Source of the DNA: Spirosoma fluviale
GTDB taxonomy: Bacteria > Bacteroidota > Bacteroidia > Cytophagales > Spirosomataceae
Direction: 5' to 3'
DNA: 57,984 nucleotides
Assembly (NCBI GenBank): GCA_945866095.1
Contig: CAMBGA010000003.1
Location: forward strand, 1-57,984
Of the stretch, positions 1-57,984 are shown piece by piece. The translations under genes and the position numbers were made by a program. The notes beneath the pieces were generated by a model that was not told the origin of the DNA, ran no database searches, and was given only the letters and a program-made list of their open reading frames with translations. Every line of letters begins with the position of its first letter. Position 1 is the first letter of the stretch.

Positions 1-467
1 GTGTTCGTTTTGTACAATTGTATCATCAAGGATGGGATACTCATGGAAATTTGCCAAAAGAAATGGCTATGCAGGCGCAAGATGTGGATCGTTCGTCGGC
101 CGCTTTAATTACAGATTTAAAGCAAAGAGGCTTATTGGATGAGACTTTGGTTATTTGGGGAGGTGAATTTGGCCGAACAAATTATTGCCAAGGAACCTAT
201 ACGGTCGAAAATTATGGTCGAGATCATCATCCTCGTGCCTACAGTATTTTTATGGCTGGTGGAGGCGTAAAGCCGGGAATAGTTTATGGTGAAACGGATG
301 AATTTGGGTATAATGTGGTAAAAGACCCAGTACATATTCATGATTTCCATGCAACGGTTCAGCATTTAATGGGACTTAATCATGAGCAAATGACGTATAA
401 GCATTTGGGCAGAAGGTATCGCTTGACTGATATTGCCGGTAAAGTTCTTCCTGGCTTGTTGGCCTAA
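1..467 (+). CDS. DUF1501 family protein, C-terminal part (truncated by window edge)
   Basis: The reading frame is open to the left edge (frame begins at base 3), so the first TTG codon at 18 is an internal Leu and not a start. The visible part begins inside the conserved block with [10 protein letters not shown], followed by a WGGEFGRT motif and an RDHHP motif, all characteristic of DUF1501 proteins, which share the sulfatase/alkaline phosphatase fold. These proteins are usually Tat-exported and encoded beside DUF1553/DUF1549 cytochrome genes, often in glycan or sulfate-ester clusters; their reaction is not established. The next gene starts 10 bases after its stop and carries a cytochrome c domain, which fits that neighbourhood. 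About 155 residues are visible; the N-terminal two thirds lie outside the window. Confidence 0.9.
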
Positions 468-477
468 TTTTATAACG

Positions 478-2667
478 ATGAATAAATTTTTTAGAATTAG
501 TACAAGCCTCCTTATTTTCTTACAGGGTTTGATTTTAGTGCTTGTTTTATTTACAGATAAAATCCATATTCCTTTGGCTTTTTTGGGTCGTTTGCATCCT
601 TTGGTGTTGCATGTGCCTATTGGCTTTGGAGTCTTTTTAGTGCTAATTTTTGTACTTAAAAAGTGGATTGACGCGCAAGCTTTTCAGGAAATTTTCAGAT
701 TTCTATTGTATTTGACTTCTATTTTTTCTGCCATTACAGCGATTTTCGGCATGTTTTTATCTTCGGAGGGGGGATATGATTTGGAGCAAATCACCTTTCA
801 TCAGTGGGCTGGCTTGGGGGTCAATTGGCTTTATGTCTTACTAATTATTGCTTATGAAAAAGGTTATTTAGAAGGTAGAAATTTATTTTATGGTGTGACG
901 GTTGGTTTAGCTAGTTTTTTCTTGGCCGGTCATGGAGGTGCGAATTTGACTCATGGAGAGGATTATTTATGGGCGAAAGGTGATGGGGAAGCTATTGTAT
1001 TGACCGAAGAATCCGTTGTGTTTGAGGCGGTAATCCAACCTATTTTCAAGCAAAAGTGTGAGGTATGCCATAATGATCAAAAGACCAAAGGTGCCTTGAA
1101 CATGAGTTCGATTGCTAAATTATTAAAAGGTGGAAAAAATGGAGCTATTTGGAAGGCTGGGGATCCATTGAATAGTCATTTTATTCAAAGAGCTAAATTG
1201 CCCATCGATAACAAAAAGCACATGCCGCCGAAAGGCAAGGCGCAGTTGACTCCCGATGAAGTATTATTATTAACTGCTTGGGTCCAAGAGGGCGCTTCGG
1301 TATCCAAAAAGCTAGGGGCTTTTGGGGCAAATTCTAAGCTTATTTCGTTAGCTAAAAAATTGCAAAATACGGCGCAGGCGTTATTGATTCCTGTTAAAGT
1401 GTATGATTTCTCAGCGGCCTCAGAGTCTAATTTAGCTGCGGCCAATACTCCTTTTTGTTCTGTTTATCCTTTGTCGAGCGACGCTCCAGCCTTGCAGGCA
1501 GATTTTTATGTAAGCAAGAAATATGAACGAAAGACGTTGGAAAATTTATCGAAGGTATCTGAGCAGTTAGTCGGCTTGAATCTCTCAAAAATGCCATTCA
1601 AAGATGAAGAAATTAGTTTACTAACTAAGTTCCCTAATTTAGAAAAGTTGATTTTGAATTTTACTGAAATTACCGGAAAGACCTTGGGGGAATTATCGGC
1701 TTGTCAGCATTTAACATCCTTGGCTTTGTCGGGTACTAAAGTAAATAAGGAGGTTTTGGTGAATCTATTGGGAAAAATTCCAAGCTTAAAAGAAGTGTTT
1801 ATTTGGAATACGGGGGTCAGCCTAGACCAAGTCGCTGGCATACAAGCTCAGTTTCCTAAGGTGAAAATCCAAGCAGGTTATGTGCCTAAGGACGAGCAAT
1901 TACAGATTAATCCGCCCATCTTGGTGACCGAGAATTTTATATTAAAGCCCAATGAGGATTTTGTTTTTAAGCATACTTTAAAGGATGTCACTTTTCATTA
2001 TACGTTAAATGATTCAACCCCAGACAGTTTGGGTGCTTTAGTGTCTAGAGGTCCGCTGAAAATAGAAAAATATTCAAAAGTTAAGGTAATGGCAACGAAA
2101 CCAGGTTGGTTAGCCAGCCGTGTCTTGGAATATAAAGTTTATAAATCAGCCTTTATTCCTGATTCGATTTATTTACTTAGTAAGCCAGATCCCAAATATC
2201 CAGCGAAGGGTGGATATAGTTTAAAGGACTTTGTTCAAGGCTTCAGGGAGACGGGTCGTCGCAGTGAATTACCTGATTATACTTGGTTAGGATTTTTTAA
2301 CAACGATTTAGAAGCCTTGTTTGAATTTAAAAAACCTATTTCGCCTAAGGGGATTACTTTTTCATATTTGAGGAAAACGGATTCGGATGTGTTTCCTCCG
2401 GTAAGTATAGAGGTGTTAGCAGGAAATAGCCCGAATGCATTAACCCGCGTGGCCCTGGTGAAACCCGAAAAACCAGAAAAGCGAAATGGCTATACGCAAA
2501 TGGGGCAGGATATACCTCTTAAACCAGGTATTTATAAATATTATAAAATAAAAGCGCTATCACTTAGACGTTTGCCTAAATATCTACTTAAAGATGACAA
2601 GAAGGAAGAAGTCGTTAATAAGGGTAAGCCTGCTTGGCTCCGTGTGGATGAAATATTATTTTATTAA
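478..2667 (+). CDS. DUF2231 membrane / planctomycete-type cytochrome c / LRR-like / CHB_HEX_C-type fusion protein
   Basis: 729 aa from the ATG at 478; the upstream in-frame ATG at 433 lies inside the preceding gene and was not used. Residues 1-160 hold several hydrophobic helices with LHPLVLHVP (39-47) and GHGGANLTHG (151-160), as in DUF2231 membrane proteins. A single-heme CxxCH site is at 194-198 (CEVCH), with MPPKGK and a likely distal Met near 249, the pattern of planctomycete-type cytochrome c domains. Residues about 360-460 look like leucine-rich repeats, and a chitobiase/hexosaminidase C-terminal-like module follows around 500-560. It probably anchors an electron carrier outside the cytoplasmic membrane. 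It is co-directional with the DUF1501 gene (10-base gap) and the M20 gene (24-base gap), so likely one operon. The electron donor is unknown. Confidence 0.85.
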   Translation: MNKFFRISTSLLIFLQGLILVLVLFTDKIHIPLAFLGRLHPLVLHVPIGFGVFLVLIFVLKKWIDAQAFQEIFRFLLYLTSIFSAITAIFGMFLSSEGGYDLEQITFHQWAGLGVNWLYVLLIIAYEKGYLEGRNLFYGVTVGLASFFLAGHGGANLTHGEDYLWAKGDGEAIVLTEESVVFEAVIQPIFKQKCEVCHNDQKTKGALNMSSIAKLLKGGKNGAIWKAGDPLNSHFIQRAKLPIDNKKHMPPKGKAQLTPDEVLLLTAWVQEGASVSKKLGAFGANSKLISLAKKLQNTAQALLIPVKVYDFSAASESNLAAANTPFCSVYPLSSDAPALQADFYVSKKYERKTLENLSKVSEQLVGLNLSKMPFKDEEISLLTKFPNLEKLILNFTEITGKTLGELSACQHLTSLALSGTKVNKEVLVNLLGKIPSLKEVFIWNTGVSLDQVAGIQAQFPKVKIQAGYVPKDEQLQINPPILVTENFILKPNEDFVFKHTLKDVTFHYTLNDSTPDSLGALVSRGPLKIEKYSKVKVMATKPGWLASRVLEYKVYKSAFIPDSIYLLSKPDPKYPAKGGYSLKDFVQGFRETGRRSELPDYTWLGFFNNDLEALFEFKKPISPKGITFSYLRKTDSDVFPPVSIEVLAGNSPNALTRVALVKPEKPEKRNGYTQMGQDIPLKPGIYKYYKIKALSLRRLPKYLLKDDKKEEVVNKGKPAWLRVDEILFY

Positions 2668-2691
2668 TTGAAGAAAATCAACAAAATATAG

Positions 2692-4314
2692 ATGAAAAAA
2701 TTCGTAAAATTTCGGGCAATTGCTTGTCTCTTGGTATTAGTGTGCTCACCTTTTTTTATCGCTTTCGGACAAAAGAAAAAAGCGGTAGACCCTGTCGAGC
2801 AAATGAAAACGAAGGTTTTAAGCCTTGTCCAGTCCAAGGAAAAAAATGTCCAAGAGATGGTGGATATGGTTTTCAGTTTTGGCGAATTGGGATTTCAGGA
2901 GTTTGAAACTTCAAAATACCTCACCGATATTTTAGAGAAGAATGGCTTTAAAGTCGAGAAAGGTGTTTCAGGTATTCCGACTGCTTGGATGGCCACATGG
3001 GGTTCCGGTTCGCCCGTTATTGCCTTGGGTTCTGATATTGATTGTATTCCCAAAGCTTCTCAAAAACCTGGTGTCGCGTTTCGTGCTCCTATGATTGACG
3101 GTGCGCCCGGACATGGTGAGGGACATAATTCTGGTCAGGCGGTGATTATTTATGCGGCAATAGCTGTCAAACAAATCATGGAGGAAAATAATATTCAAGG
3201 TACTTTGGTGATATGGCCTGGGGTGGCCGAGGAATTGGTTGCTAGCAAGGCTTGGTACATTCGCGATGGCTTTTTCAAGAAAGTGGATGCCTGTATTTTT
3301 ACACACGTCGGCAATGATTTTTCATCCAATTACGGAGATAATGGAATGAATGGCTTGGTGAGTGTGCAATTTGATTTCGAGGGAGATGCTGCCCATGCGG
3401 CTGGATCACCTTGGCGTGGGAAGTCGGCGCTGGATGCCGTGGAATTAATGGATATCGGATGGAACTTTAAACGGGAACACCTTAAACCTACGCAAAGATC
3501 TCATTACGTCATTCCTGATGGCGGGGACCAACCGAATGTTGTTCCATCCAAGGCGAATGTTTGGTATTATTTTAGAGAGCGGACTTATGAAGACATATTG
3601 AAAAATTTCAAATCAGGGATAAAAATTGCCGAGGGAGCCGCGATGATGACGGATACTAAAATGTCATATAAACTTTTAGGTACTGCTTGGCCTGGACATT
3701 TTAATAAGCCTATTGCCGAGGCGATGTATAAAAACATTCAGCGAGTGGGAATGCCAAAATGGTCGGAGGATGATGAAACCTTAGCCTTGGCTGTTCAGAA
3801 ATTATTAGAAGCTCCTGCGAAAGATAATTATGGGAAGCCTATCAATGGAATGAGGAAAACGATTGACACCTTAAAAGGATCTGTGGAGTTTTCATGGGGT
3901 GGTGGGTCGGATGATATCGCTGATATTTCATGGAATGTACCCACGGTAGTTCTTCGATATCCTGCTAACATTCATGGCACTAAAGGGCATCATTGGGGTG
4001 ATGCGATCGCGATGGCTACGCCTATTGCACATAAAGGAACTTTAGCGGGTGCGAAAGTGACTGCTTTAACTTTGATCGATATGTTGTACAATAAAAAAAT
4101 CATTGAAGATGCAAAGACTTACTTTACCCAAGTGCAAACGAAGGATCAAAAATACATTCCATTTATCTCGGAGAAAGATCCTGCGCCCATTCATCTCAAC
4201 AAAGAAATCATGGATCAATACAGGGATCGTATGAAACCTTTCTATTATGATCCGACTAAATATGGAACTTATTTAGAGCAATTAGGAATTAAATATCCAA
4301 CGCTAACCAAATAA
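2692..4314 (+). CDS. Secreted M20-family amidohydrolase (AbgB-like)
   Basis: 540 aa with a clear signal peptide ending near FFIAFGQ (21-27). The M20 dinuclear metal-site motifs are present in order: LGSDID (112-117), HGEGHNSG (141-148), GVAEE (177-181), a His in THVG (205) and a late HGTKGHHWGD segment. The central GDAAHAAGSPWRGKSALDA segment matches the dimerisation domain. The size and motif spacing fit the AbgB-like amidohydrolases (aminobenzoyl-glutamate or N-acyl amino acid hydrolases) rather than classical dipeptidases. The signal peptide implies periplasmic action on an amide substrate. It lies 24 bases after the DUF2231/cytochrome gene and is probably the last gene of that operon. The substrate cannot be read from the sequence. 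Confidence 0.85.
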   Translation: MKKFVKFRAIACLLVLVCSPFFIAFGQKKKAVDPVEQMKTKVLSLVQSKEKNVQEMVDMVFSFGELGFQEFETSKYLTDILEKNGFKVEKGVSGIPTAWMATWGSGSPVIALGSDIDCIPKASQKPGVAFRAPMIDGAPGHGEGHNSGQAVIIYAAIAVKQIMEENNIQGTLVIWPGVAEELVASKAWYIRDGFFKKVDACIFTHVGNDFSSNYGDNGMNGLVSVQFDFEGDAAHAAGSPWRGKSALDAVELMDIGWNFKREHLKPTQRSHYVIPDGGDQPNVVPSKANVWYYFRERTYEDILKNFKSGIKIAEGAAMMTDTKMSYKLLGTAWPGHFNKPIAEAMYKNIQRVGMPKWSEDDETLALAVQKLLEAPAKDNYGKPINGMRKTIDTLKGSVEFSWGGGSDDIADISWNVPTVVLRYPANIHGTKGHHWGDAIAMATPIAHKGTLAGAKVTALTLIDMLYNKKIIEDAKTYFTQVQTKDQKYIPFISEKDPAPIHLNKEIMDQYRDRMKPFYYDPTKYGTYLEQLGIKYPTLTK

Positions 4315-4352
4315 TTATCTATCGATAAGCGATTTTTAAAATAGGAAAGCTC

Positions 4353-4383
4353 AGTTAAACCCTAAAAAATATAGGGTTTAACT
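4353..4383. repeat. Perfect 12-bp inverted repeat across the stop codon of the minus-strand gene
   Basis: AGTTAAACCCTA (4353-4364) and TAGGGTTTAACT (4372-4383) pair perfectly around a 7-base A-rich loop. The repeat overlaps the last codons and the TAG stop of the minus-strand isomerase-like gene and sits in the 47-base gap between convergent genes. No clear T-run follows on either strand, so it may be a 3'-end stabilising hairpin or a weak bidirectional terminator. Confidence 0.6.
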
Positions 4384-5243
4384 TGGGCTAAAAATTCCGG
4401 AACGATTATTTTAGGATCGTCCTTTCTCAGTGTTTCAATGGGGATATATCCTCGATAATTAGATTCTTTGATGATCTCAAAAGTCTTTTTTAAGTCGATG
4501 GGAATTTCAGTCTTGCCTGAAAAAATAGTCTCTTTTAATTGCCAGTTAATCGCATAGGGAATCGCTTTTTTGATTTCTGAATACACTTCTTTATCGCGAA
4601 AACTTCCTACATCTAAAATGAGCCCACACCATGGGCTGTTGACCCGCTGAATAATATCAATCACCTGGTCAGCTGTTTTTATAAAGTCATGGTGGTTTTG
4701 AATGCCAATAATCACCCCTTTTTTTGCCGCATATTCCGTACATTCCTTGAGCGAATCGACTACCCAGTTGGAAATTTCTTGCCAAGAATACCCAGGCAAT
4801 TCACTTTTTCCGGCGAATACTCGGAGCACTGGCGCCCCTAATTTTGCGGTGGCATCTACCCAGTTTTTGACTAATTGGATTTCTCGGTCTCTAGCTGATT
4901 TGTCTGCAAAAACAAAGTCATTCCGGCAACCTGTACCACTCAATTCAAGGCCAATTTGATGACATTTTCTTTTTAGCTTAAACAAGTAGTCATCTGAAGG
5001 TACGGCAGGGTAGCCGGGTAAATAGTAAGCAGTTAGATCCAATCCTTCAAACCCATGTTCGGCACAAAAATCCATCATGTCCTCCACACTCATCTTTCCT
5101 GCCATTAATGGCGCATTGAAGGAGTAAGCATTTAGGCTGGTTTTTAATCTTTTGGAAGGGATTTTGATGGGTGCCTTTGTCGAGGCTACATTTGTCAACA
5201 GTGGGCTTGCTACTAAATAACTAAGTACGGATCTTCTTTTCAT
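4362..5243 (-). CDS. Sugar phosphate isomerase/epimerase-like TIM-barrel protein (secreted)
   Basis: 293 aa. The N-terminus MKRRSVLSYLVASPL is a Tat-like signal with twin Arg, so the protein is probably exported. The rest matches the xylose-isomerase-like TIM barrel (AP endonuclease 2 fold): FEGLDLTAYYLPGYP near the first strands, GIQNHHDF, LILDVGSFRD and a final IPIETLRKDDPK strand that supply typical Glu/Asp/His metal ligands. In Bacteroidota such exported TIM-barrel proteins often accompany DUF1080 proteins and Gfo/Idh oxidoreductases in 3-keto-glycoside metabolism; two DUF1080 genes lie elsewhere in this window. It is transcribed alone, convergent with the M20 gene. Specific substrate unknown. 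Confidence 0.8.
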   Translation of the reverse strand: MKRRSVLSYLVASPLLTNVASTKAPIKIPSKRLKTSLNAYSFNAPLMAGKMSVEDMMDFCAEHGFEGLDLTAYYLPGYPAVPSDDYLFKLKRKCHQIGLELSGTGCRNDFVFADKSARDREIQLVKNWVDATAKLGAPVLRVFAGKSELPGYSWQEISNWVVDSLKECTEYAAKKGVIIGIQNHHDFIKTADQVIDIIQRVNSPWCGLILDVGSFRDKEVYSEIKKAIPYAINWQLKETIFSGKTEIPIDLKKTFEIIKESNYRGYIPIETLRKDDPKIIVPEFLAQVKPYIF

Positions 5244-5399
5244 AGGTGTAAGTTTTAAAATTAAATGTAATGAAAATGTACCTGATATTTAAATTTTGTA
5301 GTCGGCATTTGTCAGTAATAGCTCTTATTTTAAAAATTATTCCCCATATTAAATTTTAGCTAGTTTAATCATTTTACGTCATTTGTAGATTTAAAGATT

Positions 5400-5407
5400 T
5401 ATTTTTG
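5400..5407 (+). promoter_or_regulatory. Bacteroidota -7 box TATTTTTG upstream of the alpha/beta hydrolase gene
   Basis: Exact match to the TAnnTTTG element, 37 bases before the ATG at 5445, in a 201-base divergent gap. No TTG is found at the usual -33 spacing, so only the -7 element is called. Confidence 0.45.
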
Positions 5408-5444
5408 ACCTCTCATGAAACAAATCAATTAATATTAATTAAAT

Positions 5445-6395
5445 ATGAATCAAGTATTAAAATTTACCGGGTATTTCTTAGCTGTTATTTTGGTTGGAAT
5501 CGTTGTTTTACTAGCTAGCTTCTATGAGTCAGATGTTCCATTAGCAGAATTAAAACCAAAATACATTTCAGCCCAATCTCAGTTTGTACCCGTATTGGGT
5601 ATGCAGGTTCATGTTCGAGATGAAGGTCCTAAAACGGATTCTATTCCTTTAGTCCTTTTACATGGCATGTCCTCTTCTTTAAACACTTGGGATGAGGTGG
5701 TCAAATCAGTGGCTGGTCGAAGAAGAACTATTTCTGTCGATTTACCCGGTTTTGGAATGACGGGTCCTAACCCTAAAAACCAATATAATTTTGTTTTTTA
5801 CAATGAGTTCATTGATTCCCTTTGCGCAAAATTAGGGGTCCGTACATTTACCTTAGTAGGCAATTCGATGGGTGGCGCGATTGCTTGGAATTATGACATC
5901 AAGCATCCGGGCCGATTGGATAAATTAGTTTTAATTGACGCTGCAGGTTACCCGCAAACCAAAGAGAAGGGAAGCCTAGGGTTTTTGATTGCGTCTACAC
6001 CCGTCATCAATAATCTACTGCTGTATTTTACGCCAAAAGTATTGGTAAGAAAGAGTTTAGAAACCATTTATTTTGATCAAAATTTAGTCACAGATGCTCA
6101 GGTGGAACGTTTTCATGATATTGTAGTCAGAGAAGGAAATCGGGCTGCGGCACTTGAGATTTTTAAAGGAAGTTTTGGAAAGCCATTAGGGAAGACCAGT
6201 GAAGTGAAAACTCCTACGTTGATTTTATGGGGAGAATTTGATCACGTGATTGACGTAGGAAATGCCGATCGATTTAATCAAGATATTCCAGGAAGTAAGA
6301 AGGTGATTTTTCCCAATGTAGGGCATGTTCCTATGGAAGAAATACCTGGGAAAATCGCGGACGAATTATTGAAATTTGCGGACTCGATTAAATAA
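5445..6395 (+). CDS. Membrane-anchored alpha/beta hydrolase
   Basis: 316 aa with one N-terminal hydrophobic helix (about residues 8-27), so it is likely anchored facing the periplasm or is secreted. It has the alpha/beta hydrolase hallmarks: LLHGMSSS oxyanion region (71-78), nucleophile elbow GNSMGG with Ser141, an acid Asp near 266 in GEFDHVID, and His294 in GHVPMEE. The closest general class is the hydrolases of the epoxide hydrolase/meta-cleavage hydrolase type. It stands alone between a minus-strand gene and the YHYH gene, so context gives no substrate. The ATG is preceded by AT-rich sequence with a TAnnTTTG box. Confidence 0.85.
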   Translation: MNQVLKFTGYFLAVILVGIVVLLASFYESDVPLAELKPKYISAQSQFVPVLGMQVHVRDEGPKTDSIPLVLLHGMSSSLNTWDEVVKSVAGRRRTISVDLPGFGMTGPNPKNQYNFVFYNEFIDSLCAKLGVRTFTLVGNSMGGAIAWNYDIKHPGRLDKLVLIDAAGYPQTKEKGSLGFLIASTPVINNLLLYFTPKVLVRKSLETIYFDQNLVTDAQVERFHDIVVREGNRAAALEIFKGSFGKPLGKTSEVKTPTLILWGEFDHVIDVGNADRFNQDIPGSKKVIFPNVGHVPMEEIPGKIADELLKFADSIK

Positions 6396-6551
6396 TCCCC
6401 TTTATTTCGAATTCTTGAAAAGTTTCTGCCAATTTAAATTTGCGTAATAATTCAACATCATGTTTAGCTCTTTGATAGACAAAATGATATTAATTTTTCT
6501 ATTTGAATGATTATTTTTTTTATTTTCCTTTACCTATATAAATAGAAAATG

Positions 6552-6559
6552 TAATTTTG
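6552..6559 (+). promoter_or_regulatory. -7 box TAATTTTG four bases before an ATG (possible leaderless transcript)
   Basis: Exact TAnnTTTG match whose last base is four bases before the ATG at 6564. A -7 box here would put the transcription start on or next to the start codon. See findings. Confidence 0.45.
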
Positions 6560-6563
6560 AATA

Positions 6564-7991
6564 ATGAGAAACCTACTTCATTTTAATAATCTAATCTTAC
6601 TACTCTTGGTTTTGTCCTTGAAGCTTCACGCTCACGAAGGAGGGCATTTTTCGGAAGGAGCATTTTTAAAAGTTTGGCATTTAAAGAATGGCCAAAATGT
6701 ATCAGGTAACTTTCTCTATTCAACTAAAAGTGAAATTGTTTTAGAGCAAATTGACGGAAATCTAGTTAAAATCCCTACCGCTATTTTGGCAAAAAATGAC
6801 CTAACATTAGCCCAATTCAAAATTAAAAAATACGCTGAGATTCATCAGCAATACACCCAAAGAAATAGTATAAATAATCAAGTTCCATTTTTTGAAATGA
6901 TTGATATTAGGTCATTTGGTTATTTTTTAATCTTCATTTTGATCTTATTGTTGCTTAGCAAAAGACTAAAAAATAAAGCCTATTTTCTGCCATTACAACG
7001 AGTTGCTCTATATAGCTTTTGCTTAGGATTATTTATATTGGCTTGTAAGTCATCTTCAGATGTTACGCCTGCAGGAACAACGGGTACAAATACCGGCGGG
7101 ACGACCACCACACCCAGCACGTCAATAGGCAAAACGAGTACATCATTTATTGATTCTGCATTCGCACCTTATAAGTCTGCTTCGTTGGCGACCAAATGGG
7201 ATGATACGTATTTTTATGTTTCCTCGAATGGAATTCCAGCGCATAACATGATGGTAGGGATTACAAGTTGGCAGCAGCAAGTACCCATATCTCAACCCTA
7301 TACTGGGACTAATCATTGGTCTATTCCTCTTGCACCTGTTTATGCCGCCACTCCTGTCAGCACAAAAACAAATTTCATGAAAGGAGCCGTAGCTCTGGCG
7401 GTGAATGGTATTCCCATTTTTAATGCCTTAAATAACCGGGGAGAAGATTCCTTTTTGATTGGCGAATTAGACCAGTGGGGTGGCCATTGTGGCAAAGGTG
7501 ATGACTATCACTACCACGCTGCACCTCTACATTTATCTGCGACTTCTGGATTAAAAGCCATTGCTTTTGCCTTAGACGGTTTTGCAGTGTATGGGGCAAA
7601 AGAACCCGATGGTTCCACGATGAAAACACTCGATGAATCTCATGGGCATGTAGGGTCCAATAATGTATACCACTACCATGGAACGAATGATTATCCCTAT
7701 GTGATCGGTTCGATGAAGGGTAAGGTGACTTTGGACCCTTCCACATCAGCGCCTGAAAATCAAATTATTCCACAGGCATTTTCAAATCCATTAAGGCCCG
7801 CATTAACTCCTTTGAATGGGGCGTCAATTACCGCTTTTTCCGCACCCTCTGCTTCCAGTTATTTGTTGACCTACAAAATAGGCACCAAAACAGGAAGCGT
7901 TCAATATAGTTGGACTAACGCCAATCTGTATACGTTCGTTTTTACGGATGTGGATGGGAAGCAAACGAATGCTACTTACCAAAGAAAATAA
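6564..7991 (+). CDS. YHYH-domain protein with N-terminal membrane domain and internal lipobox
   Basis: 475 aa. Residues 1-23 form a signal peptide, 24-110 a small His-rich then charged extracytoplasmic region, about 117-135 a transmembrane helix, and 147-161 a second hydrophobic stretch ending in LFILAC with Cys161, followed by a low-complexity Thr/Gly linker. The C-terminal part is a YHYH domain: YHYH at 315-318 in GDDYHYHAAP and again at 369-372 in NVYHYHGTNDY. The YHYH family is widespread in secreted proteins of bacteria and the function is unknown; the His clusters suggest metal binding. The internal lipobox looks like the signal peptide of an ordinary YHYH lipoprotein fused behind another gene. 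The first ATG is supported by the signal peptide and the promoter-like box just before it. Confidence 0.8.
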   Translation: MRNLLHFNNLILLLLVLSLKLHAHEGGHFSEGAFLKVWHLKNGQNVSGNFLYSTKSEIVLEQIDGNLVKIPTAILAKNDLTLAQFKIKKYAEIHQQYTQRNSINNQVPFFEMIDIRSFGYFLIFILILLLLSKRLKNKAYFLPLQRVALYSFCLGLFILACKSSSDVTPAGTTGTNTGGTTTTPSTSIGKTSTSFIDSAFAPYKSASLATKWDDTYFYVSSNGIPAHNMMVGITSWQQQVPISQPYTGTNHWSIPLAPVYAATPVSTKTNFMKGAVALAVNGIPIFNALNNRGEDSFLIGELDQWGGHCGKGDDYHYHAAPLHLSATSGLKAIAFALDGFAVYGAKEPDGSTMKTLDESHGHVGSNNVYHYHGTNDYPYVIGSMKGKVTLDPSTSAPENQIIPQAFSNPLRPALTPLNGASITAFSAPSASSYLLTYKIGTKTGSVQYSWTNANLYTFVFTDVDGKQTNATYQRK

Positions 7992-8027
7992 TATTTAATA
8001 TCAATATGATTCATCGCCTAAAAGAAA

Positions 8028-8117
8028 TTATTTCATTTGACTAATGGAATACAAAGGATCCCACCAATAGCGTCCTGCTACAGGTTATGGCCCATTAAAA
8101 TTTTGAGCGGCATTCAT
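8028..8117 (-). pseudogene. Possible C-terminal gene remnant with an in-frame stop
   Basis: On the minus strand a frame reads MNAAQNFNGP, a stop, then PVAGRYWWDPLYSISQMK and a stop. The aromatic-rich composition looks like real protein sequence rather than chance AT-rich translation, and it lies in an otherwise empty 170-base gap. I do not recognise the parent family. It may equally be chance. Confidence 0.25.
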
Positions 8118-8136
8118 GGGCTTTCGAGTTTTTAAT

Positions 8137-8144
8137 TACCTTTG
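8137..8144 (+). promoter_or_regulatory. -7 box TACCTTTG upstream of the metallophosphoesterase gene
   Basis: Exact TAnnTTTG match 17 bases before the ATG at 8162. It would place transcription start near 8149-8151, which argues against the TTG at 8147 as start codon. Confidence 0.4.
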
Positions 8145-8161
8145 GGTTGAAAAAATATCTT

Positions 8162-9088
8162 ATGAATCACTTGCGCCTATCTTTTGTTTTTTGTGCTCTT
8201 TTTATTTCGTTATTGGCCGCGGGCCAACAAAAGAAATTCACTTTTGTCGCGTTTGGTGATATGCCTTATCGGGTCCCCAATGATTACCCAAAATTTGAGC
8301 GTGTGATCAAAACGTTAAATCAGGAAAAGCCAGATTTCATCGTGCATGTGGGCGATTTCAAGTCAGGTTCAAGCCTTTGCTCAACCGAATATTTTGAGCG
8401 CATGCATGCCTATTTTGAAACATTTGAGCCCCCTTTGATTTATACTCCGGGTGACAACGAATGGACGGATTGCAATCGCAAAGCAGCCGGGGAATACGAT
8501 CCACTTGAAAGATTGGATGTGTTGAGAAAGATGTTTTATGGATCCGATAAAAGCTTTGGGAAGAAGAAAATCAATTTAGTATCTCAAGCAAAATCTTCTG
8601 GTTTTGAGAAGTATGTAGAGAATAATTTATGGACCTATGGGGGTCTTCAGTTTGCGACGATTCATTTAGTGGGGTCCAATAATAATTTCAAAGACGCTGG
8701 GGATAATCAAGAATTTATCGACCGCGAAAAGGCAAATTTGGCCTGGCTTGAACAGGTATTTGCAGCCGCTCAAGATAAAAAGGGACTTATGCTTTTTACT
8801 CAAGCCGACATGTTTTATAAAGATATGAAGCCTAGTAAAGGATTTGAAAAAGTGGTCAATAAATTAAGTGAGTTGACGCAGAAATATGGCAAGCAAGTGT
8901 TTTTAGTGAATGGTGATTCTCATCGTTTCATAACGGATAAGCCTATTTTGATCAATAATCAAAAAGCTACTTTAATGAACTTTACCCGTGTTCAGGTTTT
9001 TGGCGATGCTGAAATGGCGGCGATTAAAATTACCTATGACCCGAAATCTACGACTCTTTTCCAAGTGGAACAGATGTTGATCGATTAG
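8162..9088 (+). CDS. Secreted metallophosphoesterase (calcineurin-like)
   Basis: 308 aa from the ATG at 8162; a TTG five codons upstream (8147) could extend it to 313 aa with a more basic N-terminus. A signal peptide ends near LLAAGQQ. Phosphoesterase motifs follow: FGDMPYR, HVGDFKSG, a GDNEW block and NGDSHRF near the end, the arrangement of the calcineurin-like fold with the usual GNHD written as GDNEW. The likely role is a periplasmic phosphomonoesterase or phosphodiesterase. Its stop codon overlaps that of the convergent minus-strand esterase gene by four bases (shared TTAG), so there is no room for a terminator between them. Confidence 0.85.
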   Translation: MNHLRLSFVFCALFISLLAAGQQKKFTFVAFGDMPYRVPNDYPKFERVIKTLNQEKPDFIVHVGDFKSGSSLCSTEYFERMHAYFETFEPPLIYTPGDNEWTDCNRKAAGEYDPLERLDVLRKMFYGSDKSFGKKKINLVSQAKSSGFEKYVENNLWTYGGLQFATIHLVGSNNNFKDAGDNQEFIDREKANLAWLEQVFAAAQDKKGLMLFTQADMFYKDMKPSKGFEKVVNKLSELTQKYGKQVFLVNGDSHRFITDKPILINNQKATLMNFTRVQVFGDAEMAAIKITYDPKSTTLFQVEQMLID

Positions 9089-9957
9089 CGTATCGGATAT
9101 ACTTTCTCAAGCCAAGCAGCAGTTTTGATAAAAACATCGGCTAGGCTTTTTTTCATTTCATGGGTCTCGTTCGGGTACAAATTCAATTCAGTTTTGATGC
9201 CTAATTGGCGCAACTTTTCATGTAAGTTCTTCGCCTGATGCACATCCACCAACTCATCATTTTCGCCATGAAAAATAACGGTGGGTACTCCTGATTTTTT
9301 ACTCAAATTGAATATTGGACTGGATGTTTTTGCAATTTCCGCTTTGGCATCTGGATTCCCTAGAAAATAACTAATGGTGGCATCCGCAATGCCTTGTCGG
9401 CCACGAATAGTTGAATCGGATAAGTCTGTCGGCCCTACAATATCCACCACCGTTTTCGTCATTTTTTGTGAATCATTTGCGTAGGCATACATAAGTGCTA
9501 AATGTGCTCCGGCACTGGCGCCAATTAAAGCAAACGATTTTTTCTTATATCCGAGGCTATCTGCTTTGCTTGAAATGTATTGCAATGCTTGGCTTAAATC
9601 GTCCATTTGAGTTGGATATTTATTTGCTCCGACTTTGACAAAACGATAATTGATGGAAGCCATGGCATATCCTTTTTGGCCCACTAGCAAGTCGATTAAA
9701 GGTTTCGGCAATTGGTGTTTCCCACCTTTAGACCAAAATCCTCCATGAATAAATACGACCATAGGTGTTTTGGGGCCATGTTTTTTAGGCAGGTAAATGT
9801 CTAATTCATTGCGATGGTCAGGGGCATTTCCATAGACCAGGTTGGTAATAGTTTGAAAATTCACGGAGTCGGCTAGTGTAATTAGACCCCTTGCGCTGGC
9901 TGAAAAGCCTAACGTTTGAATACAAATGAAAACCCAGAAGCAAGTAATTTTACGCAT
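9085..9957 (-). CDS. Secreted alpha/beta hydrolase (BD-FAE/esterase-lipase type)
   Basis: 290 aa with an N-terminal signal peptide (about residues 1-23). The HGGFW oxyanion motif (71-75), the nucleophile elbow GASAGA with Ser148, the acid region HGENDELV and His in NETHEMKK near the C-terminus form a standard catalytic triad. The HGGxW signature points to the hormone-sensitive lipase/BD-FAE group, which in Bacteroidota often removes acetyl or feruloyl groups from glycans. It lies 42 bases downstream of the DUF1080 gene on the same strand and is probably co-transcribed with it. The substrate is inferred from family only. Confidence 0.85.
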   Translation of the reverse strand: MRKITCFWVFICIQTLGFSASARGLITLADSVNFQTITNLVYGNAPDHRNELDIYLPKKHGPKTPMVVFIHGGFWSKGGKHQLPKPLIDLLVGQKGYAMASINYRFVKVGANKYPTQMDDLSQALQYISSKADSLGYKKKSFALIGASAGAHLALMYAYANDSQKMTKTVVDIVGPTDLSDSTIRGRQGIADATISYFLGNPDAKAEIAKTSSPIFNLSKKSGVPTVIFHGENDELVDVHQAKNLHEKLRQLGIKTELNLYPNETHEMKKSLADVFIKTAAWLEKVYPIR

Positions 9958-9999
9958 ATCAGGTTAGAAAAATAGGGCAAAACATGCCCTATGAAAATT

Positions 10000-10938
10000 T
10001 TATTTAGCTGGAGTTAAGATAATGTTGCGGTATTCCACAGGTCCATGATCCCCTTGAATCATGATGGGTCCTGGTTCAGATTCATTGGAATCCATGGCAC
10101 CTCCAGTGATTCCTGGAATTTCTTGCTTGTAAATGATTTGTTTCCCATTTCCGACCAAAGTAACCAGTCGGCCTACCAACGTAACATCAAAGGATTGCCA
10201 TTCACCCGGCTCTTTTGCCACCATTTCTAGCGGGGAAATAAACCCATAAATAGCACCTAAATAATCTTTTAATGGTGGCATGCCTTTGCTATCAGACACT
10301 TGAACTTCGTAGCGACCCCTTAAGTAAACACCGCTATTGCTTTCTTTGGGATATCTGAATTCAATGTGCAATTTAAAGTCATTGTAGGTATTTTTAGTGC
10401 GGATATTAGCTCCTGATTTCGGACTTTTTAATGCGCCATCTTCTACGATCCATTGGTTTTTCTTGGTTCCCAATGTCTCCCAACCCGTTAAATCTTTTCC
10501 ATTAAATAACGTGATGGGCTTATCCCAAACGGGTTCTTTTTCACGCCATAATTTTGGAGCTTTAACCCCAACCCAAGTTAAATTCTCTCCTTTAGAAGTG
10601 ATCATGGTACCCGATAATTTTCCATTTTCAAGGGTACCCTCTACTTGTAAATCTTGATCTGAATCATCCCACTGTGGAGGGATGCGGAAGGATAATTTCC
10701 CATCTTTGAAATTTATTTTGGAAACTGGTCTTGCGCTTCCGCCATCGGCAACAAAAGAACCTGTTAGCGTTCTGATGCCGGAGTGATTTACCTCGAGCCA
10801 AGATGGGAGCTTTTTATCTCCTTTGGTCACCGTAATATCCCAGCGACCCTCAAGACTTTCATCTCCCACTGATTTAGCTGTTGATGTCATATTTGACATG
10901 ACAAGAAAACTTAAAATTAAGGCAATTGTATTTTTCAT
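10000..10938 (-). CDS. DUF1080 protein (3-keto-disaccharide hydrolase family), two-domain
   Basis: 312 aa with a signal peptide (about 1-22). Residues 28-125 form an N-terminal beta-rich domain with the opening GRWDITVTKGDKKLPSW; residues 142-312 are a DUF1080 domain starting LFNGKDLTGWETLG and containing ESNSGVYLRGRYEVQV and YRNI near the end. DUF1080 has a concanavalin-like fold, and some members cleave 3-keto-glycosides made by sugar 3-dehydrogenases. The N-terminal domain is found with DUF1080 in many Bacteroidota and has no assigned function. Followed by the esterase gene at 42 bases. A second, shorter DUF1080 protein is encoded at 37849-38445. Confidence 0.88.
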   Translation of the reverse strand: MKNTIALILSFLVMSNMTSTAKSVGDESLEGRWDITVTKGDKKLPSWLEVNHSGIRTLTGSFVADGGSARPVSKINFKDGKLSFRIPPQWDDSDQDLQVEGTLENGKLSGTMITSKGENLTWVGVKAPKLWREKEPVWDKPITLFNGKDLTGWETLGTKKNQWIVEDGALKSPKSGANIRTKNTYNDFKLHIEFRYPKESNSGVYLRGRYEVQVSDSKGMPPLKDYLGAIYGFISPLEMVAKEPGEWQSFDVTLVGRLVTLVGNGKQIIYKQEIPGITGGAMDSNESEPGPIMIQGDHGPVEYRNIILTPAK

Positions 10939-11157
10939 AGCTGTTTATTTTGAACCTCAAATTAATCAAAATTTCAAGGCAAATCAAAAGCTAAATTGCC
11001 GGTTTCAAAAAAACCATGAAAGGTCAGGTCATGGTAGATCCAAAATTGTCCAATATAAATTTGTTCCTCCCGAAAAGAAAATATAGTTTTATAGGTTATT
11101 GCTTATCTAAACCTAAAAATAATCAGCTTTCAAATGGGCTCGATTTTATCATATTCT

Positions 11158-12423
11158 ATGAAAAATTCAAATCTAAAATTCGTTTTATTGGGCCTAGTGC
11201 TCTTCAGTTCATTTAGTTTTATTTCATATCGTTGGAATACAAAACTTACGAAAAAGGTAGTTGAAACCACTAACATTAAAGTGCCTGCAGGATTTGTAGT
11301 CCAAATATTAGCTTCTGATTTGGGAGCAACTAGGCACATGACCATTTCGAAAAATGGGGATATTTATGCTAAATTATCAAAATTAAAAGAGGGCAAAGGC
11401 ATTTATTTGTTGCGTGATACCAATAAAGATGGGGTCATCGACGAGACGAAGCTTTTTGGGAATTATACAGGAACAGGTATTCTAATCAATCAAGGATATC
11501 TGTACGCCTCGTCAAATAAGGGTGTTTATCGCTACAAGTTGAATGCAAATGAGGAGGTTATCGATACAGAAAATCCTGAAAACATTGTCAATGGCTTATT
11601 AGATCATGGCCGGGATAATGCAAAACCTTTTTCTTTCGACAACAAATCTAATTTATACGTTTCCATTGGTTCTTATAATGACGCTTGTAGAATCCCAGGC
11701 ACTGGGACAGGAATGGTTCCTTGCTCTATTTTAGATTCAGCCGGTGGAATTTGGAAATTTAATGCAGATAAATTAAATCAAGGATTTAAAGATGGTACAC
11801 GTTATGCGACGGGAATTAAAAATTCGGTAGGGACTTTTTGGAATGCAAAAACCAATTCTTTATTTATAACAGCTCATGGTCGCGGTCAATTTCATGATTT
11901 TTATCCTCAATTTTATACGCCTAAGCAAAGCCAAGAAATGCCTGCAGAAGCCATATACGAATTGCATGAGGGCGATGATGCGGGTTGGCCTTATATCTAT
12001 TATGACCAATTTCAACACAAAAAAATTCAAGCTCCGGAATATGGTGGCGATGGAAAAAAAGTAGGGGGCGAAAAGGCTATTAATCCAACTGTTACTTTTC
12101 CAGCACATATGGGACCCAATGACTTACTTTTCTATACGGGTAAAATGTTTCCTGCGAAATACAGAAATGGAGCATTTGTAGCCTTCCATGGCCAATCGGC
12201 GGAATTGAAAAAAGGGTATTTAGTTGCTTTTGTTCCTTTTGTGAATAATAAGCCAAGCGGCAAGTGGGAGATTTTTGCAGATAATTTTGCAGGCATTGAT
12301 TTAGTTAAACCTTCTGGTCCGATCCAACATCGTCCTTGCGGATTAGCTCAAGGGCCTGACGGTGCCCTATATGTGTGTGACGATTTAAATGGGTCTATCT
12401 ACCGCATTGCTTATAAAAAATAA
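11158..12423 (+). CDS. PQQ-dependent sugar dehydrogenase-like (sorbosone dehydrogenase-type) propeller protein
   Basis: 421 aa from the ATG at 11158; an in-frame ATG at 11134 exists but the 11158 start gives a normal basic-hydrophobic N-terminus (MKNSNLKFVLLGLVLF). The body is a six-bladed beta-propeller of the glucose/sorbosone dehydrogenase type: VPAGFVVQILASDLGATR, repeated GxGI/LYV blades, GDDAGWPYIYYD, and the C-terminal GPDGALYVCDDLNGSIYRI. Such proteins oxidise sugars with PQQ in some relatives, but many Bacteroidota members are unassigned. It is followed 21 bases later by a GH31 gene, so the pair may act on the same glucan or xyloglucan fragment. An AAACCTA heptamer lies at 11108-11114. 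Confidence 0.82.
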   Translation: MKNSNLKFVLLGLVLFSSFSFISYRWNTKLTKKVVETTNIKVPAGFVVQILASDLGATRHMTISKNGDIYAKLSKLKEGKGIYLLRDTNKDGVIDETKLFGNYTGTGILINQGYLYASSNKGVYRYKLNANEEVIDTENPENIVNGLLDHGRDNAKPFSFDNKSNLYVSIGSYNDACRIPGTGTGMVPCSILDSAGGIWKFNADKLNQGFKDGTRYATGIKNSVGTFWNAKTNSLFITAHGRGQFHDFYPQFYTPKQSQEMPAEAIYELHEGDDAGWPYIYYDQFQHKKIQAPEYGGDGKKVGGEKAINPTVTFPAHMGPNDLLFYTGKMFPAKYRNGAFVAFHGQSAELKKGYLVAFVPFVNNKPSGKWEIFADNFAGIDLVKPSGPIQHRPCGLAQGPDGALYVCDDLNGSIYRIAYKK

Positions 12424-12444
12424 ATAGGTTTAAATTTCTTGGCT

Positions 12445-14580
12445 ATGAGGATTTTCCATCTTGCTTTCGCTTTTTTTGTGTCTGCGTCAACAATGCTTGC
12501 TCAAGTTCCTGTCATTTGGAAAGAAAGCTATCCAGGGATTTGGAAAGCGGAAGTGGGCAAACCACAAAAACACAGTTTATTAAAAGCAGCAGGGAGGAAG
12601 GCAAATTTGGCCGCGCTCCAAACTTTGCCTAAAACCCAATTTCCATTAGATAAAGGTGCAATCGAAGTCAAGGTTATTGACGGTAAAACCTACTTAAAAT
12701 TTCCACTTCAAAAGGAAGAGCAAATTTTTGGTTTAGGGTTAAATTTTCAAACAGTCAATCAAAGAGGTCGGATTTTAAATCTGCATATGGATCACTTCGG
12801 TGGCAAAGATAATGGTCGGACGCACGCGCCCGTACCATTTTATGTGTCTACTAAAGGCTACGGAGTTTTGATTGACGCGGCTCAATACATCACTGTTTAC
12901 GTGGGAACGGGTGTTCGAGTGGATTCTAAAAATCCTCCTGAATTGCAGGATCGGAATACCAATAAAAAATGGGATGCGCAGCCTTACTCAGATGCGGTTG
13001 AGATATTAGTTCCAGCCTCAGGAACAACGCTATATGTTTTTGCTGGCCCGTCGACGATGCAGGTGGTACAGCGCTATAATCTACTCAGTGGCGGGGGATA
13101 TTTGCCGCCGAAATGGGGGCTTGGATTTACCCAACGAGTTCCCACGCTTTATTCACAGGATGATATATTAAAGGAAGTAAGCAGTTTTGAGGAACACGAT
13201 TTCCCTTTGGATTTTATTGGTGTGGAACCAGGTTGGCATAGCATGTCCTATCCTTGCACTTTTGAATGGGACCCAACGAGATTCCCTAATCCTAAATTGT
13301 TTTTGGACCAATTAGCTGCCAAGGGGGTTTCGGCCAATTTATGGATGAATCCTTACGTTTCGCCTAAGTCTTCTTTGTACCCTTTGGTCAAAAACCTCAC
13401 GGGTTCACACACGGTTTGGAATGGCTTAGTGCCTGATTTTACGTTGGCAAAAACGCGCCAATTGTACAAAGACCATTTCAAGAAAAATCATTTGGATATT
13501 GGAGTTGGCGGCTATAAAATGGATGAAGTGGATGGCTATGACAACTGGGTTTGGCCGGATGTGGCCACGTTCCCATCGGGGACTAGTGCCGAACAGATGA
13601 GGCAAATGTATGGGTCGATGGTTCAGAAAATGACGGCCGATTGGTACAAGGAAATCAATAAACGAACTTACGGCTTAGTGCGTGCCTCAAATGCGGGAGG
13701 AAGTCATTTGCCCTATGTGATTTACAACGATTATTACAACCATAAAGATTTTATTACCGCTTTGGTCAATAGTAGTTTTGTTGGCGTACTCTGGACCCCC
13801 GAAGTTCGCGCCTCCAAAACGGCCGAAGAGTGGATTAGAAGAATGCAATCGGCTTGTTTTTCTCCTATGGCTATGATCAACGCTTGGGCCGATGGCACCA
13901 AACCATGGACTTTTCCTGAGGTGGCTGAGGCGGTTAAGGATGTAGCTAATTTACGGATGCAATTACTTCCTTATTTGTATACGACTTTTGCTGCATATCA
14001 TAGGGAAGGAAAACCTCCCTTTAGAGCGATGCAACTTATAGATGGTTTTGTCTCTCAAAATGTGCAGGAGCGAGGGCAATTTGACGCCACACAGAATCCA
14101 TACCAAATGGCTATTCGCAAAGATATTAAGGATCAATACATGATGGGCGATGCGATTTTGGTGGCACCCATGTTTGCCGGTGAGAAAACTAGAAATGTTA
14201 TTTTGCCAAAGGGCAAATGGTATGATTTTTACACAGGTACCTTTGTAGGTGAAAATCAAATCATTCAAATCGAACCTTCTTTGGAAAAAATTCCTTTGTT
14301 TGTTCGCGATGGGGGGATTATACCGATGGTTCCGATACACCGGCAAGCCCCTAAATCAGGGCAAAAATGGCCACTTGAAATGCGCCATTATGGAAAATCT
14401 ACAGGAGAATTTACCTTATATGACGATGATGGAAAATCCTTTGATTATGAAAAAGGCGTATTTTCTTTGACACATTTTTCAGTCCAAAAAGACGCACAAG
14501 GTAGGTTGGCCGGAAGCCAACCCTCTCAAGCGCCCATGGGATATTTAAAAGATGTGAATTGGGTCTTTATGACTCAATAA
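12445..14580 (+). CDS. GH31 alpha-glucosidase/alpha-xylosidase family protein
   Basis: 711 aa from the ATG at 12445 (a TTG two codons earlier is unlikely). Signal peptide 1-20 ends ASTMLAQ. GH31 features: the N-terminal beta-sandwich with EQIFGLGLNFQTVNQRG, the (beta/alpha)8 domain starting GGGYLPPKWGLGF, the nucleophile Asp360 in GYKMDEVDG, a candidate acid/base Asp429 in YNDYYNHKDF, and the C-terminal KGKWYDFYTGTF and YDDDGKSFDYEKG blocks. GH31 enzymes release alpha-linked glucose or xylose; the signal peptide places it in the periplasm or outer membrane. Context with the upstream propeller suggests oligosaccharide processing. The exact linkage is not decidable here. Confidence 0.9.
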   Translation: MRIFHLAFAFFVSASTMLAQVPVIWKESYPGIWKAEVGKPQKHSLLKAAGRKANLAALQTLPKTQFPLDKGAIEVKVIDGKTYLKFPLQKEEQIFGLGLNFQTVNQRGRILNLHMDHFGGKDNGRTHAPVPFYVSTKGYGVLIDAAQYITVYVGTGVRVDSKNPPELQDRNTNKKWDAQPYSDAVEILVPASGTTLYVFAGPSTMQVVQRYNLLSGGGYLPPKWGLGFTQRVPTLYSQDDILKEVSSFEEHDFPLDFIGVEPGWHSMSYPCTFEWDPTRFPNPKLFLDQLAAKGVSANLWMNPYVSPKSSLYPLVKNLTGSHTVWNGLVPDFTLAKTRQLYKDHFKKNHLDIGVGGYKMDEVDGYDNWVWPDVATFPSGTSAEQMRQMYGSMVQKMTADWYKEINKRTYGLVRASNAGGSHLPYVIYNDYYNHKDFITALVNSSFVGVLWTPEVRASKTAEEWIRRMQSACFSPMAMINAWADGTKPWTFPEVAEAVKDVANLRMQLLPYLYTTFAAYHREGKPPFRAMQLIDGFVSQNVQERGQFDATQNPYQMAIRKDIKDQYMMGDAILVAPMFAGEKTRNVILPKGKWYDFYTGTFVGENQIIQIEPSLEKIPLFVRDGGIIPMVPIHRQAPKSGQKWPLEMRHYGKSTGEFTLYDDDGKSFDYEKGVFSLTHFSVQKDAQGRLAGSQPSQAPMGYLKDVNWVFMTQ

Positions 14581-14594
14581 TTATTTCTTTTTTG

Positions 14595-14637
14595 CCCATT
14601 GCTTTTTCATATAATTTGATGAAAAATTATTCATGGG
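14595..14637. repeat. Extended AT-rich hairpin upstream of a propeller gene
   Basis: TTTTTCAT (14603-14610) pairs with ATGAAAAA (14619-14626), and flanking CCCAT/ATGGG (14595-14599, 14633-14637) extends the stem imperfectly. No T-run follows, so it does not look like a simple terminator for the GH31 gene. Confidence 0.35.
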
Positions 14638-14697
14638 TTGGCTATAAGATATAAAGATTATTTATGCTCAAAATTTGAATATTGTTAATTTATAATT

Positions 14698-14704
14698 AAA
14701 CCTA
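14698..14704 (+). promoter_or_regulatory. AAACCTA motif 7 bases before the start codon
   Basis: AAACCTA lies 7 bases before the ATG at 14712, and four bases before it is a TAATTTAT (-7-like) sequence. It is one of several similarly placed copies in this window; see findings. Confidence 0.4.
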
Positions 14705-14711
14705 TCATACC

Positions 14712-15803
14712 ATGAAATACATTTTAATTATTTTAATCAGTGCGACTTTTGCCTTTCAAGGCATAGCCCAACAATTAAAAGCAAATCGTTATTTATATGT
14801 GGCCGCACCTGGAATACGCGATTACCTTGGATATGGCGGACATGGGATTTTAGTTTTCGATATGGACCATGGACATAAATTTGTGAAACGAATTAAAACG
14901 CAAGGCTTGCATCCCAACGGGAAACCTTCGAATGTCAAAGGAGTAGCCGTTAGTGTTCCTTTGAATAGTATTTATGTGAGTACTTTGGAGTCCTTGCAGC
15001 GCATTGATCTGACGACTGAAAAAGTGATTTGGGAACGTCAGTTTGTCGGTGGTTGCGACCGCATGTCTATTTCTCCCGATGGTAAAACGATGTATTTACC
15101 TTCTTTGGAGAAAAATTTCTGGAATGTGGTTGATTGCGAAACTGGGGATATCATCAAAAAAATTGATGGGTTTAAGCGGGCCCATAATACGGTTTATGGT
15201 TCTTCCGGAAATTCAGTCTATATGGGTGATATCGGAAATCCGTGGTTATATGTTTCGGATACAAAAACTCATTCATTGCGTTTAAAAGTGGGTCCATTTT
15301 TGGGATATGTTCGACCATTCACCGTGAATCACAATGAGACTTTAGGTTTTGTGACGGTCGATAGTTTATTGGGATTTGAAGTGGGGGATTTAAAGACAGG
15401 CAAGAAACTAGCGAGTTTAGTGGTGGAGGGTTGGAATAAAGGGCCAGTACGCCGACATGGAAACCCGAGTCATGGCATTGGCTTGACTCCAGACGAAAAG
15501 GAAATTTGGTTATGTGATGGGTTTAATATGCGCTTGCATGTTTTTTCGGCGGTTGCGCCATACCAACAATTAACCACGATCCCCATGAAAGATATGCCGG
15601 GTTGGATCACGTTTAGTTTAGACGGAAAATTTGCCTATCCTTCTAGCGGTGAGGTGGTTGACGTACGAACGCGAAAAGTTTTATTACACTTAGAGGACGA
15701 ATTTCACAATGCAGTTTCTAGTGAAAAAGTCGTTGAAATCAAGTTTGAAAAGGGAAAAGCGGTTAAAGCTGGGGACCAATTTGGCGTTGGTCGAAAAAAA
15801 TAA
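14712..15803 (+). CDS. Secreted YncE/lactonase-like beta-propeller protein
   Basis: 363 aa with a signal peptide ending FQGIAQQ (about 1-20). Repeated blades with the pattern xxLYVxxxxxxxIxxxDxxTxxxxxxI are visible (for example NSIYVSTLESLQRIDL, RMSISPDGKTMYLPS, NSVYMGDIG, GIGLTPDEKEIWLCDG, WITFSLDGKFAYPSSGE), typical of the YncE/NHL seven-bladed propellers. No catalytic residues are evident. It may bind a ligand or act as a lactonase-like enzyme. It sits 131 bases after GH31 and is followed by a strong terminator, so it ends this block of genes. Specific function unknown. Confidence 0.78.
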   Translation: MKYILIILISATFAFQGIAQQLKANRYLYVAAPGIRDYLGYGGHGILVFDMDHGHKFVKRIKTQGLHPNGKPSNVKGVAVSVPLNSIYVSTLESLQRIDLTTEKVIWERQFVGGCDRMSISPDGKTMYLPSLEKNFWNVVDCETGDIIKKIDGFKRAHNTVYGSSGNSVYMGDIGNPWLYVSDTKTHSLRLKVGPFLGYVRPFTVNHNETLGFVTVDSLLGFEVGDLKTGKKLASLVVEGWNKGPVRRHGNPSHGIGLTPDEKEIWLCDGFNMRLHVFSAVAPYQQLTTIPMKDMPGWITFSLDGKFAYPSSGEVVDVRTRKVLLHLEDEFHNAVSSEKVVEIKFEKGKAVKAGDQFGVGRKK

Positions 15804-15809
15804 TATAAC

Positions 15810-15848
15810 CCTAGGAAGAAGTCGGTGATTTTCTTCCTAGGATTTTTT
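15810..15848 (+). terminator. Rho-independent terminator after the propeller gene
   Basis: CCTAGGAAGAA (15810-15820) pairs with TTCTTCCTAGG (15831-15841) around a 10-base loop, followed by ATTTTTT. It sits between convergent genes and stops the plus-strand transcript. Confidence 0.85.
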
Positions 15849-15851
15849 AGA

Positions 15852-17522
15852 TTATTGCCAGGTTAATTGGAACAGGTCAACGGCCTGTCGGGGCAATTCA
15901 GTTTCAACTATTATTGCACCTTTTGTAATCGTTAATTTTTTGGGAGGATTCACTAAGGCCAATTGGCCTGCTTTTTCGAGCGCTGAAATTTGCTGGCTTG
16001 TCGGCGATAGTGGCGACCCCATTTTTTTCCAAACTTCATAGCTATTGCTATGCAAATCATCGATTCTATAATGCGTTAGCTTGGCCGAGGTGGAATTAAT
16101 CCCTGAAATTTCCAAAGTTACCTGTGTGAATTCACCCTTTTTATCTACATCATGGTAATTCCATACCATGACGGATGCGGTATTTTTATTTTTGGTGGCA
16201 AGCGTTCCGATATCCGTTTTTGCTCCTCTAAAACTAGAGTCTAAGGCCATTTGGAGTGAATAGGCATGATCTGATTTTGACTCTACAAAATCCCCTTGCA
16301 TCTTTCCAAACATTCTAAAGACATTTAAAACCGGTTTGTCTACGCCATTGGTTGCTAAATCTCGGAAACCGTAAAACCAGGGTTGGTTTTCAAATTCAAA
16401 GGCCCAAGTCACAGCTCCCATTAAGTTGGAATTGTATTTTTTAGCCAATTCATATTTACGGGCAAAAGTCGCTGCAGTATAGCTTGAATACATCGTTCCA
16501 TTCCGATAGGCATTTTGTGGATTTGTGGCCATGCCGCAAGCTGCACAACCTTCAGGATCTGATTCACCGATGACGATGGGTAAATTTTTTAATTGGGGAT
16601 AGGCAGCGATCACCTTTAAATTATCTTCAATGTTTTTGAGTTGGGCCCTAGCGCTCATCACCACTTTTCCTTGCTCTAATTTGGGGGATCCTTTGGCATG
16701 AAACAAAATTAAATCTAGAGGTGAGCCTATCTTTTTTGTCACATAATTGGTGTCAAATAAACAGTGTTTTAAAAACGCATCTTGGAATTTCATTCCTCCT
16801 CCTGTGATATCCGTCCCGCCAATTTTAGCCGTTGGCAATGCCCTTTTAACCGCATCTGCCGAGTAATCATAGAGTTTAAAAAATTCTGCTTGCGTTCCTT
16901 TCCAATAGGCAGAATTGGGTTCGTTCCAAACCTCCCAATACCAAGATTCGACTTCTTTTTGACCATAACGAGCGACACTATGTTTGACCCATTGATAAAT
17001 TAATTCCCCCCATTTTTTATAATCCTTTGGGGGATAGGCCCAGCCGGTGTAGATGTCATTGTAATTGTCGCCCGGTTTCCAATAGTGTTTATAGGGTGTT
17101 GGTTTAGTGGAAAGCGCTTCTGGCATAAAGCCGATTTGGGCCAAAGGCTTCATGCCTCTTTGAATGTAGGTATCGAAAATCTTGTCGATAATGGTCCAGT
17201 CGTAGATCGGATTTCCTTGCGCATCTTCCGTGTAGGCGTTAGTAGAACCCCATTTCAAACTTGCGACGCCATCTCCAGTGACCAAAAGGCTATGCGCACG
17301 AACATAAACAGGCACTGGACTTAAGGCAGAAATTTCAGTTAGTAATTTTTTACCATCTTTCATGTAGGTGTAATTTGGCTCATCATAGCCAAACCAAGCA
17401 TAAATGGGTTTCATTTTTTCCTGGGTTTTGGAAAGGTCAATCGTGATTTTGGCTTGGTCATTCATTTGTCCAAGGACATTGGCAGAAAAAAGCAACGCAC
17501 ATGCAAGGAATATTTTTTTCAT
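15852..17522 (-). CDS. GH39-like glycoside hydrolase (beta-xylosidase/related), secreted
   Basis: 556 aa with a signal peptide (1-19, ending ANVLGQ). The TIM-barrel domain shows SWYWEVWNEPN with the acid/base Glu201 and LPIVIGESDPEG with the nucleophile Glu320, the clan GH-A arrangement seen in GH39. The early YAWFGYDEPNYTYMKDGKKL segment also matches GH39-type enzymes. A C-terminal beta-sandwich (about 400-556) completes the protein. Family members cleave beta-xylosides, alpha-L-iduronides or related terminal sugars; the true substrate is not determined. Its ATG is preceded by an AAACCTA motif and a TATTTTTG box on the minus strand. Monocistronic, convergent with the propeller gene. Confidence 0.82.
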   Translation of the reverse strand: MKKIFLACALLFSANVLGQMNDQAKITIDLSKTQEKMKPIYAWFGYDEPNYTYMKDGKKLLTEISALSPVPVYVRAHSLLVTGDGVASLKWGSTNAYTEDAQGNPIYDWTIIDKIFDTYIQRGMKPLAQIGFMPEALSTKPTPYKHYWKPGDNYNDIYTGWAYPPKDYKKWGELIYQWVKHSVARYGQKEVESWYWEVWNEPNSAYWKGTQAEFFKLYDYSADAVKRALPTAKIGGTDITGGGMKFQDAFLKHCLFDTNYVTKKIGSPLDLILFHAKGSPKLEQGKVVMSARAQLKNIEDNLKVIAAYPQLKNLPIVIGESDPEGCAACGMATNPQNAYRNGTMYSSYTAATFARKYELAKKYNSNLMGAVTWAFEFENQPWFYGFRDLATNGVDKPVLNVFRMFGKMQGDFVESKSDHAYSLQMALDSSFRGAKTDIGTLATKNKNTASVMVWNYHDVDKKGEFTQVTLEISGINSTSAKLTHYRIDDLHSNSYEVWKKMGSPLSPTSQQISALEKAGQLALVNPPKKLTITKGAIIVETELPRQAVDLFQLTWQ

Positions 17523-17526
17523 AGAC

Positions 17527-17547
17527 TAGGTTTAGTCGACAAAAATA
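17527..17547 (-). promoter_or_regulatory. -7 box TATTTTTG plus AAACCTA upstream of the GH39-like gene
   Basis: On the minus strand TATTTTTG (17547-17540) is followed by six bases and AAACCTA (17533-17527), then four bases to the ATG. The predicted transcription start falls at the A-run of AAACCTA. Confidence 0.5.
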
Positions 17548-17595
17548 TCGTTTTTGTTTTCAATTATCTTATAAATTTTTAATAAATTAATAAAG

Positions 17596-18633
17596 ATGAA
17601 GTATTCCATTTGCCTTCTTACTTTTCTGTGTTTATCCGTTTTGCTGAGCGCTCAAGCCCAGCAAAAGTTTTCAATTGTAGGTCGAATTATTGAAAACAAC
17701 CTAGAAGGTGCTCCCATCCCATTTGCTCATGTGTATTTAAATGGTACATCTTTTGGGACGCAGGCAGATGTGAATGGCCGATTTGTCCTTAAAAATATCC
17801 CCAAAGGCATTTATAAATTTTCCATATCGATGGTCGGGTTTAAGACATCAATGAAGTTGACAAGCATCGATTCTGACCTAAAAAACCTAGTTGAACGATT
17901 AGATGAAAATGTGCTGGATTTGATGGAAGTTCGGGTAAAGGGTCAAAAAGATAAGGTGTGGAATAAATCAATCAGGGATTTTGAAAATGAATTTTTAGGT
18001 CGGGATATTTCAAGGAGCGAGGTTCAAATTTTAAATCGAGAAGTCATCGATGTCGATTATGATAAAGCGAAAAAGGTATTGACCGCTAAAGCAGAGCAAC
18101 CCTTGATGATTGAAAACCGAAATTTGGGTTATTTATATCGAGGCTTTTTGGTCGATTTTCAAAAGGGGATTACCCGCATGAGTTTTAAGGCAAGTGGATA
18201 TTTTGAACCTTTAAAGCCAAGTTCTTCCAAAGAGCAGAAGCGCTGGGAATCCAATCGGAAAGATATTTTTCAGGGATCCATCAAACATTTTTTATGGGCA
18301 TTGTACCGGAACAAATTAACTGAAGAAGGCTTTTCCGCCTATTATTACAAGGACCGCAAGTACATGGGTATGGTGCCTGAATTTAAGGCGAATGATGTGG
18401 TTAGACCCACTAGTGATTCGACTATTTTTTTGTTAGAATTAAAAGGGATGTTGTCAGTTGATTACAATTATAATTTTAGGCAAAATTCCAAAATCATGCC
18501 TGTTTCCCAGATTTTTTTTAATCAATATGGGGAATTGATTGATCCATATTCGTTGGAATTATATGGGAAAATGTCAGAAAATAGGATGGGTAAAGAACTA
18601 CCTTCGGATTATATCTATGTTCCGAAGAATTGA
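17596..18633 (+). CDS. Secreted CarboxypepD_reg-like domain protein
   Basis: 345 aa. Signal peptide ends at LLSAQAQQ. Residues about 27-110 are a carboxypeptidase-regulatory-like beta-sandwich: FSIVGRIIENNLEGAPIPFA, VNGRFVLKNIPKGIYKFSIS and a closing LMEVRV block, the same module that starts TonB-dependent receptors. The remaining 230 residues have no barrel signature and are unlike any catalytic family I know; similar stand-alone proteins are common in Bacteroidota and are annotated only by this domain. It is divergent from the GH39-like gene (73-base gap) and convergent with the BaiN-type gene. Function unknown, probably a periplasmic or surface-exposed binding protein. Confidence 0.75.
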   Translation: MKYSICLLTFLCLSVLLSAQAQQKFSIVGRIIENNLEGAPIPFAHVYLNGTSFGTQADVNGRFVLKNIPKGIYKFSISMVGFKTSMKLTSIDSDLKNLVERLDENVLDLMEVRVKGQKDKVWNKSIRDFENEFLGRDISRSEVQILNREVIDVDYDKAKKVLTAKAEQPLMIENRNLGYLYRGFLVDFQKGITRMSFKASGYFEPLKPSSSKEQKRWESNRKDIFQGSIKHFLWALYRNKLTEEGFSAYYYKDRKYMGMVPEFKANDVVRPTSDSTIFLLELKGMLSVDYNYNFRQNSKIMPVSQIFFNQYGELIDPYSLELYGKMSENRMGKELPSDYIYVPKN

Positions 18634-18703
18634 AAGTTCAGTTCTGAATGAATTTTTTGAATTAAATTTGTGCCGCGCGCGCAACAAATTTGTGGGCATA
18701 ATT

Positions 18704-19939
18704 TTAGTTCCCCACATTTTTTCCGGCGATATAACCTGTGGTCCAGGCCGACTGGAAATTGAATCCTCCCGTTATACCATCGATGTCCATAACCTCTCCG
18801 GCAAAAAACAAGCCAGGATGTATTTTGCTTTGCATGGTGTTGACATCGATTTCTTGTAAATCCACTCCTCCAGCGGTAACAAATTCCTCCTTAAACGTGG
18901 TCTTTCCTTGGACTACATAGCGGTCGTTTAATAGGGTGTTTACAAGTTTATTGGTATTTTTTGCACCTAAATCATTCCACCTGGTCGCTGGATTAATTTC
19001 ATTTTTTGATAATAAAAAAAGCCAAAGTCGATTGGGGATCTCAAAGGGATTTAGATTTGAGATCATCTTAGAGCCATGAATGCTGATGGTTTTAACTAAG
19101 CTTTCTCGAAGTGTATTTTCTTTCGTTTCATTAAGCCAATTAACTAAAATGCTGAATTCGTAATTTGATTCTGCCAGTATGCGCGCTCCCCAAGCAGATA
19201 GTTGTAGAATGGCTGGTCCGCTCATACCCCAATGAGTAACTAATAAAGGGCCTTTGCCTACAAGTTTTTGACCTTCTATTCGAACGACTGCCTCTTCTAC
19301 CACGATGCCCATCAGTTCACGCACGGGTTCTTTGGGCATGTTGAATGTGAATAAGGATGGTATCGGTGGGATGATGTTATGGTTTAAATCGGCTAGCCAA
19401 GAAAACCCTGTCAATTTAGGTTGGCCGCCAATCGTAACAATCACTCGGTCCACTTTTTCAGTAACTTCTTTATAGCTAATTTCAAAACCATTTTCTAGCG
19501 GTGTTATTTTGTCTATGGCTCGCAAGGTCCACAATTCAACACCTAATGTTTTCGCTTCTTTCCACAGGCAATCAATGATGCTTTGAGACTCATTTGATAA
19601 CGGAAACACACAAAGGTCTGGGTAGGTTTTCAATGGAACGCCTCTATTTTCAAACCATTCCATCGTCGCTTTGGTATCAAATTGCTCAAAAGCTTTTCGT
19701 AAGAATTTTTCCCCTCTTGGATATTTTTCGGATAATAATCGGTGATTTGATAATGCGTTTGTGACATTGCAACGGCCACCTCCCGAAATTTTCACTTTCC
19801 CTAAAAACTTAGAAGTTTTCTCAAACACCCGCACATGTGCCTGTGGAAAGTATTTTTTTGCCGAAATGGCGGCAAAAAATCCGGCGGCTCCTCCTCCTAA
19901 AATGACTATTTCCAATGTGTATTTGCTAATGTTTGGCAA
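18704..19939 (-). CDS. BaiN/YhiN (HI0933) family FAD-dependent oxidoreductase
   Basis: 411 aa, cytoplasmic (no signal peptide). The FAD-binding VILGGGAAGFFA starts at residue 12 (GGGAAG 15-20), followed by the family motif KVKISGGGRCNVTNA (about 49-63) and the C-terminal FAGEVMDIDGITGGFNFQ segment, all diagnostic of the HI0933/BaiN flavoproteins. Some members reduce unsaturated substrates; most are uncharacterised. There is no ATG before the FAD motif: an upstream TGA closes the frame, so the start is TTG at 19939 or the TTG eight codons later. It stands alone, with its promoter in the 332-base gap upstream. Confidence 0.88.
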   Translation of the reverse strand: MPNISKYTLEIVILGGGAAGFFAAISAKKYFPQAHVRVFEKTSKFLGKVKISGGGRCNVTNALSNHRLLSEKYPRGEKFLRKAFEQFDTKATMEWFENRGVPLKTYPDLCVFPLSNESQSIIDCLWKEAKTLGVELWTLRAIDKITPLENGFEISYKEVTEKVDRVIVTIGGQPKLTGFSWLADLNHNIIPPIPSLFTFNMPKEPVRELMGIVVEEAVVRIEGQKLVGKGPLLVTHWGMSGPAILQLSAWGARILAESNYEFSILVNWLNETKENTLRESLVKTISIHGSKMISNLNPFEIPNRLWLFLLSKNEINPATRWNDLGAKNTNKLVNTLLNDRYVVQGKTTFKEEFVTAGGVDLQEIDVNTMQSKIHPGLFFAGEVMDIDGITGGFNFQSAWTTGYIAGKNVGN

Positions 19940-19986
19940 AAATCAAGAACAAATAGGGTAAATGAAATTATTTGAGCAATTAAATT

Positions 19987-20061
19987 TTATTTATTTTCAC
20001 ACCTTGCCGCAATCAACTTAATCACATCTTCCTCATCAAATACCGGCCCCCTAAAACTGAA
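19987..20061 (-). pseudogene. Possible C-terminal remnant of a lost gene
   Basis: A minus-strand frame with no start reads YFSFRGPVFDEEDVIKLI then AARCENK and a stop, with a TGA just before it. The acidic-then-helical composition looks protein-like. I do not recognise the family and it may be chance. Confidence 0.25.
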
Positions 20062-20213
20062 GTATCAATTAAATTAGAAGCTTCATAACTTTAAATTAAA
20101 ATGATACTCAAACACATAAATGCCAATACTGATTCGAACATACGATTTATAGTAAGATCCTTCAAAAAATGATATTACATTAAAAATACAAGGATACTGA
20201 TAATGTGTACTCC

Positions 20214-20244
20214 AAAAAAAAGATCCGACTCGTGGTCGGATCTT
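20214..20244 (-). terminator. Terminator of the PVC-type dehydrogenase gene
   Basis: On the minus strand AAGATCCGAC (20244-20235 read in reverse) pairs with GTCGGATCTT around a 5-base loop and is followed by a run of seven T (20220-20214). It lies 28 bases beyond the stop of the gene ending at 20272. Confidence 0.88.
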
Positions 20245-20271
20245 CAAATTTAGCTAAAAGAAAAAATTTAA

Positions 20272-22923
20272 TTATTTCTTTCGCTCCGATAAAAAGGTAA
20301 TCAAGGAAGCAAACTCCTCATACGATAATTCATTCGTAAGACCCGTTGGCATCATCGATGTTTCCATCTCTTTTCTGCTGGAAATATCAGCGGTTTTAAT
20401 CGTAGTTGTTTGCCCTGTTATATCTCGTAGGATCAGTCTTTCGGCTGATTCAGAGGTAACAAATCCCATATATTCTCTCTTATTTTTGGTCGTAATTAAT
20501 ACCGTTGCAAATCCTTGAGAGATCGATGCGTTTGGTTTTAAAATAGACTCAGCAATTTGCTCTCTATTCATGATCGCACCAATCTGCCCCATATAAGGTC
20601 CTTTTGGCATATCTCCAGGTTTTAAACTATGGCAAACGACGCAACCTTGCTTATTAAATAAGGCTCTTCCTGCGGCTGAGTTGCCTGGCATTTTGACCAT
20701 GGCCAACATAATATCTTCGATGGACGTATTTCCGATTTGCCCTTTTTTATTGCGAATAGCTTCTAAGTCAACTTTCACTTCTTCTTTGGCTACCATATTC
20801 TGAGCAGCACCGGCCATCTCGGCGATTTCCATTTGATGCTTTTCATTTAAATCCGATAATGCTATTTTTTCAGCATCCGTTGATTTATTCCAAAGTGCCA
20901 AGAAGAAATCCTTTATTTCTGGACTTGATTCCCAATCAGCCGTCTTGTAATAAGGACCATGTCCATTCGGCTTTGTCGACCACCAATATTGGCCCTCATA
21001 GAAATTTTCTTTCTTATACAAACGAGCGACTGTTTCTAAAATCTGAGATTTTAATTTAGGTTGGCTAGACTTTTTGTACGTCGACAAAAGTGCCTTCACC
21101 ACAGCGGGATCATGCATATAACGCATTGCCCACAAAGCAATCGTGGAGTTTTTAGTCGCCAACGCTGCGATGCTTCCTTTCTTCGCATCTAAACTTCTGA
21201 GCGCTTGAACCGCTACGTGAGAAGGAATGATGGCTGAATTAGGTTTTGCGTGTGGGCCTTCTTTGTCTTTAGGAGGTGCCACAAATGAGCTAGGAACTTT
21301 TACTTGCAACAATGCTGGAATCGCTTCCTTGCGACCTAATCTGCCTAGGCCAATGGCCGATGCAACCTGAACTCGAGGAGATGGGTCATTTAATCCATTC
21401 AAATAAGGTGCCAAAGGAATTAATTTGCTTTTCGTTTTTCGATCAGCCATCGCTCTTAATGCGAATTCTCTAACACTTTTATCTGCGACCAACGTGGCAA
21501 GCTTCACCAATTCTTTTTGATCTGCTGCTTGCGCATAGGTGAAAATTCCAGTAGCTCTCGTATATAAAGGCAGCGATTTATCCGCCGCTAATTTCCAAGA
21601 TATAGAAGCGGCATCCTTTGCACTTCTACCCAATAGTTCTTGTTGTGCCGTGATTCTTGCTACCGCACTATTGGATTTCAATAAATCCGTTAACTCCACC
21701 AATGAAGATTTTTTAACATCAGGAAATGCTTTGTAAGTCCAACCTTTTGGCACCGCTTTGATGACAAATCCTTTGGTTGGACTTCCTGAAAATCCTGCCC
21801 CATCCCATGCCGCAAGGTATAGTTGGCCTGAACCATCCACATCTAGGTCGGTTATTTGCGCTAACTTAATAAAGGTCTCATCTTTTTGAGTGAAGCTAGC
21901 TCCATCAGGTGTTACACGATGTATGTACAACATGCTATTTCCCCAATCGGCCATCATAGGCACTTGGTTGTATTTCGCAGGCCATGTCGGCTCATCCATA
22001 AACAAGGATCCCGTACCAGAACCCCCACCTACATCTACTAAACCAGGAAGAATTTCTTCCGTAAAGTGCTTAAATAATAGGGGATATCCATATTCCCCCG
22101 ATTGAATGTGATGGCTAAAACGAATGTTCCAACCTGCTCCATCATTGGTATTGTCGCGCGTAAATATATTCATGTAGGCGTCAATCGCCACATCGTAAAT
22201 ATTTCTAGTACCGTGTGTATAGACTTCCATTTCAGTTCCATCGGGCCTTACTCGTACAATTCCTCCACCTAACATAGTTAATTTTTTTCCTGAACGGTCA
22301 ACGGCATCATGGAAACCAAAGTCGCCCACGGCGATGTAAATCCAACCATCGATACCCAAGCGAATTCCATTGGTTGAATGGTCAGTACCTCTACTTTGAA
22401 GGAATTTAACAGAACTGATATGCTCAATTAAAGGAGAAGAAGGGCCATCAGCCACTCCATCATTGTCCTTGTCCTCAAATACCACTAAATCCATACCAGT
22501 CGCTTTTCCCGTTTCTGGGGAGAAAACCGTATGGAGTACATATACTTTGTTGCCCAAAGAAATAATTCCACGCGGATTATCAACCATCGCAAATTGTGTG
22601 CTCACATCTACTTTTCCATCATGGTCTTTGTCGATAAGCTTTAAGATATAACCCTTTTTAGGAGTCTTACCTAAAGAACCAATTTTGTCCACTCCTACAT
22701 ATACTTCGCCAGTGGCGGCAACGGCCAAACAAGCAGGGGAAGGAGTGAGGTCGCCACTCGTGAAATTTTTGACTTGTAACTCACCAGGCCAAAACCCGGC
22801 ATTGCGTAATGTGTCAATTTTGACAACGGCATTTACTTTATTTTGCTTGGACGAAGAATCGAAAAAATGAATTCCAAAAAAGAAAAGAAGCCCATAAATC
22901 AAGGCGAAGCTTATTTTTAACAT
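20272..22923 (-). CDS. PVC-type membrane-bound dehydrogenase with HEAT repeats and cytochrome c domain
   Basis: 883 aa. An N-terminal hydrophobic helix (1-20) acts as signal or anchor. Residues about 40-400 are a sorbosone dehydrogenase-like propeller (ATGEVYVGVDKIGSLGKTPK, DGWIYIAVGDFGFHD, GIVRVRPDGTEMEVYTHGTRN, DNTNDGAGWNIRFSHH). Residues about 420-690 carry HEAT-like helical repeats (PRVQVASAIGLGRLGRKEAI). The C-terminus is a cytochrome c module with CVVCH at 761-765 and a distal Met candidate in MMPTGL. This is the arrangement of the PVC-type membrane-bound dehydrogenases common in Planctomycetes and Bacteroidota. It likely oxidises a sugar or sugar alcohol and passes electrons to its heme. 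The cofactor and substrate are unproven. It has its own terminator and an AAACCTA motif before the ATG. Confidence 0.88.
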   Translation of the reverse strand: MLKISFALIYGLLFFFGIHFFDSSSKQNKVNAVVKIDTLRNAGFWPGELQVKNFTSGDLTPSPACLAVAATGEVYVGVDKIGSLGKTPKKGYILKLIDKDHDGKVDVSTQFAMVDNPRGIISLGNKVYVLHTVFSPETGKATGMDLVVFEDKDNDGVADGPSSPLIEHISSVKFLQSRGTDHSTNGIRLGIDGWIYIAVGDFGFHDAVDRSGKKLTMLGGGIVRVRPDGTEMEVYTHGTRNIYDVAIDAYMNIFTRDNTNDGAGWNIRFSHHIQSGEYGYPLLFKHFTEEILPGLVDVGGGSGTGSLFMDEPTWPAKYNQVPMMADWGNSMLYIHRVTPDGASFTQKDETFIKLAQITDLDVDGSGQLYLAAWDGAGFSGSPTKGFVIKAVPKGWTYKAFPDVKKSSLVELTDLLKSNSAVARITAQQELLGRSAKDAASISWKLAADKSLPLYTRATGIFTYAQAADQKELVKLATLVADKSVREFALRAMADRKTKSKLIPLAPYLNGLNDPSPRVQVASAIGLGRLGRKEAIPALLQVKVPSSFVAPPKDKEGPHAKPNSAIIPSHVAVQALRSLDAKKGSIAALATKNSTIALWAMRYMHDPAVVKALLSTYKKSSQPKLKSQILETVARLYKKENFYEGQYWWSTKPNGHGPYYKTADWESSPEIKDFFLALWNKSTDAEKIALSDLNEKHQMEIAEMAGAAQNMVAKEEVKVDLEAIRNKKGQIGNTSIEDIMLAMVKMPGNSAAGRALFNKQGCVVCHSLKPGDMPKGPYMGQIGAIMNREQIAESILKPNASISQGFATVLITTKNKREYMGFVTSESAERLILRDITGQTTTIKTADISSRKEMETSMMPTGLTNELSYEEFASLITFLSERKK

Positions 22924-22930
22924 GCTAAAA

Positions 22931-22937
22931 TAGGTTT
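22931..22937 (-). promoter_or_regulatory. AAACCTA motif 7 bases before the PVC-type dehydrogenase start
   Basis: On the minus strand AAACCTATTTTAGCATG leads directly into the start codon. There is no exact TAnnTTTG box at the expected place, so this copy is called on the heptamer alone. Confidence 0.4.
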
Positions 22938-23001
22938 ATACGTATTTGGTAAGTACAATTAATTAGCAATATATTAATTGATCTGATCATTTCAATCCTT
23001 T

Positions 23002-23031
23002 AAAATCATTTCTAAATGATTTTATTTTTTT
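23002..23031 (+). repeat. AT-rich hairpin followed by a T-run
   Basis: AAAATCATTT (23002-23011) and AAATGATTTT (23014-23023) form a short-loop hairpin followed by ATTTTTTT. It lies in a divergent gap with no plus-strand gene ending before it. It could be a leader attenuator for the downstream operon or a chance AT-rich palindrome. Confidence 0.35.
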
Positions 23032-23136
23032 ATTTTGCCTAATATTCCAATTTGCCTACATTATTTAACCCCTTCCAGGTATGTTCGACTCTTCAAATCT
23101 AAACCTTTTAAACGTGCCGATTAACGCTAATATACA

Positions 23137-23256
23137 ATGAACCCAAAATTTCAAAAGTTCATTTTTTTAGCCAATACATTAACGGTTCCAGGAATAAAAG
23201 TGGGACAGCCGAAAGTTGACCTGCAGGCCAACTGGCAACAATTTTTAAAATCATAA
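23137..23256 (+). CDS. Small 39-residue open reading frame at the head of the catabolic locus
   Basis: ATG at 23137 opens a 39-codon frame reading MNPKFQKFIFLANTLTVPG and onward to NWQQFLKS, ending two bases before the ATG of the GH43-like gene. The composition (IKVGQPKVDLQANW) resembles a real protein and the tight spacing suggests translational coupling. It may be a small protein or the surviving end of a longer gene. I do not recognise a family. Confidence 0.4.
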   Translation: MNPKFQKFIFLANTLTVPGIKVGQPKVDLQANWQQFLKS

Positions 23257-23258
23257 TA

Positions 23259-24173
23259 ATGAAAAAATTAGGCATCATTTATGGGTTTATATTGGGCGTT
23301 TTAGCTATAAATGCTCCTGAAGTTTTGCCCCAAAATACCTTCCCTTCTGAATTAGTGAATTTTAAAGAATATCCTGGAAATCCGATTTTCACTGGAACAA
23401 ATGTAGATACTTGGGATAAGCAAATTAGAGAGCGTGGATTTATTTTGAAAGAGGGACCGAATTACCATGTATGGTTTACGGGGTATTCACCTGCTTCGCC
23501 CACAAAATTTTTGGGCTATGCCACTTCAAAAGATGGAATTCATTGGGAGCGTTTTTCTAAAGAAACGATTCATCCGGGCCAATGGGTAGAGGATATGTGT
23601 GTGGTTAAATCAGGGAAAACCTATTACATGTTTGCGGAAGGCGAGGGCGATATTGCGCACATGTTGGTTTCAAAAGACCGTGTGCATTGGCAAGAAAAAG
23701 GAAATTTAGACATTCGAAAGGTAGATGGAAGTCCTATTCGAAAGGGGGCTTATGGTACGCCAACGGTCATTCAAGCGAAGGGTATTTGGCATTTATTTTA
23801 TGAACGAGATGATTTGGGTATTTGGTTAGCTACTTCCAAAGACCTAAAAACATGGACCAATGTCCAGGATGAGCCAGTCATCAAAATGGGTCCGGATGCC
23901 TATGACCTTTTTGCCGTGGCTATGAACCAAGTGATTCACTACAAAGGACTTTATTATGGATATTATCATGCATCGGCATTTAAAGATTGGCATGAATGGT
24001 CCACGAATATCGCAGTTTCTTCCGATTTAATTCATTGGAAAAAGTATGAAAGAAATCCGATTATAGGCAACAATCAATCGAGTGGAATTGTGTTAAAGGA
24101 TGGGAAAGGCTTCCGACTTTATACCATGCACAGAAAGGTGAATTTGTATTTTTCAGAAGGCGCTTCAAAATAA
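23259..24173 (+). CDS. Secreted GH43-like five-bladed propeller glycosidase
   Basis: 304 aa with a signal peptide (about 1-25). Repeated motifs such as GYATSKDGIHWERFS, MLVSKDRVHWQEKGN, WLATSKDLKTWTN and IAVSSDLIHWKKYERNP mark the five-bladed beta-propeller of the GH43/GH32/GH117/GH130 superfamily. The opening EYPGNPIFTG is typical. Candidate catalytic carboxylates exist (for example in WVEDMCV and the EGEGD turn), but the family cannot be assigned by eye. It is the first large gene of a plus-strand run to 28374, whose other genes process a released sugar, so it is probably an exo-acting glycosidase. Confidence 0.75.
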   Translation: MKKLGIIYGFILGVLAINAPEVLPQNTFPSELVNFKEYPGNPIFTGTNVDTWDKQIRERGFILKEGPNYHVWFTGYSPASPTKFLGYATSKDGIHWERFSKETIHPGQWVEDMCVVKSGKTYYMFAEGEGDIAHMLVSKDRVHWQEKGNLDIRKVDGSPIRKGAYGTPTVIQAKGIWHLFYERDDLGIWLATSKDLKTWTNVQDEPVIKMGPDAYDLFAVAMNQVIHYKGLYYGYYHASAFKDWHEWSTNIAVSSDLIHWKKYERNPIIGNNQSSGIVLKDGKGFRLYTMHRKVNLYFSEGASK

Positions 24174-24182
24174 AAAAATTAA

Positions 24183-24201
24183 TATCTTTGTCTTAAACCT
24201 A
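24183..24201 (+). promoter_or_regulatory. -7 box TATCTTTG plus AAACCTA upstream of the aldo/keto reductase
   Basis: TATCTTTG (24183-24190), four bases, then AAACCTA (24195-24201), 20 bases before the ATG at 24222. This suggests an internal promoter starting the catabolic gene cluster in addition to read-through from the gene before. Confidence 0.5.
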
Positions 24202-24221
24202 TTTAATCTCTTTTTGAAAAC

Positions 24222-25163
24222 ATGGAATACCGCAAATTAGGTAAGACAAATGAGCTCATCTCCGTTTTAGGATATGGAGCTTCCCCCCTTGGAAATGTGT
24301 TTGATGTGGTAGACGAGCAGGAAGGTAAAAATGCTGTTCATTATGCCATCGATCATGGAGTTAATTTTTTTGATGTTTCCCCTTTTTATGGAATTACGCT
24401 GGCTGAAACTCGCTTGGGGAAAGCCTTGCAGGGGAAGCGAAAAGATATTTTTTTAGCGACCAAATGTGGTCGTTATGATTTGCAGGAATTTGATTTTTCT
24501 GCGAAGCGAATCATGGCGAGCATTGACGAATCACTCCAACGATTACAAACGGATTACGTAGATTTATTCCAATTGCATGACATTGAATTTGTAACGAAGG
24601 AGCAAATTTTAAATGAGGCTATGCCGGTGATTGAAAAAATCAAAGCTTCAGGTAAGGCTAGGTTTATTGGGATTACGGGTTTGCCTGTTCGCTATTTAGC
24701 CGAAATTGCACGCCAAGTGGAGTTGGATACGGTCCTTTCATGGGCGCATTATAATTTGCTTCAAGATGAAATTAATGATGAATTAGTACCCTTGTCGAAG
24801 GAAAAAGGGTTTGGTTTGATGAATGCCGCTCCGCTGATGCAGCGGATTTTATCTGATGCAGCACTTCCCGAATGGCATAATGCCCCAAAGGAGATGTTGG
24901 CGATCCAACCCGCTTTATTGGAAATTTGTCAAAAATATGGGGTGCGTTTAAGTGATGTGGCGATGCGTTATGCCATGGATCATCCTGATATCGCTACGAC
25001 GATTGTAGGGATGTGCCGACTGACCTCCATCCAGCGAAATATTGCTTCTTTGGATTTTAAAATCCCAGAAGGAATTTTAGGTGAGTTGGCCGCAGTCATT
25101 GCCCCCGTTAAAAATTTAATGTGGTTCGAAGGTCGGCCAGAAAATAACATACCTCGATCTTAA
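24222..25163 (+). CDS. Aldo/keto reductase, L-galactose/L-fucose dehydrogenase type
   Basis: 313 aa, cytoplasmic. The aldo/keto reductase tetrad is complete: Asp51 and Tyr56 in FFDVSPFYG, Lys81 in ATKCGRY, His119 in LFQLHDIEF. The N-terminal GYGASPLGNVF, the TKCGRY block and the KARFIGITGLP segment are strikingly like plant L-galactose dehydrogenase and bacterial L-fucose/D-threo-aldose 1-dehydrogenases. These oxidise the anomeric carbon of L-galactose or L-fucose to the lactone with NAD(P). Three bases separate it from the alcohol dehydrogenase gene, and it lies in one operon with the mutarotase. Substrate L-fucose or L-galactose is inferred. Confidence 0.85.
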   Translation: MEYRKLGKTNELISVLGYGASPLGNVFDVVDEQEGKNAVHYAIDHGVNFFDVSPFYGITLAETRLGKALQGKRKDIFLATKCGRYDLQEFDFSAKRIMASIDESLQRLQTDYVDLFQLHDIEFVTKEQILNEAMPVIEKIKASGKARFIGITGLPVRYLAEIARQVELDTVLSWAHYNLLQDEINDELVPLSKEKGFGLMNAAPLMQRILSDAALPEWHNAPKEMLAIQPALLEICQKYGVRLSDVAMRYAMDHPDIATTIVGMCRLTSIQRNIASLDFKIPEGILGELAAVIAPVKNLMWFEGRPENNIPRS

Positions 25164-25166
25164 CAT

Positions 25167-26186
25167 ATGAGAGCTTTATTTCTAACGGCTATAGGCCAAA
25201 CCGAGATTCGTGAAATTGACAAACCTAGCATAGGACCTGAAGAGGTTTTGCTGAAAATAGGGATGGTTGGGTTTTGTGGAGGCGATTTAAACGGCTTCAA
25301 AGGACTTTTTGAATTGCAAGAATATCCCAATGTCTTGGGTCATGAAGTGGGTGGGACGATCGAAGAGATTGGAAGCCAAGTACCTGAATCATTTAAATTG
25401 GGCAACAAGGTTACCTTGTATCCATATTTGAATTGTGGAAAATGTATTTCGTGTCGTAAGGGTCGCAGGAACGCATGCCAAGATAATAAAACGATGGGGG
25501 TTCGTCGGCCTGGTGCGATGACCCGATACATCGCGATTCATTGGCAGGATTTATTTTCATCGGAGAAACTTAGTTTAAAGGAATTAGCCTTAGTGGAGCC
25601 ATTGACCGTGGGTTTTCATGCGGCCGCTCGTGGCCGAGTGAGTAGTCAAGATCGGGTTGCGGTGATCGGTTGTGGGATTGTGGGAATGGGAGCGATTGCT
25701 TCTGCGGTGAATAGGGGCGCTGAGGTGATTGCCATTGACATTGATGATTCCAAAATGGACATTGCTAAAAAGATTGGCGTTGCCCATACGATCAATACAA
25801 GTCGGGAAGATTTGCATGAGGCATTGACGCGCATCACGGATGGCGATGGGCCTGATGTGATTATTGAGGCTGTGGGAAATGCGATGACGTATCGGGCCGC
25901 GGTGGATGAAGTGGCGTATACAGGCCGAGTGGTTTGCATCGGGTATGCCAAATCGGCGGTTGAGTTTAACACCGGTATTTTTGTCCGAAAGGAAATAGAA
26001 ATTTTAGGTTCACGAAATTGTACGGATGAATTTCCGGAGGTGATTGCCTATTTGGAGGCGGGAAAATTTCCTGTGGAGGATGTAATTTCAAAGACAGTTT
26101 CATTGGATGATGCGGGTGCTGCCTTGGCCGATTGGGCCGCTAATGCGAAGGGTATAACGAAAATAATGGTTGATTTTGACCGATAA
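25167..26186 (+). CDS. Zinc-dependent medium-chain alcohol dehydrogenase
   Basis: 339 aa, cytoplasmic. Catalytic zinc ligands: Cys37 (GFCGGD) and His59-Glu60 (GHE), with Glu144 (VEPLTV). Structural zinc cysteines: 90, 93, 96 and 104 in NCGKCISCRKGRRNAC. The Rossmann motif is VIGCGIVGMGAI (167-178). The family includes sorbitol, L-threonine and L-idonate dehydrogenases and enzymes oxidising 2-keto-3-deoxy sugar acids. In this operon it may oxidise a later intermediate of L-fucose or L-galactose breakdown. It starts 3 bases after the aldo/keto reductase stop and ends 4 bases before the next gene's ATG. The exact reaction is unknown. Confidence 0.88.
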   Translation: MRALFLTAIGQTEIREIDKPSIGPEEVLLKIGMVGFCGGDLNGFKGLFELQEYPNVLGHEVGGTIEEIGSQVPESFKLGNKVTLYPYLNCGKCISCRKGRRNACQDNKTMGVRRPGAMTRYIAIHWQDLFSSEKLSLKELALVEPLTVGFHAAARGRVSSQDRVAVIGCGIVGMGAIASAVNRGAEVIAIDIDDSKMDIAKKIGVAHTINTSREDLHEALTRITDGDGPDVIIEAVGNAMTYRAAVDEVAYTGRVVCIGYAKSAVEFNTGIFVRKEIEILGSRNCTDEFPEVIAYLEAGKFPVEDVISKTVSLDDAGAALADWAANAKGITKIMVDFDR

Positions 26187-26190
26187 AAAT

Positions 26191-27009
26191 ATGATAAAAT
26201 CCTGCGTTACGATTGCCTTAGTTCCAGAAATTAAATCAGGCCCTTGGATTTATTGGCATGATTTAGAGCGAAGTTTGGCACATGCTTCTTCTTTAGGATT
26301 TGATGCGGTGGAATTGTTTACTGCTTCAGCTGAAGTATTAGATGTATCAGAGACCCAATTACTTTTAGAAAAATACAAATTGCAATTGGCCGCCGTAGGA
26401 ACGGGGGCTGGTAAGGTGATTCATGGATTAACCTTGACGGATCCGGATGCGGCCATACGGAAAAAAGCCATGGAATTTATTAAGTCGATGATCAAATTGG
26501 GAGCCGCTTTTGGGGCGCCAGCGATTATTGGTTCTATGCAAGGAAATGTGGTGGCAGGGGTAGAACGGGAAGAGGCGATGCATTGGTTGGCTGATGGTTT
26601 GAGTTATTTAGGTAATCATGCGTCAAGCTTAGGGGTCAAATTAATTTATGAGCCTTTAAATAGGTATGAAACTAATTTAATTAATACACTTGGCGATGGG
26701 GTTCAGTTTTTAAAGTCGCGTCAAATACAGCATGTGGGATTATTGGCCGATTTATTTCACATGAATATTGAGGAGGCAGATATGGCAGCGAGCATTAAGG
26801 CGGCAGGTGATTTAGTTATACATGTACATTTTGCGGATAGCAATAGGCGTCCGGTGGGAAATGGGCATTCGGATTTTAGGGAGGTGGCCCAAGTGTTAAA
26901 GCAAATAAATTATACGGGTTTTGTTTCTGCGGAGGCATTTGCTTGGCCTAATTCAGAGGCGGCGGCGACCCAAACGATACAGTCATTTAATCAGTATTTT
27001 AATCAATAA
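26191..27009 (+). CDS. Ketose 3-epimerase-like TIM-barrel enzyme
   Basis: 272 aa from ATG 26191; an earlier TTG at 26170 would overlap the previous gene and is not needed. The metal and substrate residues of the D-tagatose/D-psicose 3-epimerase group are in place: Glu154 in YEPLNRYETN, Asp187 and His190 in LLADLFHMNIEE, His213 and Arg219 in HFADSNRRPVGNGHSDF, and Glu248 in SAEAF. These enzymes epimerise C3 of ketoses or keto-acids in the cytoplasm using Mn or Co. It sits between the alcohol dehydrogenase and the mutarotase genes with 4-base spacing on each side. Its role in this pathway (epimerase, isomerase or a substitute hydrolase) is open. Confidence 0.83.
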   Translation: MIKSCVTIALVPEIKSGPWIYWHDLERSLAHASSLGFDAVELFTASAEVLDVSETQLLLEKYKLQLAAVGTGAGKVIHGLTLTDPDAAIRKKAMEFIKSMIKLGAAFGAPAIIGSMQGNVVAGVEREEAMHWLADGLSYLGNHASSLGVKLIYEPLNRYETNLINTLGDGVQFLKSRQIQHVGLLADLFHMNIEEADMAASIKAAGDLVIHVHFADSNRRPVGNGHSDFREVAQVLKQINYTGFVSAEAFAWPNSEAAATQTIQSFNQYFNQ

Positions 27010-27013
27010 TGTT

Positions 27014-27349
27014 ATGCAAAGATTTTGTTTGGCTTTAGATCTAGTGGATGATTCAGAATTAATAAAAGAATATGAGCACTATCATGCCAAGGGCAATGCT
27101 TGGCCCGAGGTGACTCAGCATGATATCGACGCGGGAGTTTTAAATATCGAAATATTTCGAACAGGCAATCGGATGTTCATGATTTTGGAAACAGTGGATG
27201 AGTTTACTTTTGAAAAGAAAGCAGCTTTTGATGCGACAAATCCAAAGATTGCCGCTTGGGAGGAGTTGATGTGGAAATTTCAAAAGCCCTTGCCTTGGGC
27301 AAAAAATGGGGAGAAGTGGATTTTAATGGATCGTATTTTTAAATCATAA
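27014..27349 (+). CDS. L-rhamnose/L-fucose mutarotase family protein
   Basis: 111 aa from ATG 27014, four bases after the preceding stop; the frame is open further upstream but that part overlaps the epimerase gene. Signature: MQRFCLALDL start, His24 in EYEHYHAKGNAWPEV (equivalent to the catalytic His of RhaM), the central NIEIFRTGNRMFMILE strand and the terminal EKWILMDRIF. The length matches the 104-110 aa family. These small ferredoxin-fold dimers interconvert anomers of L-rhamnose or L-fucose, supplying the anomer used by the dehydrogenase. It is followed by the BNR gene after 5 bases. Because the aldo/keto reductase looks L-fucose/L-galactose specific, L-fucose-type mutarotase activity is favoured. 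Confidence 0.88.
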   Translation: MQRFCLALDLVDDSELIKEYEHYHAKGNAWPEVTQHDIDAGVLNIEIFRTGNRMFMILETVDEFTFEKKAAFDATNPKIAAWEELMWKFQKPLPWAKNGEKWILMDRIFKS

Positions 27350-27354
27350 ATTTT

Positions 27355-28374
27355 ATGAATCGGATGAGGGTATTTATTTGGGGGCTATGCGTGTTGGTAA
27401 GTGTGGGTGTTTGTGCTCAGAAATTACCCTCCGAGTTTATTTTCACTAAGGTACCTTTTGCCTCTAGTCATGCGTCTACGATTGTAGAAACACCAAAGGG
27501 CTTAGTTTCTGCTTTTTTTGCGGGCAGTGATGAAGGAAATAAAGATGTGGGAATTTGGTTGAGTCGAAATGTTCAAGGCCGTTGGACTCCCCCGGTCCAA
27601 GTAGCAGATGGGATTCAAAATAAAAAAGTACGGTATCCTTGTTGGAACCCTGTCCTATTCCAAATGCCTCAAGGCGAATTGATATTATTTTATAAAGTGG
27701 GTCCAAAGCCATCTCAATGGTGGGGAATGCTGAAGCGCTCAAAAGACGCAGGGCTAACTTGGTCTGCGGCGGAAAAATTACCCAAAGGTATCTTGGGGCC
27801 GGTCAAAAATAAACCACTCTTATTAGCTGATGGTACTCTTTTATGCCCAAGTAGTTCGGAAGATTCAGGGGATAAATTGCATTTTGAAATGACGAAAGAT
27901 GGCGGCAGGACTTGGAAAAAAACGAAAGCCTTAAATGATGGCAAAACGTTTTCAGCCATTCAGCCCAGTGTGATTTTTCTTCTGGATGGTCGGATGAAAT
28001 TACTGTGCAGAAGCAATACCGGTTTTATCATGGAGGCTTATTCTTCAGACCAAGGAAATACGTGGACTCAATTACAAAAAATGAATTTAAAAAACCCCAA
28101 TTCAGGTTCTGATGCCATAACATTAAAAAGTGGCTTACATGTTTTGGTCCATAATCCACTCGGAAATAGGCCTAAAGAAACGGAAGGGGAGCGCGAGATT
28201 TTAGCCGTTTCTACGTCAAAAGATGGGGCACATTGGACTAAGGTAGGCGAATTAGAAAACACTCCATTAAAAGAATTCTCTTACCCAGCCATTATTCAAA
28301 CTCGAGATGGCCGCATTCACATCACCTACACTTGGAAACGTGAAAAAATCAAACATGCCGTTTTGAATTTTTAA
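27355..28374 (+). CDS. Secreted BNR-repeat sialidase-like glycosidase
   Basis: 339 aa with a signal peptide ending GVCAQ. Four Asp-box-like repeats are visible: SKDAGLTW, TKDGGRTW, SSDQGNTW and SKDGAHW, giving a six-bladed propeller. The N-terminal SSHASTIVETPKGLVSAFFAG and GIWLSRN segments define the exo-sialidase-like BNR group common in Bacteroidota polysaccharide loci. True sialidase residues (Arg triad) are not obvious, so it may act on another acidic or deoxy sugar. It lies five bases after the mutarotase gene and upstream of SusC, so it is probably a surface or periplasmic exo-enzyme that trims the polymer. The substrate is unknown. Confidence 0.8.
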   Translation: MNRMRVFIWGLCVLVSVGVCAQKLPSEFIFTKVPFASSHASTIVETPKGLVSAFFAGSDEGNKDVGIWLSRNVQGRWTPPVQVADGIQNKKVRYPCWNPVLFQMPQGELILFYKVGPKPSQWWGMLKRSKDAGLTWSAAEKLPKGILGPVKNKPLLLADGTLLCPSSSEDSGDKLHFEMTKDGGRTWKKTKALNDGKTFSAIQPSVIFLLDGRMKLLCRSNTGFIMEAYSSDQGNTWTQLQKMNLKNPNSGSDAITLKSGLHVLVHNPLGNRPKETEGEREILAVSTSKDGAHWTKVGELENTPLKEFSYPAIIQTRDGRIHITYTWKREKIKHAVLNF

Positions 28375-28471
28375 AACCTTTTTGTTTTTAAGGAGTTAAT
28401 ATTTGAGATTTATTTTAAATAATTGTAAAGGAATTTTTACGATAGTGTATCTATTGTGGTATAAACTCTTT

Positions 28472-28479
28472 TATATTTG
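28472..28479 (+). promoter_or_regulatory. -7 box TATATTTG upstream of the SusC-like gene
   Basis: Exact TAnnTTTG match 38 bases before the ATG at 28518, in a 143-base gap. A TTG lies 15 bases upstream of it (28454-28456), a slightly short -33 spacing. Confidence 0.5.
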
Positions 28480-28517
28480 CTTTTTAAATTCTTTCATTAA
28501 CAATCAAAATTCAATTT

Positions 28518-31500
28518 ATGAGGAAAACATTACGTTTATTGATGATTCTTTGGATTGCGGCATTGAGTCCATTGTACGCACAAGAAAGACAGGTTACTGG
28601 TAAAGTAACCAATGATGCGGGAGAGGCATTAGTTGGAGTGACTATTTCAATTAAAGGAACGAGTAGAGGTACAAATTCTGATGTGAATGGTTCATTCAAA
28701 ATTAATGTAGGATCTACAAGCTCATTAATTTTTACCTATGTAGGGTATGTAAATCAAGAGATTTTAGTAGGTAACAAGTCGTTGATCAATGTTCAATTGT
28801 TGGCGGCCAATGAAACCTTGGATGAGGTGGTCATCACTACCTTTGGAACAGCTAAAAAGTCTAGTTTTACGGGTTCTTCGGCTAAAATTGGCGCAGAGAA
28901 ATTAGCAGTTAGGCCTATTACGAATATAGGTCAGGCTTTAGAAGGTATTGCTCCAGGGGTTACGACTACCTCTACATCGGGCCAACCGGGTTCTTCGCCT
29001 GACGTGCGTATACGTGGTTTTGGTTCTATTTCTTCATCCAATGCACCTTTATATGTGGTGGATGGAGTACCTTTTTCTGCGAGTATCGCTAATCTAAACA
29101 ATGATGATATTGAGACCATTACGGTTTTGAAGGATGCGGCGTCAACAGCTCTTTATGGAGCTCGTGCTGCCAACGGAGTTGTGATGGTGACCACCAAAAA
29201 AGGGACTAAAGGAAAGAACTCAATCAATATTAAATACACCAAAGGTTTTAACACACGTGCTCTTCCTGAGTACGACCGTGTAGGAGCAGGTGATTATTAC
29301 CCATTAATGTGGGAATCAAACCGAAATAACTTAGCCTATCGTGCGGCAAACCCTGTGGCTATTGCAACGGCAAACACAACAGCATCTGCTGGTTTGGGTG
29401 CAATTGTCGGTACAGGCTATAACGTATATGACGTACCGTTCGCTTCATTAGTGGGAACTGACGGGAAGTTAAATTCAAATGCGAAATTAATCTACAATCC
29501 AGATGATTTAAATTGGGAGAAGGCCATTATGCGCCAAGGAGTTCGTGATGAGGTGAGTGCCAATTTCTCTGGATCGAATGGAAAGTCGGATTATTTCTTT
29601 TCAGTTTCTTATTTGAACGACAAGGGATATCAGAACAAGTCGGACTATGATCGTTTTACTGCTCGTCTAAATGTTAATAATCAAATGAATTCTTGGTTGA
29701 AAGTAGGTGCTAACATGACGACTACGATGACCACTTCAAATCAGTCAACGGCTGACGGTGGATCTTCATTTGTCAACCCTTTCTTCTTTACTCGCGGTAT
29801 GGCACCGATTTATCCGGTATATGCGTACGATCCTAAAGCTCCTGGTAGTTTTTTGAAGTTGGAAAATGGAAAAACAAGGTATGACTACGGTAATTTAAAT
29901 GCGTTAGGTTTGTCTAACCGTCCTCAGTATGGAGGTCGTCACGTGGTGGCAGAAACGGAATTGAATGAAAACTTCTTCAGAAGAAACCTTTTTGGCGGTC
30001 GTAGTTTTGCTGAAATCACTTTCTTGAAGGATTTCAAATTCACAAATACGATTGGTTTAGATATCACGAATGCGAACTCTGTTGTTTTTGGAAATCCAGA
30101 AATCGGGGATGGAGCACCAGCAGGTCGCGCATCTAATCTTTTTGAAAACATTACCAATTACAACTTATCCCAATTATTGAACTATAGCCATTCATTTGGT
30201 AAGCACAATGTGGATGCATTAGTGGGGCATGAGAATTATAATTTGGTGAGCAATAGTTTGGATGGTTCTCGAAGCCAACAAATTTTGGATGGTAATTATG
30301 AGTTGATCAATTTCACCACGACCACTAATTTAACTTCTCAGTATGATTTACGCCGAGTAGAAGGATTTTTCTCTCGTGTGAATTATGACTACGATTCAAA
30401 ATACTTTGTATCGTTTTCAGCGCGTCGAGATGGATCCTCTAAATTCTATCAGGATAAGCGTTGGGGTACATTCTATTCCGCATCTGCTGCTTGGCGTTTG
30501 GACCAAGAAGATTTCATGAAGGAATTGACTTTCATCGATAACATGAAATTAAGAGGTTCTTATGGCCAGACAGGTAATGATGGTGGTATTAGCAATTATG
30601 CATGGCAACCTTTGTATGCATTAGGTTGGAACAATGCAACAGAGCCTGGTATTTTACAATCAAGTTTAGGTAGTAGAACGTTAGAATGGGAAACCAATAC
30701 ATCTTTTGATGTGGCCTTGGAATTTGGATTATTCAAAAATCGAATTAACGGAACTATTGAATATTTTGATCGCCAATCGACTAACTTGATTTTTGCGGTT
30801 CCTTTGCCATTGTCTGTTGGTATTCAAACTGAAACAAGGAATATTGGTTCCATGTACAATAAAGGATTTGAAATTCAGTTAAGTGGCGATGTCATTAGAA
30901 CCAAAGACTTTGTTTGGAACATTGATGTAAATGCAACCAAATTGGAAAATAAAATCACCAAGATGCCGGCTCAAAGTAAGGAAATCATCGACGGAACTAA
31001 AAAGTTAAAAGAAGGTACGTCCTTATACGATTATTGGTTACGCGAGTACAAAGGTGTAAATCCGGATAATGGAGTAGCTGAGTATCGCGCGATTTCATTT
31101 GTGGCTTCTAATTCAAGAATTACGGCTACTGGTGATACCTTAACCAATAACATTGCGAATGCTCGTTTTTGGTATAATGGAACATCCATTCCTGATTTAA
31201 CAGGTTCTGTGACTAATTCAATCCGTTACAAAGGATTTACCTTGTCGGCTTTATTGGTATACCAATTAGGCGGCAAAATTTATGATGGAGCTTATGCGGG
31301 TTTAATGGGTGCGGGATATCACAATGCAAAACATGTGGACATCTTGAATCGTTGGGTTAATCCAGGAGATAAAACCAATGTTCCTAGAATGGACAATGGT
31401 CGAACGGCTGATTTTGATGCCGCCTCAGATCGTTGGTTGATTGACGGTAGTTACATGAATGTTCGTTCTGTGACCTTATCATACAATTTGCCAAAAACTC

Positions 31501-31670
31501 TGGCCCGTAAGTTAAAAATGGATAATGCCCAAGTGTATTTAAGTGGTGAAAATTTCATTATGCTTTCTAAAAGAAGCGGAATGAATGTTCAGCAAAATTT
31601 TGGTGGAACGACAAGCAATGTCTATTCACCTGCTAAATCATTGGTTATTGGTCTTTCATTCTCTTTATAA
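28518..31670 (+). CDS. SusC/RagA-family TonB-linked outer-membrane transporter
   Basis: 1050 aa. Signal peptide 1-22 ends SPLYAQ. A CarboxypepD_reg-like domain (about 25-100, QVTGKVTNDAGEALVGVTIS) is followed by a plug domain (VTTTSTSGQPGSSPDVRIRG, APLYVVDGVPF, ETITVLKDAASTALYGARAA) and a large barrel whose last residues SLVIGLSFSL are a normal terminal strand. The SusC signature LYVVDGVP and the length are typical. It imports oligosaccharides through the outer membrane with TonB energy. It pairs with the SusD gene 11 bases downstream. No regulator gene (ECF sigma, HTCS) lies nearby. Confidence 0.97.
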   Translation: MRKTLRLLMILWIAALSPLYAQERQVTGKVTNDAGEALVGVTISIKGTSRGTNSDVNGSFKINVGSTSSLIFTYVGYVNQEILVGNKSLINVQLLAANETLDEVVITTFGTAKKSSFTGSSAKIGAEKLAVRPITNIGQALEGIAPGVTTTSTSGQPGSSPDVRIRGFGSISSSNAPLYVVDGVPFSASIANLNNDDIETITVLKDAASTALYGARAANGVVMVTTKKGTKGKNSINIKYTKGFNTRALPEYDRVGAGDYYPLMWESNRNNLAYRAANPVAIATANTTASAGLGAIVGTGYNVYDVPFASLVGTDGKLNSNAKLIYNPDDLNWEKAIMRQGVRDEVSANFSGSNGKSDYFFSVSYLNDKGYQNKSDYDRFTARLNVNNQMNSWLKVGANMTTTMTTSNQSTADGGSSFVNPFFFTRGMAPIYPVYAYDPKAPGSFLKLENGKTRYDYGNLNALGLSNRPQYGGRHVVAETELNENFFRRNLFGGRSFAEITFLKDFKFTNTIGLDITNANSVVFGNPEIGDGAPAGRASNLFENITNYNLSQLLNYSHSFGKHNVDALVGHENYNLVSNSLDGSRSQQILDGNYELINFTTTTNLTSQYDLRRVEGFFSRVNYDYDSKYFVSFSARRDGSSKFYQDKRWGTFYSASAAWRLDQEDFMKELTFIDNMKLRGSYGQTGNDGGISNYAWQPLYALGWNNATEPGILQSSLGSRTLEWETNTSFDVALEFGLFKNRINGTIEYFDRQSTNLIFAVPLPLSVGIQTETRNIGSMYNKGFEIQLSGDVIRTKDFVWNIDVNATKLENKITKMPAQSKEIIDGTKKLKEGTSLYDYWLREYKGVNPDNGVAEYRAISFVASNSRITATGDTLTNNIANARFWYNGTSIPDLTGSVTNSIRYKGFTLSALLVYQLGGKIYDGAYAGLMGAGYHNAKHVDILNRWVNPGDKTNVPRMDNGRTADFDAASDRWLIDGSYMNVRSVTLSYNLPKTLARKLKMDNAQVYLSGENFIMLSKRSGMNVQQNFGGTTSNVYSPAKSLVIGLSFSL

Positions 31671-31681
31671 TTTTTAGAAAC

Positions 31682-33163
31682 ATGAAAAATAAAATATTAA
31701 TTCTCTTAGCTTTTGTTTTCAGCATGATCTCTTTTTCATGCGAAACGGTTTATTTGGATGCTAGCCCGACGGCTAGTATCGATGCGGGTGCTGCTTATTC
31801 CACGACGAAAAATGCATCTGCGGCGATTAATGGTATATATCGCTCATTTGTTGTCCGTTACTTAGGTTCACAAGGTCATTCTGGACATCCTGCCATGATG
31901 ATTATTTTGGATCATTTAGGGGAAGATATGGTTCTTGGAACGACAGCCGCTTCTTGGCATGTGGGGGAAACTCGTTGGACCGCTCACCGTTCTGACGTCA
32001 ATGTATTATCTCAATTTCCTTATGAAATGTATTATCGATTTATTGGTAATGCCAACATCGGAATAGCGAATATCGATAAGGCCGTTGGCCCTCAATCAGA
32101 TAAAAATACGTTGAAAGGTGAGGCTTTGGCATTACGTGCATTTAGCTATTTCAACTTAGTTCAGATATATGGCAAGCGTTATGATGCTGCTGCAAAACCT
32201 AATGCACAATTAGGAATTCCTGTAGTATTAGAGCCAACGACCGAAGGAAAAGCTAGAAATACGGTTGAGGAAGTTTATACGCAAATCAACAAGGATTTAG
32301 ATGCGGCTGCTGCTTTATTGACTTCTGCTCGGGTAAACAAATCACACATCAATCTAAATGTGGTAAAAGGTTTACAAGCAAGAGTCGCTTTGGTTCAGCA
32401 AAACTGGGCTAATGCGGCGAAATATGCGGCTGAGGCGCGTGCAGGTTATATGCCTATGTCAGCTGCTCAATATGCAGATGGTTTTCAAGAAATTACCAAT
32501 TCAGAGTGGATGTGGGGTTTTGATCACCTAGAAGATCAAACGGAATATTTTGGTGCTTATCACTCGTATATTTCTTGTAACTACAACTCTACAGTGATTC
32601 GTACCTATCCAAAGGCAATCAATAGCTTGTTGTACAATCAAATTTCGCCTACGGATGTTCGTGCCAAAATGTGGGTAAGTACACCAACGGCAGCGAATTC
32701 AATTGTTCCTCCAGGTGGTGTACGTGTACCATTTATCAATCAAAAATTCCGTTTACCAGGCGTACCATCTACGTCTGCCATGGGAGATGTGCCTTACATG
32801 CGTGCAGCTGAAATGTATTTAATCGAAGCTGAGGCAAAAGTTCGTTTGGGTGATAATGCTGGAGCAGCTACTGTCCTTAATTCCCTAGTTAGGACTAGAG
32901 ATGCTAATTATGTGACATCTACTAAAACAGGAACGGCTTTATTAGATGAAATTTTACTACATCGCCGTATTGAATTATGGGGTGAGGGTCACCGTTTCCT
33001 AGATTTGAAGCGTACCAATGCGCCATTAAATCGTAATGGAGCGAACCATATTGCGTCTGTCGTTTTATTGTATGACGTGGCACCGGGTGATGTTCGTTGG
33101 GAATTCTTAATCCCGCGTCGTGAGATCAATTCCAACACGGCCATTGTTCAAAATCCATTGTAA
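31682..33163 (+). CDS. SusD/RagB-family surface glycan-binding lipoprotein
   Basis: 493 aa. Lipobox SFSC gives lipidated Cys20, with export to the cell surface expected. SusD features: repeated TPR-like helices (ALALRAFSYFNLVQIYGKRY), the NTVEEVYTQINKDLDAAAAL helix, and the C-terminal LHRRIELWGEGHRFLDLKR and WEFLIPRREIN blocks. It caps the SusC barrel and delivers the glycan. It follows SusC by 11 bases and is followed by a strong terminator, so SusC and SusD end this transcript. Confidence 0.97.
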   Translation: MKNKILILLAFVFSMISFSCETVYLDASPTASIDAGAAYSTTKNASAAINGIYRSFVVRYLGSQGHSGHPAMMIILDHLGEDMVLGTTAASWHVGETRWTAHRSDVNVLSQFPYEMYYRFIGNANIGIANIDKAVGPQSDKNTLKGEALALRAFSYFNLVQIYGKRYDAAAKPNAQLGIPVVLEPTTEGKARNTVEEVYTQINKDLDAAAALLTSARVNKSHINLNVVKGLQARVALVQQNWANAAKYAAEARAGYMPMSAAQYADGFQEITNSEWMWGFDHLEDQTEYFGAYHSYISCNYNSTVIRTYPKAINSLLYNQISPTDVRAKMWVSTPTAANSIVPPGGVRVPFINQKFRLPGVPSTSAMGDVPYMRAAEMYLIEAEAKVRLGDNAGAATVLNSLVRTRDANYVTSTKTGTALLDEILLHRRIELWGEGHRFLDLKRTNAPLNRNGANHIASVVLLYDVAPGDVRWEFLIPRREINSNTAIVQNPL

Positions 33164-33181
33164 ATTTTTAATATTAATGGG

Positions 33182-33213
33182 AAAGGTGGCTAATTTATTA
33201 GCCACCTTTTTTT
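33182..33213 (+). terminator. Rho-independent terminator after the SusD gene
   Basis: AAAGGTGGCTAA (33182-33193) pairs with TTAGCCACCTTT (33198-33209) over a 4-base loop and is followed by T7. It ends the SusC/SusD transcript. Confidence 0.92.
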
Positions 33214-33241
33214 ATATTGATGTATCCTTAAATCAATCAAA

Positions 33242-35647
33242 ATGAAAACATTATTACGTATCATTTCATTAGTTCTATTTGTTGTATCTGCGGCCTCTGC
33301 CCAAGATGCCATGGAATATCAAAAACCTCCTCAAGCAATCTCCGATTTACTATTGGCAAAACCCACTCCCAGTATTCGAATCGACAGTAAAGCGGATTGG
33401 ATGTTATTGAGTGAACGGAATTCTTATCCGACGGTGGAAGAGTTAGGCCAACCCGAAAACCGGATTGCAGGTTTGCGCTTAAATCCGAATAACTTTTCTC
33501 AAAGTCGGCAATTATTTATCAATAGCTTATCCTTGAAAAATTTAATAACCAATCAAAGTTTCGTGATTACAGGCCTACCTAAAAATCCGTTGATATCAAG
33601 TATTTCTTGGAGCCCCTCAGAGAAAAAAATAGCATTTTTACAAACGGAGTCCGATCGTGTCGATTTATATGTGATCGATTTATCGACTAAAAAAGCTTCC
33701 AAAATCAATCAAAAACCCCTTAATAATGTGATGGGGAACGCGTATCTGTGGGTGGATGATCAAACCATACTATATAAATCCATCATCCATGCTGCTTCGG
33801 GGGCACCTAAGAAACCGATTACTCCTAAGGGACCTACGATCCAACAAAACATCGGGAAGGCAGCGCCAAGACCTACGTATCAGGACTTAATTAAATCGCC
33901 TTATGATGAACAATTGTTTGAGTATTATGCGCAGGCCCAAATAGTTTTATCTAAAAATGGCCAAGAAAGGGGATTAGGCAAGTCGGATATGTACAGTGCG
34001 CTATCTTTATCGCCCGATAAAAATTATGTCCTTACTCGGACGATGAAAAAGCCTTTCTCCTATGTGGTGACTGCGTATGGATTTCCGACGACCGTTGGCA
34101 TCATGGATCTGTCAGGAAAAACGGTCAAGGTATTGGCCGATCTTCCTTCGACTGAAAATGTACCTTCAGGTTACGATAATACACAAAATGTTCCAAGAGA
34201 CTTTGAATGGAGGGATGATGAAGCTTCCACAGTTGTTTGGGCCATGCCTTTGGACAGTGGTTTGATTAAGAAATCGGTTGAGTTTCATGATGCGGTTTAC
34301 AGTCTTTCCGCTCCGTTTACTGGAGAAGCGAAGGAGTTGTTTAAGACGAAATCAAGATTTGCAGGTACCACTTGGGGCGATGCGAATTTAGCGCTGATCA
34401 CTGAAGTTTCTCGTGTAAAACAAAGTTCCCGAGTGAGCCGGTATAATTCAACTACTAAAAGTGTTGAGCTTTTGTACGAACGCAACTTCACAGATGCGTA
34501 TAATAGTCCGGGAATGCCGGTCTATCGGAAGAATAATTTTGGCCGATCGGTTATTCAAACCACGGATAATGGGAGTAAAATACTGATGAATAATCCCGTG
34601 GGTTCATCGGCCAAAGGAGATTTACCTTTTTTGTCAAAGTTTGATTTGGCTTCGAAAAAAAATGAAATTATTTGGCGCTCAACGGAAGGAAGTTTTGAAT
34701 TAGTTGAAGATGTCATTGATGCCGATAAATTAATCATTGTCACAAGAAAAGAATCTCAAAAAGAGGTCCCCAACTATTATATCAAACATCTGATCACCAA
34801 GCAAGCGGATCAATTGATTACTAATTTTGTCAATCCTTATCCAGGTTTAGCAGGTATCTCAAAGGAGAAAATAAAATACAAGCGCGCGGATGGAGTCGAT
34901 TTAACAGGGGATTTATATTTACCCAAAGGATATAATAAAGAAAAAGATGGTCCATTGCCCGTGTTGATTTGGGCTTATCCACGTGAATTTAATTCGGCTG
35001 CGGATGCCGCACAAATTAGAGGAAGTAAGGATCGATTCACCACTTTAAGTTGGGCTTCCCCCATTTATTACGTCACTCAGGGTTTTGCCATTTTAGATAA
35101 TGCCGAAATGCCTATCGTGGCCACGGGGGGTGATAAAAAACCCAACGATAATTTTGTCGAGCAATTAAAGTTGAATGCGGAGGCGGCGATTAATTATTTG
35201 TCGGAATTGGGAGTTGGTGACCGCAAGCGCATGGCGGTAGGTGGCCATAGTTATGGGGCTTTTATGACGGCCAATTTATTGGCACATACCGATTTATTTA
35301 AAGCAGGAATCGCTCGAAGTGGCGCTTACAACCGAAGCTTAACCCCTTTTGGTTTTCAAAATGAGGATCGTACCTATTGGCAAGCACCCAAATTGTATTT
35401 TGAAATGAGTCCATTCAGTTATGCCGATAAAATCAAGGAGCCCATTTTGTTAATTCATGGGGAGGCAGATGATAATACGGGTACTTATCCGATCAATAGT
35501 GAGCGTTTGTATGCTGCCATTAAGGGCAATGGAGGAACTACTCGATTTGTTTTCTTGCCTTATGAAGCGCATAGTTACCGAGGCAAAGAAAATTTATTGC
35601 ACATGCTGTGGGAACAAAATAATTGGCTGCAAAAGTTTGTGAAATAA
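33242..35647 (+). CDS. S9-family prolyl-oligopeptidase-like serine peptidase (glutamyl endopeptidase-like)
   Basis: 801 aa. Signal peptide 1-20 ends SAASAQ. An N-terminal beta-propeller (about 60-520) precedes an alpha/beta hydrolase domain: GGHSYGAFM with Ser670, HGEADDNTG with Asp743 or Asp744, and His777 in YEAHSYRGKEN. The propeller YSALSLSPDKNYVLTRTMKKP and the LPVLIWAYPREF segment resemble the chloroplast glutamyl-endopeptidase-like branch of S9. It is exported and probably acts on peptides in the periplasm. It lies after the SusD terminator, so it has its own promoter and may be a neighbour rather than part of the glycan locus. Confidence 0.88.
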   Translation: MKTLLRIISLVLFVVSAASAQDAMEYQKPPQAISDLLLAKPTPSIRIDSKADWMLLSERNSYPTVEELGQPENRIAGLRLNPNNFSQSRQLFINSLSLKNLITNQSFVITGLPKNPLISSISWSPSEKKIAFLQTESDRVDLYVIDLSTKKASKINQKPLNNVMGNAYLWVDDQTILYKSIIHAASGAPKKPITPKGPTIQQNIGKAAPRPTYQDLIKSPYDEQLFEYYAQAQIVLSKNGQERGLGKSDMYSALSLSPDKNYVLTRTMKKPFSYVVTAYGFPTTVGIMDLSGKTVKVLADLPSTENVPSGYDNTQNVPRDFEWRDDEASTVVWAMPLDSGLIKKSVEFHDAVYSLSAPFTGEAKELFKTKSRFAGTTWGDANLALITEVSRVKQSSRVSRYNSTTKSVELLYERNFTDAYNSPGMPVYRKNNFGRSVIQTTDNGSKILMNNPVGSSAKGDLPFLSKFDLASKKNEIIWRSTEGSFELVEDVIDADKLIIVTRKESQKEVPNYYIKHLITKQADQLITNFVNPYPGLAGISKEKIKYKRADGVDLTGDLYLPKGYNKEKDGPLPVLIWAYPREFNSAADAAQIRGSKDRFTTLSWASPIYYVTQGFAILDNAEMPIVATGGDKKPNDNFVEQLKLNAEAAINYLSELGVGDRKRMAVGGHSYGAFMTANLLAHTDLFKAGIARSGAYNRSLTPFGFQNEDRTYWQAPKLYFEMSPFSYADKIKEPILLIHGEADDNTGTYPINSERLYAAIKGNGGTTRFVFLPYEAHSYRGKENLLHMLWEQNNWLQKFVK

Positions 35648-35662
35648 GAGCATTGAGTTATC

Positions 35663-35706
35663 AATCTTCTCGATTCAGCGTATGTGGGGGTCGAGAAGAT
35701 TTTTTA
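35663..35706 (+). terminator. Terminator after the S9 peptidase gene
   Basis: AATCTTCTCGA (35663-35673) pairs with TCGAGAAGATT (35691-35701), 17-base loop, followed by a T-run that overlaps the stop codon of the convergent toxin gene. Confidence 0.85.
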
Positions 35707-36042
35707 CGCTATATCCAATACGATTTTCAGATTGGCTTTCAACTGTGAAATTTGGGTTTTAGTCAGTGAGCCAATTTTCTTCATCATTCTAATGTTGTCA
35801 ATCGCCCGGATTTGGTCGACGAGAATATCACTTAATTGATCTAAAATCCCTTTATTTAGGTGCACTCTTAAAATGGTAGCTTCCAAATTGATTTGCGAAC
35901 TAATGGGGCAAATTAAGGTGGATGGATGTATGGCATTCATCAAATTTGTTTGAACGACAACCACTGGCCTTGTTTTACCAGGTTCGGTTCCCCTACTAGG
36001 ACTTAAATTAGCCAACCAAATTTCGTATTGATTAATCTTCAT
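35704..36042 (-). CDS. MazF/PemK-family endoribonuclease toxin
   Basis: 112 aa, cytoplasmic. The start YEIWLANLSPSRGTEPGKTR with the following PVVVVQ strand is the hallmark of the PemK/MazF barrel, as are PISSQ in the third strand and the DQIRAID segment. These toxins cleave mRNA at short sequences and arrest translation. The gene overlaps the upstream antitoxin gene by 11 bases, giving the usual coupled operon. The length is normal and no key region is missing. It is the first of two MazF-like toxins in the window; the second (49481-49804) differs in sequence and has another antitoxin type. Confidence 0.9.
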   Translation of the reverse strand: MKINQYEIWLANLSPSRGTEPGKTRPVVVVQTNLMNAIHPSTLICPISSQINLEATILRVHLNKGILDQLSDILVDQIRAIDNIRMMKKIGSLTKTQISQLKANLKIVLDIA

Positions 36043-36262
36043 CCCTCAATAACTCAAACTCTTTCAATATTTCCAACGAATTTTCGCTAATCAGGTTTGA
36101 TTCTTTGGCCAATTGATTTTTTAATATGCGTCTCTTTTGATAGGTATTGTATAAACTCACCGCCTCATTAATATATCTATTTCTAGCTATTTTTAAATGA
36201 CCGGTGATTTCTTCCGCCTCTGCATAAATAGGATCGTCAAGTTTTAAGGATAGTGTTTTCAT
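36032..36262 (-). CDS. Antitoxin of the MazF-like pair (RHH-type DNA-binding)
   Basis: 76 aa. The N-terminus MKTLSLKLDDPIYAEAEEIT followed by ARNRYINEAV is a ribbon-helix-helix fold of the kind found in MazE-like or CopG-like antitoxins; the charged C-terminal tail (SLEILKEFELLRDED) would wrap the toxin. It is the first gene of the pair and overlaps the toxin start. An 18-bp perfect palindrome with a nearby decameric repeat lies just upstream (36277-36306) and overlaps its -7 box, so it likely represses its own transcription. Confidence 0.85.
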   Translation of the reverse strand: MKTLSLKLDDPIYAEAEEITGHLKIARNRYINEAVSLYNTYQKRRILKNQLAKESNLISENSLEILKEFELLRDED

Positions 36263-36275
36263 CTCATTTTTTTTA

Positions 36276-36283
36276 CAAAAGTA
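36276..36283 (-). promoter_or_regulatory. -7 box TACTTTTG for the toxin/antitoxin operon
   Basis: Exact TAnnTTTG match on the minus strand, 13 bases before the antitoxin ATG. It overlaps the first copy of the AAAAGTATA(C/T) repeat. Confidence 0.5.
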
Positions 36284-36306
36284 TACATTAAAAGTATATA
36301 CTTTTA
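36277..36306. promoter_or_regulatory. Likely autoregulatory operator of the toxin/antitoxin operon
   Basis: TAAAAGTATATACTTTTA (36289-36306) is a perfect 18-bp palindrome. A direct copy of its left arm, AAAAGTATAC, occurs 13 bases away (36277-36286). Spaced near-identical half-sites next to a -7 box are the usual layout of an RHH antitoxin operator. Confidence 0.6.
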
Positions 36307-36312
36307 CATTTG
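36305..36312 (+). promoter_or_regulatory. -7 box TACATTTG facing the PhoD-like gene
   Basis: Exact TAnnTTTG match on the plus strand, 38 bases before the ATG at 36351. Its first two bases overlap the 18-bp palindrome of the divergent toxin/antitoxin operator. Confidence 0.45.
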
Positions 36313-36350
36313 AGTAATTTTCTTTAATTTAATTCTTTAATCGGATTTTC

Positions 36351-37760
36351 ATGAAGGTATTTTTTAATCGATTTTTATTTTTCACTGTATTTTTTTTGGC
36401 TTTTTATGCCAAAATTGCTGCCCAGCAAGTGTATTTCACTACGGGCTTTAAAGTCAGCGAGCTAAGTTCTGTACATGCGACCGTTTGGACTCGTTTGTGT
36501 GAAAAGGAAAAACCTAATCCCGTTGTTCATCAACGACTTAATCAGGTTTTTAGACATCCTATTAATTTTGATGAAAACATGCCCATTGCCCAGATGGATG
36601 GCTCAGTGCTTGGAACCGCGGGTTGGGTCCGAATTACATTACAATCAGGGTCCTTTAAAATTTCCAGTGGCTGGTTGCCAGCCGTTCAAGAGCAGGATTT
36701 CACCGTATTTTATACTTTCAAGGACTTGAAACCTAATACCCGCTATGAGGTGAGGCTTGAGGGTAAGCCAACTGAAAAAGGTTTGGTTCAAAAGGCAGCT
36801 GGGAATTTCACGACGGCTCCCGCCATTGATGATAAAAAGGAGTTGAACCTGACCACGTCTACCTGCCAGTATTTTTGGAGCCACGATGATTCCTTAAAAG
36901 GATTCCATACCTACCAAAGTATGGCTCTTTTAAAGCCGGATCTTTTTGTTCAAACAGGGGATTATGTATATTATGATAAGCCAGGACCTATGGCCAATAC
37001 GCCTGAAAAAGCGCGACATAAATGGCATGCCATGGACGCTTGGCCTTCCTTAAAATCATTTTTTCAATTTACGCCTATCTATATGTTGAAGGATGACCAT
37101 GATTTATTAGCCGATGATGTGCATCCTGGTTCGGCTAATTTCGGCCAACTGACCATTTCGGATGGCTTGAAAATTTGGCATGAAAATGTACCCTTGGCTG
37201 GGAAACCCTACCGAACTTTGCGCTGGGGGAAAGATGTTCAGTTATGGTTTTTAGAGGGGCGAGAATACCGAAGCAATAACGATATGCCAGATGGAGCGAC
37301 AAAAACGATTTGGGGAATCGAGCAAAAGAATTGGCTCATTAACACCATGCAACAATCAGATGCGACTTATAAAATCATTTTTTCTCCTACGCCTATCGTA
37401 GGGCCTGATCGAGGAGCTAAGGCTGATAATCACTCAAACCTTGCCTTTAAAACAGAGGGAGATTGGGCAAGGGAATTATTATCGGGCCAAAAAGCCGTTG
37501 TTGTCAATGGGGATCGGCATTGGCAATATGTTTCTAAAGATGCCACGTCGGGATTAATGGAGTTTGGATCAGGGCCAGTAAGTGACTTTCATGCACAAGG
37601 TTGGCCCCCAAATGAGAAAAGACCTGAGCATCAGTTTCTTCGTGTTGCAGGTGGTTTTCTAGGAATTAAAATGGTTTATGAACAGCAAAAACCCATTTTG
37701 TACATGACTCATTATGACGTCATGGGGAAGAAGTTGCACGAAGAAAGAATCAAAAATTAA
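36351..37760 (+). CDS. PhoD-like secreted phosphatase (alkaline phosphatase D family)
   Basis: 469 aa with a signal peptide (1-24, ending AKIAAQ). A N-terminal fibronectin-like domain (about 30-140, ARG-rich LKPNTRYEVRLEGKP) is followed by the PhoD metallophosphatase core: FVQTGDYVYYDKPG, MLKDDHDLLADD, and VVNGDRHWQYVSKD with the metal-binding Asp and His residues. PhoD enzymes hydrolyse phosphomonoesters or diesters outside the cytoplasm with Ca and Fe. It is divergent from the toxin/antitoxin pair (88-base gap) and 88 bases upstream of a DUF1080 gene, possibly co-transcribed with it. Confidence 0.88.
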   Translation: MKVFFNRFLFFTVFFLAFYAKIAAQQVYFTTGFKVSELSSVHATVWTRLCEKEKPNPVVHQRLNQVFRHPINFDENMPIAQMDGSVLGTAGWVRITLQSGSFKISSGWLPAVQEQDFTVFYTFKDLKPNTRYEVRLEGKPTEKGLVQKAAGNFTTAPAIDDKKELNLTTSTCQYFWSHDDSLKGFHTYQSMALLKPDLFVQTGDYVYYDKPGPMANTPEKARHKWHAMDAWPSLKSFFQFTPIYMLKDDHDLLADDVHPGSANFGQLTISDGLKIWHENVPLAGKPYRTLRWGKDVQLWFLEGREYRSNNDMPDGATKTIWGIEQKNWLINTMQQSDATYKIIFSPTPIVGPDRGAKADNHSNLAFKTEGDWARELLSGQKAVVVNGDRHWQYVSKDATSGLMEFGSGPVSDFHAQGWPPNEKRPEHQFLRVAGGFLGIKMVYEQQKPILYMTHYDVMGKKLHEERIKN

Positions 37761-37822
37761 GCATGTATTTTCCATTTTTATTAGTTAATTTCAAAAAATA
37801 TATCTCTTTTATGAGATCTTTA

Positions 37823-37829
37823 AAACCTA
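37823..37829 (+). promoter_or_regulatory. AAACCTA motif 19 bases before the DUF1080 start
   Basis: AAACCTA in the gap before the ATG at 37849. The preceding AGATCTTTA is only a partial match to a -7 box, so promoter function is uncertain. Confidence 0.3.
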
Positions 37830-37848
37830 AAATAAACCAATTGTTGCT

Positions 37849-38445
37849 ATGAAAAATTTACTCATTGTTGCCATTCTATTTTTGAGTTTCCAACAAACAT
37901 CTTTGGCGAAAGAGCCTAAATTAAAAAAGATTTTTACGGGTAAAAACTTCGATGGTTGGAAATTACCTGAAGATTTAAGTTGCTGGCGCGCCGAGAAAGG
38001 CATCCTTTATGTGCGCAATAACGCGGCAAGAAAAGGAAGTAATTTATGGACAGAGAAGACGTACACCAATTTCATTTTCCAGGCAGATTATTTGTTGGGC
38101 GATGGGGTGGTTGATTCAGGTGTTTGGATGCGTTCAGAAAATGATCAAATACAAATAGGTATTTCAGGGTCATTAAAGCGTGACTTAACAGGCTCACCTT
38201 ACATTCCAAAATTGAGATATCCCGTTGAAGCAAAAGGAATTCTAGCATTAGTCAAGCCGACGGATTGGAACACGATGAAAATTAAAATGGAGGGCAAAAC
38301 CTATACTGTTTGGTTAAATGGCGTGGAAGTAATGACCTATACTTCTGAAACTATTCCAGCCTCAGGACCCGTGGGACTTCAATTGCATCCTGGGAATGTG
38401 ATGTCGATTCAATACCGCAACATCCGTTTGGCCGAACTGCCTTAA
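37849..38445 (+). CDS. DUF1080 protein (3-keto-disaccharide hydrolase family), single-domain
   Basis: 198 aa with a signal peptide (1-20, ending TSLAK). A single DUF1080 domain: IFTGKNFDGWKLPEDLSCW, GSNLWTEKTYTNFIFQADY, DSGVWMRSENDQIQIG and the closing VMSIQYRNIRLAEL. It matches the C-terminal half of the two-domain DUF1080 protein at 10000-10938 and is probably its simpler paralogue. Family members act on 3-keto-glycosides in the periplasm. Its stop is 3 bases from the stop of the convergent TonB-dependent receptor gene. Catalytic activity of this copy is inferred from the family. Confidence 0.88.
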   Translation: MKNLLIVAILFLSFQQTSLAKEPKLKKIFTGKNFDGWKLPEDLSCWRAEKGILYVRNNAARKGSNLWTEKTYTNFIFQADYLLGDGVVDSGVWMRSENDQIQIGISGSLKRDLTGSPYIPKLRYPVEAKGILALVKPTDWNTMKIKMEGKTYTVWLNGVEVMTYTSETIPASGPVGLQLHPGNVMSIQYRNIRLAELP

Positions 38446-38448
38446 CGA

Positions 38449-40863
38449 TTAAAAATCTTTTTCGCCATAATCTGTTTTGGTTGATTTAACTTTTTGACCT
38501 CGGTCATTAATTCTAAATCCTAAACTGATCTGAAAGACGCGATCCCACTTTCGATAATCTGTACTGCTGAAAAAATCTTTCGTTTGAGTTTGTATGGTTT
38601 GAACATTGGTATTGAATATATTTTGTGCTTGGAAAGTGATACTCCCCTTATTTTGCCAGAGAGTATATTTCAAACTTGCATTCGATAAAAGTAATTCAGA
38701 GTCAATGCCCTGTGTAGTTACTGATTTGGATAGGTAATTGATATCCCAAGCAAAACGAAGTCTAGGCAAAATATCAATGACCGTATTTCCATTAAGGTTA
38801 TAATTAAAACTATTTTGAGTGGTCTCAATCCCATTGAATTTTCCTTGGACATCAAATTGATATAAATTCCCAGATAAGTAAATTTTCCAATTTTTTGTTG
38901 CCTTGATTTCGGTTGTAAACTCCATTCCGGTGGATTGTGAATTTCCTGCATTTGTATAGGTTCTGCCTAAAATAGTTCTAGAATAGATTTCGTTGACCCT
39001 AAAAACTTTATCTTTTAAAAAGTTCACATAAGCCGTTGCCGTGAATGAGATATTTTCGTAGGACTTGCTTATCCCTATTTCGACGATATCAGCTATTTCA
39101 GGTAACAAATTAGGATCTCCGTTTTCAATGGTCTCCGCATGTCGATGGTTTTTAAACGGGGACATTAATTTAGTGGTGGGCCTGTCAATTCTACGGCTAT
39201 ACGCTGTTCGAAATGAATAGCTATCTGATATTTTCCACTGTCCTTGGAACGATGGGAAAAGATAAATTTGGTCTAAAGCATAGATTTTGTTTGGTTCAGC
39301 ATTATGAGTTAATGTCCTACTTAAATATTCAGTGCGTAGGCCAAGCGCATAACTAAATATATTTTTTGTTCCATTTAATTGGACATATGGAGCATGAATT
39401 TTTTGCGATAATTTCATTTGATCACTAAAGTTAGGATCGGACTTCCATTGTTGGTTGCTCAGATTCAATCGTTCAAATAAAAAATCACCATCATGCTGAA
39501 TTTGACGTATGTGATAGCCAATTTCTAATTTTCTATTGTTTGATAATGGAATCGAATAGTCTATTTGAAACCTTAAGGCAGTTAGTGGACTTGTTTCGGT
39601 AGACCTTTCCCAAAGTAATAATTGGCTTGTTCCTTTATAGGTATCCGAATTATTTAAGGGGCCTCCTAATTCAGAAAACTCATAAAGTGCTAGCAGAGAT
39701 AGTTTACTTTTGTTCGCATAAATGTGACTATAATCTCCAGTAAAGGTTTGAAATTTACCTGAACGGACAAATAAGTTTTGATTATAGAATTCTTTGATGG
39801 GTGTTTTGAACGAATTTGAAAATAGGGATAAAGGAATTCCTGTTTGAACATACTCTTGGTAGTTCAAATTAGCCATTCGGTCGGTTTGTTTTTCTCCCAC
39901 ATACGCTGACCAGTTAAAGACATCAGTGGATTTAGGATAAAAGCTTCCCCCTGCACGCAAGGAGTATTGAAAATCCCTATAGTCACGAATACCTGCAGAG
40001 GGCATGTAGGTCAATGAGTCTTTTAAAATGGTTCGAATTTCTCCTACCCGAAAGCCTTCAATATCAAAGCGCCTATAATCCGCTGCAGCAAAAATATTCC
40101 ATTTTTTTTCTGCCAAAGTCCACATGATATCGCCTCCCCAGCGCAAAGGATTTGTCCCTGCATTCATCATATTTCCTGACCACGAAGTTCCTATTTGGCT
40201 ATCTTTTTTTGTGATGATATTGATCATTCCGGCTTTTCCATCTGCATCGTATCTGGCCGATGGCGTCGTCAAGACTTCTACACTTTCAATTAAATTGGAC
40301 GGAATTTGCGCTAAAACATCAGCGGGATTTCGACTAGACGGTTTGCCATCGACCAATAAAATAAATCCGGAACTACCTCTTAATGTTACATTGCCCTCTG
40401 TATTTACTGTCACCGAGGGCAGTCTTTGAATTAAATCAAGCCCCGTTCCATTGGCAGAATTTTGAAATTGACGCGTATTGAAAATTTGTTTATCTATTTG
40501 CAAATGACTAACTGAACGCTCACCTTGAACAAATACTTCGTTTAAAACTGTATTTTCAGGTTTTAGTTTGATCGTTAAAAAAGAGTTTTTCCCTAAAATT
40601 GATGCATTATATGATCGGTAACCCAAGGCCTGAACTTTGACGAAAGATATATTGGCCGGGATATTTTTAAAGCTAAATTGGCCCAAAGAATCGCTTAATA
40701 GTCCTTGGAATACCGTTGAATCTTTTTTCCAGAGGCTTACGTTAGCATAAGGGAGTATTTTTTCGGTAATTCCATCTTGAATAATTCCTTTTAGCATTTG
40801 GTCTTGTCCCCAAACTTGTATGCTAATGAATAAGATGCTTGCCGTAAAAACGTAAACTTTCAT
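38449..40863 (-). CDS. TonB-dependent receptor (outer-membrane beta-barrel family protein)
   Basis: 804 aa with a signal peptide ending SIQVWGQ. Residues about 22-105 form a CarboxypepD_reg-like domain (MLKGIIQDGITEKILPYANV), then a plug (LIQRLPSVTVNTEGNVTLRG, GFILLVDGKPSSRNPADVLA, PSARYDADGKAGMINIITKK) and a C-terminal barrel of the outer-membrane beta-barrel type. It lacks the SusC signature, so it is a separate receptor, perhaps for metals, peptides or a signal ligand. It is monocistronic, divergent from the GH16 gene. A TATTTTTG box ends four bases before its ATG. Confidence 0.9.
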   Translation of the reverse strand: MKVYVFTASILFISIQVWGQDQMLKGIIQDGITEKILPYANVSLWKKDSTVFQGLLSDSLGQFSFKNIPANISFVKVQALGYRSYNASILGKNSFLTIKLKPENTVLNEVFVQGERSVSHLQIDKQIFNTRQFQNSANGTGLDLIQRLPSVTVNTEGNVTLRGSSGFILLVDGKPSSRNPADVLAQIPSNLIESVEVLTTPSARYDADGKAGMINIITKKDSQIGTSWSGNMMNAGTNPLRWGGDIMWTLAEKKWNIFAAADYRRFDIEGFRVGEIRTILKDSLTYMPSAGIRDYRDFQYSLRAGGSFYPKSTDVFNWSAYVGEKQTDRMANLNYQEYVQTGIPLSLFSNSFKTPIKEFYNQNLFVRSGKFQTFTGDYSHIYANKSKLSLLALYEFSELGGPLNNSDTYKGTSQLLLWERSTETSPLTALRFQIDYSIPLSNNRKLEIGYHIRQIQHDGDFLFERLNLSNQQWKSDPNFSDQMKLSQKIHAPYVQLNGTKNIFSYALGLRTEYLSRTLTHNAEPNKIYALDQIYLFPSFQGQWKISDSYSFRTAYSRRIDRPTTKLMSPFKNHRHAETIENGDPNLLPEIADIVEIGISKSYENISFTATAYVNFLKDKVFRVNEIYSRTILGRTYTNAGNSQSTGMEFTTEIKATKNWKIYLSGNLYQFDVQGKFNGIETTQNSFNYNLNGNTVIDILPRLRFAWDINYLSKSVTTQGIDSELLLSNASLKYTLWQNKGSITFQAQNIFNTNVQTIQTQTKDFFSSTDYRKWDRVFQISLGFRINDRGQKVKSTKTDYGEKDF

Positions 40864-40867
40864 CTTA

Positions 40868-40875
40868 CAAAAATA
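40868..40875 (-). promoter_or_regulatory. -7 box TATTTTTG four bases before the receptor ATG (possible leaderless transcript)
   Basis: Exact TAnnTTTG match on the minus strand whose last base is four bases before the ATG, so transcription would begin at about the start codon. See findings. Confidence 0.45.
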
Positions 40876-40928
40876 GCTATTATATTAGGACATATTAATA
40901 TCATATTGTTAACAATCGCACTTTCAAA

Positions 40929-41717
40929 ATGGTCAATAAAAAATGGAGTCTGGTTTTAATTTTTAATATCGTATTTCTTCCTTTTGTATTTGGACAAAGA
41001 CCCGCTCAGGGACCTATGTCGACCGATAAATTCAATCCCATCAATCATGGGTATTCGTTGGTTTGGGAAGATGAATTTACCGGAAGCCAATTAGACACGT
41101 TGAAATGGAAACCCCGAGGTTTAGGAAAGCGTGCCCTTGGCTATGTGTCTACTGAGGCGATCCAAGTCAAAGACGGGCTTTTGAATTTATATGCCTTGAA
41201 AAGAAACGATTCCATTCTGATTAGTGCGGTCGGGACACAAGGAAAATTCATGCCTCAATATGGCTATTTTGAATGTAAGGCAAAGCTCCAAAATTCTCCT
41301 GGCGTTTGGGGTGCTTTTTGGTTACAATCTCCGCAATTGGCCGGTGGAACTGACCCTAAAATATATGGAGCTGAGGTGGATATCATGGAGTTTTTTAAAA
41401 AATTAGGGACTGATATCGTTTCTCATAATGTGCACTGGGGACCTTATGGGGCGGGCCAACAAAGCACCCGGGGGATGCAAAGTTATCTCAAGGGAGTTAG
41501 TTCAGGTTTCCATACATTTGGATTATTGTGGACGCCTGAAACCTATTCTTTTTACATCGATGGACTTAAGTTTTATGAAGTTTCCGCTGGGATTTCTCAA
41601 ATTCCCGAATACCTGATTTTAAGTATGGAGATTCCCAGTGTCTTGGCCGAAATAAGTAAAACGGTTTTCCCTGACGTTTTTTCGGTGGATTATGTGAAGG
41701 TGTATCAGAAAAAATAA
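40929..41717 (+). CDS. GH16 endo-glycosidase (laminarinase/agarase-type)
   Basis: 262 aa with a signal peptide (1-22, ending VFGQ). The GH16 jelly-roll is clear: GYSLVWEDEFTGSQLDTLKW, QYGYFECKAKLQNSPGVWGA and the catalytic EVDIMEF with Glu149, Asp151 and Glu154 (nucleophile and acid/base). The HNVHWGPYG loop and the SVDYVKVYQKK end are typical. GH16 enzymes cleave beta-1,3-glucans, agar, porphyran or carrageenan; the subfamily cannot be fixed by eye. It is followed by the fragment at 41735 and a sulfatase, so a sulfated galactan substrate is possible, but this is inference. Confidence 0.9.
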   Translation: MVNKKWSLVLIFNIVFLPFVFGQRPAQGPMSTDKFNPINHGYSLVWEDEFTGSQLDTLKWKPRGLGKRALGYVSTEAIQVKDGLLNLYALKRNDSILISAVGTQGKFMPQYGYFECKAKLQNSPGVWGAFWLQSPQLAGGTDPKIYGAEVDIMEFFKKLGTDIVSHNVHWGPYGAGQQSTRGMQSYLKGVSSGFHTFGLLWTPETYSFYIDGLKFYEVSAGISQIPEYLILSMEIPSVLAEISKTVFPDVFSVDYVKVYQKK

Positions 41718-41734
41718 TTTGCTTATGGAGAGAA

Positions 41735-41893
41735 ATGAATCGGTATGAATCCTTTATCAAAGATTTTATATCTTTGAATTTAGGAACCATTCATTTGAAA
41801 CCAGGAAAGGGAACGCTGAAATTAATGAGCCAAAATTTGCTCAAAGCCAATGACCTTGACATAAAATTAGTGACACTACGACGTATCAAATAA
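41735..41893 (+). pseudogene. C-terminal remnant of a sulfatase-associated carbohydrate-binding-like domain
   Basis: A 52-residue frame between the GH16 and sulfatase genes (ATG at 41735) reads YESFIKDFISLNLGTIHL, then LKPGKGTLKLMSQN and LVTLRRIK. It matches the C-terminal part of the protein encoded at 43418-43909 (WETYKLVKVGTIKLNKGVQ... LREVRLSKV) in motif order: aromatic-Glu-Ser/Thr, GTI-L-L-x-x-G and a final basic strand. It lacks the signal peptide and the first two thirds of the domain, so it is probably the tail of a decayed gene, though the in-frame ATG means a short product could still be made. Confidence 0.5.
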
Positions 41894-41903
41894 ACCAAAC
41901 GCT

Positions 41904-43415
41904 ATGAAAAATTTACTCGCATTATTTTTGGTCTTTAGCACATTTGCTGCATTTAGCCAGAAGCCCAACATCATTTTTATATTTTCTGATGACCATACTA
42001 CCCAGGCCATTAGTGCTTATGGAAGTAAAATAGCTAAGACGCCTAACATCGACCGCATTGCCAATTCAGGTGCCATTTTGTACAATAACGTAGTAACAAA
42101 TTCCATTTGTGGGCCTAGTCGGGCTACCTTACTAACCGGAAAATTCAGTCACATGAACGGTTACAAAGTAAATGAAAAAGTGTTTAATATAGACCAAGCT
42201 GTTTTTCCGGAGGCCTTGCAAAAAAATGGGTATCAAACGGCTTGGGTCGGAAAAATGCATTTAGGCGCTCTTCCGCACGGCTTTGATTTTTTAAATGTGT
42301 TGCCTGGCCAAGGCTTCTATTACAATCCGGATTTCATAAATAAAAACAATGAAAAGATTCAATATGAAGGCTATGTGTCAAATTTAATTACGAAATTTTC
42401 AAAGGAGTGGCTGGAGCAAAGAGATCAATCAAAACCCTTTTTTATGGTGGTCGGCCACAAGGCCACGCATCGGGAATGGTTTCCGGACATACAGGATTTA
42501 GGTTCCTATGATGATGTCACTTTCCCGGTTCCGGATAATTTTTATGACAACTATGAAGGCCGGCCTGCCGCGCGCGACCAAGATATGACGGTAGACAAAA
42601 CGATGGTATTGGGCTCGGATTTGAAGGTAAATGCCAACTTCAACAACCCGACTTACAAGCGTTTTACGCCTGCTCAAAAAGCTGCTTTTTATGAGTATTA
42701 TCAAAATAAGATTACCAAGGAGTTCGAGGAGAAGCATTTGACGGGTAAGGTATTAGTGGAATGGAAATTTCAACGATATATGCGTGATTATTTGTCAACA
42801 GCCCGTTCGTTGGACCGTAATATTGGTGAGCTTTTGGATTATTTAGACCAAACAGGTTTGTCAAAAAATACCGTGGTAATTTACGCTTCTGATCAAGGTT
42901 TTTATTTGGGAGAACACGGTTGGTTCGATAAGCGTTTCATCTACGAAGAGTCCTTAAAGACTCCTTTCGTGATTAAATATCCAGGAAAGATTAAGCCAGG
43001 GACTAAGATCCAGCAAGTCGTTTCAAATGTCGATTGGGCTCCTACCGTTTTAGATATTGCTGGGGTAAAACCAACCGAAGGAATGCAAGGAAAATCTTTT
43101 TATCCTTTGCTCGAAAACCCCAAAAAATCATGGGATAATAAATCCTATTATCACTATTATGAATATCCTCAACCACATCGTGTAGCTCCGCATTTTGGTT
43201 TGCGTACAGATCAATATACCTTGGCGAAATTTTATGGCCCTCAAGATTCTTGGGAATTATATGACATCAAAAAGGATCCTAAAAACATGAAGAATTTATA
43301 TGGCGACAAAGCCTACTCAGGTGTCATCAAGAAATTGAAGTCGGAGCTTAAGGCAAAAATGATTGAATATAAGGATACTGAAGCATTAGAATTATTTAAT
43401 AAAGAGCAAAAATAA
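41904..43415 (+). CDS. Sulfatase (S1-type, formylglycine), secreted
   Basis: 503 aa with a signal peptide (1-19, ending AAFSQ). The sulfatase signature is intact: metal Asp29-Asp30 in IFSDDH and the formylglycine-forming ICGPSRATLLTG with Cys69, plus the KMHLG and SDQGFYLGEHGWFDKR segments. Cys-type sulfatases need an anaerobic (anSME) or FGE-type maturation enzyme; neither is in this window. Sequence style is close to glycosaminoglycan or galactan sulfatases of Bacteroidota. The next gene follows by 2 bases, so the two are translationally coupled. It is the plus-strand member of two sulfatases; the other is at 51163. Confidence 0.92.
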   Translation: MKNLLALFLVFSTFAAFSQKPNIIFIFSDDHTTQAISAYGSKIAKTPNIDRIANSGAILYNNVVTNSICGPSRATLLTGKFSHMNGYKVNEKVFNIDQAVFPEALQKNGYQTAWVGKMHLGALPHGFDFLNVLPGQGFYYNPDFINKNNEKIQYEGYVSNLITKFSKEWLEQRDQSKPFFMVVGHKATHREWFPDIQDLGSYDDVTFPVPDNFYDNYEGRPAARDQDMTVDKTMVLGSDLKVNANFNNPTYKRFTPAQKAAFYEYYQNKITKEFEEKHLTGKVLVEWKFQRYMRDYLSTARSLDRNIGELLDYLDQTGLSKNTVVIYASDQGFYLGEHGWFDKRFIYEESLKTPFVIKYPGKIKPGTKIQQVVSNVDWAPTVLDIAGVKPTEGMQGKSFYPLLENPKKSWDNKSYYHYYEYPQPHRVAPHFGLRTDQYTLAKFYGPQDSWELYDIKKDPKNMKNLYGDKAYSGVIKKLKSELKAKMIEYKDTEALELFNKEQK

Positions 43416-43417
43416 GG

Positions 43418-43909
43418 ATGAAAACTGGACTATTATTGATTTTGCTTAATGGGCTTTTCTTTGGAATATCGGCAAATGCAGCTCCCCAACCAAGCCTAGT
43501 TCGAGTGGAAAAAAATGGTACTTTCAGGCTCAGTGCTGAAAAAGGGAAGGCGATTGGCCCCGAAATAAAATACATGCCTGAGTGGCGAGCTTATGGTTGG
43601 TTTACGGCAGCAGACCGAGTAGAGTGGCAGGTCCAAGTACTAGAAACGGGTATGTATGAGGCAAGCATCGAGTATTCAGTGGATAATTTAGAGGCAGGAA
43701 AGCAATTTATCTTATTTACTTCTTCGGCAAATTTGAAAGGAATTGTAGCCCGGAGCGGTTCTTGGGAAACGTATAAATTAGTAAAGGTGGGAACGATTAA
43801 ATTAAACAAAGGAGTACAAAAAATCACCTTTAAGTCTCAAACGAAATTTTCCAAAGGAGCAATTTTGGATTTAAGGGAGGTCCGATTAAGCAAGGTGAAT
43901 AAAAATTAA
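43418..43909 (+). CDS. Secreted carbohydrate-binding-like beta-sandwich protein coupled to the sulfatase
   Basis: 163 aa. Signal peptide 1-21 ends SANAAP. The rest is a single beta-sandwich: SLVRVEKNGTFRLSAEKGKA, GPEIKYMPEWRAYGWFTAAD, GMYEASIEYSVDNL and a C-terminal VGTIKLNKG...LREVRLSKV block. Domains of this kind are usually fused to the C-terminus of sulfatases or glycosidases in this phylum; here the domain is encoded alone, 2 bases after a sulfatase. It may bind the sulfated glycan. The fragment at 41735-41893 is homologous by eye. No catalytic residues are recognised. Confidence 0.7.
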   Translation: MKTGLLLILLNGLFFGISANAAPQPSLVRVEKNGTFRLSAEKGKAIGPEIKYMPEWRAYGWFTAADRVEWQVQVLETGMYEASIEYSVDNLEAGKQFILFTSSANLKGIVARSGSWETYKLVKVGTIKLNKGVQKITFKSQTKFSKGAILDLREVRLSKVNKN

Positions 43910-43999
43910 ATGGCCTTGATATAATAAAAATTTTGAGCAGACCATTTTTTTTACTTCCTTTCCACTTCAATTGTTTTTTAATTTTAAATAGATACGACC

Positions 44000-44110
44000 A
44001 TGGCCAAAGGGATGAATTCAAAAAAATCCGAAAAGAAGGAGGCAACTAAAACTCCTAAGGAAAAGAAAGAGGAAAAAAGAGACAAAAAAAATAAGTCGAA
44101 TTATCAATAA
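44000..44110 (+). CDS. Very small lysine-rich protein (36 aa)
   Basis: ATG at 44000, stop at 44108-44110. The product starts MAKGMNSKKSEKKEATKTP and continues with KEKKEEKRDKK; more than a third of residues are Lys. The MAKGMN-KK start and lysine-rich body match a small hypothetical family I recall from Bacteroidota. It is followed at once by a strong terminator whose stem begins inside the stop, which supports a real transcript. A role in nucleic acid or ribosome binding is a guess based on charge. Confidence 0.7.
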   Translation: MAKGMNSKKSEKKEATKTPKEKKEEKRDKKNKSNYQ

Positions 44111-44133
44111 GCCCTTCTTGGGCTTATTTTTTT
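44106..44133 (+). terminator. Terminator immediately after the small lysine-rich gene
   Basis: AATAAGCCC (44106-44114) pairs with GGGCTTATT (44120-44128) around a 5-base loop, then T-run. The stem includes the gene's stop codon. Confidence 0.88.
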
Positions 44134-44156
44134 ACAGTTCTAAATTATAAAAGTGT

Positions 44157-44330
44157 ATGCCCGCTCGAAAATTGTTGACGATGGCGTTAATATTTGGAAT
44201 GCTGCTCGGCTACGGTTGGCAGTCCGTTGCAACGTCCATTGGTCTTCGAGGTATTTATTTGCTTATCAAAAAAATGGTACATTTTTTCCAATGGGCACTG
44301 GAAAAATTAAAGAAAATAATTGGTTTTTAA
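44157..44330 (+). CDS. Small hydrophobic membrane protein candidate (57 aa)
   Basis: ATG at 44157, TAA at 44328. The product MPARKLLTMALIFGMLLGYG continues WQSVATSIGLRGIYLLIKKM and ends in a basic amphipathic helix (LEKLKKIIGF). It has one clear transmembrane helix (about 6-22) and a second weakly hydrophobic stretch. Its stop codon overlaps that of the convergent FN3 lipoprotein gene (shared TTAA). It lies just after a terminator, so it needs its own promoter, which I do not see. A competing frame at 44153-44368 looks less protein-like. Confidence 0.5.
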   Translation: MPARKLLTMALIFGMLLGYGWQSVATSIGLRGIYLLIKKMVHFFQWALEKLKKIIGF

Positions 44331-45037
44331 TTGACTCTAAAACTATACGGAATCGTATAGGAGCTTAAAATTCCATCGCTCGATTTTACGGACCAATAAT
44401 AGACCGTACCCGGCATAACGTTAACCCAAAGGTTGGAGCTAGTAGTTGCGCTGGGAGCTACGAGTCTGTTCAATACTTTGGTTTGATCAGTATCTATATA
44501 AATTTCATAACTCAAAACTTTGCTGTCCGGATCCGCACCTGACCAAATAAGATTAACTTTTCCAGCGTTGGGTGTAACACTTGCGCCACTGACTGGAGCT
44601 ATCATGACCGCAGGAAAAGGGGCAAAGGTGGAAGCGCCATCGCCGGCTAGGTAAAATTTCCAAACATCACTACTGGCCGTTTCTTTGGATTTGTTGGATT
44701 TGGAAATGACTTGCCAACGGTATGGCGTGCCCCTCAATAGTGTTACGGTAGCTTTGTTATCACTATTGACAGATTTTGTCGTATTAGTTAAGGTATTTAA
44801 ATTGGTGACAACTAAATCGTAAATCTCAGTATCTTTTGCGGCGGCCCATGAAAAAGAAACATCTGAAGTTAAACTTGATACATTAGCACCTTCATAACAA
44901 ACGGTGTTATTGGCCGGCAAAGTAAGTGCGGCGGCCGTTGGCGGGGGAACAACTACCACTGCTGGCGTGATGGTTTCACTACCTTTTGAGCAGGCAAATA
45001 TCAATAAGCTGATCCATAAAATTCCTAGGTATTTCAT
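44327..45037 (-). CDS. Lipoprotein with two fibronectin type III-like domains
   Basis: 236 aa. Lipobox LIFAC gives a lipidated Cys16, and a Val/Pro/Thr-rich linker follows. Two FN3-like beta-sandwiches are visible: SDVSFSWAAAKDTEIYDLVV with TPYRWQVISKSNKSKE (about 45-130) and GKVNLIWSGADPDSKVLSYE with GTVYYWSVKSSDG (about 145-236). It starts inside the end of the DUF1501 gene (ATGA overlap), so it is the last gene of the DUF1800-DUF1501 operon. It is likely a surface or periplasmic partner of the DUF1501 protein. Function unknown. Confidence 0.78.
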   Translation of the reverse strand: MKYLGILWISLLIFACSKGSETITPAVVVVPPPTAAALTLPANNTVCYEGANVSSLTSDVSFSWAAAKDTEIYDLVVTNLNTLTNTTKSVNSDNKATVTLLRGTPYRWQVISKSNKSKETASSDVWKFYLAGDGASTFAPFPAVMIAPVSGASVTPNAGKVNLIWSGADPDSKVLSYEIYIDTDQTKVLNRLVAPSATTSSNLWVNVMPGTVYYWSVKSSDGILSSYTIPYSFRVN

Positions 45038-47133
45038 AGCTTAATTATTTTTAGCGTTTGATCTACGGTTTCCCCTTGGATCCGAATTAAATAAAGACCC
45101 GGAATAAATTCGCTTAAATCCAAGCCGACCAACCTAGACGAAGGGACCGCGTGATTTTGATTGGAAATTGCTAACCCCGCTGCATTGATGATGGAAATAT
45201 CGACCTTTTTGTCTATTCCATGCACATGTAATGAGACAGGTCCGGTGGTTGGGTTTGGAAATGCACTGACCGACTCTGAAACAAAAAACTCCTTGACATA
45301 AATGCCTTGGCAATTTAAATCGGTACTCACTTGTAGTTTCACTAGGCCAGCGGGTAAGGCGGTAGACCAATTAGCCTCCGTTACTTTAAAGAACGCTTCA
45401 TTTATTTGTACGAAATAATTAGTAGCGCCGCCGAGTTGTATACTCATTGATTTATTCCCCACGTCGATGGTCGATTGAACAACCAAAGGTGCCGGTTCAG
45501 TAATTTTGATGTCAAAGGCTTGTTGATAATTCTTGACATTCTCCACCGTAAAGACCAAATTATATACACCCAAGACCAAACCATTCAACAGGCTATTGGC
45601 CACCCCTTTGGGCATATTAATCTGTTTCTCGTATTTGTTAGGTCCTTTGACAGTTAATGAATAAGAATAGTTGGTATTCAAAACCGATACCTTTAAGGAT
45701 CCATTATTCGCACCTACGCACGTGGAAGCCACCACTTCTACCTTGAAATTATTCGATGGTAAAGTGAAAATTTCACATCCATTGACATCTACCAAAGCGC
45801 CTATTGGCGTATCGTTACATTTATCATTTACATCGGGTACGCCATCTTCGTCGGAATCGATGTAGGCCGACTGGATAATGGGAACTTGCTCGAAGTCTTT
45901 AAATAAAATATCTTTCGTAAACGATTTGGTTCCGCCCATCCATTGGTTCATGACTGAGGCATAAACTTGACGGAAATCGTATTGCATATCCATCTCGTAG
46001 GAATAGTTGGTTTTATCTGGGATGATCGGATTCTTGCCAACCACCTTGGGATCAACTTTATTGCCAAACAAAATAACAGGCGAAACGGTACCATGATCTG
46101 TTCCATTGGTTCCATTGGAATGAACCGTTCTCCCAAATTCAGACACACACATACCTAATACACGATCCGATTTCCCCATTTGGTCTAGGCTCTTCATGAA
46201 AGCTGTCACAGCTTCATCTATTTCTTTTAAAATAGTTGCGTGCATTCCAGTCGTTTTATCTCCAGGTTCTACCTGCGCACTATGAGTATCAAAACCGCCA
46301 ATTTGAACTTTATATATTCTAGTTTGTAAACCCCCTGAAATAAGTCGGCTGACGATTTTTAATTGGTCCGCCAAATTACTTCTTGGAAACGCATATTCAG
46401 TTCCTTTTTTAAATTGCTCTTTTAGCACCTTTCCATAGGCATTCGACTGCTTAGCCATGAGCTGCAAATATTTTAATTTCTCGCCGATGGGTGTCGAAGG
46501 GTAATTATTGTCAAATTCATTAATAATCTCGTAAAACGATTCTGGATTTGAGGCCACTACGCTGGTGAAAGATTTTTTTCCAGTAAACATCAACGAAGAA
46601 TTCCAACCAATTTCCATGGACAATGGATGAGGGAATAATTCAGTAGGGTAGGCCTCCGGGAAATTCGGGTGCTTGGCTTCTAAGTAACGGGCGGCCCAAC
46701 CGCTATTTTCGTATTTCAAGGCATCTGAAGCTGAATCCCAAATGTCCATCGACCTAAAATGCGAATAACTTGGTTGAGGATAAGCCACAGCCTGCACAAT
46801 TTTCAAACGGTTTTCCTTGTATAAAGATTGAAATCCTTTTAAAGATGGATGAAGCCCTAATTCGGTACCTTCCAGAGGTAAAATTTTGTTGTCCGGCAAC
46901 ATGACAGTTGATCGAATGCTATTCAATTTAGACAACATATTCAACGGAATCACGGTATTTAAACCATCATTACCGCCACTTAAAACGATGATCACAAGGA
47001 TGTTACCTTCGGCAACCGTTTGAGCTAATTCGGATTGTGTTCCAAAACCTAGGGATTCATAGGGAATAGAAGAAAACAATGCAGGCAAGGCTGCCGCATG
47101 TGACATTTGATGTATAAATTTTCTTCTATCCAT
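45034..47133 (-). CDS. DUF1501 protein with thrombospondin-3-like linker and type IX sorting domain
   Basis: 699 aa from ATG 47133 (the in-frame extension upstream overlaps the DUF1800 gene). The N-terminus MDRRKFIHQMSHAAALPALF is a Tat-type signal. Residues about 35-430 form the DUF1501 domain: LVIIVLSGGNDGLNTVIPL, FDTHSAQVEPGD, CVSEFGRTVHSNGTNGTDHG. A DSDEDGVPDVNDKCNDTP calcium-binding repeat (about 455) follows. The C-terminal 80 residues (FPNPTTGPVSLHV ... GLYLIRI) are a type A sorting domain, which implies export through T9SS. The gene is 1 base after DUF1800, in one operon. Confidence 0.9.
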   Translation of the reverse strand: MDRRKFIHQMSHAAALPALFSSIPYESLGFGTQSELAQTVAEGNILVIIVLSGGNDGLNTVIPLNMLSKLNSIRSTVMLPDNKILPLEGTELGLHPSLKGFQSLYKENRLKIVQAVAYPQPSYSHFRSMDIWDSASDALKYENSGWAARYLEAKHPNFPEAYPTELFPHPLSMEIGWNSSLMFTGKKSFTSVVASNPESFYEIINEFDNNYPSTPIGEKLKYLQLMAKQSNAYGKVLKEQFKKGTEYAFPRSNLADQLKIVSRLISGGLQTRIYKVQIGGFDTHSAQVEPGDKTTGMHATILKEIDEAVTAFMKSLDQMGKSDRVLGMCVSEFGRTVHSNGTNGTDHGTVSPVILFGNKVDPKVVGKNPIIPDKTNYSYEMDMQYDFRQVYASVMNQWMGGTKSFTKDILFKDFEQVPIIQSAYIDSDEDGVPDVNDKCNDTPIGALVDVNGCEIFTLPSNNFKVEVVASTCVGANNGSLKVSVLNTNYSYSLTVKGPNKYEKQINMPKGVANSLLNGLVLGVYNLVFTVENVKNYQQAFDIKITEPAPLVVQSTIDVGNKSMSIQLGGATNYFVQINEAFFKVTEANWSTALPAGLVKLQVSTDLNCQGIYVKEFFVSESVSAFPNPTTGPVSLHVHGIDKKVDISIINAAGLAISNQNHAVPSSRLVGLDLSEFIPGLYLIRIQGETVDQTLKIIKL

Positions 47134-47134
47134 A

Positions 47135-48883
47135 TTAAAATAATTGGATTTCTCCCATTTGGAATAAGGCGCCAAACAAATTTTCTAATCGGTTACTTAA
47201 AATTGATCGAGTCTCTTCAGTCTGTTTACTCATATGCGACTGATATAATTGCGTATAATAAGAAGGGGCATTTCCTCCCAAAACACTTGCTTTAATGCGC
47301 GCTTTGGCCTTATCAGAGATAGGAGCACTCATGATCTTTTCTACCGTTTCGTCGATGACCAGGTCGAGGTTTTCAGGAGATTTCAAACTGCTGACAAACT
47401 TAATTTTGTCTATTTGATTGTGTACATTTCCTTTAACTTCACCGGATCCAACCCACGCGCCCCATTTGGCAATACTATTTGCAGAATTGGATCTTTTAGC
47501 TATAGTGTCTGAATTGATCCAAAATAAATCAAAGACAGGTTCTTGGTAATAGGCAGGCCAACCGGATACGCTAGGAGGATCTGTATAGTTCAAACCTATG
47601 TTGCCCATTTCCCATTGCAAATTTTTGAATTTATAAAAATTACTTGTCAGTGGATCTGAGAATCGCTTAGGTATATCACCTCCTGTTGTAGTATTGGATA
47701 AATTCATGTCAAATTCCTTGTAAAATCCGAATATAAATTCCAAAGGTGATTTAATCATGGAATTATAAAACGAGTTATCATAAAAATGAGCACTTCCTAA
47801 AAGTGCACGAAGCGGAACTTTTAGTTCGTAATTATTTTTACGAAGTAGGTCAGCCATAGGCACTATGACATTTTTTTCTACGGTATCGTTAATGATTGGG
47901 TAACAGAAAAATTGGTATAGCCTCCTAGACAAGTACAATGCGCATTCGTTCGTGCTAAAGAGCATATCTATCGCTTCATCTAATTCTTTTTTACCATCCT
48001 GGCCATTTCGGCCTTTTATTAATCGATTGCCATAAAAGGCAGAGAATTGCTTATCTGAGGTATCGTGATTCCACGCATTGAATATGTTGGTGATAGGACC
48101 AGTCATTTTGTTTTTACTATCATTGTTGAATTGCCAGCCCACTAATAATCGAGCCATTTCACCAACATCTTGCTCTGTAAATTGAGATTTAGGTCCTTTT
48201 CCTACGGTAAATAATTCTTGTAATTCGCGGGCATAATTTTCATCGGGCTTATTCTTTTGACTGTGCTGCAGGTTGAGGTAGTCCAACATTAATGGGTCCA
48301 ATGTAATTTTGTAAATCGTGGTTTTGTAAGACTCAAAGGAAGTATTAAAGAGAGTTATGTAGTGTTGATACAACATTTTGACACTTCCTTTTCCAGCTGC
48401 TAATAGGTTATGCAGGAAGAATACCATGCGCCAATGTACTGAAGTACTTTGTTGGACCATGTTTCTAAATAGCCAAGCGTCATGTGAATTATGTCTTGGT
48501 CCTGGTGATCCATTCGGTTCGGGAGCAAATACATACTCTTTCCCCGGTTCTATATATACGTGACCTTGTTTTTCGGTTTCCTCCTTCGTGATTTCATAAT
48601 CATAGTCATTGACCGGAACGCTCGGTTGTTTTTCAGGTGTAAAGATTAAGTCTAGGGATTTTTGTAAAGAAAGGTTGTTGAGGTCCAATAAATGCCTACT
48701 TCCATAACCTGTTAAAACACGATTTAACAGATGTTTCTTTTGCGCGGTTCCCCAAGTTCCAGTGTATGCTTCAAGGCCAGTATTGACTACAGTTCTGGAC
48801 GCTCGAGCCTTTTCGATTTTGGAGAAATCGACGTTTTCTTTGCGAAACTGGGCTACTAAGTCTATATTTTTTGTATTTTGCAT
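47135..48883 (-). CDS. DUF1800 family protein
   Basis: 582 aa with no signal peptide; cytoplasmic or membrane-associated by default. Sequence features of DUF1800: HLLNRVLTGYGSRHLLDLNN, SVHWRMVFFLHNLLA (the WRMxFxxHN core), ARELQELFTVGKGP (the ExxELxTLG core), GWQFNNDSKNK and KSPLEFIFGFYKEFD. DUF1800 is nearly always encoded next to a DUF1501 gene; here the DUF1501 gene follows after 1 base. The pair is widespread in Bacteroidota, Planctomycetes and Proteobacteria, and the joint reaction is unknown. A TATATTTG box lies 17 bases before the ATG. Confidence 0.92.
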   Translation of the reverse strand: MQNTKNIDLVAQFRKENVDFSKIEKARASRTVVNTGLEAYTGTWGTAQKKHLLNRVLTGYGSRHLLDLNNLSLQKSLDLIFTPEKQPSVPVNDYDYEITKEETEKQGHVYIEPGKEYVFAPEPNGSPGPRHNSHDAWLFRNMVQQSTSVHWRMVFFLHNLLAAGKGSVKMLYQHYITLFNTSFESYKTTIYKITLDPLMLDYLNLQHSQKNKPDENYARELQELFTVGKGPKSQFTEQDVGEMARLLVGWQFNNDSKNKMTGPITNIFNAWNHDTSDKQFSAFYGNRLIKGRNGQDGKKELDEAIDMLFSTNECALYLSRRLYQFFCYPIINDTVEKNVIVPMADLLRKNNYELKVPLRALLGSAHFYDNSFYNSMIKSPLEFIFGFYKEFDMNLSNTTTGGDIPKRFSDPLTSNFYKFKNLQWEMGNIGLNYTDPPSVSGWPAYYQEPVFDLFWINSDTIAKRSNSANSIAKWGAWVGSGEVKGNVHNQIDKIKFVSSLKSPENLDLVIDETVEKIMSAPISDKAKARIKASVLGGNAPSYYTQLYQSHMSKQTEETRSILSNRLENLFGALFQMGEIQLF

Positions 48884-48899
48884 CAGAAATATCAGTTTT

Positions 48900-48907
48900 C
48901 AAATATA
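48900..48907 (-). promoter_or_regulatory. -7 box TATATTTG for the DUF1800/DUF1501 operon
   Basis: Exact TAnnTTTG match on the minus strand in the 78-base divergent gap to the Rieske gene, 16 bases before the DUF1800 ATG. Confidence 0.5.
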
Positions 48908-48961
48908 AAAGATTTATTTTAAAAAAGTGTTATAACTGATTTAACGGTCATTTTTTAATCC

Positions 48962-49468
48962 ATGAAAAGAAGAGAATTTGCTAGAAAGGCATGCCCAGCT
49001 TTGGTACTTTCCATTGTCGGTGTTGCTCTTTTAGAATCGTGTGATAACGCAAAAGAAGATTCGGCGGTGATCGTTCCCCAGGAGGAAAAAGATTATTTAG
49101 ACCGGATGAAGACGATTGGTACTACGGGATTTTTGCAAGTACAAAACAAGGTATATTTCAACCTGAAGCATGCGAGTTATTCTAAGCTCTTGACGTCCGT
49201 TAATTTTGTGAATGACCTTGACAATGGAGTGTTGTTGCTAAGGCAGAATGCCACAAGCTTGTTGGCCTTCGACAATTGCTGTCCTCATTTAGGAAGTAAA
49301 AATCAGTGGACCTTTCAGAGCAATAAATTTAAGTGCGCTAATCATGGCAATAGCTATGGAATTGAGTCGGTCCAAACAGCAAATTGTAGTTCAAATAGCC
49401 AATTTGGCAACTTGCGCTCATTTAAAACCTTGCTCTATAAGGATTTGCTGACGGTGGATTTTAGTTGA
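48962..49468 (+). CDS. Rieske-type [2Fe-2S] lipoprotein
   Basis: 168 aa. The N-terminus MKRREFARKACPALVLSIVG resembles a Tat signal and ends at LLESC, giving a lipidated Cys27. The Rieske cluster is complete in minimal form: Cys107-Pro-His109 in CCPHLGS and Cys125-x2-His128 in CANHGNS. No other Rieske subunit domain or partner enzyme domain is present, so it is probably a small electron carrier. It is divergent from the DUF1800/DUF1501/FN3 operon (78-base gap), which suggests that it may serve as a redox partner of that system. Electron donor and acceptor unknown. Confidence 0.85.
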   Translation: MKRREFARKACPALVLSIVGVALLESCDNAKEDSAVIVPQEEKDYLDRMKTIGTTGFLQVQNKVYFNLKHASYSKLLTSVNFVNDLDNGVLLLRQNATSLLAFDNCCPHLGSKNQWTFQSNKFKCANHGNSYGIESVQTANCSSNSQFGNLRSFKTLLYKDLLTVDFS

Positions 49469-49480
49469 CGCACGTGAAAA

Positions 49481-49804
49481 TTAATCCACAAAGGCCATTC
49501 TAATCGTTTCTTTTGTTTTTTGAATTTCTGTAACACTTAGCGAACCTAATATTTTACTGATTCGGTTCCGATCTATCGTTCTGATTTGATCGATAGCTAT
49601 CCAGCCAACGGTATTTTGAAGATTTGTTTTTATCCGAGTGGGATAATTTTTTGAATTAGTCGTTAAAGGGGCAATGACAATAGTTTGTAGATATTTATTC
49701 ATCTCGTTTGGCGAAATGATGACGCAAGGTCTAGTTTTTTTCATTTCACTCCCTTGAGTTGGATCGAGATTGACTAAAACGAATTGATATTGCTCTAAGT
49801 CCAT
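49481..49804 (-). CDS. mazF: MazF-type endoribonuclease toxin
   Basis: 107 aa, cytoplasmic. QYQFVLVNLDPTQGSEMKKTR and PCVIISPNEMN show the MazF/PemK barrel, with the conserved basic residues of the active surface, plus IAPLTTNSKNYPTRI and AIDQIRTIDR. Cleavage specificity cannot be predicted. It overlaps its antitoxin gene by 10 bases. It is more classically MazF-like than the toxin at 35704-36042, because its antitoxin is a MazE-type AbrB-fold protein. Confidence 0.93.
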   Translation of the reverse strand: MDLEQYQFVLVNLDPTQGSEMKKTRPCVIISPNEMNKYLQTIVIAPLTTNSKNYPTRIKTNLQNTVGWIAIDQIRTIDRNRISKILGSLSVTEIQKTKETIRMAFVD

Positions 49805-50040
49805 TCCTCAAATGTTTCATCTTCAAAAACATCTGTGATAAGCGCTTGATCTTCACCTGACTCATGCATCTTTTCAAATGCTTTTTCCCAGTTTTTTCGA
49901 GGTTCAATGACCGGTTTAATGATAATGTATTCTTTCTCTAGCAAAAGTTCGACCGAATCGTTGATGTTGTATTTTTCTAAAATAGTTTTACTCAGACGTA
50001 TGCCTTTTGAATTGCCGATAGGAATGATTGAAACTTGCAT
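49795..50040 (-). CDS. mazE: MazE-type antitoxin (AbrB-like swapped-hairpin)
   Basis: 81 aa. MQVSIIPIGNSKGIRLSKTI with the following LEKYNINDSVELLLEKEYIIIKP is the SpoVT/AbrB DNA-binding hairpin of MazE, with the IGNSKGIR core. The acidic C-terminal tail (EDQALITDVFEDETFEEWT) is the toxin-binding part. A TAATTTTG -7 box and the palindrome TTGTAATTACAA lie just upstream (50052-50079), which fits autoregulation. First gene of the pair. Confidence 0.92.
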   Translation of the reverse strand: MQVSIIPIGNSKGIRLSKTILEKYNINDSVELLLEKEYIIIKPVIEPRKNWEKAFEKMHESGEDQALITDVFEDETFEEWT

Positions 50041-50051
50041 GATTTGTTATT

Positions 50052-50079
50052 TTGTAATTACAATGTTACTACAAAATTA
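50052..50079 (-). promoter_or_regulatory. mazEF promoter and operator
   Basis: TTGTAATTACAA (50052-50063) is a perfect 12-bp palindrome next to the likely transcription start; TAATTTTG (50079-50072 on the minus strand) is an exact -7 box. A flanking TTTTGTA/TACAAAA inverted repeat (50050-50056, 50070-50076) is also present. Confidence 0.6.
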
Positions 50080-50122
50080 TTTTAATTACGAATTATTGTC
50101 TTTGTTTAAGAAGATTTTATAA

Positions 50123-51130
50123 TCATTGACCCTGATCCACTTTTTTAATAAACGAAATCACCCCATTCATATAGATTTTTTGATCATCCCACATGGCCAA
50201 ATGGCTACCGTTTGGACAGTACAAATATTCGCCATGTTGGACCATTTTACTTTGTTCTTCCATGGCTTTTGGATCCATGGTGTCATATTTGGCACCAATC
50301 ATCAAAGTAGGGATAGCGATTTCCTTCAGTCGATTTTTAATATCCCAATTGGCAAGTAGACCAGAAATCCCAAATTCACTAGGTCCCTGCATTTGAGTAT
50401 AGATGGCATTGTTTGCATGTTTAAATGACCTGTTTAAGGCGTCTGGCCAGTTGGTAAGCCGACAAATATGCTCGTGGTAGAAATTTGGAATCAGCAGCTC
50501 CATGTACCTTGGGTTAGCGAAATCTTTTTTCGCTTCTATGGCTCTAATTTCAGTGAGTATTTTGGGATCCATTTGTTTTGCCAAAACTTCTTGGGCATAT
50601 TTTCCATATTCAGGGGCACTCGCGACCATGTTGGAGACGAGTAGCGCCTTCATATTTTTTTGATATTTCAGCGCATATTCCATACCTAAGATTCCACCCC
50701 AAGAATTCCCTACGATGTAAAAATTGGATTGGTCGGCGCCTATCGCTTTTCGGACCTGTTCCACCTCTTCCACAAAGCGCTCGGTTTTCCAGAGTGTGGT
50801 GTCATTGGGTTGATCGCTATAATAGGAACCTAGTTGGTCATATTCATAAAATTCAAATCCTTCTCTTTGAAAAAATGTCTCAAAACATTCCATGTATTCA
50901 TGCGTCATGGCTGGACCACCGTGCAGAAGCAAGATCTTGATTTTGGGATTATTTCCAAAACGTTTAGTCCATACATTAAAGGTGCCTTTGGGCGTTTTGA
51001 TGGGAATTAATTTAATTCCGGCAGCCTCCAAGGTATCAGGGTAGCTGAAATAATTTGAGACTTTTTCTGACGTTTGGGTACAAGAAGCAAAGGCAAAAAG
51101 AGATGCCAAGATGAGGGCTAAACGGGTCAT
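50123..51130 (-). CDS. Proline iminopeptidase-like S33 alpha/beta hydrolase, lipoprotein
   Basis: 335 aa. Signal and lipobox FASC give a lipidated Cys17. The S33 hallmarks are HGGPAMTHEYM, EYDQLGSYYSD, the nucleophile elbow GNSWGG, an acid Asp in GAKYDTMDP and His in CPNGSHLAMWD. The HGGPGxxH-type motif is written HGGPAMTH, close to proline iminopeptidases. It probably acts on short peptides or esters in the periplasm. It lies 32 bases downstream of the sulfatase gene on the same strand and may share its transcript. An AAACCTA motif precedes its ATG. Confidence 0.88.
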   Translation of the reverse strand: MTRLALILASLFAFASCTQTSEKVSNYFSYPDTLEAAGIKLIPIKTPKGTFNVWTKRFGNNPKIKILLLHGGPAMTHEYMECFETFFQREGFEFYEYDQLGSYYSDQPNDTTLWKTERFVEEVEQVRKAIGADQSNFYIVGNSWGGILGMEYALKYQKNMKALLVSNMVASAPEYGKYAQEVLAKQMDPKILTEIRAIEAKKDFANPRYMELLIPNFYHEHICRLTNWPDALNRSFKHANNAIYTQMQGPSEFGISGLLANWDIKNRLKEIAIPTLMIGAKYDTMDPKAMEEQSKMVQHGEYLYCPNGSHLAMWDDQKIYMNGVISFIKKVDQGQ

Positions 51131-51136
51131 AAGGAA

Positions 51137-51143
51137 TAGGTTT
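51137..51143 (-). promoter_or_regulatory. AAACCTA motif 6 bases before the S33 hydrolase start
   Basis: On the minus strand AAACCTATTCCTTATG leads into the start codon. It lies between two co-directional genes, so it may be an internal promoter or a translation signal. Confidence 0.4.
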
Positions 51144-51162
51144 TGTATATCAGCAAAAAAAG

Positions 51163-52590
51163 TTAATTCGAAACCATCCCTGGCTCTAATAATGCCCTAG
51201 GGCGATTGCTTTCACCGGGTTTAGGAATGGGTCCCGATTGAATCGTTTTTTGTGCATCATTTTTTAAATTCAAAAAGGACTTTTCCTGTATCCGATTCAC
51301 AAATTCAAATGGATCTTTTTTTCTGATGTATAATTCAGATTCCTTTTCTCCCTTTCCCCAATCGGTATATCTCCAATCTTTATGAATGACAGTTTGTCCC
51401 ATGACATCCGATTTCGTTTTTGGGTCATAATGAAAAACAAGACTTTTGGCGTAAGTCAATGAATTATTCTTGCCTTGCATGTAGGGAAGTAATGATTTGC
51501 CATCCAATTTCGAATGATCTTTTTCACCCGCTAATGATAATAGGGTAGGGTATAAATCCAACAATTCGACCGGTTGGTCTAGCACTTTACCCTTCGGAAT
51601 TCCCGCGCCAGCCATGATAAAAGGCACTCTTGTGGAGGCGTCAAAGGCACTTAATTTCGCCCATAATCCTTCATGATCGCCTAAATGAAAACCATTGTCC
51701 CCCACTAATACGACGACCGTATTTTCCCATAATTTTTCCCGATCTAACACCTCCATTAACTCTCCCACATGTGCATCTGTGAAGGAAATGCACGCATAAT
51801 ATCCTTGCATGGCAGCTGCTCTAGAATCTGGTTGGGCAAACCCAGACAATTCCGTTTGCATCGCCACAGACGGTATATTGATCATTTTAGGATCCTCGCG
51901 AATCTGGATTTTGTCGACCGGATATAAATCAAAAAATTTCTTAGGCGCAGTCCAAGGTAAATGTGGCTTATGGAATCCTGCCGCTAAAAAGAAGGGTTGG
52001 TCTTTCTTGGCGGCCAACAAATCTTTGATGGTTTTCGTATTTAATCCATCCCTAGTTTTACTCCCGTCAGTAGTCAATACATACGCTTTTGGCCTTCCAT
52101 CCCCTCCTCCATAACGGGTGTCAATCGCCGCTTTTTCTTCAGCATCTATACTCGCCTCATCCGTGTAGAAATTCCAGGATAAATCGTCGCTCATTTTAGC
52201 ATTATGAAATACTTTTCCTGCTCCAGCCGTATAATAACCTTGGTTTTTGAAATATTGGGGCAATAAAACTGCATCGGGCAACGCCTTTCTTGCCGGTACA
52301 TTCAAGACGTAAACGCCTGTATTTTCGGGTCTTTTTCCACTCAAAAATGAAACCCGACTTGGATTACATAAAGGGTATTGACAATATGCTCGATCAAACA
52401 TCACGCCCATGGCAGCTAATCGGTCTATGTTCGGTGTTTTTACTTGTTTATTTCCATAGCAACCTAAACTTGTGTTTAAGTCGTCGACGACGATCAATAA
52501 AACATTGGTCTTTTTGGGACTTTTTTGGGCTGTCGACAGAAAGGGAGTAACCATTAATGTTAACGCAAAGAAGTAGGTATGTAATTTCAT
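51163..52590 (-). CDS. Sulfatase (iduronate-2-sulfatase-like), secreted
   Basis: 475 aa from ATG 52590; the frame is open further upstream but that part overlaps the cupin gene. Signal peptide 1-22 ends PFLSTAQ. Metal Asp36-Asp37 in VVDDLNT, formylglycine-forming PLCNPSRVSFLSG with Cys75, and PFFLAAGFHKPHLPW, GDNGFHLGDHEGLWAK segments point to the iduronate-2-sulfatase-like branch (S1_7 type). It needs a sulfatase-maturing enzyme encoded elsewhere. It follows the cupin gene by 10 bases in the same direction. Together with GH30 upstream it suggests attack on a sulfated polymer. Confidence 0.92.
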   Translation of the reverse strand: MKLHTYFFALTLMVTPFLSTAQKSPKKTNVLLIVVDDLNTSLGCYGNKQVKTPNIDRLAAMGVMFDRAYCQYPLCNPSRVSFLSGKRPENTGVYVLNVPARKALPDAVLLPQYFKNQGYYTAGAGKVFHNAKMSDDLSWNFYTDEASIDAEEKAAIDTRYGGGDGRPKAYVLTTDGSKTRDGLNTKTIKDLLAAKKDQPFFLAAGFHKPHLPWTAPKKFFDLYPVDKIQIREDPKMINIPSVAMQTELSGFAQPDSRAAAMQGYYACISFTDAHVGELMEVLDREKLWENTVVVLVGDNGFHLGDHEGLWAKLSAFDASTRVPFIMAGAGIPKGKVLDQPVELLDLYPTLLSLAGEKDHSKLDGKSLLPYMQGKNNSLTYAKSLVFHYDPKTKSDVMGQTVIHKDWRYTDWGKGEKESELYIRKKDPFEFVNRIQEKSFLNLKNDAQKTIQSGPIPKPGESNRPRALLEPGMVSN

Positions 52591-52600
52591 TTTATGTTTT

Positions 52601-53362
52601 TTAATTCCACTGAATCGCATAATATTGGCAAGGTTTATTACCCACGTTGGTGATGTTGTGTAATACCTTGGACCCCAAACGAATGACATCCCCCGGCTTG
52701 GCTAATTCTTTTTTGTCTCCAATTCTTTCTTCCGCATTTCCGTCAATCATCAAGATGATTTCTTCGTTGACATGCGTATGCGGATCGTGACTTTGTTGGC
52801 CCACATTCAGCGTCGTCACATGAATATCAAAACGATTCAACATGGCAGTTGCTCGGTCAAAAAACTGTCGGCCACCACCTTTAGTCGTTTGTTTAAATAC
52901 GGCGCTTTCCCAAGGAACGATAAAGGATCCGCCCGCTTTTAATCGTCTTTCTTCATTCGCGGGGGATTTCGCCAAATAAGTCATCTCGTAAAGTTCAGCC
53001 ATGGTGTCTTCCGTATTTTCGAAAACAATTTGGTCTTTAGGCATCACGGTGACCATGCTGCCGACTTGCAAAACATGCTCTTTATCTCCTAAGCTAATCT
53101 TTAAATTTCCTTTCTTTAAAATGAAAAAGTGTTCCCGATCTGCCGATGATTTTACTCGGTATTTTTTCTTTTCACCAATACGTATCAAGTTCATTTCTTG
53201 TAATTTCAAGACATCCCCTTCGCCTTTGAAAACAGAAGAGGTTGAACCAAATTTTGTTTTGATCACTCGCTCATCGATGGAATAGACCTTGGATTCCAAT
53301 AATGGAATTTGACCCAATAAAGGCTTTGAAATCAGCAAGCAAAATAAGAGAATATATTTCAT
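52601..53362 (-). CDS. Secreted bicupin protein
   Basis: 253 aa from ATG 53362 (a TTG six codons upstream is not used; the ATG follows an AAACCTA motif). Signal peptide 1-18 ends PLLGQ. Two cupin domains: the first around residues 65-125 with REHFFILKKGNLKISLGDKE, the second around 180-250 with SHDPHTHVNEEIILMIDG and PGDVIRLGSKVLHNI, which holds the usual His-x-His-Glu-His metal site. Exported bicupins of this kind occur near sulfatases and glycoside hydrolases in Bacteroidota, perhaps as sugar-acid isomerases or lyases; function is not established. Confidence 0.82.
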   Translation of the reverse strand: MKYILLFCLLISKPLLGQIPLLESKVYSIDERVIKTKFGSTSSVFKGEGDVLKLQEMNLIRIGEKKKYRVKSSADREHFFILKKGNLKISLGDKEHVLQVGSMVTVMPKDQIVFENTEDTMAELYEMTYLAKSPANEERRLKAGGSFIVPWESAVFKQTTKGGGRQFFDRATAMLNRFDIHVTTLNVGQQSHDPHTHVNEEIILMIDGNAEERIGDKKELAKPGDVIRLGSKVLHNITNVGNKPCQYYAIQWN

Positions 53363-53366
53363 AAAA

Positions 53367-53373
53367 TAGGTTT
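53367..53373 (-). promoter_or_regulatory. AAACCTA motif 4 bases before the cupin start
   Basis: On the minus strand AAACCTATTTTATG leads into the start codon. No exact TAnnTTTG box lies upstream. Confidence 0.4.
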
Positions 53374-53413
53374 TATACAAAAGACAAATGACGTTAAATT
53401 ATACCCAAAATGT

Positions 53414-54970
53414 TTATTTAATGTGATACACTAGGGTGACAATAGACTGCTTGGGAACTTGAATTTTCTCCGAGTTTAAAGGTAGGTGTGCCAAATTCAT
53501 TGTTTCTGAGGTAACATAGGAATCAATTTTTTTATGCTTTTTTAGCTCAGGTAAATCTGCCTCAAAAGACTCTCCCTGATTCACTAAGACCAATACTACT
53601 TTGTTTTTATCTTGAAACCCTGAGATTTTACAATTGGGCTGATTTATATTCACCTCGATCCTTTTCATGTTGGGCCTAATGAACCTCGAAAAATTACCCA
53701 TTGCCCAAAGTAATTTTGAATCAAATAAATCGGCGTCATATTTATTCGCATCCTTTTCACCTTTTTGATCCTGATTAAATAGGTAAATCAAACCATCTTT
53801 AAAGTCATTTGCGCTTACGGAAAGCCACCAACTCCATGAAGAAGCGTGAGCAGTGACTAAATCGGCATGTATCACATTCGCCACATAAAGGGCCGTTTTC
53901 ATGCCTAAATCCACGCCTCCACCTTTGATCTCGCCAGCATTTTCACCCAAAATGCAATATTCGGATTGCCAGTAGCCTACCTTGTATTGCTCGGCTTCCG
54001 CATGTAGATCATTGCGTTTTTTGACCAATAAGGATTCAGGTGAAGTGGTGAAATAACTATGCCCACAGACTAATTTCTCCACGGATTTTAAATCGCCTAA
54101 AAAATGTGGGCTTTGGGGACTGAAAAAAGTTTCAATCTGATTGTCTTGTTGGACATTTTTTCGATTCGAATTTTTTTGATACAAATAATCAATCTGACCC
54201 GCCTCAGGAATTACGATGCTTGTTTTAAGGCCTTTGCTTTCAAATTGACCCGCTAGTTTTCGAACGGCCCATGCCAAATCGGTATTGTTTATCGGAGATC
54301 CTTCTTGGGATGCCTTGCCATTTTTACCCGGACCCCAGTCCCACTGTGGTTCATTGAAGGGGCTTAGGTAATTGAATTTGAAACGCGCAGAAACTTGATA
54401 CAAAAAATCCGTCCACTCATTTATTTTCTCTGGATTGAAATTCCATTCTCCTAATTTTCCAGAGCCTATGGCCAATCCATTTTTGGTCATTTGGACTGGG
54501 GAAGAATTTAAAAAACCTAACGTATAGGGTACTCCGTATTTTTTTGTGGCTTGCAGAAAAAATTGTTGGCCTTCCTGTTTTTTCCAATCCCAAACTCCTT
54601 CCGAATAAAAGCTTTCTGCCCGCCGCCATTCATTGGTGATTTTACTTTCAATTCCTTGTTCCGTACTACCAGCCCCTATATTAAATCGCCACATGGAAAG
54701 ACCGATCCCTTTTGGATTTCCTTGTGCATCTTTCTCTTGGCTAAAAAGCCATTCCGCGATTTTATTTTTTTTCGCTTGTGGGAAATGTTTTCCGACCATC
54801 GCCATGGACCAACAATCCGACGCGCCAAAGCTGTGCATCGTTTGAAATGTTTTTTGTGGATCTAAGGTGATTTTTTGAGCCAGGGAATTTGTGGGAAAGC
54901 TTAAGTTTAGTCCCATTAAAAGCCAAAGCGCACCATAAGGGGATATGTTTAAAAACTTATTGAGGTTCAT
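53414..54970 (-). CDS. GH30 glycoside hydrolase, secreted
   Basis: 518 aa from ATG 54970; in-frame ATGs at 54994 and 55018 are possible but the chosen start gives the cleaner signal peptide (ends NSLAQ near 32). GH30 features: HSFGASDCWSM, MWRFNIGAGS, the acid/base Glu207 in SPFNEPQWDW and the nucleophile Glu337 in WQSEYCILGE, followed by a C-terminal beta-sandwich with VVLVLVNQGESF. GH30 enzymes cleave beta-1,6-galactans, xylans or glucosylceramides; this TIM-barrel style is near endo-beta-1,6-galactanases. It is first in the minus-strand run GH30, cupin, sulfatase, S33 hydrolase. A short gap follows (51 bases to the cupin). Confidence 0.88.
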   Translation of the reverse strand: MNLNKFLNISPYGALWLLMGLNLSFPTNSLAQKITLDPQKTFQTMHSFGASDCWSMAMVGKHFPQAKKNKIAEWLFSQEKDAQGNPKGIGLSMWRFNIGAGSTEQGIESKITNEWRRAESFYSEGVWDWKKQEGQQFFLQATKKYGVPYTLGFLNSSPVQMTKNGLAIGSGKLGEWNFNPEKINEWTDFLYQVSARFKFNYLSPFNEPQWDWGPGKNGKASQEGSPINNTDLAWAVRKLAGQFESKGLKTSIVIPEAGQIDYLYQKNSNRKNVQQDNQIETFFSPQSPHFLGDLKSVEKLVCGHSYFTTSPESLLVKKRNDLHAEAEQYKVGYWQSEYCILGENAGEIKGGGVDLGMKTALYVANVIHADLVTAHASSWSWWLSVSANDFKDGLIYLFNQDQKGEKDANKYDADLFDSKLLWAMGNFSRFIRPNMKRIEVNINQPNCKISGFQDKNKVVLVLVNQGESFEADLPELKKHKKIDSYVTSETMNLAHLPLNSEKIQVPKQSIVTLVYHIK

Positions 54971-55074
54971 TTTTCTTGTCTTAAAAAAAGCCATTATAAT
55001 TTGATTGGAAAAATTCATTTTGACTATATTTTTTATAAATTTAACCTTTTCGAATTTAATTAAAATTTTAATAA

Positions 55075-56394
<1,320 letters not shown>

Positions 56395-56396
56395 TA

Positions 56397-56434
56397 AAAA
56401 TCGGGCTTCAAATTGAGGCCCGATTTTATTTTTT
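56397..56434 (+). terminator. Rho-independent terminator after metY
   Basis: AAAATCGGGC (56397-56406) pairs with GCCCGATTTT (56418-56427) around an 11-base loop, followed by ATTTTTTT. Confidence 0.93.
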
Positions 56435-56457
56435 GAGTGTATTGCTTTTGAAAACCT

Positions 56458-57285
56458 ATGATGAAAAAACTTATTCTACTCCTTTGCCTCGTATTGGTCC
56501 AATTTTCATTTGCGCCCCCCAATATTTCTTGGGTCGCCATCGGAGATTCCATCACCTATTTAAATGATCACCCCAATGAGACGGGCAACCGAACGACAAA
56601 AGGCTACATGACTCGGGTGGTTGAAAAAATGCCTCATATTAATTTTGTGAATCAAGGTCATAATGGTTGGACCGCCATTAAAATTGCCACCGAAATTGAA
56701 AATTTAGGCATTCAAAAAGCGGATGTGTATTCCATCTTTTTAGGAACAAATGATTGGTGGGGATCAAAGCCCTTGGGCGAGTTTTCTGATTATGAAAATA
56801 ACACAGGAAATGGGACGGTGCATGGTTCTTTTAGAATCATCGTCAATAAACTAAAGTCTTTAAATGCGAATGCTAAAATCATTTTTATCACGCCGATGCA
56901 ACGTGTGGACTTTGTTTATATCAACAATTTCAAAAACAATGCCTACGGTTCTTACCGTGATAAAAAGGGCCAAAATTTAGAAAGCTTTGCGAATGCGGTT
57001 AAGGACATAGCTCGGTTTGAACATATGCCTGTGGTCGATTTATACCATGCAAAAAAGATGGACCATGCGCATTTGGTTAAGTTTAAGCGCTTAAAAGACC
57101 CACTAACTAGCGAGTACAAAAACTTTAAATATCCCGCTTTTATTGACGTGCAATTCAATCCTGAAACGGATGAATATCCATATCCAGTAGAGGCTTCTGA
57201 TGTGACATTTGATGGTTTGCATCCATCCGATAAAGGCTATAAAATGATTACTAATTTATTGGTAAAGGAGTTTTCGAAATTGTAA
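56458..57285 (+). CDS. Secreted SGNH/GDSL hydrolase
   Basis: 275 aa (start at 56458; the next codon is also ATG). Signal peptide 1-18. Block I VAIGDSITY with Ser31, block III GTND near residue 97, and block V DGLHPSDKGY supply the SGNH catalytic residues. The Gly/Asn of block II is in VNQGHNGWT. Such hydrolases are usually carbohydrate esterases that remove acetyl groups. It stands after the metY terminator and before a cytochrome gene. An AAACCTA heptamer overlaps the first ATG, with a near-match -7 box TGCTTTTG upstream. Confidence 0.88.
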   Translation: MMKKLILLLCLVLVQFSFAPPNISWVAIGDSITYLNDHPNETGNRTTKGYMTRVVEKMPHINFVNQGHNGWTAIKIATEIENLGIQKADVYSIFLGTNDWWGSKPLGEFSDYENNTGNGTVHGSFRIIVNKLKSLNANAKIIFITPMQRVDFVYINNFKNNAYGSYRDKKGQNLESFANAVKDIARFEHMPVVDLYHAKKMDHAHLVKFKRLKDPLTSEYKNFKYPAFIDVQFNPETDEYPYPVEASDVTFDGLHPSDKGYKMITNLLVKEFSKL

Positions 57286-57334
57286 ATTCAGTTAAAAAAT
57301 AAGGTGTGCGTTGGTGTTTAAAATCCTGTTTCCC

Positions 57335-57984
57335 ATGATAAACCAAATTAAGACTATTTTTTGTTCTTTGTTCGTGATTTGCATGTGTGCTTGTTCGCCC
57401 ATTCAGCAAAAATCCACTGAAGCAAAAGGTCGTTTTATCCTCTCTGATCTGGATTTACCCGGGTATGAAAAGGATTTGAATCATAAAGGATTCATGCTGG
57501 CGATCGATGATCACTTTGATGAGTCAATGACCCGCGGAGAGGTTATCTATAAGAACAATTGCTTAAGTTGCCACGGAACGCCCGTTGAACCAGGAACCAT
57601 TCCTTCGGCTAGGAAATTTTGGGCAGAGTCTTTTAAATATGGCCATGATTCCTATGCCATATATCAAACGATTACCAAAGGCTTCGGTTCTATGCCTCCC
57701 CAAATGCATTTGACACCCGTTGAGAAATACGATGTTATTCATTACATCCAACAAAATTTCATTGCTAAAAATCCATCGCTTACACTGGCGAAATGGGATG
57801 AAAAATATCTAAGTAGTTTGCCAAAAGGTGAGTCAAAAGGACCATTGCCCAAAGTATATAAGCCTTGGGCCGAAATGGATTATGGCAATTTTTTAATCAA
57901 TACGTATGAGTTGGTCGGTTTGGGAGCAGCTCCTAGACCAAGATCGGGTGGTCCGGTTTCACCACTTCCCGATGAAAATTTTGG
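57335..57984 (+). CDS. DUF6797-type cytochrome c lipoprotein, N-terminal part (runs off window)
   Basis: The frame from ATG 57335 is open to the right edge (216 codons visible). Lipobox CMCAC gives Cys20. A DLPGYEKDLNHKGFMLAIDD segment precedes a single-heme site CLSCH at 76-80 (YKNNCLSCHGTP), then KGFGSMPPQMHLTPVEKYD with a distal Met candidate. The downstream MDYGNFLINTYELVGLGAAP block matches the entry of the large DUF6797 proteins that combine cytochrome c with propeller modules in Bacteroidota and Planctomycetes. It probably continues well beyond the window. It starts 49 bases after the SGNH hydrolase gene. Confidence 0.85.
   Translation, partial: MINQIKTIFCSLFVICMCACSPIQQKSTEAKGRFILSDLDLPGYEKDLNHKGFMLAIDDHFDESMTRGEVIYKNNCLSCHGTPVEPGTIPSARKFWAESFKYGHDSYAIYQTITKGFGSMPPQMHLTPVEKYDVIHYIQQNFIAKNPSLTLAKWDEKYLSSLPKGESKGPLPKVYKPWAEMDYGNFLINTYELVGLGAAPRPRSGGPVSPLPDENF

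What the first reader, a model, noticed from the sequence alone, without database searches (positions are those of the whole stretch)
44327..49468. DUF1800/DUF1501/FN3-lipoprotein operon facing a Rieske lipoprotein
The DUF1800-DUF1501 pair is widespread but its reaction is unknown. Here the DUF1501 protein carries a calcium-binding linker and a T9SS sorting domain, the operon adds an FN3 lipoprotein, and the divergent neighbour is a minimal Rieske electron carrier. This suggests a secreted redox or ester-cleaving system that includes an FeS partner.
Basis: inference. Interest (0 to 1): 0.55.

Follow-up and report, generated by a model that had tools for sequence, protein, structure and literature searches.

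The report
Surface enzyme cassette with Rieske partner
A three-gene operon of unknown function in some Bacteroidota repeatedly travels with a small iron-sulfur electron carrier, which gives a concrete and testable hint that this widespread protein pair may do redox chemistry outside the cell.

Summary
In detail: DUF1800 (48883-47135), DUF1501 (47133-45034) and an FN3-like lipoprotein (45037-44327) form a tight minus-strand operon, 78 bp from a divergent Rieske lipoprotein gene (48962-49468), in a MAG of the Aquirufa genus.

Of 44 named loci with this Rieske family, 30 have DUF1800 and/or DUF1501 beside it, in Cytophagales and Flavobacteriales, in four gene orders; no fifth gene recurs as widely. 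Partnered Rieskes form one clade. Of 40 other DUF1800 loci, 0 have a Rieske. The clade's DUF1800 lost a histidine kept in 44 of 44 others.

Against an obligate partnership: five Aquirufa loci of the clade have no adjacent Rieske, though their genomes hold one elsewhere.

DUF1501 has an alkaline-phosphatase-superfamily fold; DUF1800 matches no solved fold. DUF1501 bears a Tat-like start and a T9SS tail; DUF1800 has no signal, so it may be co-exported. Electron transfer is inferred, not shown; the glycan context is not conserved. New variant of a known kind.

The parts
47135..48883 (-). DUF1800 protein, 582 aa, no N-terminal signal peptide seen
   Evidence: Pfam 231.6 bits; highest 12-residue mean hydropathy in the first 45 aa is 0.15-0.57 in the 14 genus-level homologues; AF2 model pLDDT 83.7, pTM 0.85
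45034..47133 (-). DUF1501 protein, 699 aa from ATG 47133; Tat-like M-D-R-R-K-F start
   Evidence: Pfam 67.1 bits; M-x-R-R-x-[FIL] in 27 of 28 linked homologues (the exception L088 was read from an over-long ORF start, the same locus starts M-N-R-R-N-F as L054)
45805..45858 (-). acidic TSP3-like linker (DSDEDGVPDVNDKC), putative Ca2+ site
   Evidence: TSP_3 10.5 bits, E=0.5 in the window protein; D426/D428/D430 invariant in A6
45043..45261 (-). T9SS type A C-terminal sorting domain
   Evidence: Por_Secre_tail 30.6 bits and TIGR04183 28.1 bits, both above cut-off; 21 of 22 members of A6 match, the 22nd being the truncated window row
44327..45037 (-). lipoprotein (L-I-F-A-C lipobox), FN3-like
   Evidence: fn3 20.6 bits, below cut-off 25; lipobox; homologue in the neighbourhood in 12 of 16 lineages
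48884..48961 (.). 78-bp divergent intergenic region between DUF1800 and Rieske
   Evidence: sequence
48962..49468 (+). Rieske [2Fe-2S] lipoprotein, 168 aa, Tat-like start M-K-R-R-E-F, lipobox L-L-E-S-C
   Evidence: Pfam 25.9 bits
49280..49345 (+). Rieske cluster segment C107-P-H109 ... C125-A-N-H128
   Evidence: C-x-H ... C-x-x-H present at all 44 loci and in the window (each locus had been found by a pattern that holds one half of the motif)

Best explanation
It is a conserved four-gene cell-surface module. SHOWN: DUF1800, DUF1501, an FN3-like lipoprotein and a Rieske lipoprotein stay together through rearrangement and diverge together; the partnered DUF1800s form one branch (with a Rieske-less side group, type C); DUF1501 is predicted to have an alkaline-phosphatase-superfamily fold. 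INFERRED: DUF1501 folds in the cytoplasm around signal-less DUF1800 and the pair leaves through Tat (hitchhiking); the T9SS tail then brings DUF1501, with or without DUF1800, to the cell surface; the Rieske protein takes up its 2Fe-2S cluster in the cytoplasm, is exported (probably by Tat), lipidated, and passes single electrons to or from the DUF1800/DUF1501 complex; the FN3-like lipoprotein anchors or organises the complex. The complex would therefore do a metal-dependent reaction that needs or yields electrons, not a plain hydrolysis.
For: Recurrence: of the 25 best Rieske matches in relatives after the window's own (of 48), 18 have DUF1800 beside them, 2 lie at contig ends, 5 are distant Rieskes without it; 30 of 44 named loci have DUF1800 and/or DUF1501 beside the Rieske. 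Four gene orders among the 30: 23 divergent from DUF1800, 4 convergent at the FN3 end, 2 co-directional after FN3, 1 rearranged in Robertkochia. Only these four families recur in more than 4 of 16 lineages. Partnered Rieskes fall in a starred clade (99/97). Mantel r 0.903 and 0.939 of Rieske with DUF1800 and DUF1501 over 26 loci, 0 of 2000 permutations as high. Control: 0 of 40 other DUF1800 stretches have a Rieske-motif ORF. TatC in 38 of 38 genus genomes; SprA in the own genome. At six other DUF1501 genes of the same genome the neighbour is a PSCyt1-PSCyt2-PSD1-type protein with CXXCH motifs, an independent redox association of DUF1501.
Against: Type C operons of the same DUF1800 clade (5 Aquirufa loci; 3 with ample flanks) have DUF1800 and DUF1501 (FN3 in 4; the fifth contig ends early) but no Rieske beside them, so the Rieske is not strictly required in cis. 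40 unpartnered DUF1800 stretches show no Rieske and only 1 has any CXXCH ORF, so redox partners are not general to DUF1800/DUF1501 in these relatives. The candidate metal ligands of DUF1501 are those expected of a hydrolase and do not differ between partnered and unpartnered forms. The Mantel correlation also follows from shared descent. No interaction, electron transfer or export was measured. Strict R-R-x-F is present in only 22 of 45 Rieskes.
Confidence: 0.45

Rival explanations
1. DUF1501 is an ordinary secreted phospho- or sulfo-hydrolase/transferase of the alkaline phosphatase superfamily with DUF1800 as chaperone or substrate-binding subunit; the Rieske protein is a co-regulated surface protein with another task (for example redox sensing or general surface electron traffic) and gives the complex no electrons.
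For: AlkP-superfamily fold: the 50 listed rows are all superfamily members by my recalled classification, best Z 11.0 with rmsd 4.2 over 220 residues to ENPP6; candidate ligands D56, S124, D282, H284, D346, H347 kept in linked and unlinked DUF1501 alike; type C operons run without an adjacent Rieske; Rieskes of the sister groups sit with other genes (DUF3570/ApbE/thioredoxin, YceI).
Against: The Rieske-DUF1800-DUF1501 link survives four gene orders and the partners' distances correlate; no other neighbour is kept as widely.
Confidence: 0.3
2. The four genes travel as one horizontally moving cassette and the Rieske is a passenger: the link reflects co-transfer, not function.
For: In the DUF1800 tree Flavobacteriaceae and Cytophagales members interleave (Robertkochia next to Aquirufa/Sandaracinomonas, type C next to Flavobacteriaceae), and three paralogous cassettes occur in one genus.
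Against: A passenger would be lost or broken often; an intact cluster motif is present at all 44 loci (found in part by patterns from that motif), and gene order is reshuffled while membership is kept.
Confidence: 0.12
3. DUF1800 is not exported: it is a cytoplasmic chaperone or cofactor-insertion factor that prepares DUF1501 (and perhaps the Rieske protein) for Tat.
For: No hydrophobic N-terminus in 14 of 14 genus-level DUF1800s; only 1 of 44 unlinked ones exceeds a mean hydropathy of 2.0; DUF1501 lies beside DUF1800 in 37 of 40 other stretches.
Against: A few unlinked DUF1800s seem to carry an export signal (L138 Sec-like; L175 M-D-R-R-A-F, Tat-like), which would mean that the mature protein works outside.
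Confidence: 0.13

Closest known systems
DUF1800-DUF1501 operons (PF08811/PF07394)
   Same: Same two families, adjacent, DUF1501 with twin-arginine start; the predicted operon and the Tat motif of a chitin-synthase-linked DUF1501 are already in print (PMC5122149, passages read).
   Different: This subfamily adds an FN3-like lipoprotein and a Rieske lipoprotein, its DUF1501 is about 700 aa long with a T9SS tail (10 others tested: 397-529 aa, tail in 5 of 10), and its DUF1800 lacks the histidine at window position 160 (H in 44 of 44 unlinked, 0 of 27 linked).
PSCyt1-PSCyt2(DUF1549)-PSD1(DUF1553) plus DUF1501 modules
   Same: A second large protein pairs with DUF1501 and an electron carrier (cytochrome c) is present; six such pairs are in this genome. 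Weak co-linear profile similarity of DUF1800 to PSCyt2/PSD1 (score 38.9 against at most 24.8 in 40 column shuffles, HHalign probability only 18%; N-terminal part 25.3 against at most 20.6 in 60, probability 12%).
   Different: Here the carrier is a separate Rieske lipoprotein, not a fused haem domain; common ancestry of DUF1800 and PSCyt2-PSD1 is not shown.
Rieske proteins of bc1/b6f complexes and Rieske ferredoxins
   Same: C-x-H ... C-x-x-H cluster motif; the best solved relatives are b6f Rieske chains (E 0.0018 at best).
   Different: Lipid anchor instead of a membrane helix; the two cysteines of the canonical disulfide are absent and two other cysteines are conserved instead.
Alkaline phosphatase superfamily (NPP, sulfatases, phosphoethanolamine transferases)
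   Same: Predicted fold of the DUF1501 domain.
   Different: No sequence match to solved structures at E<=1; reaction unknown.

Membership tests
Rieske [2Fe-2S] proteins | C-x-H ... C-x-x-H cluster ligands and family profile | tested here: met
   PF00355 25.9 bits over cut-off 20.3; motif at all 44 loci and in the window (loci were found by patterns holding one half of it)
bc1/b6f-type Rieske subunit | disulfide pair C-x-H-x-G-C / C-x-C-H (recalled) | tested here: not met
   the residue after the box-1 glycine is S/T/A/I and the third residue of box 2 is N/S/T in 45 of 45
DUF1800 | Pfam profile over cut-off | tested here: met
   231.6 bits, profile 1-397 of 419
DUF1501 | Pfam profile over cut-off | tested here: met
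   67.1 bits, but only profile 243-341 of 390; 22 of 22 members of A6 match
Alkaline phosphatase superfamily | fold | tested here: met
   VIA-align Z 11.0, rmsd 4.2, 220 residues to ENPP6; the 50 listed rows are superfamily members by recalled classification; the model is weak, pLDDT 53.9, pTM 0.64
Alkaline phosphatase superfamily | metal ligands and nucleophile in the active site | tested here: inconclusive
   D56, S124, D282, H284, D346, H347 conserved in 28 of 28 linked and 37-38 of 38 unlinked; their assignment as ligands is recalled motif order, no coordinates were available
T9SS type A substrates | C-terminal sorting domain and a T9SS in the genome | tested here: met
   SprA_N 457 bits in the own genome; secretion itself not tested
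Tat substrates (DUF1501) | twin-arginine motif, TatC in the genome | tested here: met
   27 of 28, TatC 38 of 38 genus genomes; export itself not tested
Tat substrates (Rieske lipoprotein) | R-R-x-F motif | tested here: inconclusive
   strict R-R-x-F in 22 of 45, [KRN]-R-x-x-F in 42 of 45; the window protein has M-K-R-R-E-F
Surface-exposed Bacteroidota lipoproteins (LES) | K-(D/E)2 or Q-A-(D/E)2 just after the lipid cysteine (PMC5080379, passages) | tested here: inconclusive
   window C-D-N-A-K-E-D; C-S-K-E-E-E in L078/L079, C-Q-K-D-D in the L053 FN3-like protein; many others lack it, and no lipobox was called by my script in 12 of 45 Rieskes
FN3 domain | Pfam profile over cut-off | tested here: not met
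   20.6 of 25 bits; four relatives give 18.2 and 22.8 bits or no fn3 match

The most novel reading that the evidence does not exclude
DUF1800/DUF1501 is a surface oxidoreductase of a new architecture: a mostly helical DUF1800 fold without solved relatives joined to an AlkP-fold metalloprotein, fed with single electrons by an extracellular Rieske lipoprotein here and by fused cytochrome c in the PSCyt-PSD1/DUF1501 modules, and exported as a Tat-then-T9SS hitchhiking complex.
Probability: 0.18. Interest if true: 0.85.

Novelty: new variant of a known kind. Interest (0 to 1): 0.55.

Why it matters
DUF1800 and DUF1501 have no assigned reaction in Pfam. The held library has 4 and 10 papers that name them, 12 in all; the passages I saw in 7 of these 12 give no function, the other 5 I saw only as listings. 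A small, soluble, colour- and EPR-visible Rieske partner that recurs in two orders turns 'unknown function' into a direct biochemical test. If the pair is a redox enzyme, the PSCyt/PSD1-DUF1501 modules would come into view as the same kind of machine. The Tat-like signal plus T9SS tail on one protein, with a signal-less partner, is also a testable export route.

Tried and rejected
Glycan context: sulfatase, GH16, GH30 and cupin neighbours are shared by the nearest relatives (L041, L042, L046, partly L043 and L044; a different sulfatase, 27-30% identical, lies near the operon in L048) and form no neighbour family shared by 3 or more of 16 lineages (Aquirufa counted as one lineage); rejected as a clue to function.

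A redox partner for every DUF1800: rejected, 0 of 40 Rieske, 1 of 40 with a CXXCH ORF. N214-to-D as a mark of the subfamily: rejected, many Rieske-less DUF1800s also read P-D-E-N. The H160 change stands against the 44 compared; in 22 further Rieske-less loci the stretch printed keeps the histidine where it could be read (not readable in L273 and L277). It is shared by the Rieske-less type C, so it marks the clade and not the Rieske.

Homology of DUF1800 with PSCyt2-PSD1: above all shuffles made but HHalign probability 2-21%; kept as a lead only. DUF1800 fold: no Foldseek match at E<=0.001 and no VIA row at Z 5 or more, best Z 4.4; absence proves nothing. Distances in the models (for a substitute disulfide C106/C142 of the Rieske) could not be measured, since no coordinates are given and the Rieske was not folded.

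Dropped from counts: L084, first labelled as having DUF1501, has a reprolysin protease with a T9SS tail instead; L098 has only the FN3-like gene before its contig ends; both are not in the 30. In one search a contig-edge fragment of G003 (267 bits) was left out of the 21. The 23 weakest Rieske matches were not examined for neighbours, except the one of the own genome on C73. The patterns contain C-C-P-H and C-[AE]-N-H, so the conservation of the extra Cys before the first ligand and of the ligands is partly built in; the Cys 13-15 residues after the last ligand is not.

Paper searches: DUF1800 and DUF1501, T9SS with Tat (72), lipoprotein export signal (73), Tat hitchhiker/Rieske (74), DUF1549/DUF1553 (81), Aquirufa with Rieske (82, no paper), Rieske lipoprotein in Bacteroidetes (83): nothing I saw describes this association; most subscription papers are not held.
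Full report
WHAT IS THERE. The minus strand holds DUF1800 (48883-47135, 582 aa), DUF1501 (ATG 47133 to 45034, 699 aa) and a 236-aa lipoprotein (45037-44327) with spacings of 1 nt and a 4-nt overlap; 78 bp upstream of DUF1800 a 168-aa Rieske lipoprotein gene runs the other way (48962-49468). Profile matches: DUF1800 231.6 bits, DUF1501 67.1 bits, T9SS tail 30.6 bits, Rieske 25.9 bits, all above their cut-offs; fn3 20.6 bits is below its cut-off of 25, and the TSP3-like linker is only 10.5 bits. The genome is a 2.48-Mb MAG in 186 contigs, 81% complete, with 2 DUF1800 and 9 DUF1501 matches. It is of the Aquirufa genus: G005, marked 'same genus', carries its Rieske on a contig of 156,667 bases, the length of the Aquirufa rosea contig of L076; other members are deposited as Spirosoma fluviale or Cytophagaceae MAGs.

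DOES THE RIESKE RECUR? A protein search found a match at 1e-5 in 39 of 149 genomes (own included), 49 matches in all, 28 of them distant (24-38% identity). I fetched the stretches of the 25 best matches after the window's own: 18 have DUF1800 next to the Rieske, 2 have the Rieske at a contig end, and 5 distant ones (24-33%, other families of the order) have no partner. A scan of 84,980 species genomes with the 14-row alignment A2 gave 44 loci; the titles that name a group name Bacteroidota of Cytophagales and Flavobacteriales. Annotating them with HMMs built from the genus set: 30 of 44 have DUF1800 and/or DUF1501 beside the Rieske, 1 has only the FN3-like gene before the contig ends (L098), 1 has the FN3-like gene beside a reprolysin protease (L084), 4 are at contig ends without partner, 8 are unpartnered. 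Gene order among the 30: 23 divergent from DUF1800, 4 convergent at the FN3 end (L090, L094, L097, L105), 2 co-directional downstream of FN3 (L086, L101), 1 rearranged (Robertkochia marina, L083). Clustering the neighbours of 23 representative loci (16 lineages, Aquirufa counted once), the Rieske, DUF1501, DUF1800 and FN3-like families occur in 16, 14, 12 and 12 lineages; the next family occurs in 4 (the 14 includes L084, which is wrong).

PHYLOGENY. In a tree of 49 Rieskes the partnered ones fall in a starred clade (99/97) of 36 rows: 33 labelled linked (window, L084 and L098 included), 2 contig-edge rows and 1 unpartnered row (L085, close to L084); the other 7 unpartnered and 2 edge rows lie outside. 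Over 26 loci with all three genes, pairwise distances of Rieske correlate with DUF1800 (r 0.903) and DUF1501 (0.939), 0 of 2000 permutations as high; shared descent contributes to this. Two genomes carry two cassettes each, with Rieske 35-37%, DUF1800 43-44% and DUF1501 46-47% identical between them, so the set was duplicated or acquired as a set.

CONTROLS AND RESULTS AGAINST. I fetched 40 other DUF1800 stretches of the order, about 6 kb on each side where the contig allows, from the capped list: 20 among the best profile matches, 18 that match the profile in the same partial way as ours, one further (G044) and the second copy of the own genome. 0 of 40 have a Rieske-motif ORF of 70-400 aa, 0 of 40 the FN3-like family, 37 of 40 have DUF1501, 1 of 40 has a CXXCH ORF. 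Searching back with the DUF1800 alignment in 59 relatives, 37 of them of the genus: of 21 Aquirufa loci of types A and B, 17 have the Rieske adjacent (window included; one Rieske cut by the contig end, G014), 3 break off at a contig end right upstream of DUF1800 (G029 and G032, where the Rieske lies at the end of another contig, and G004, where no close Rieske was found), and 1 is the second copy of a tandem duplication (G009). Against the simple view, 5 further Aquirufa loci (type C, 663-681 bits) have no Rieske; 3 have ample flanks, 2 (L253, L255) are on short contigs. In the DUF1800 tree type C is nested inside the partnered clade (SH-aLRT 100 for the clade of 32; quick method), so the Rieske was most simply lost there; all 5 genomes hold another Rieske of the family, so it might serve in trans. 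In a sample of 395 genomes of the phylum only the own genome has a strong Rieske match (285.6 bits, next 59.2): the module is rare.

WHAT SETS THE SUBFAMILY APART. Comparing 27 partnered with 44 unpartnered DUF1800s, position 160 is H in 44 of 44 and L/I in 27 of 27, R/K179 (43 of 44) becomes F/Y, W157 (43 of 44) becomes L/Y, K321 becomes R; E215, N216, R219, E220, E223, D239, H51 and R55 are shared. N214-to-D, seen in the same comparison, is not specific. The type C proteins read F-[LF]-H-T-L at this place, so they also lack the histidine. In DUF1501 R336 becomes T while D56, S124, D282, H284, D346 and H347 stay. All 44 Rieske loci and the window keep the cluster motif but lack both cysteines of the canonical disulfide; instead they have a Cys directly before the first ligand and one 13-15 residues after the last (45 of 45 each), a plausible substitute disulfide that I could not measure. 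The loci were found by patterns that contain part of these residues; the last Cys is not among them.

STRUCTURE. The DUF1501 domain model is weak (pLDDT 53.9, pTM 0.64), yet the 50 VIA rows shown are, as I know these proteins, all of the alkaline phosphatase superfamily, best Z 11.0, rmsd 4.2, 220 residues (ENPP6). The DUF1800 model is good (pLDDT 83.7, pTM 0.85), mostly helical, with no Foldseek match at E<=0.001 and best VIA Z 4.4. Which residues bind metal in DUF1501 is my reading of the motif order, recalled, not computed.

EXPORT. DUF1501 starts M-x-R-R-x-[FIL] in 27 of 28 linked proteins and R-R-x-[FIL] occurs in 35 of 38 others; TatC is in 38 of 38 genus genomes. The T9SS tail is on 21 of 22 members of A6, the exception being the window row that I had cut, against 5 of 10 tested others, and SprA is in the genome. 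DUF1800 shows no hydrophobic N-terminus (0.15-0.57 against 1.09-1.53 for DUF1501 and 2.17-2.97 for the FN3-like protein, genus sets of 14, 14 and 12). Export of a partner without signal through Tat is known for heterodimers (PMC10924467, start of abstract in the listing). The Tat motif of a DUF1501 is already in print (PMC5122149, passages). Some Rieske and FN3-like N-termini resemble the surface-lipoprotein export signal K-(D/E)2 (PMC5080379, passages; our sequences), others do not.

A SECOND REDOX LINK OF DUF1501. Of the 9 DUF1501 matches in this genome, 2 are beside DUF1800, 6 are beside a PSCyt1-PSCyt2-PSD1-type protein with CXXCH motifs (PSD1 matched in all 6; full Pfam scan of 4 of the 6), and 1 (window 3-467) is cut by the contig start. 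He and colleagues noted for Verrucomicrobia that PSCyt genes neighbour unknown families and often sulfatases, and suggested functions that mirror those of glycoside hydrolases (PMC5615132, passages). DUF1800 and PSCyt2-PSD1 show weak co-linear profile similarity that does not prove homology.

JUDGEMENT. That these four genes form a functional module is well supported (about 0.9). That the Rieske exchanges electrons with the DUF1800/DUF1501 complex is the simplest reading of a conserved electron carrier beside a conserved enzyme-like pair, but untested (about 0.45). The case is a new variant of a known pair, worth attention because it makes an old unknown testable.

Noticed in passing
window 49481-50040: PemK/MazF-family toxin gene (95.3 bits) with a small upstream gene without Pfam match lies between Rieske and the next hydrolase; PemK is at this place in L044 and L046 but absent from L041, L042 and L043, so it looks like a recent insertion or loss.
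   Followed up: partly
L184 2780-9696 (own genome, C73): A distant Rieske lipoprotein (35% identity) lies about 5 kb from a PSCyt-PSD1/DUF1501 pair, in a separate gene group on the other strand; coordinates show a Rieske 4-5 kb from a PSD1 gene also in G004, G009, G010 and G017.
   Followed up: partly
L045 899-8998 (also L069): Tandem duplication of the DUF1800-DUF1501-FN3 cassette with a single Rieske (second DUF1501 99% identical to the window protein over 371 aa).
   Followed up: no
L092, L106, L109: Sister Rieskes are followed by an unknown ~205-aa protein (no Pfam match in L092 and L106) and a YceI-like protein (YceI confirmed for L106), a possible separate electron-transfer set.
   Followed up: partly
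L096, L107 (L100 and L102 also have a second Rieske): Another Rieske group sits with DUF3570, ApbE flavinyltransferase, thioredoxin and a second Rieske lipoprotein (Pfam done for L096 only).
   Followed up: partly
L084 and L085: Rieske lipoproteins of 325 aa with InlB-like repeats inserted (Pfam done for L085); the one in L084 lies near the FN3-like gene and a T9SS-tailed reprolysin metalloprotease instead of DUF1501.
   Followed up: partly
window 3-2667: C-terminal part of a typical DUF1501 at the contig start, followed by a protein with DUF2231-like and PSCyt1 matches.
   Followed up: no
L094 6845-10534: DUF1501 and DUF1800 of this Flavobacteriaceae MAG are broken into several frames, either sequencing errors or decay.
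   Followed up: no
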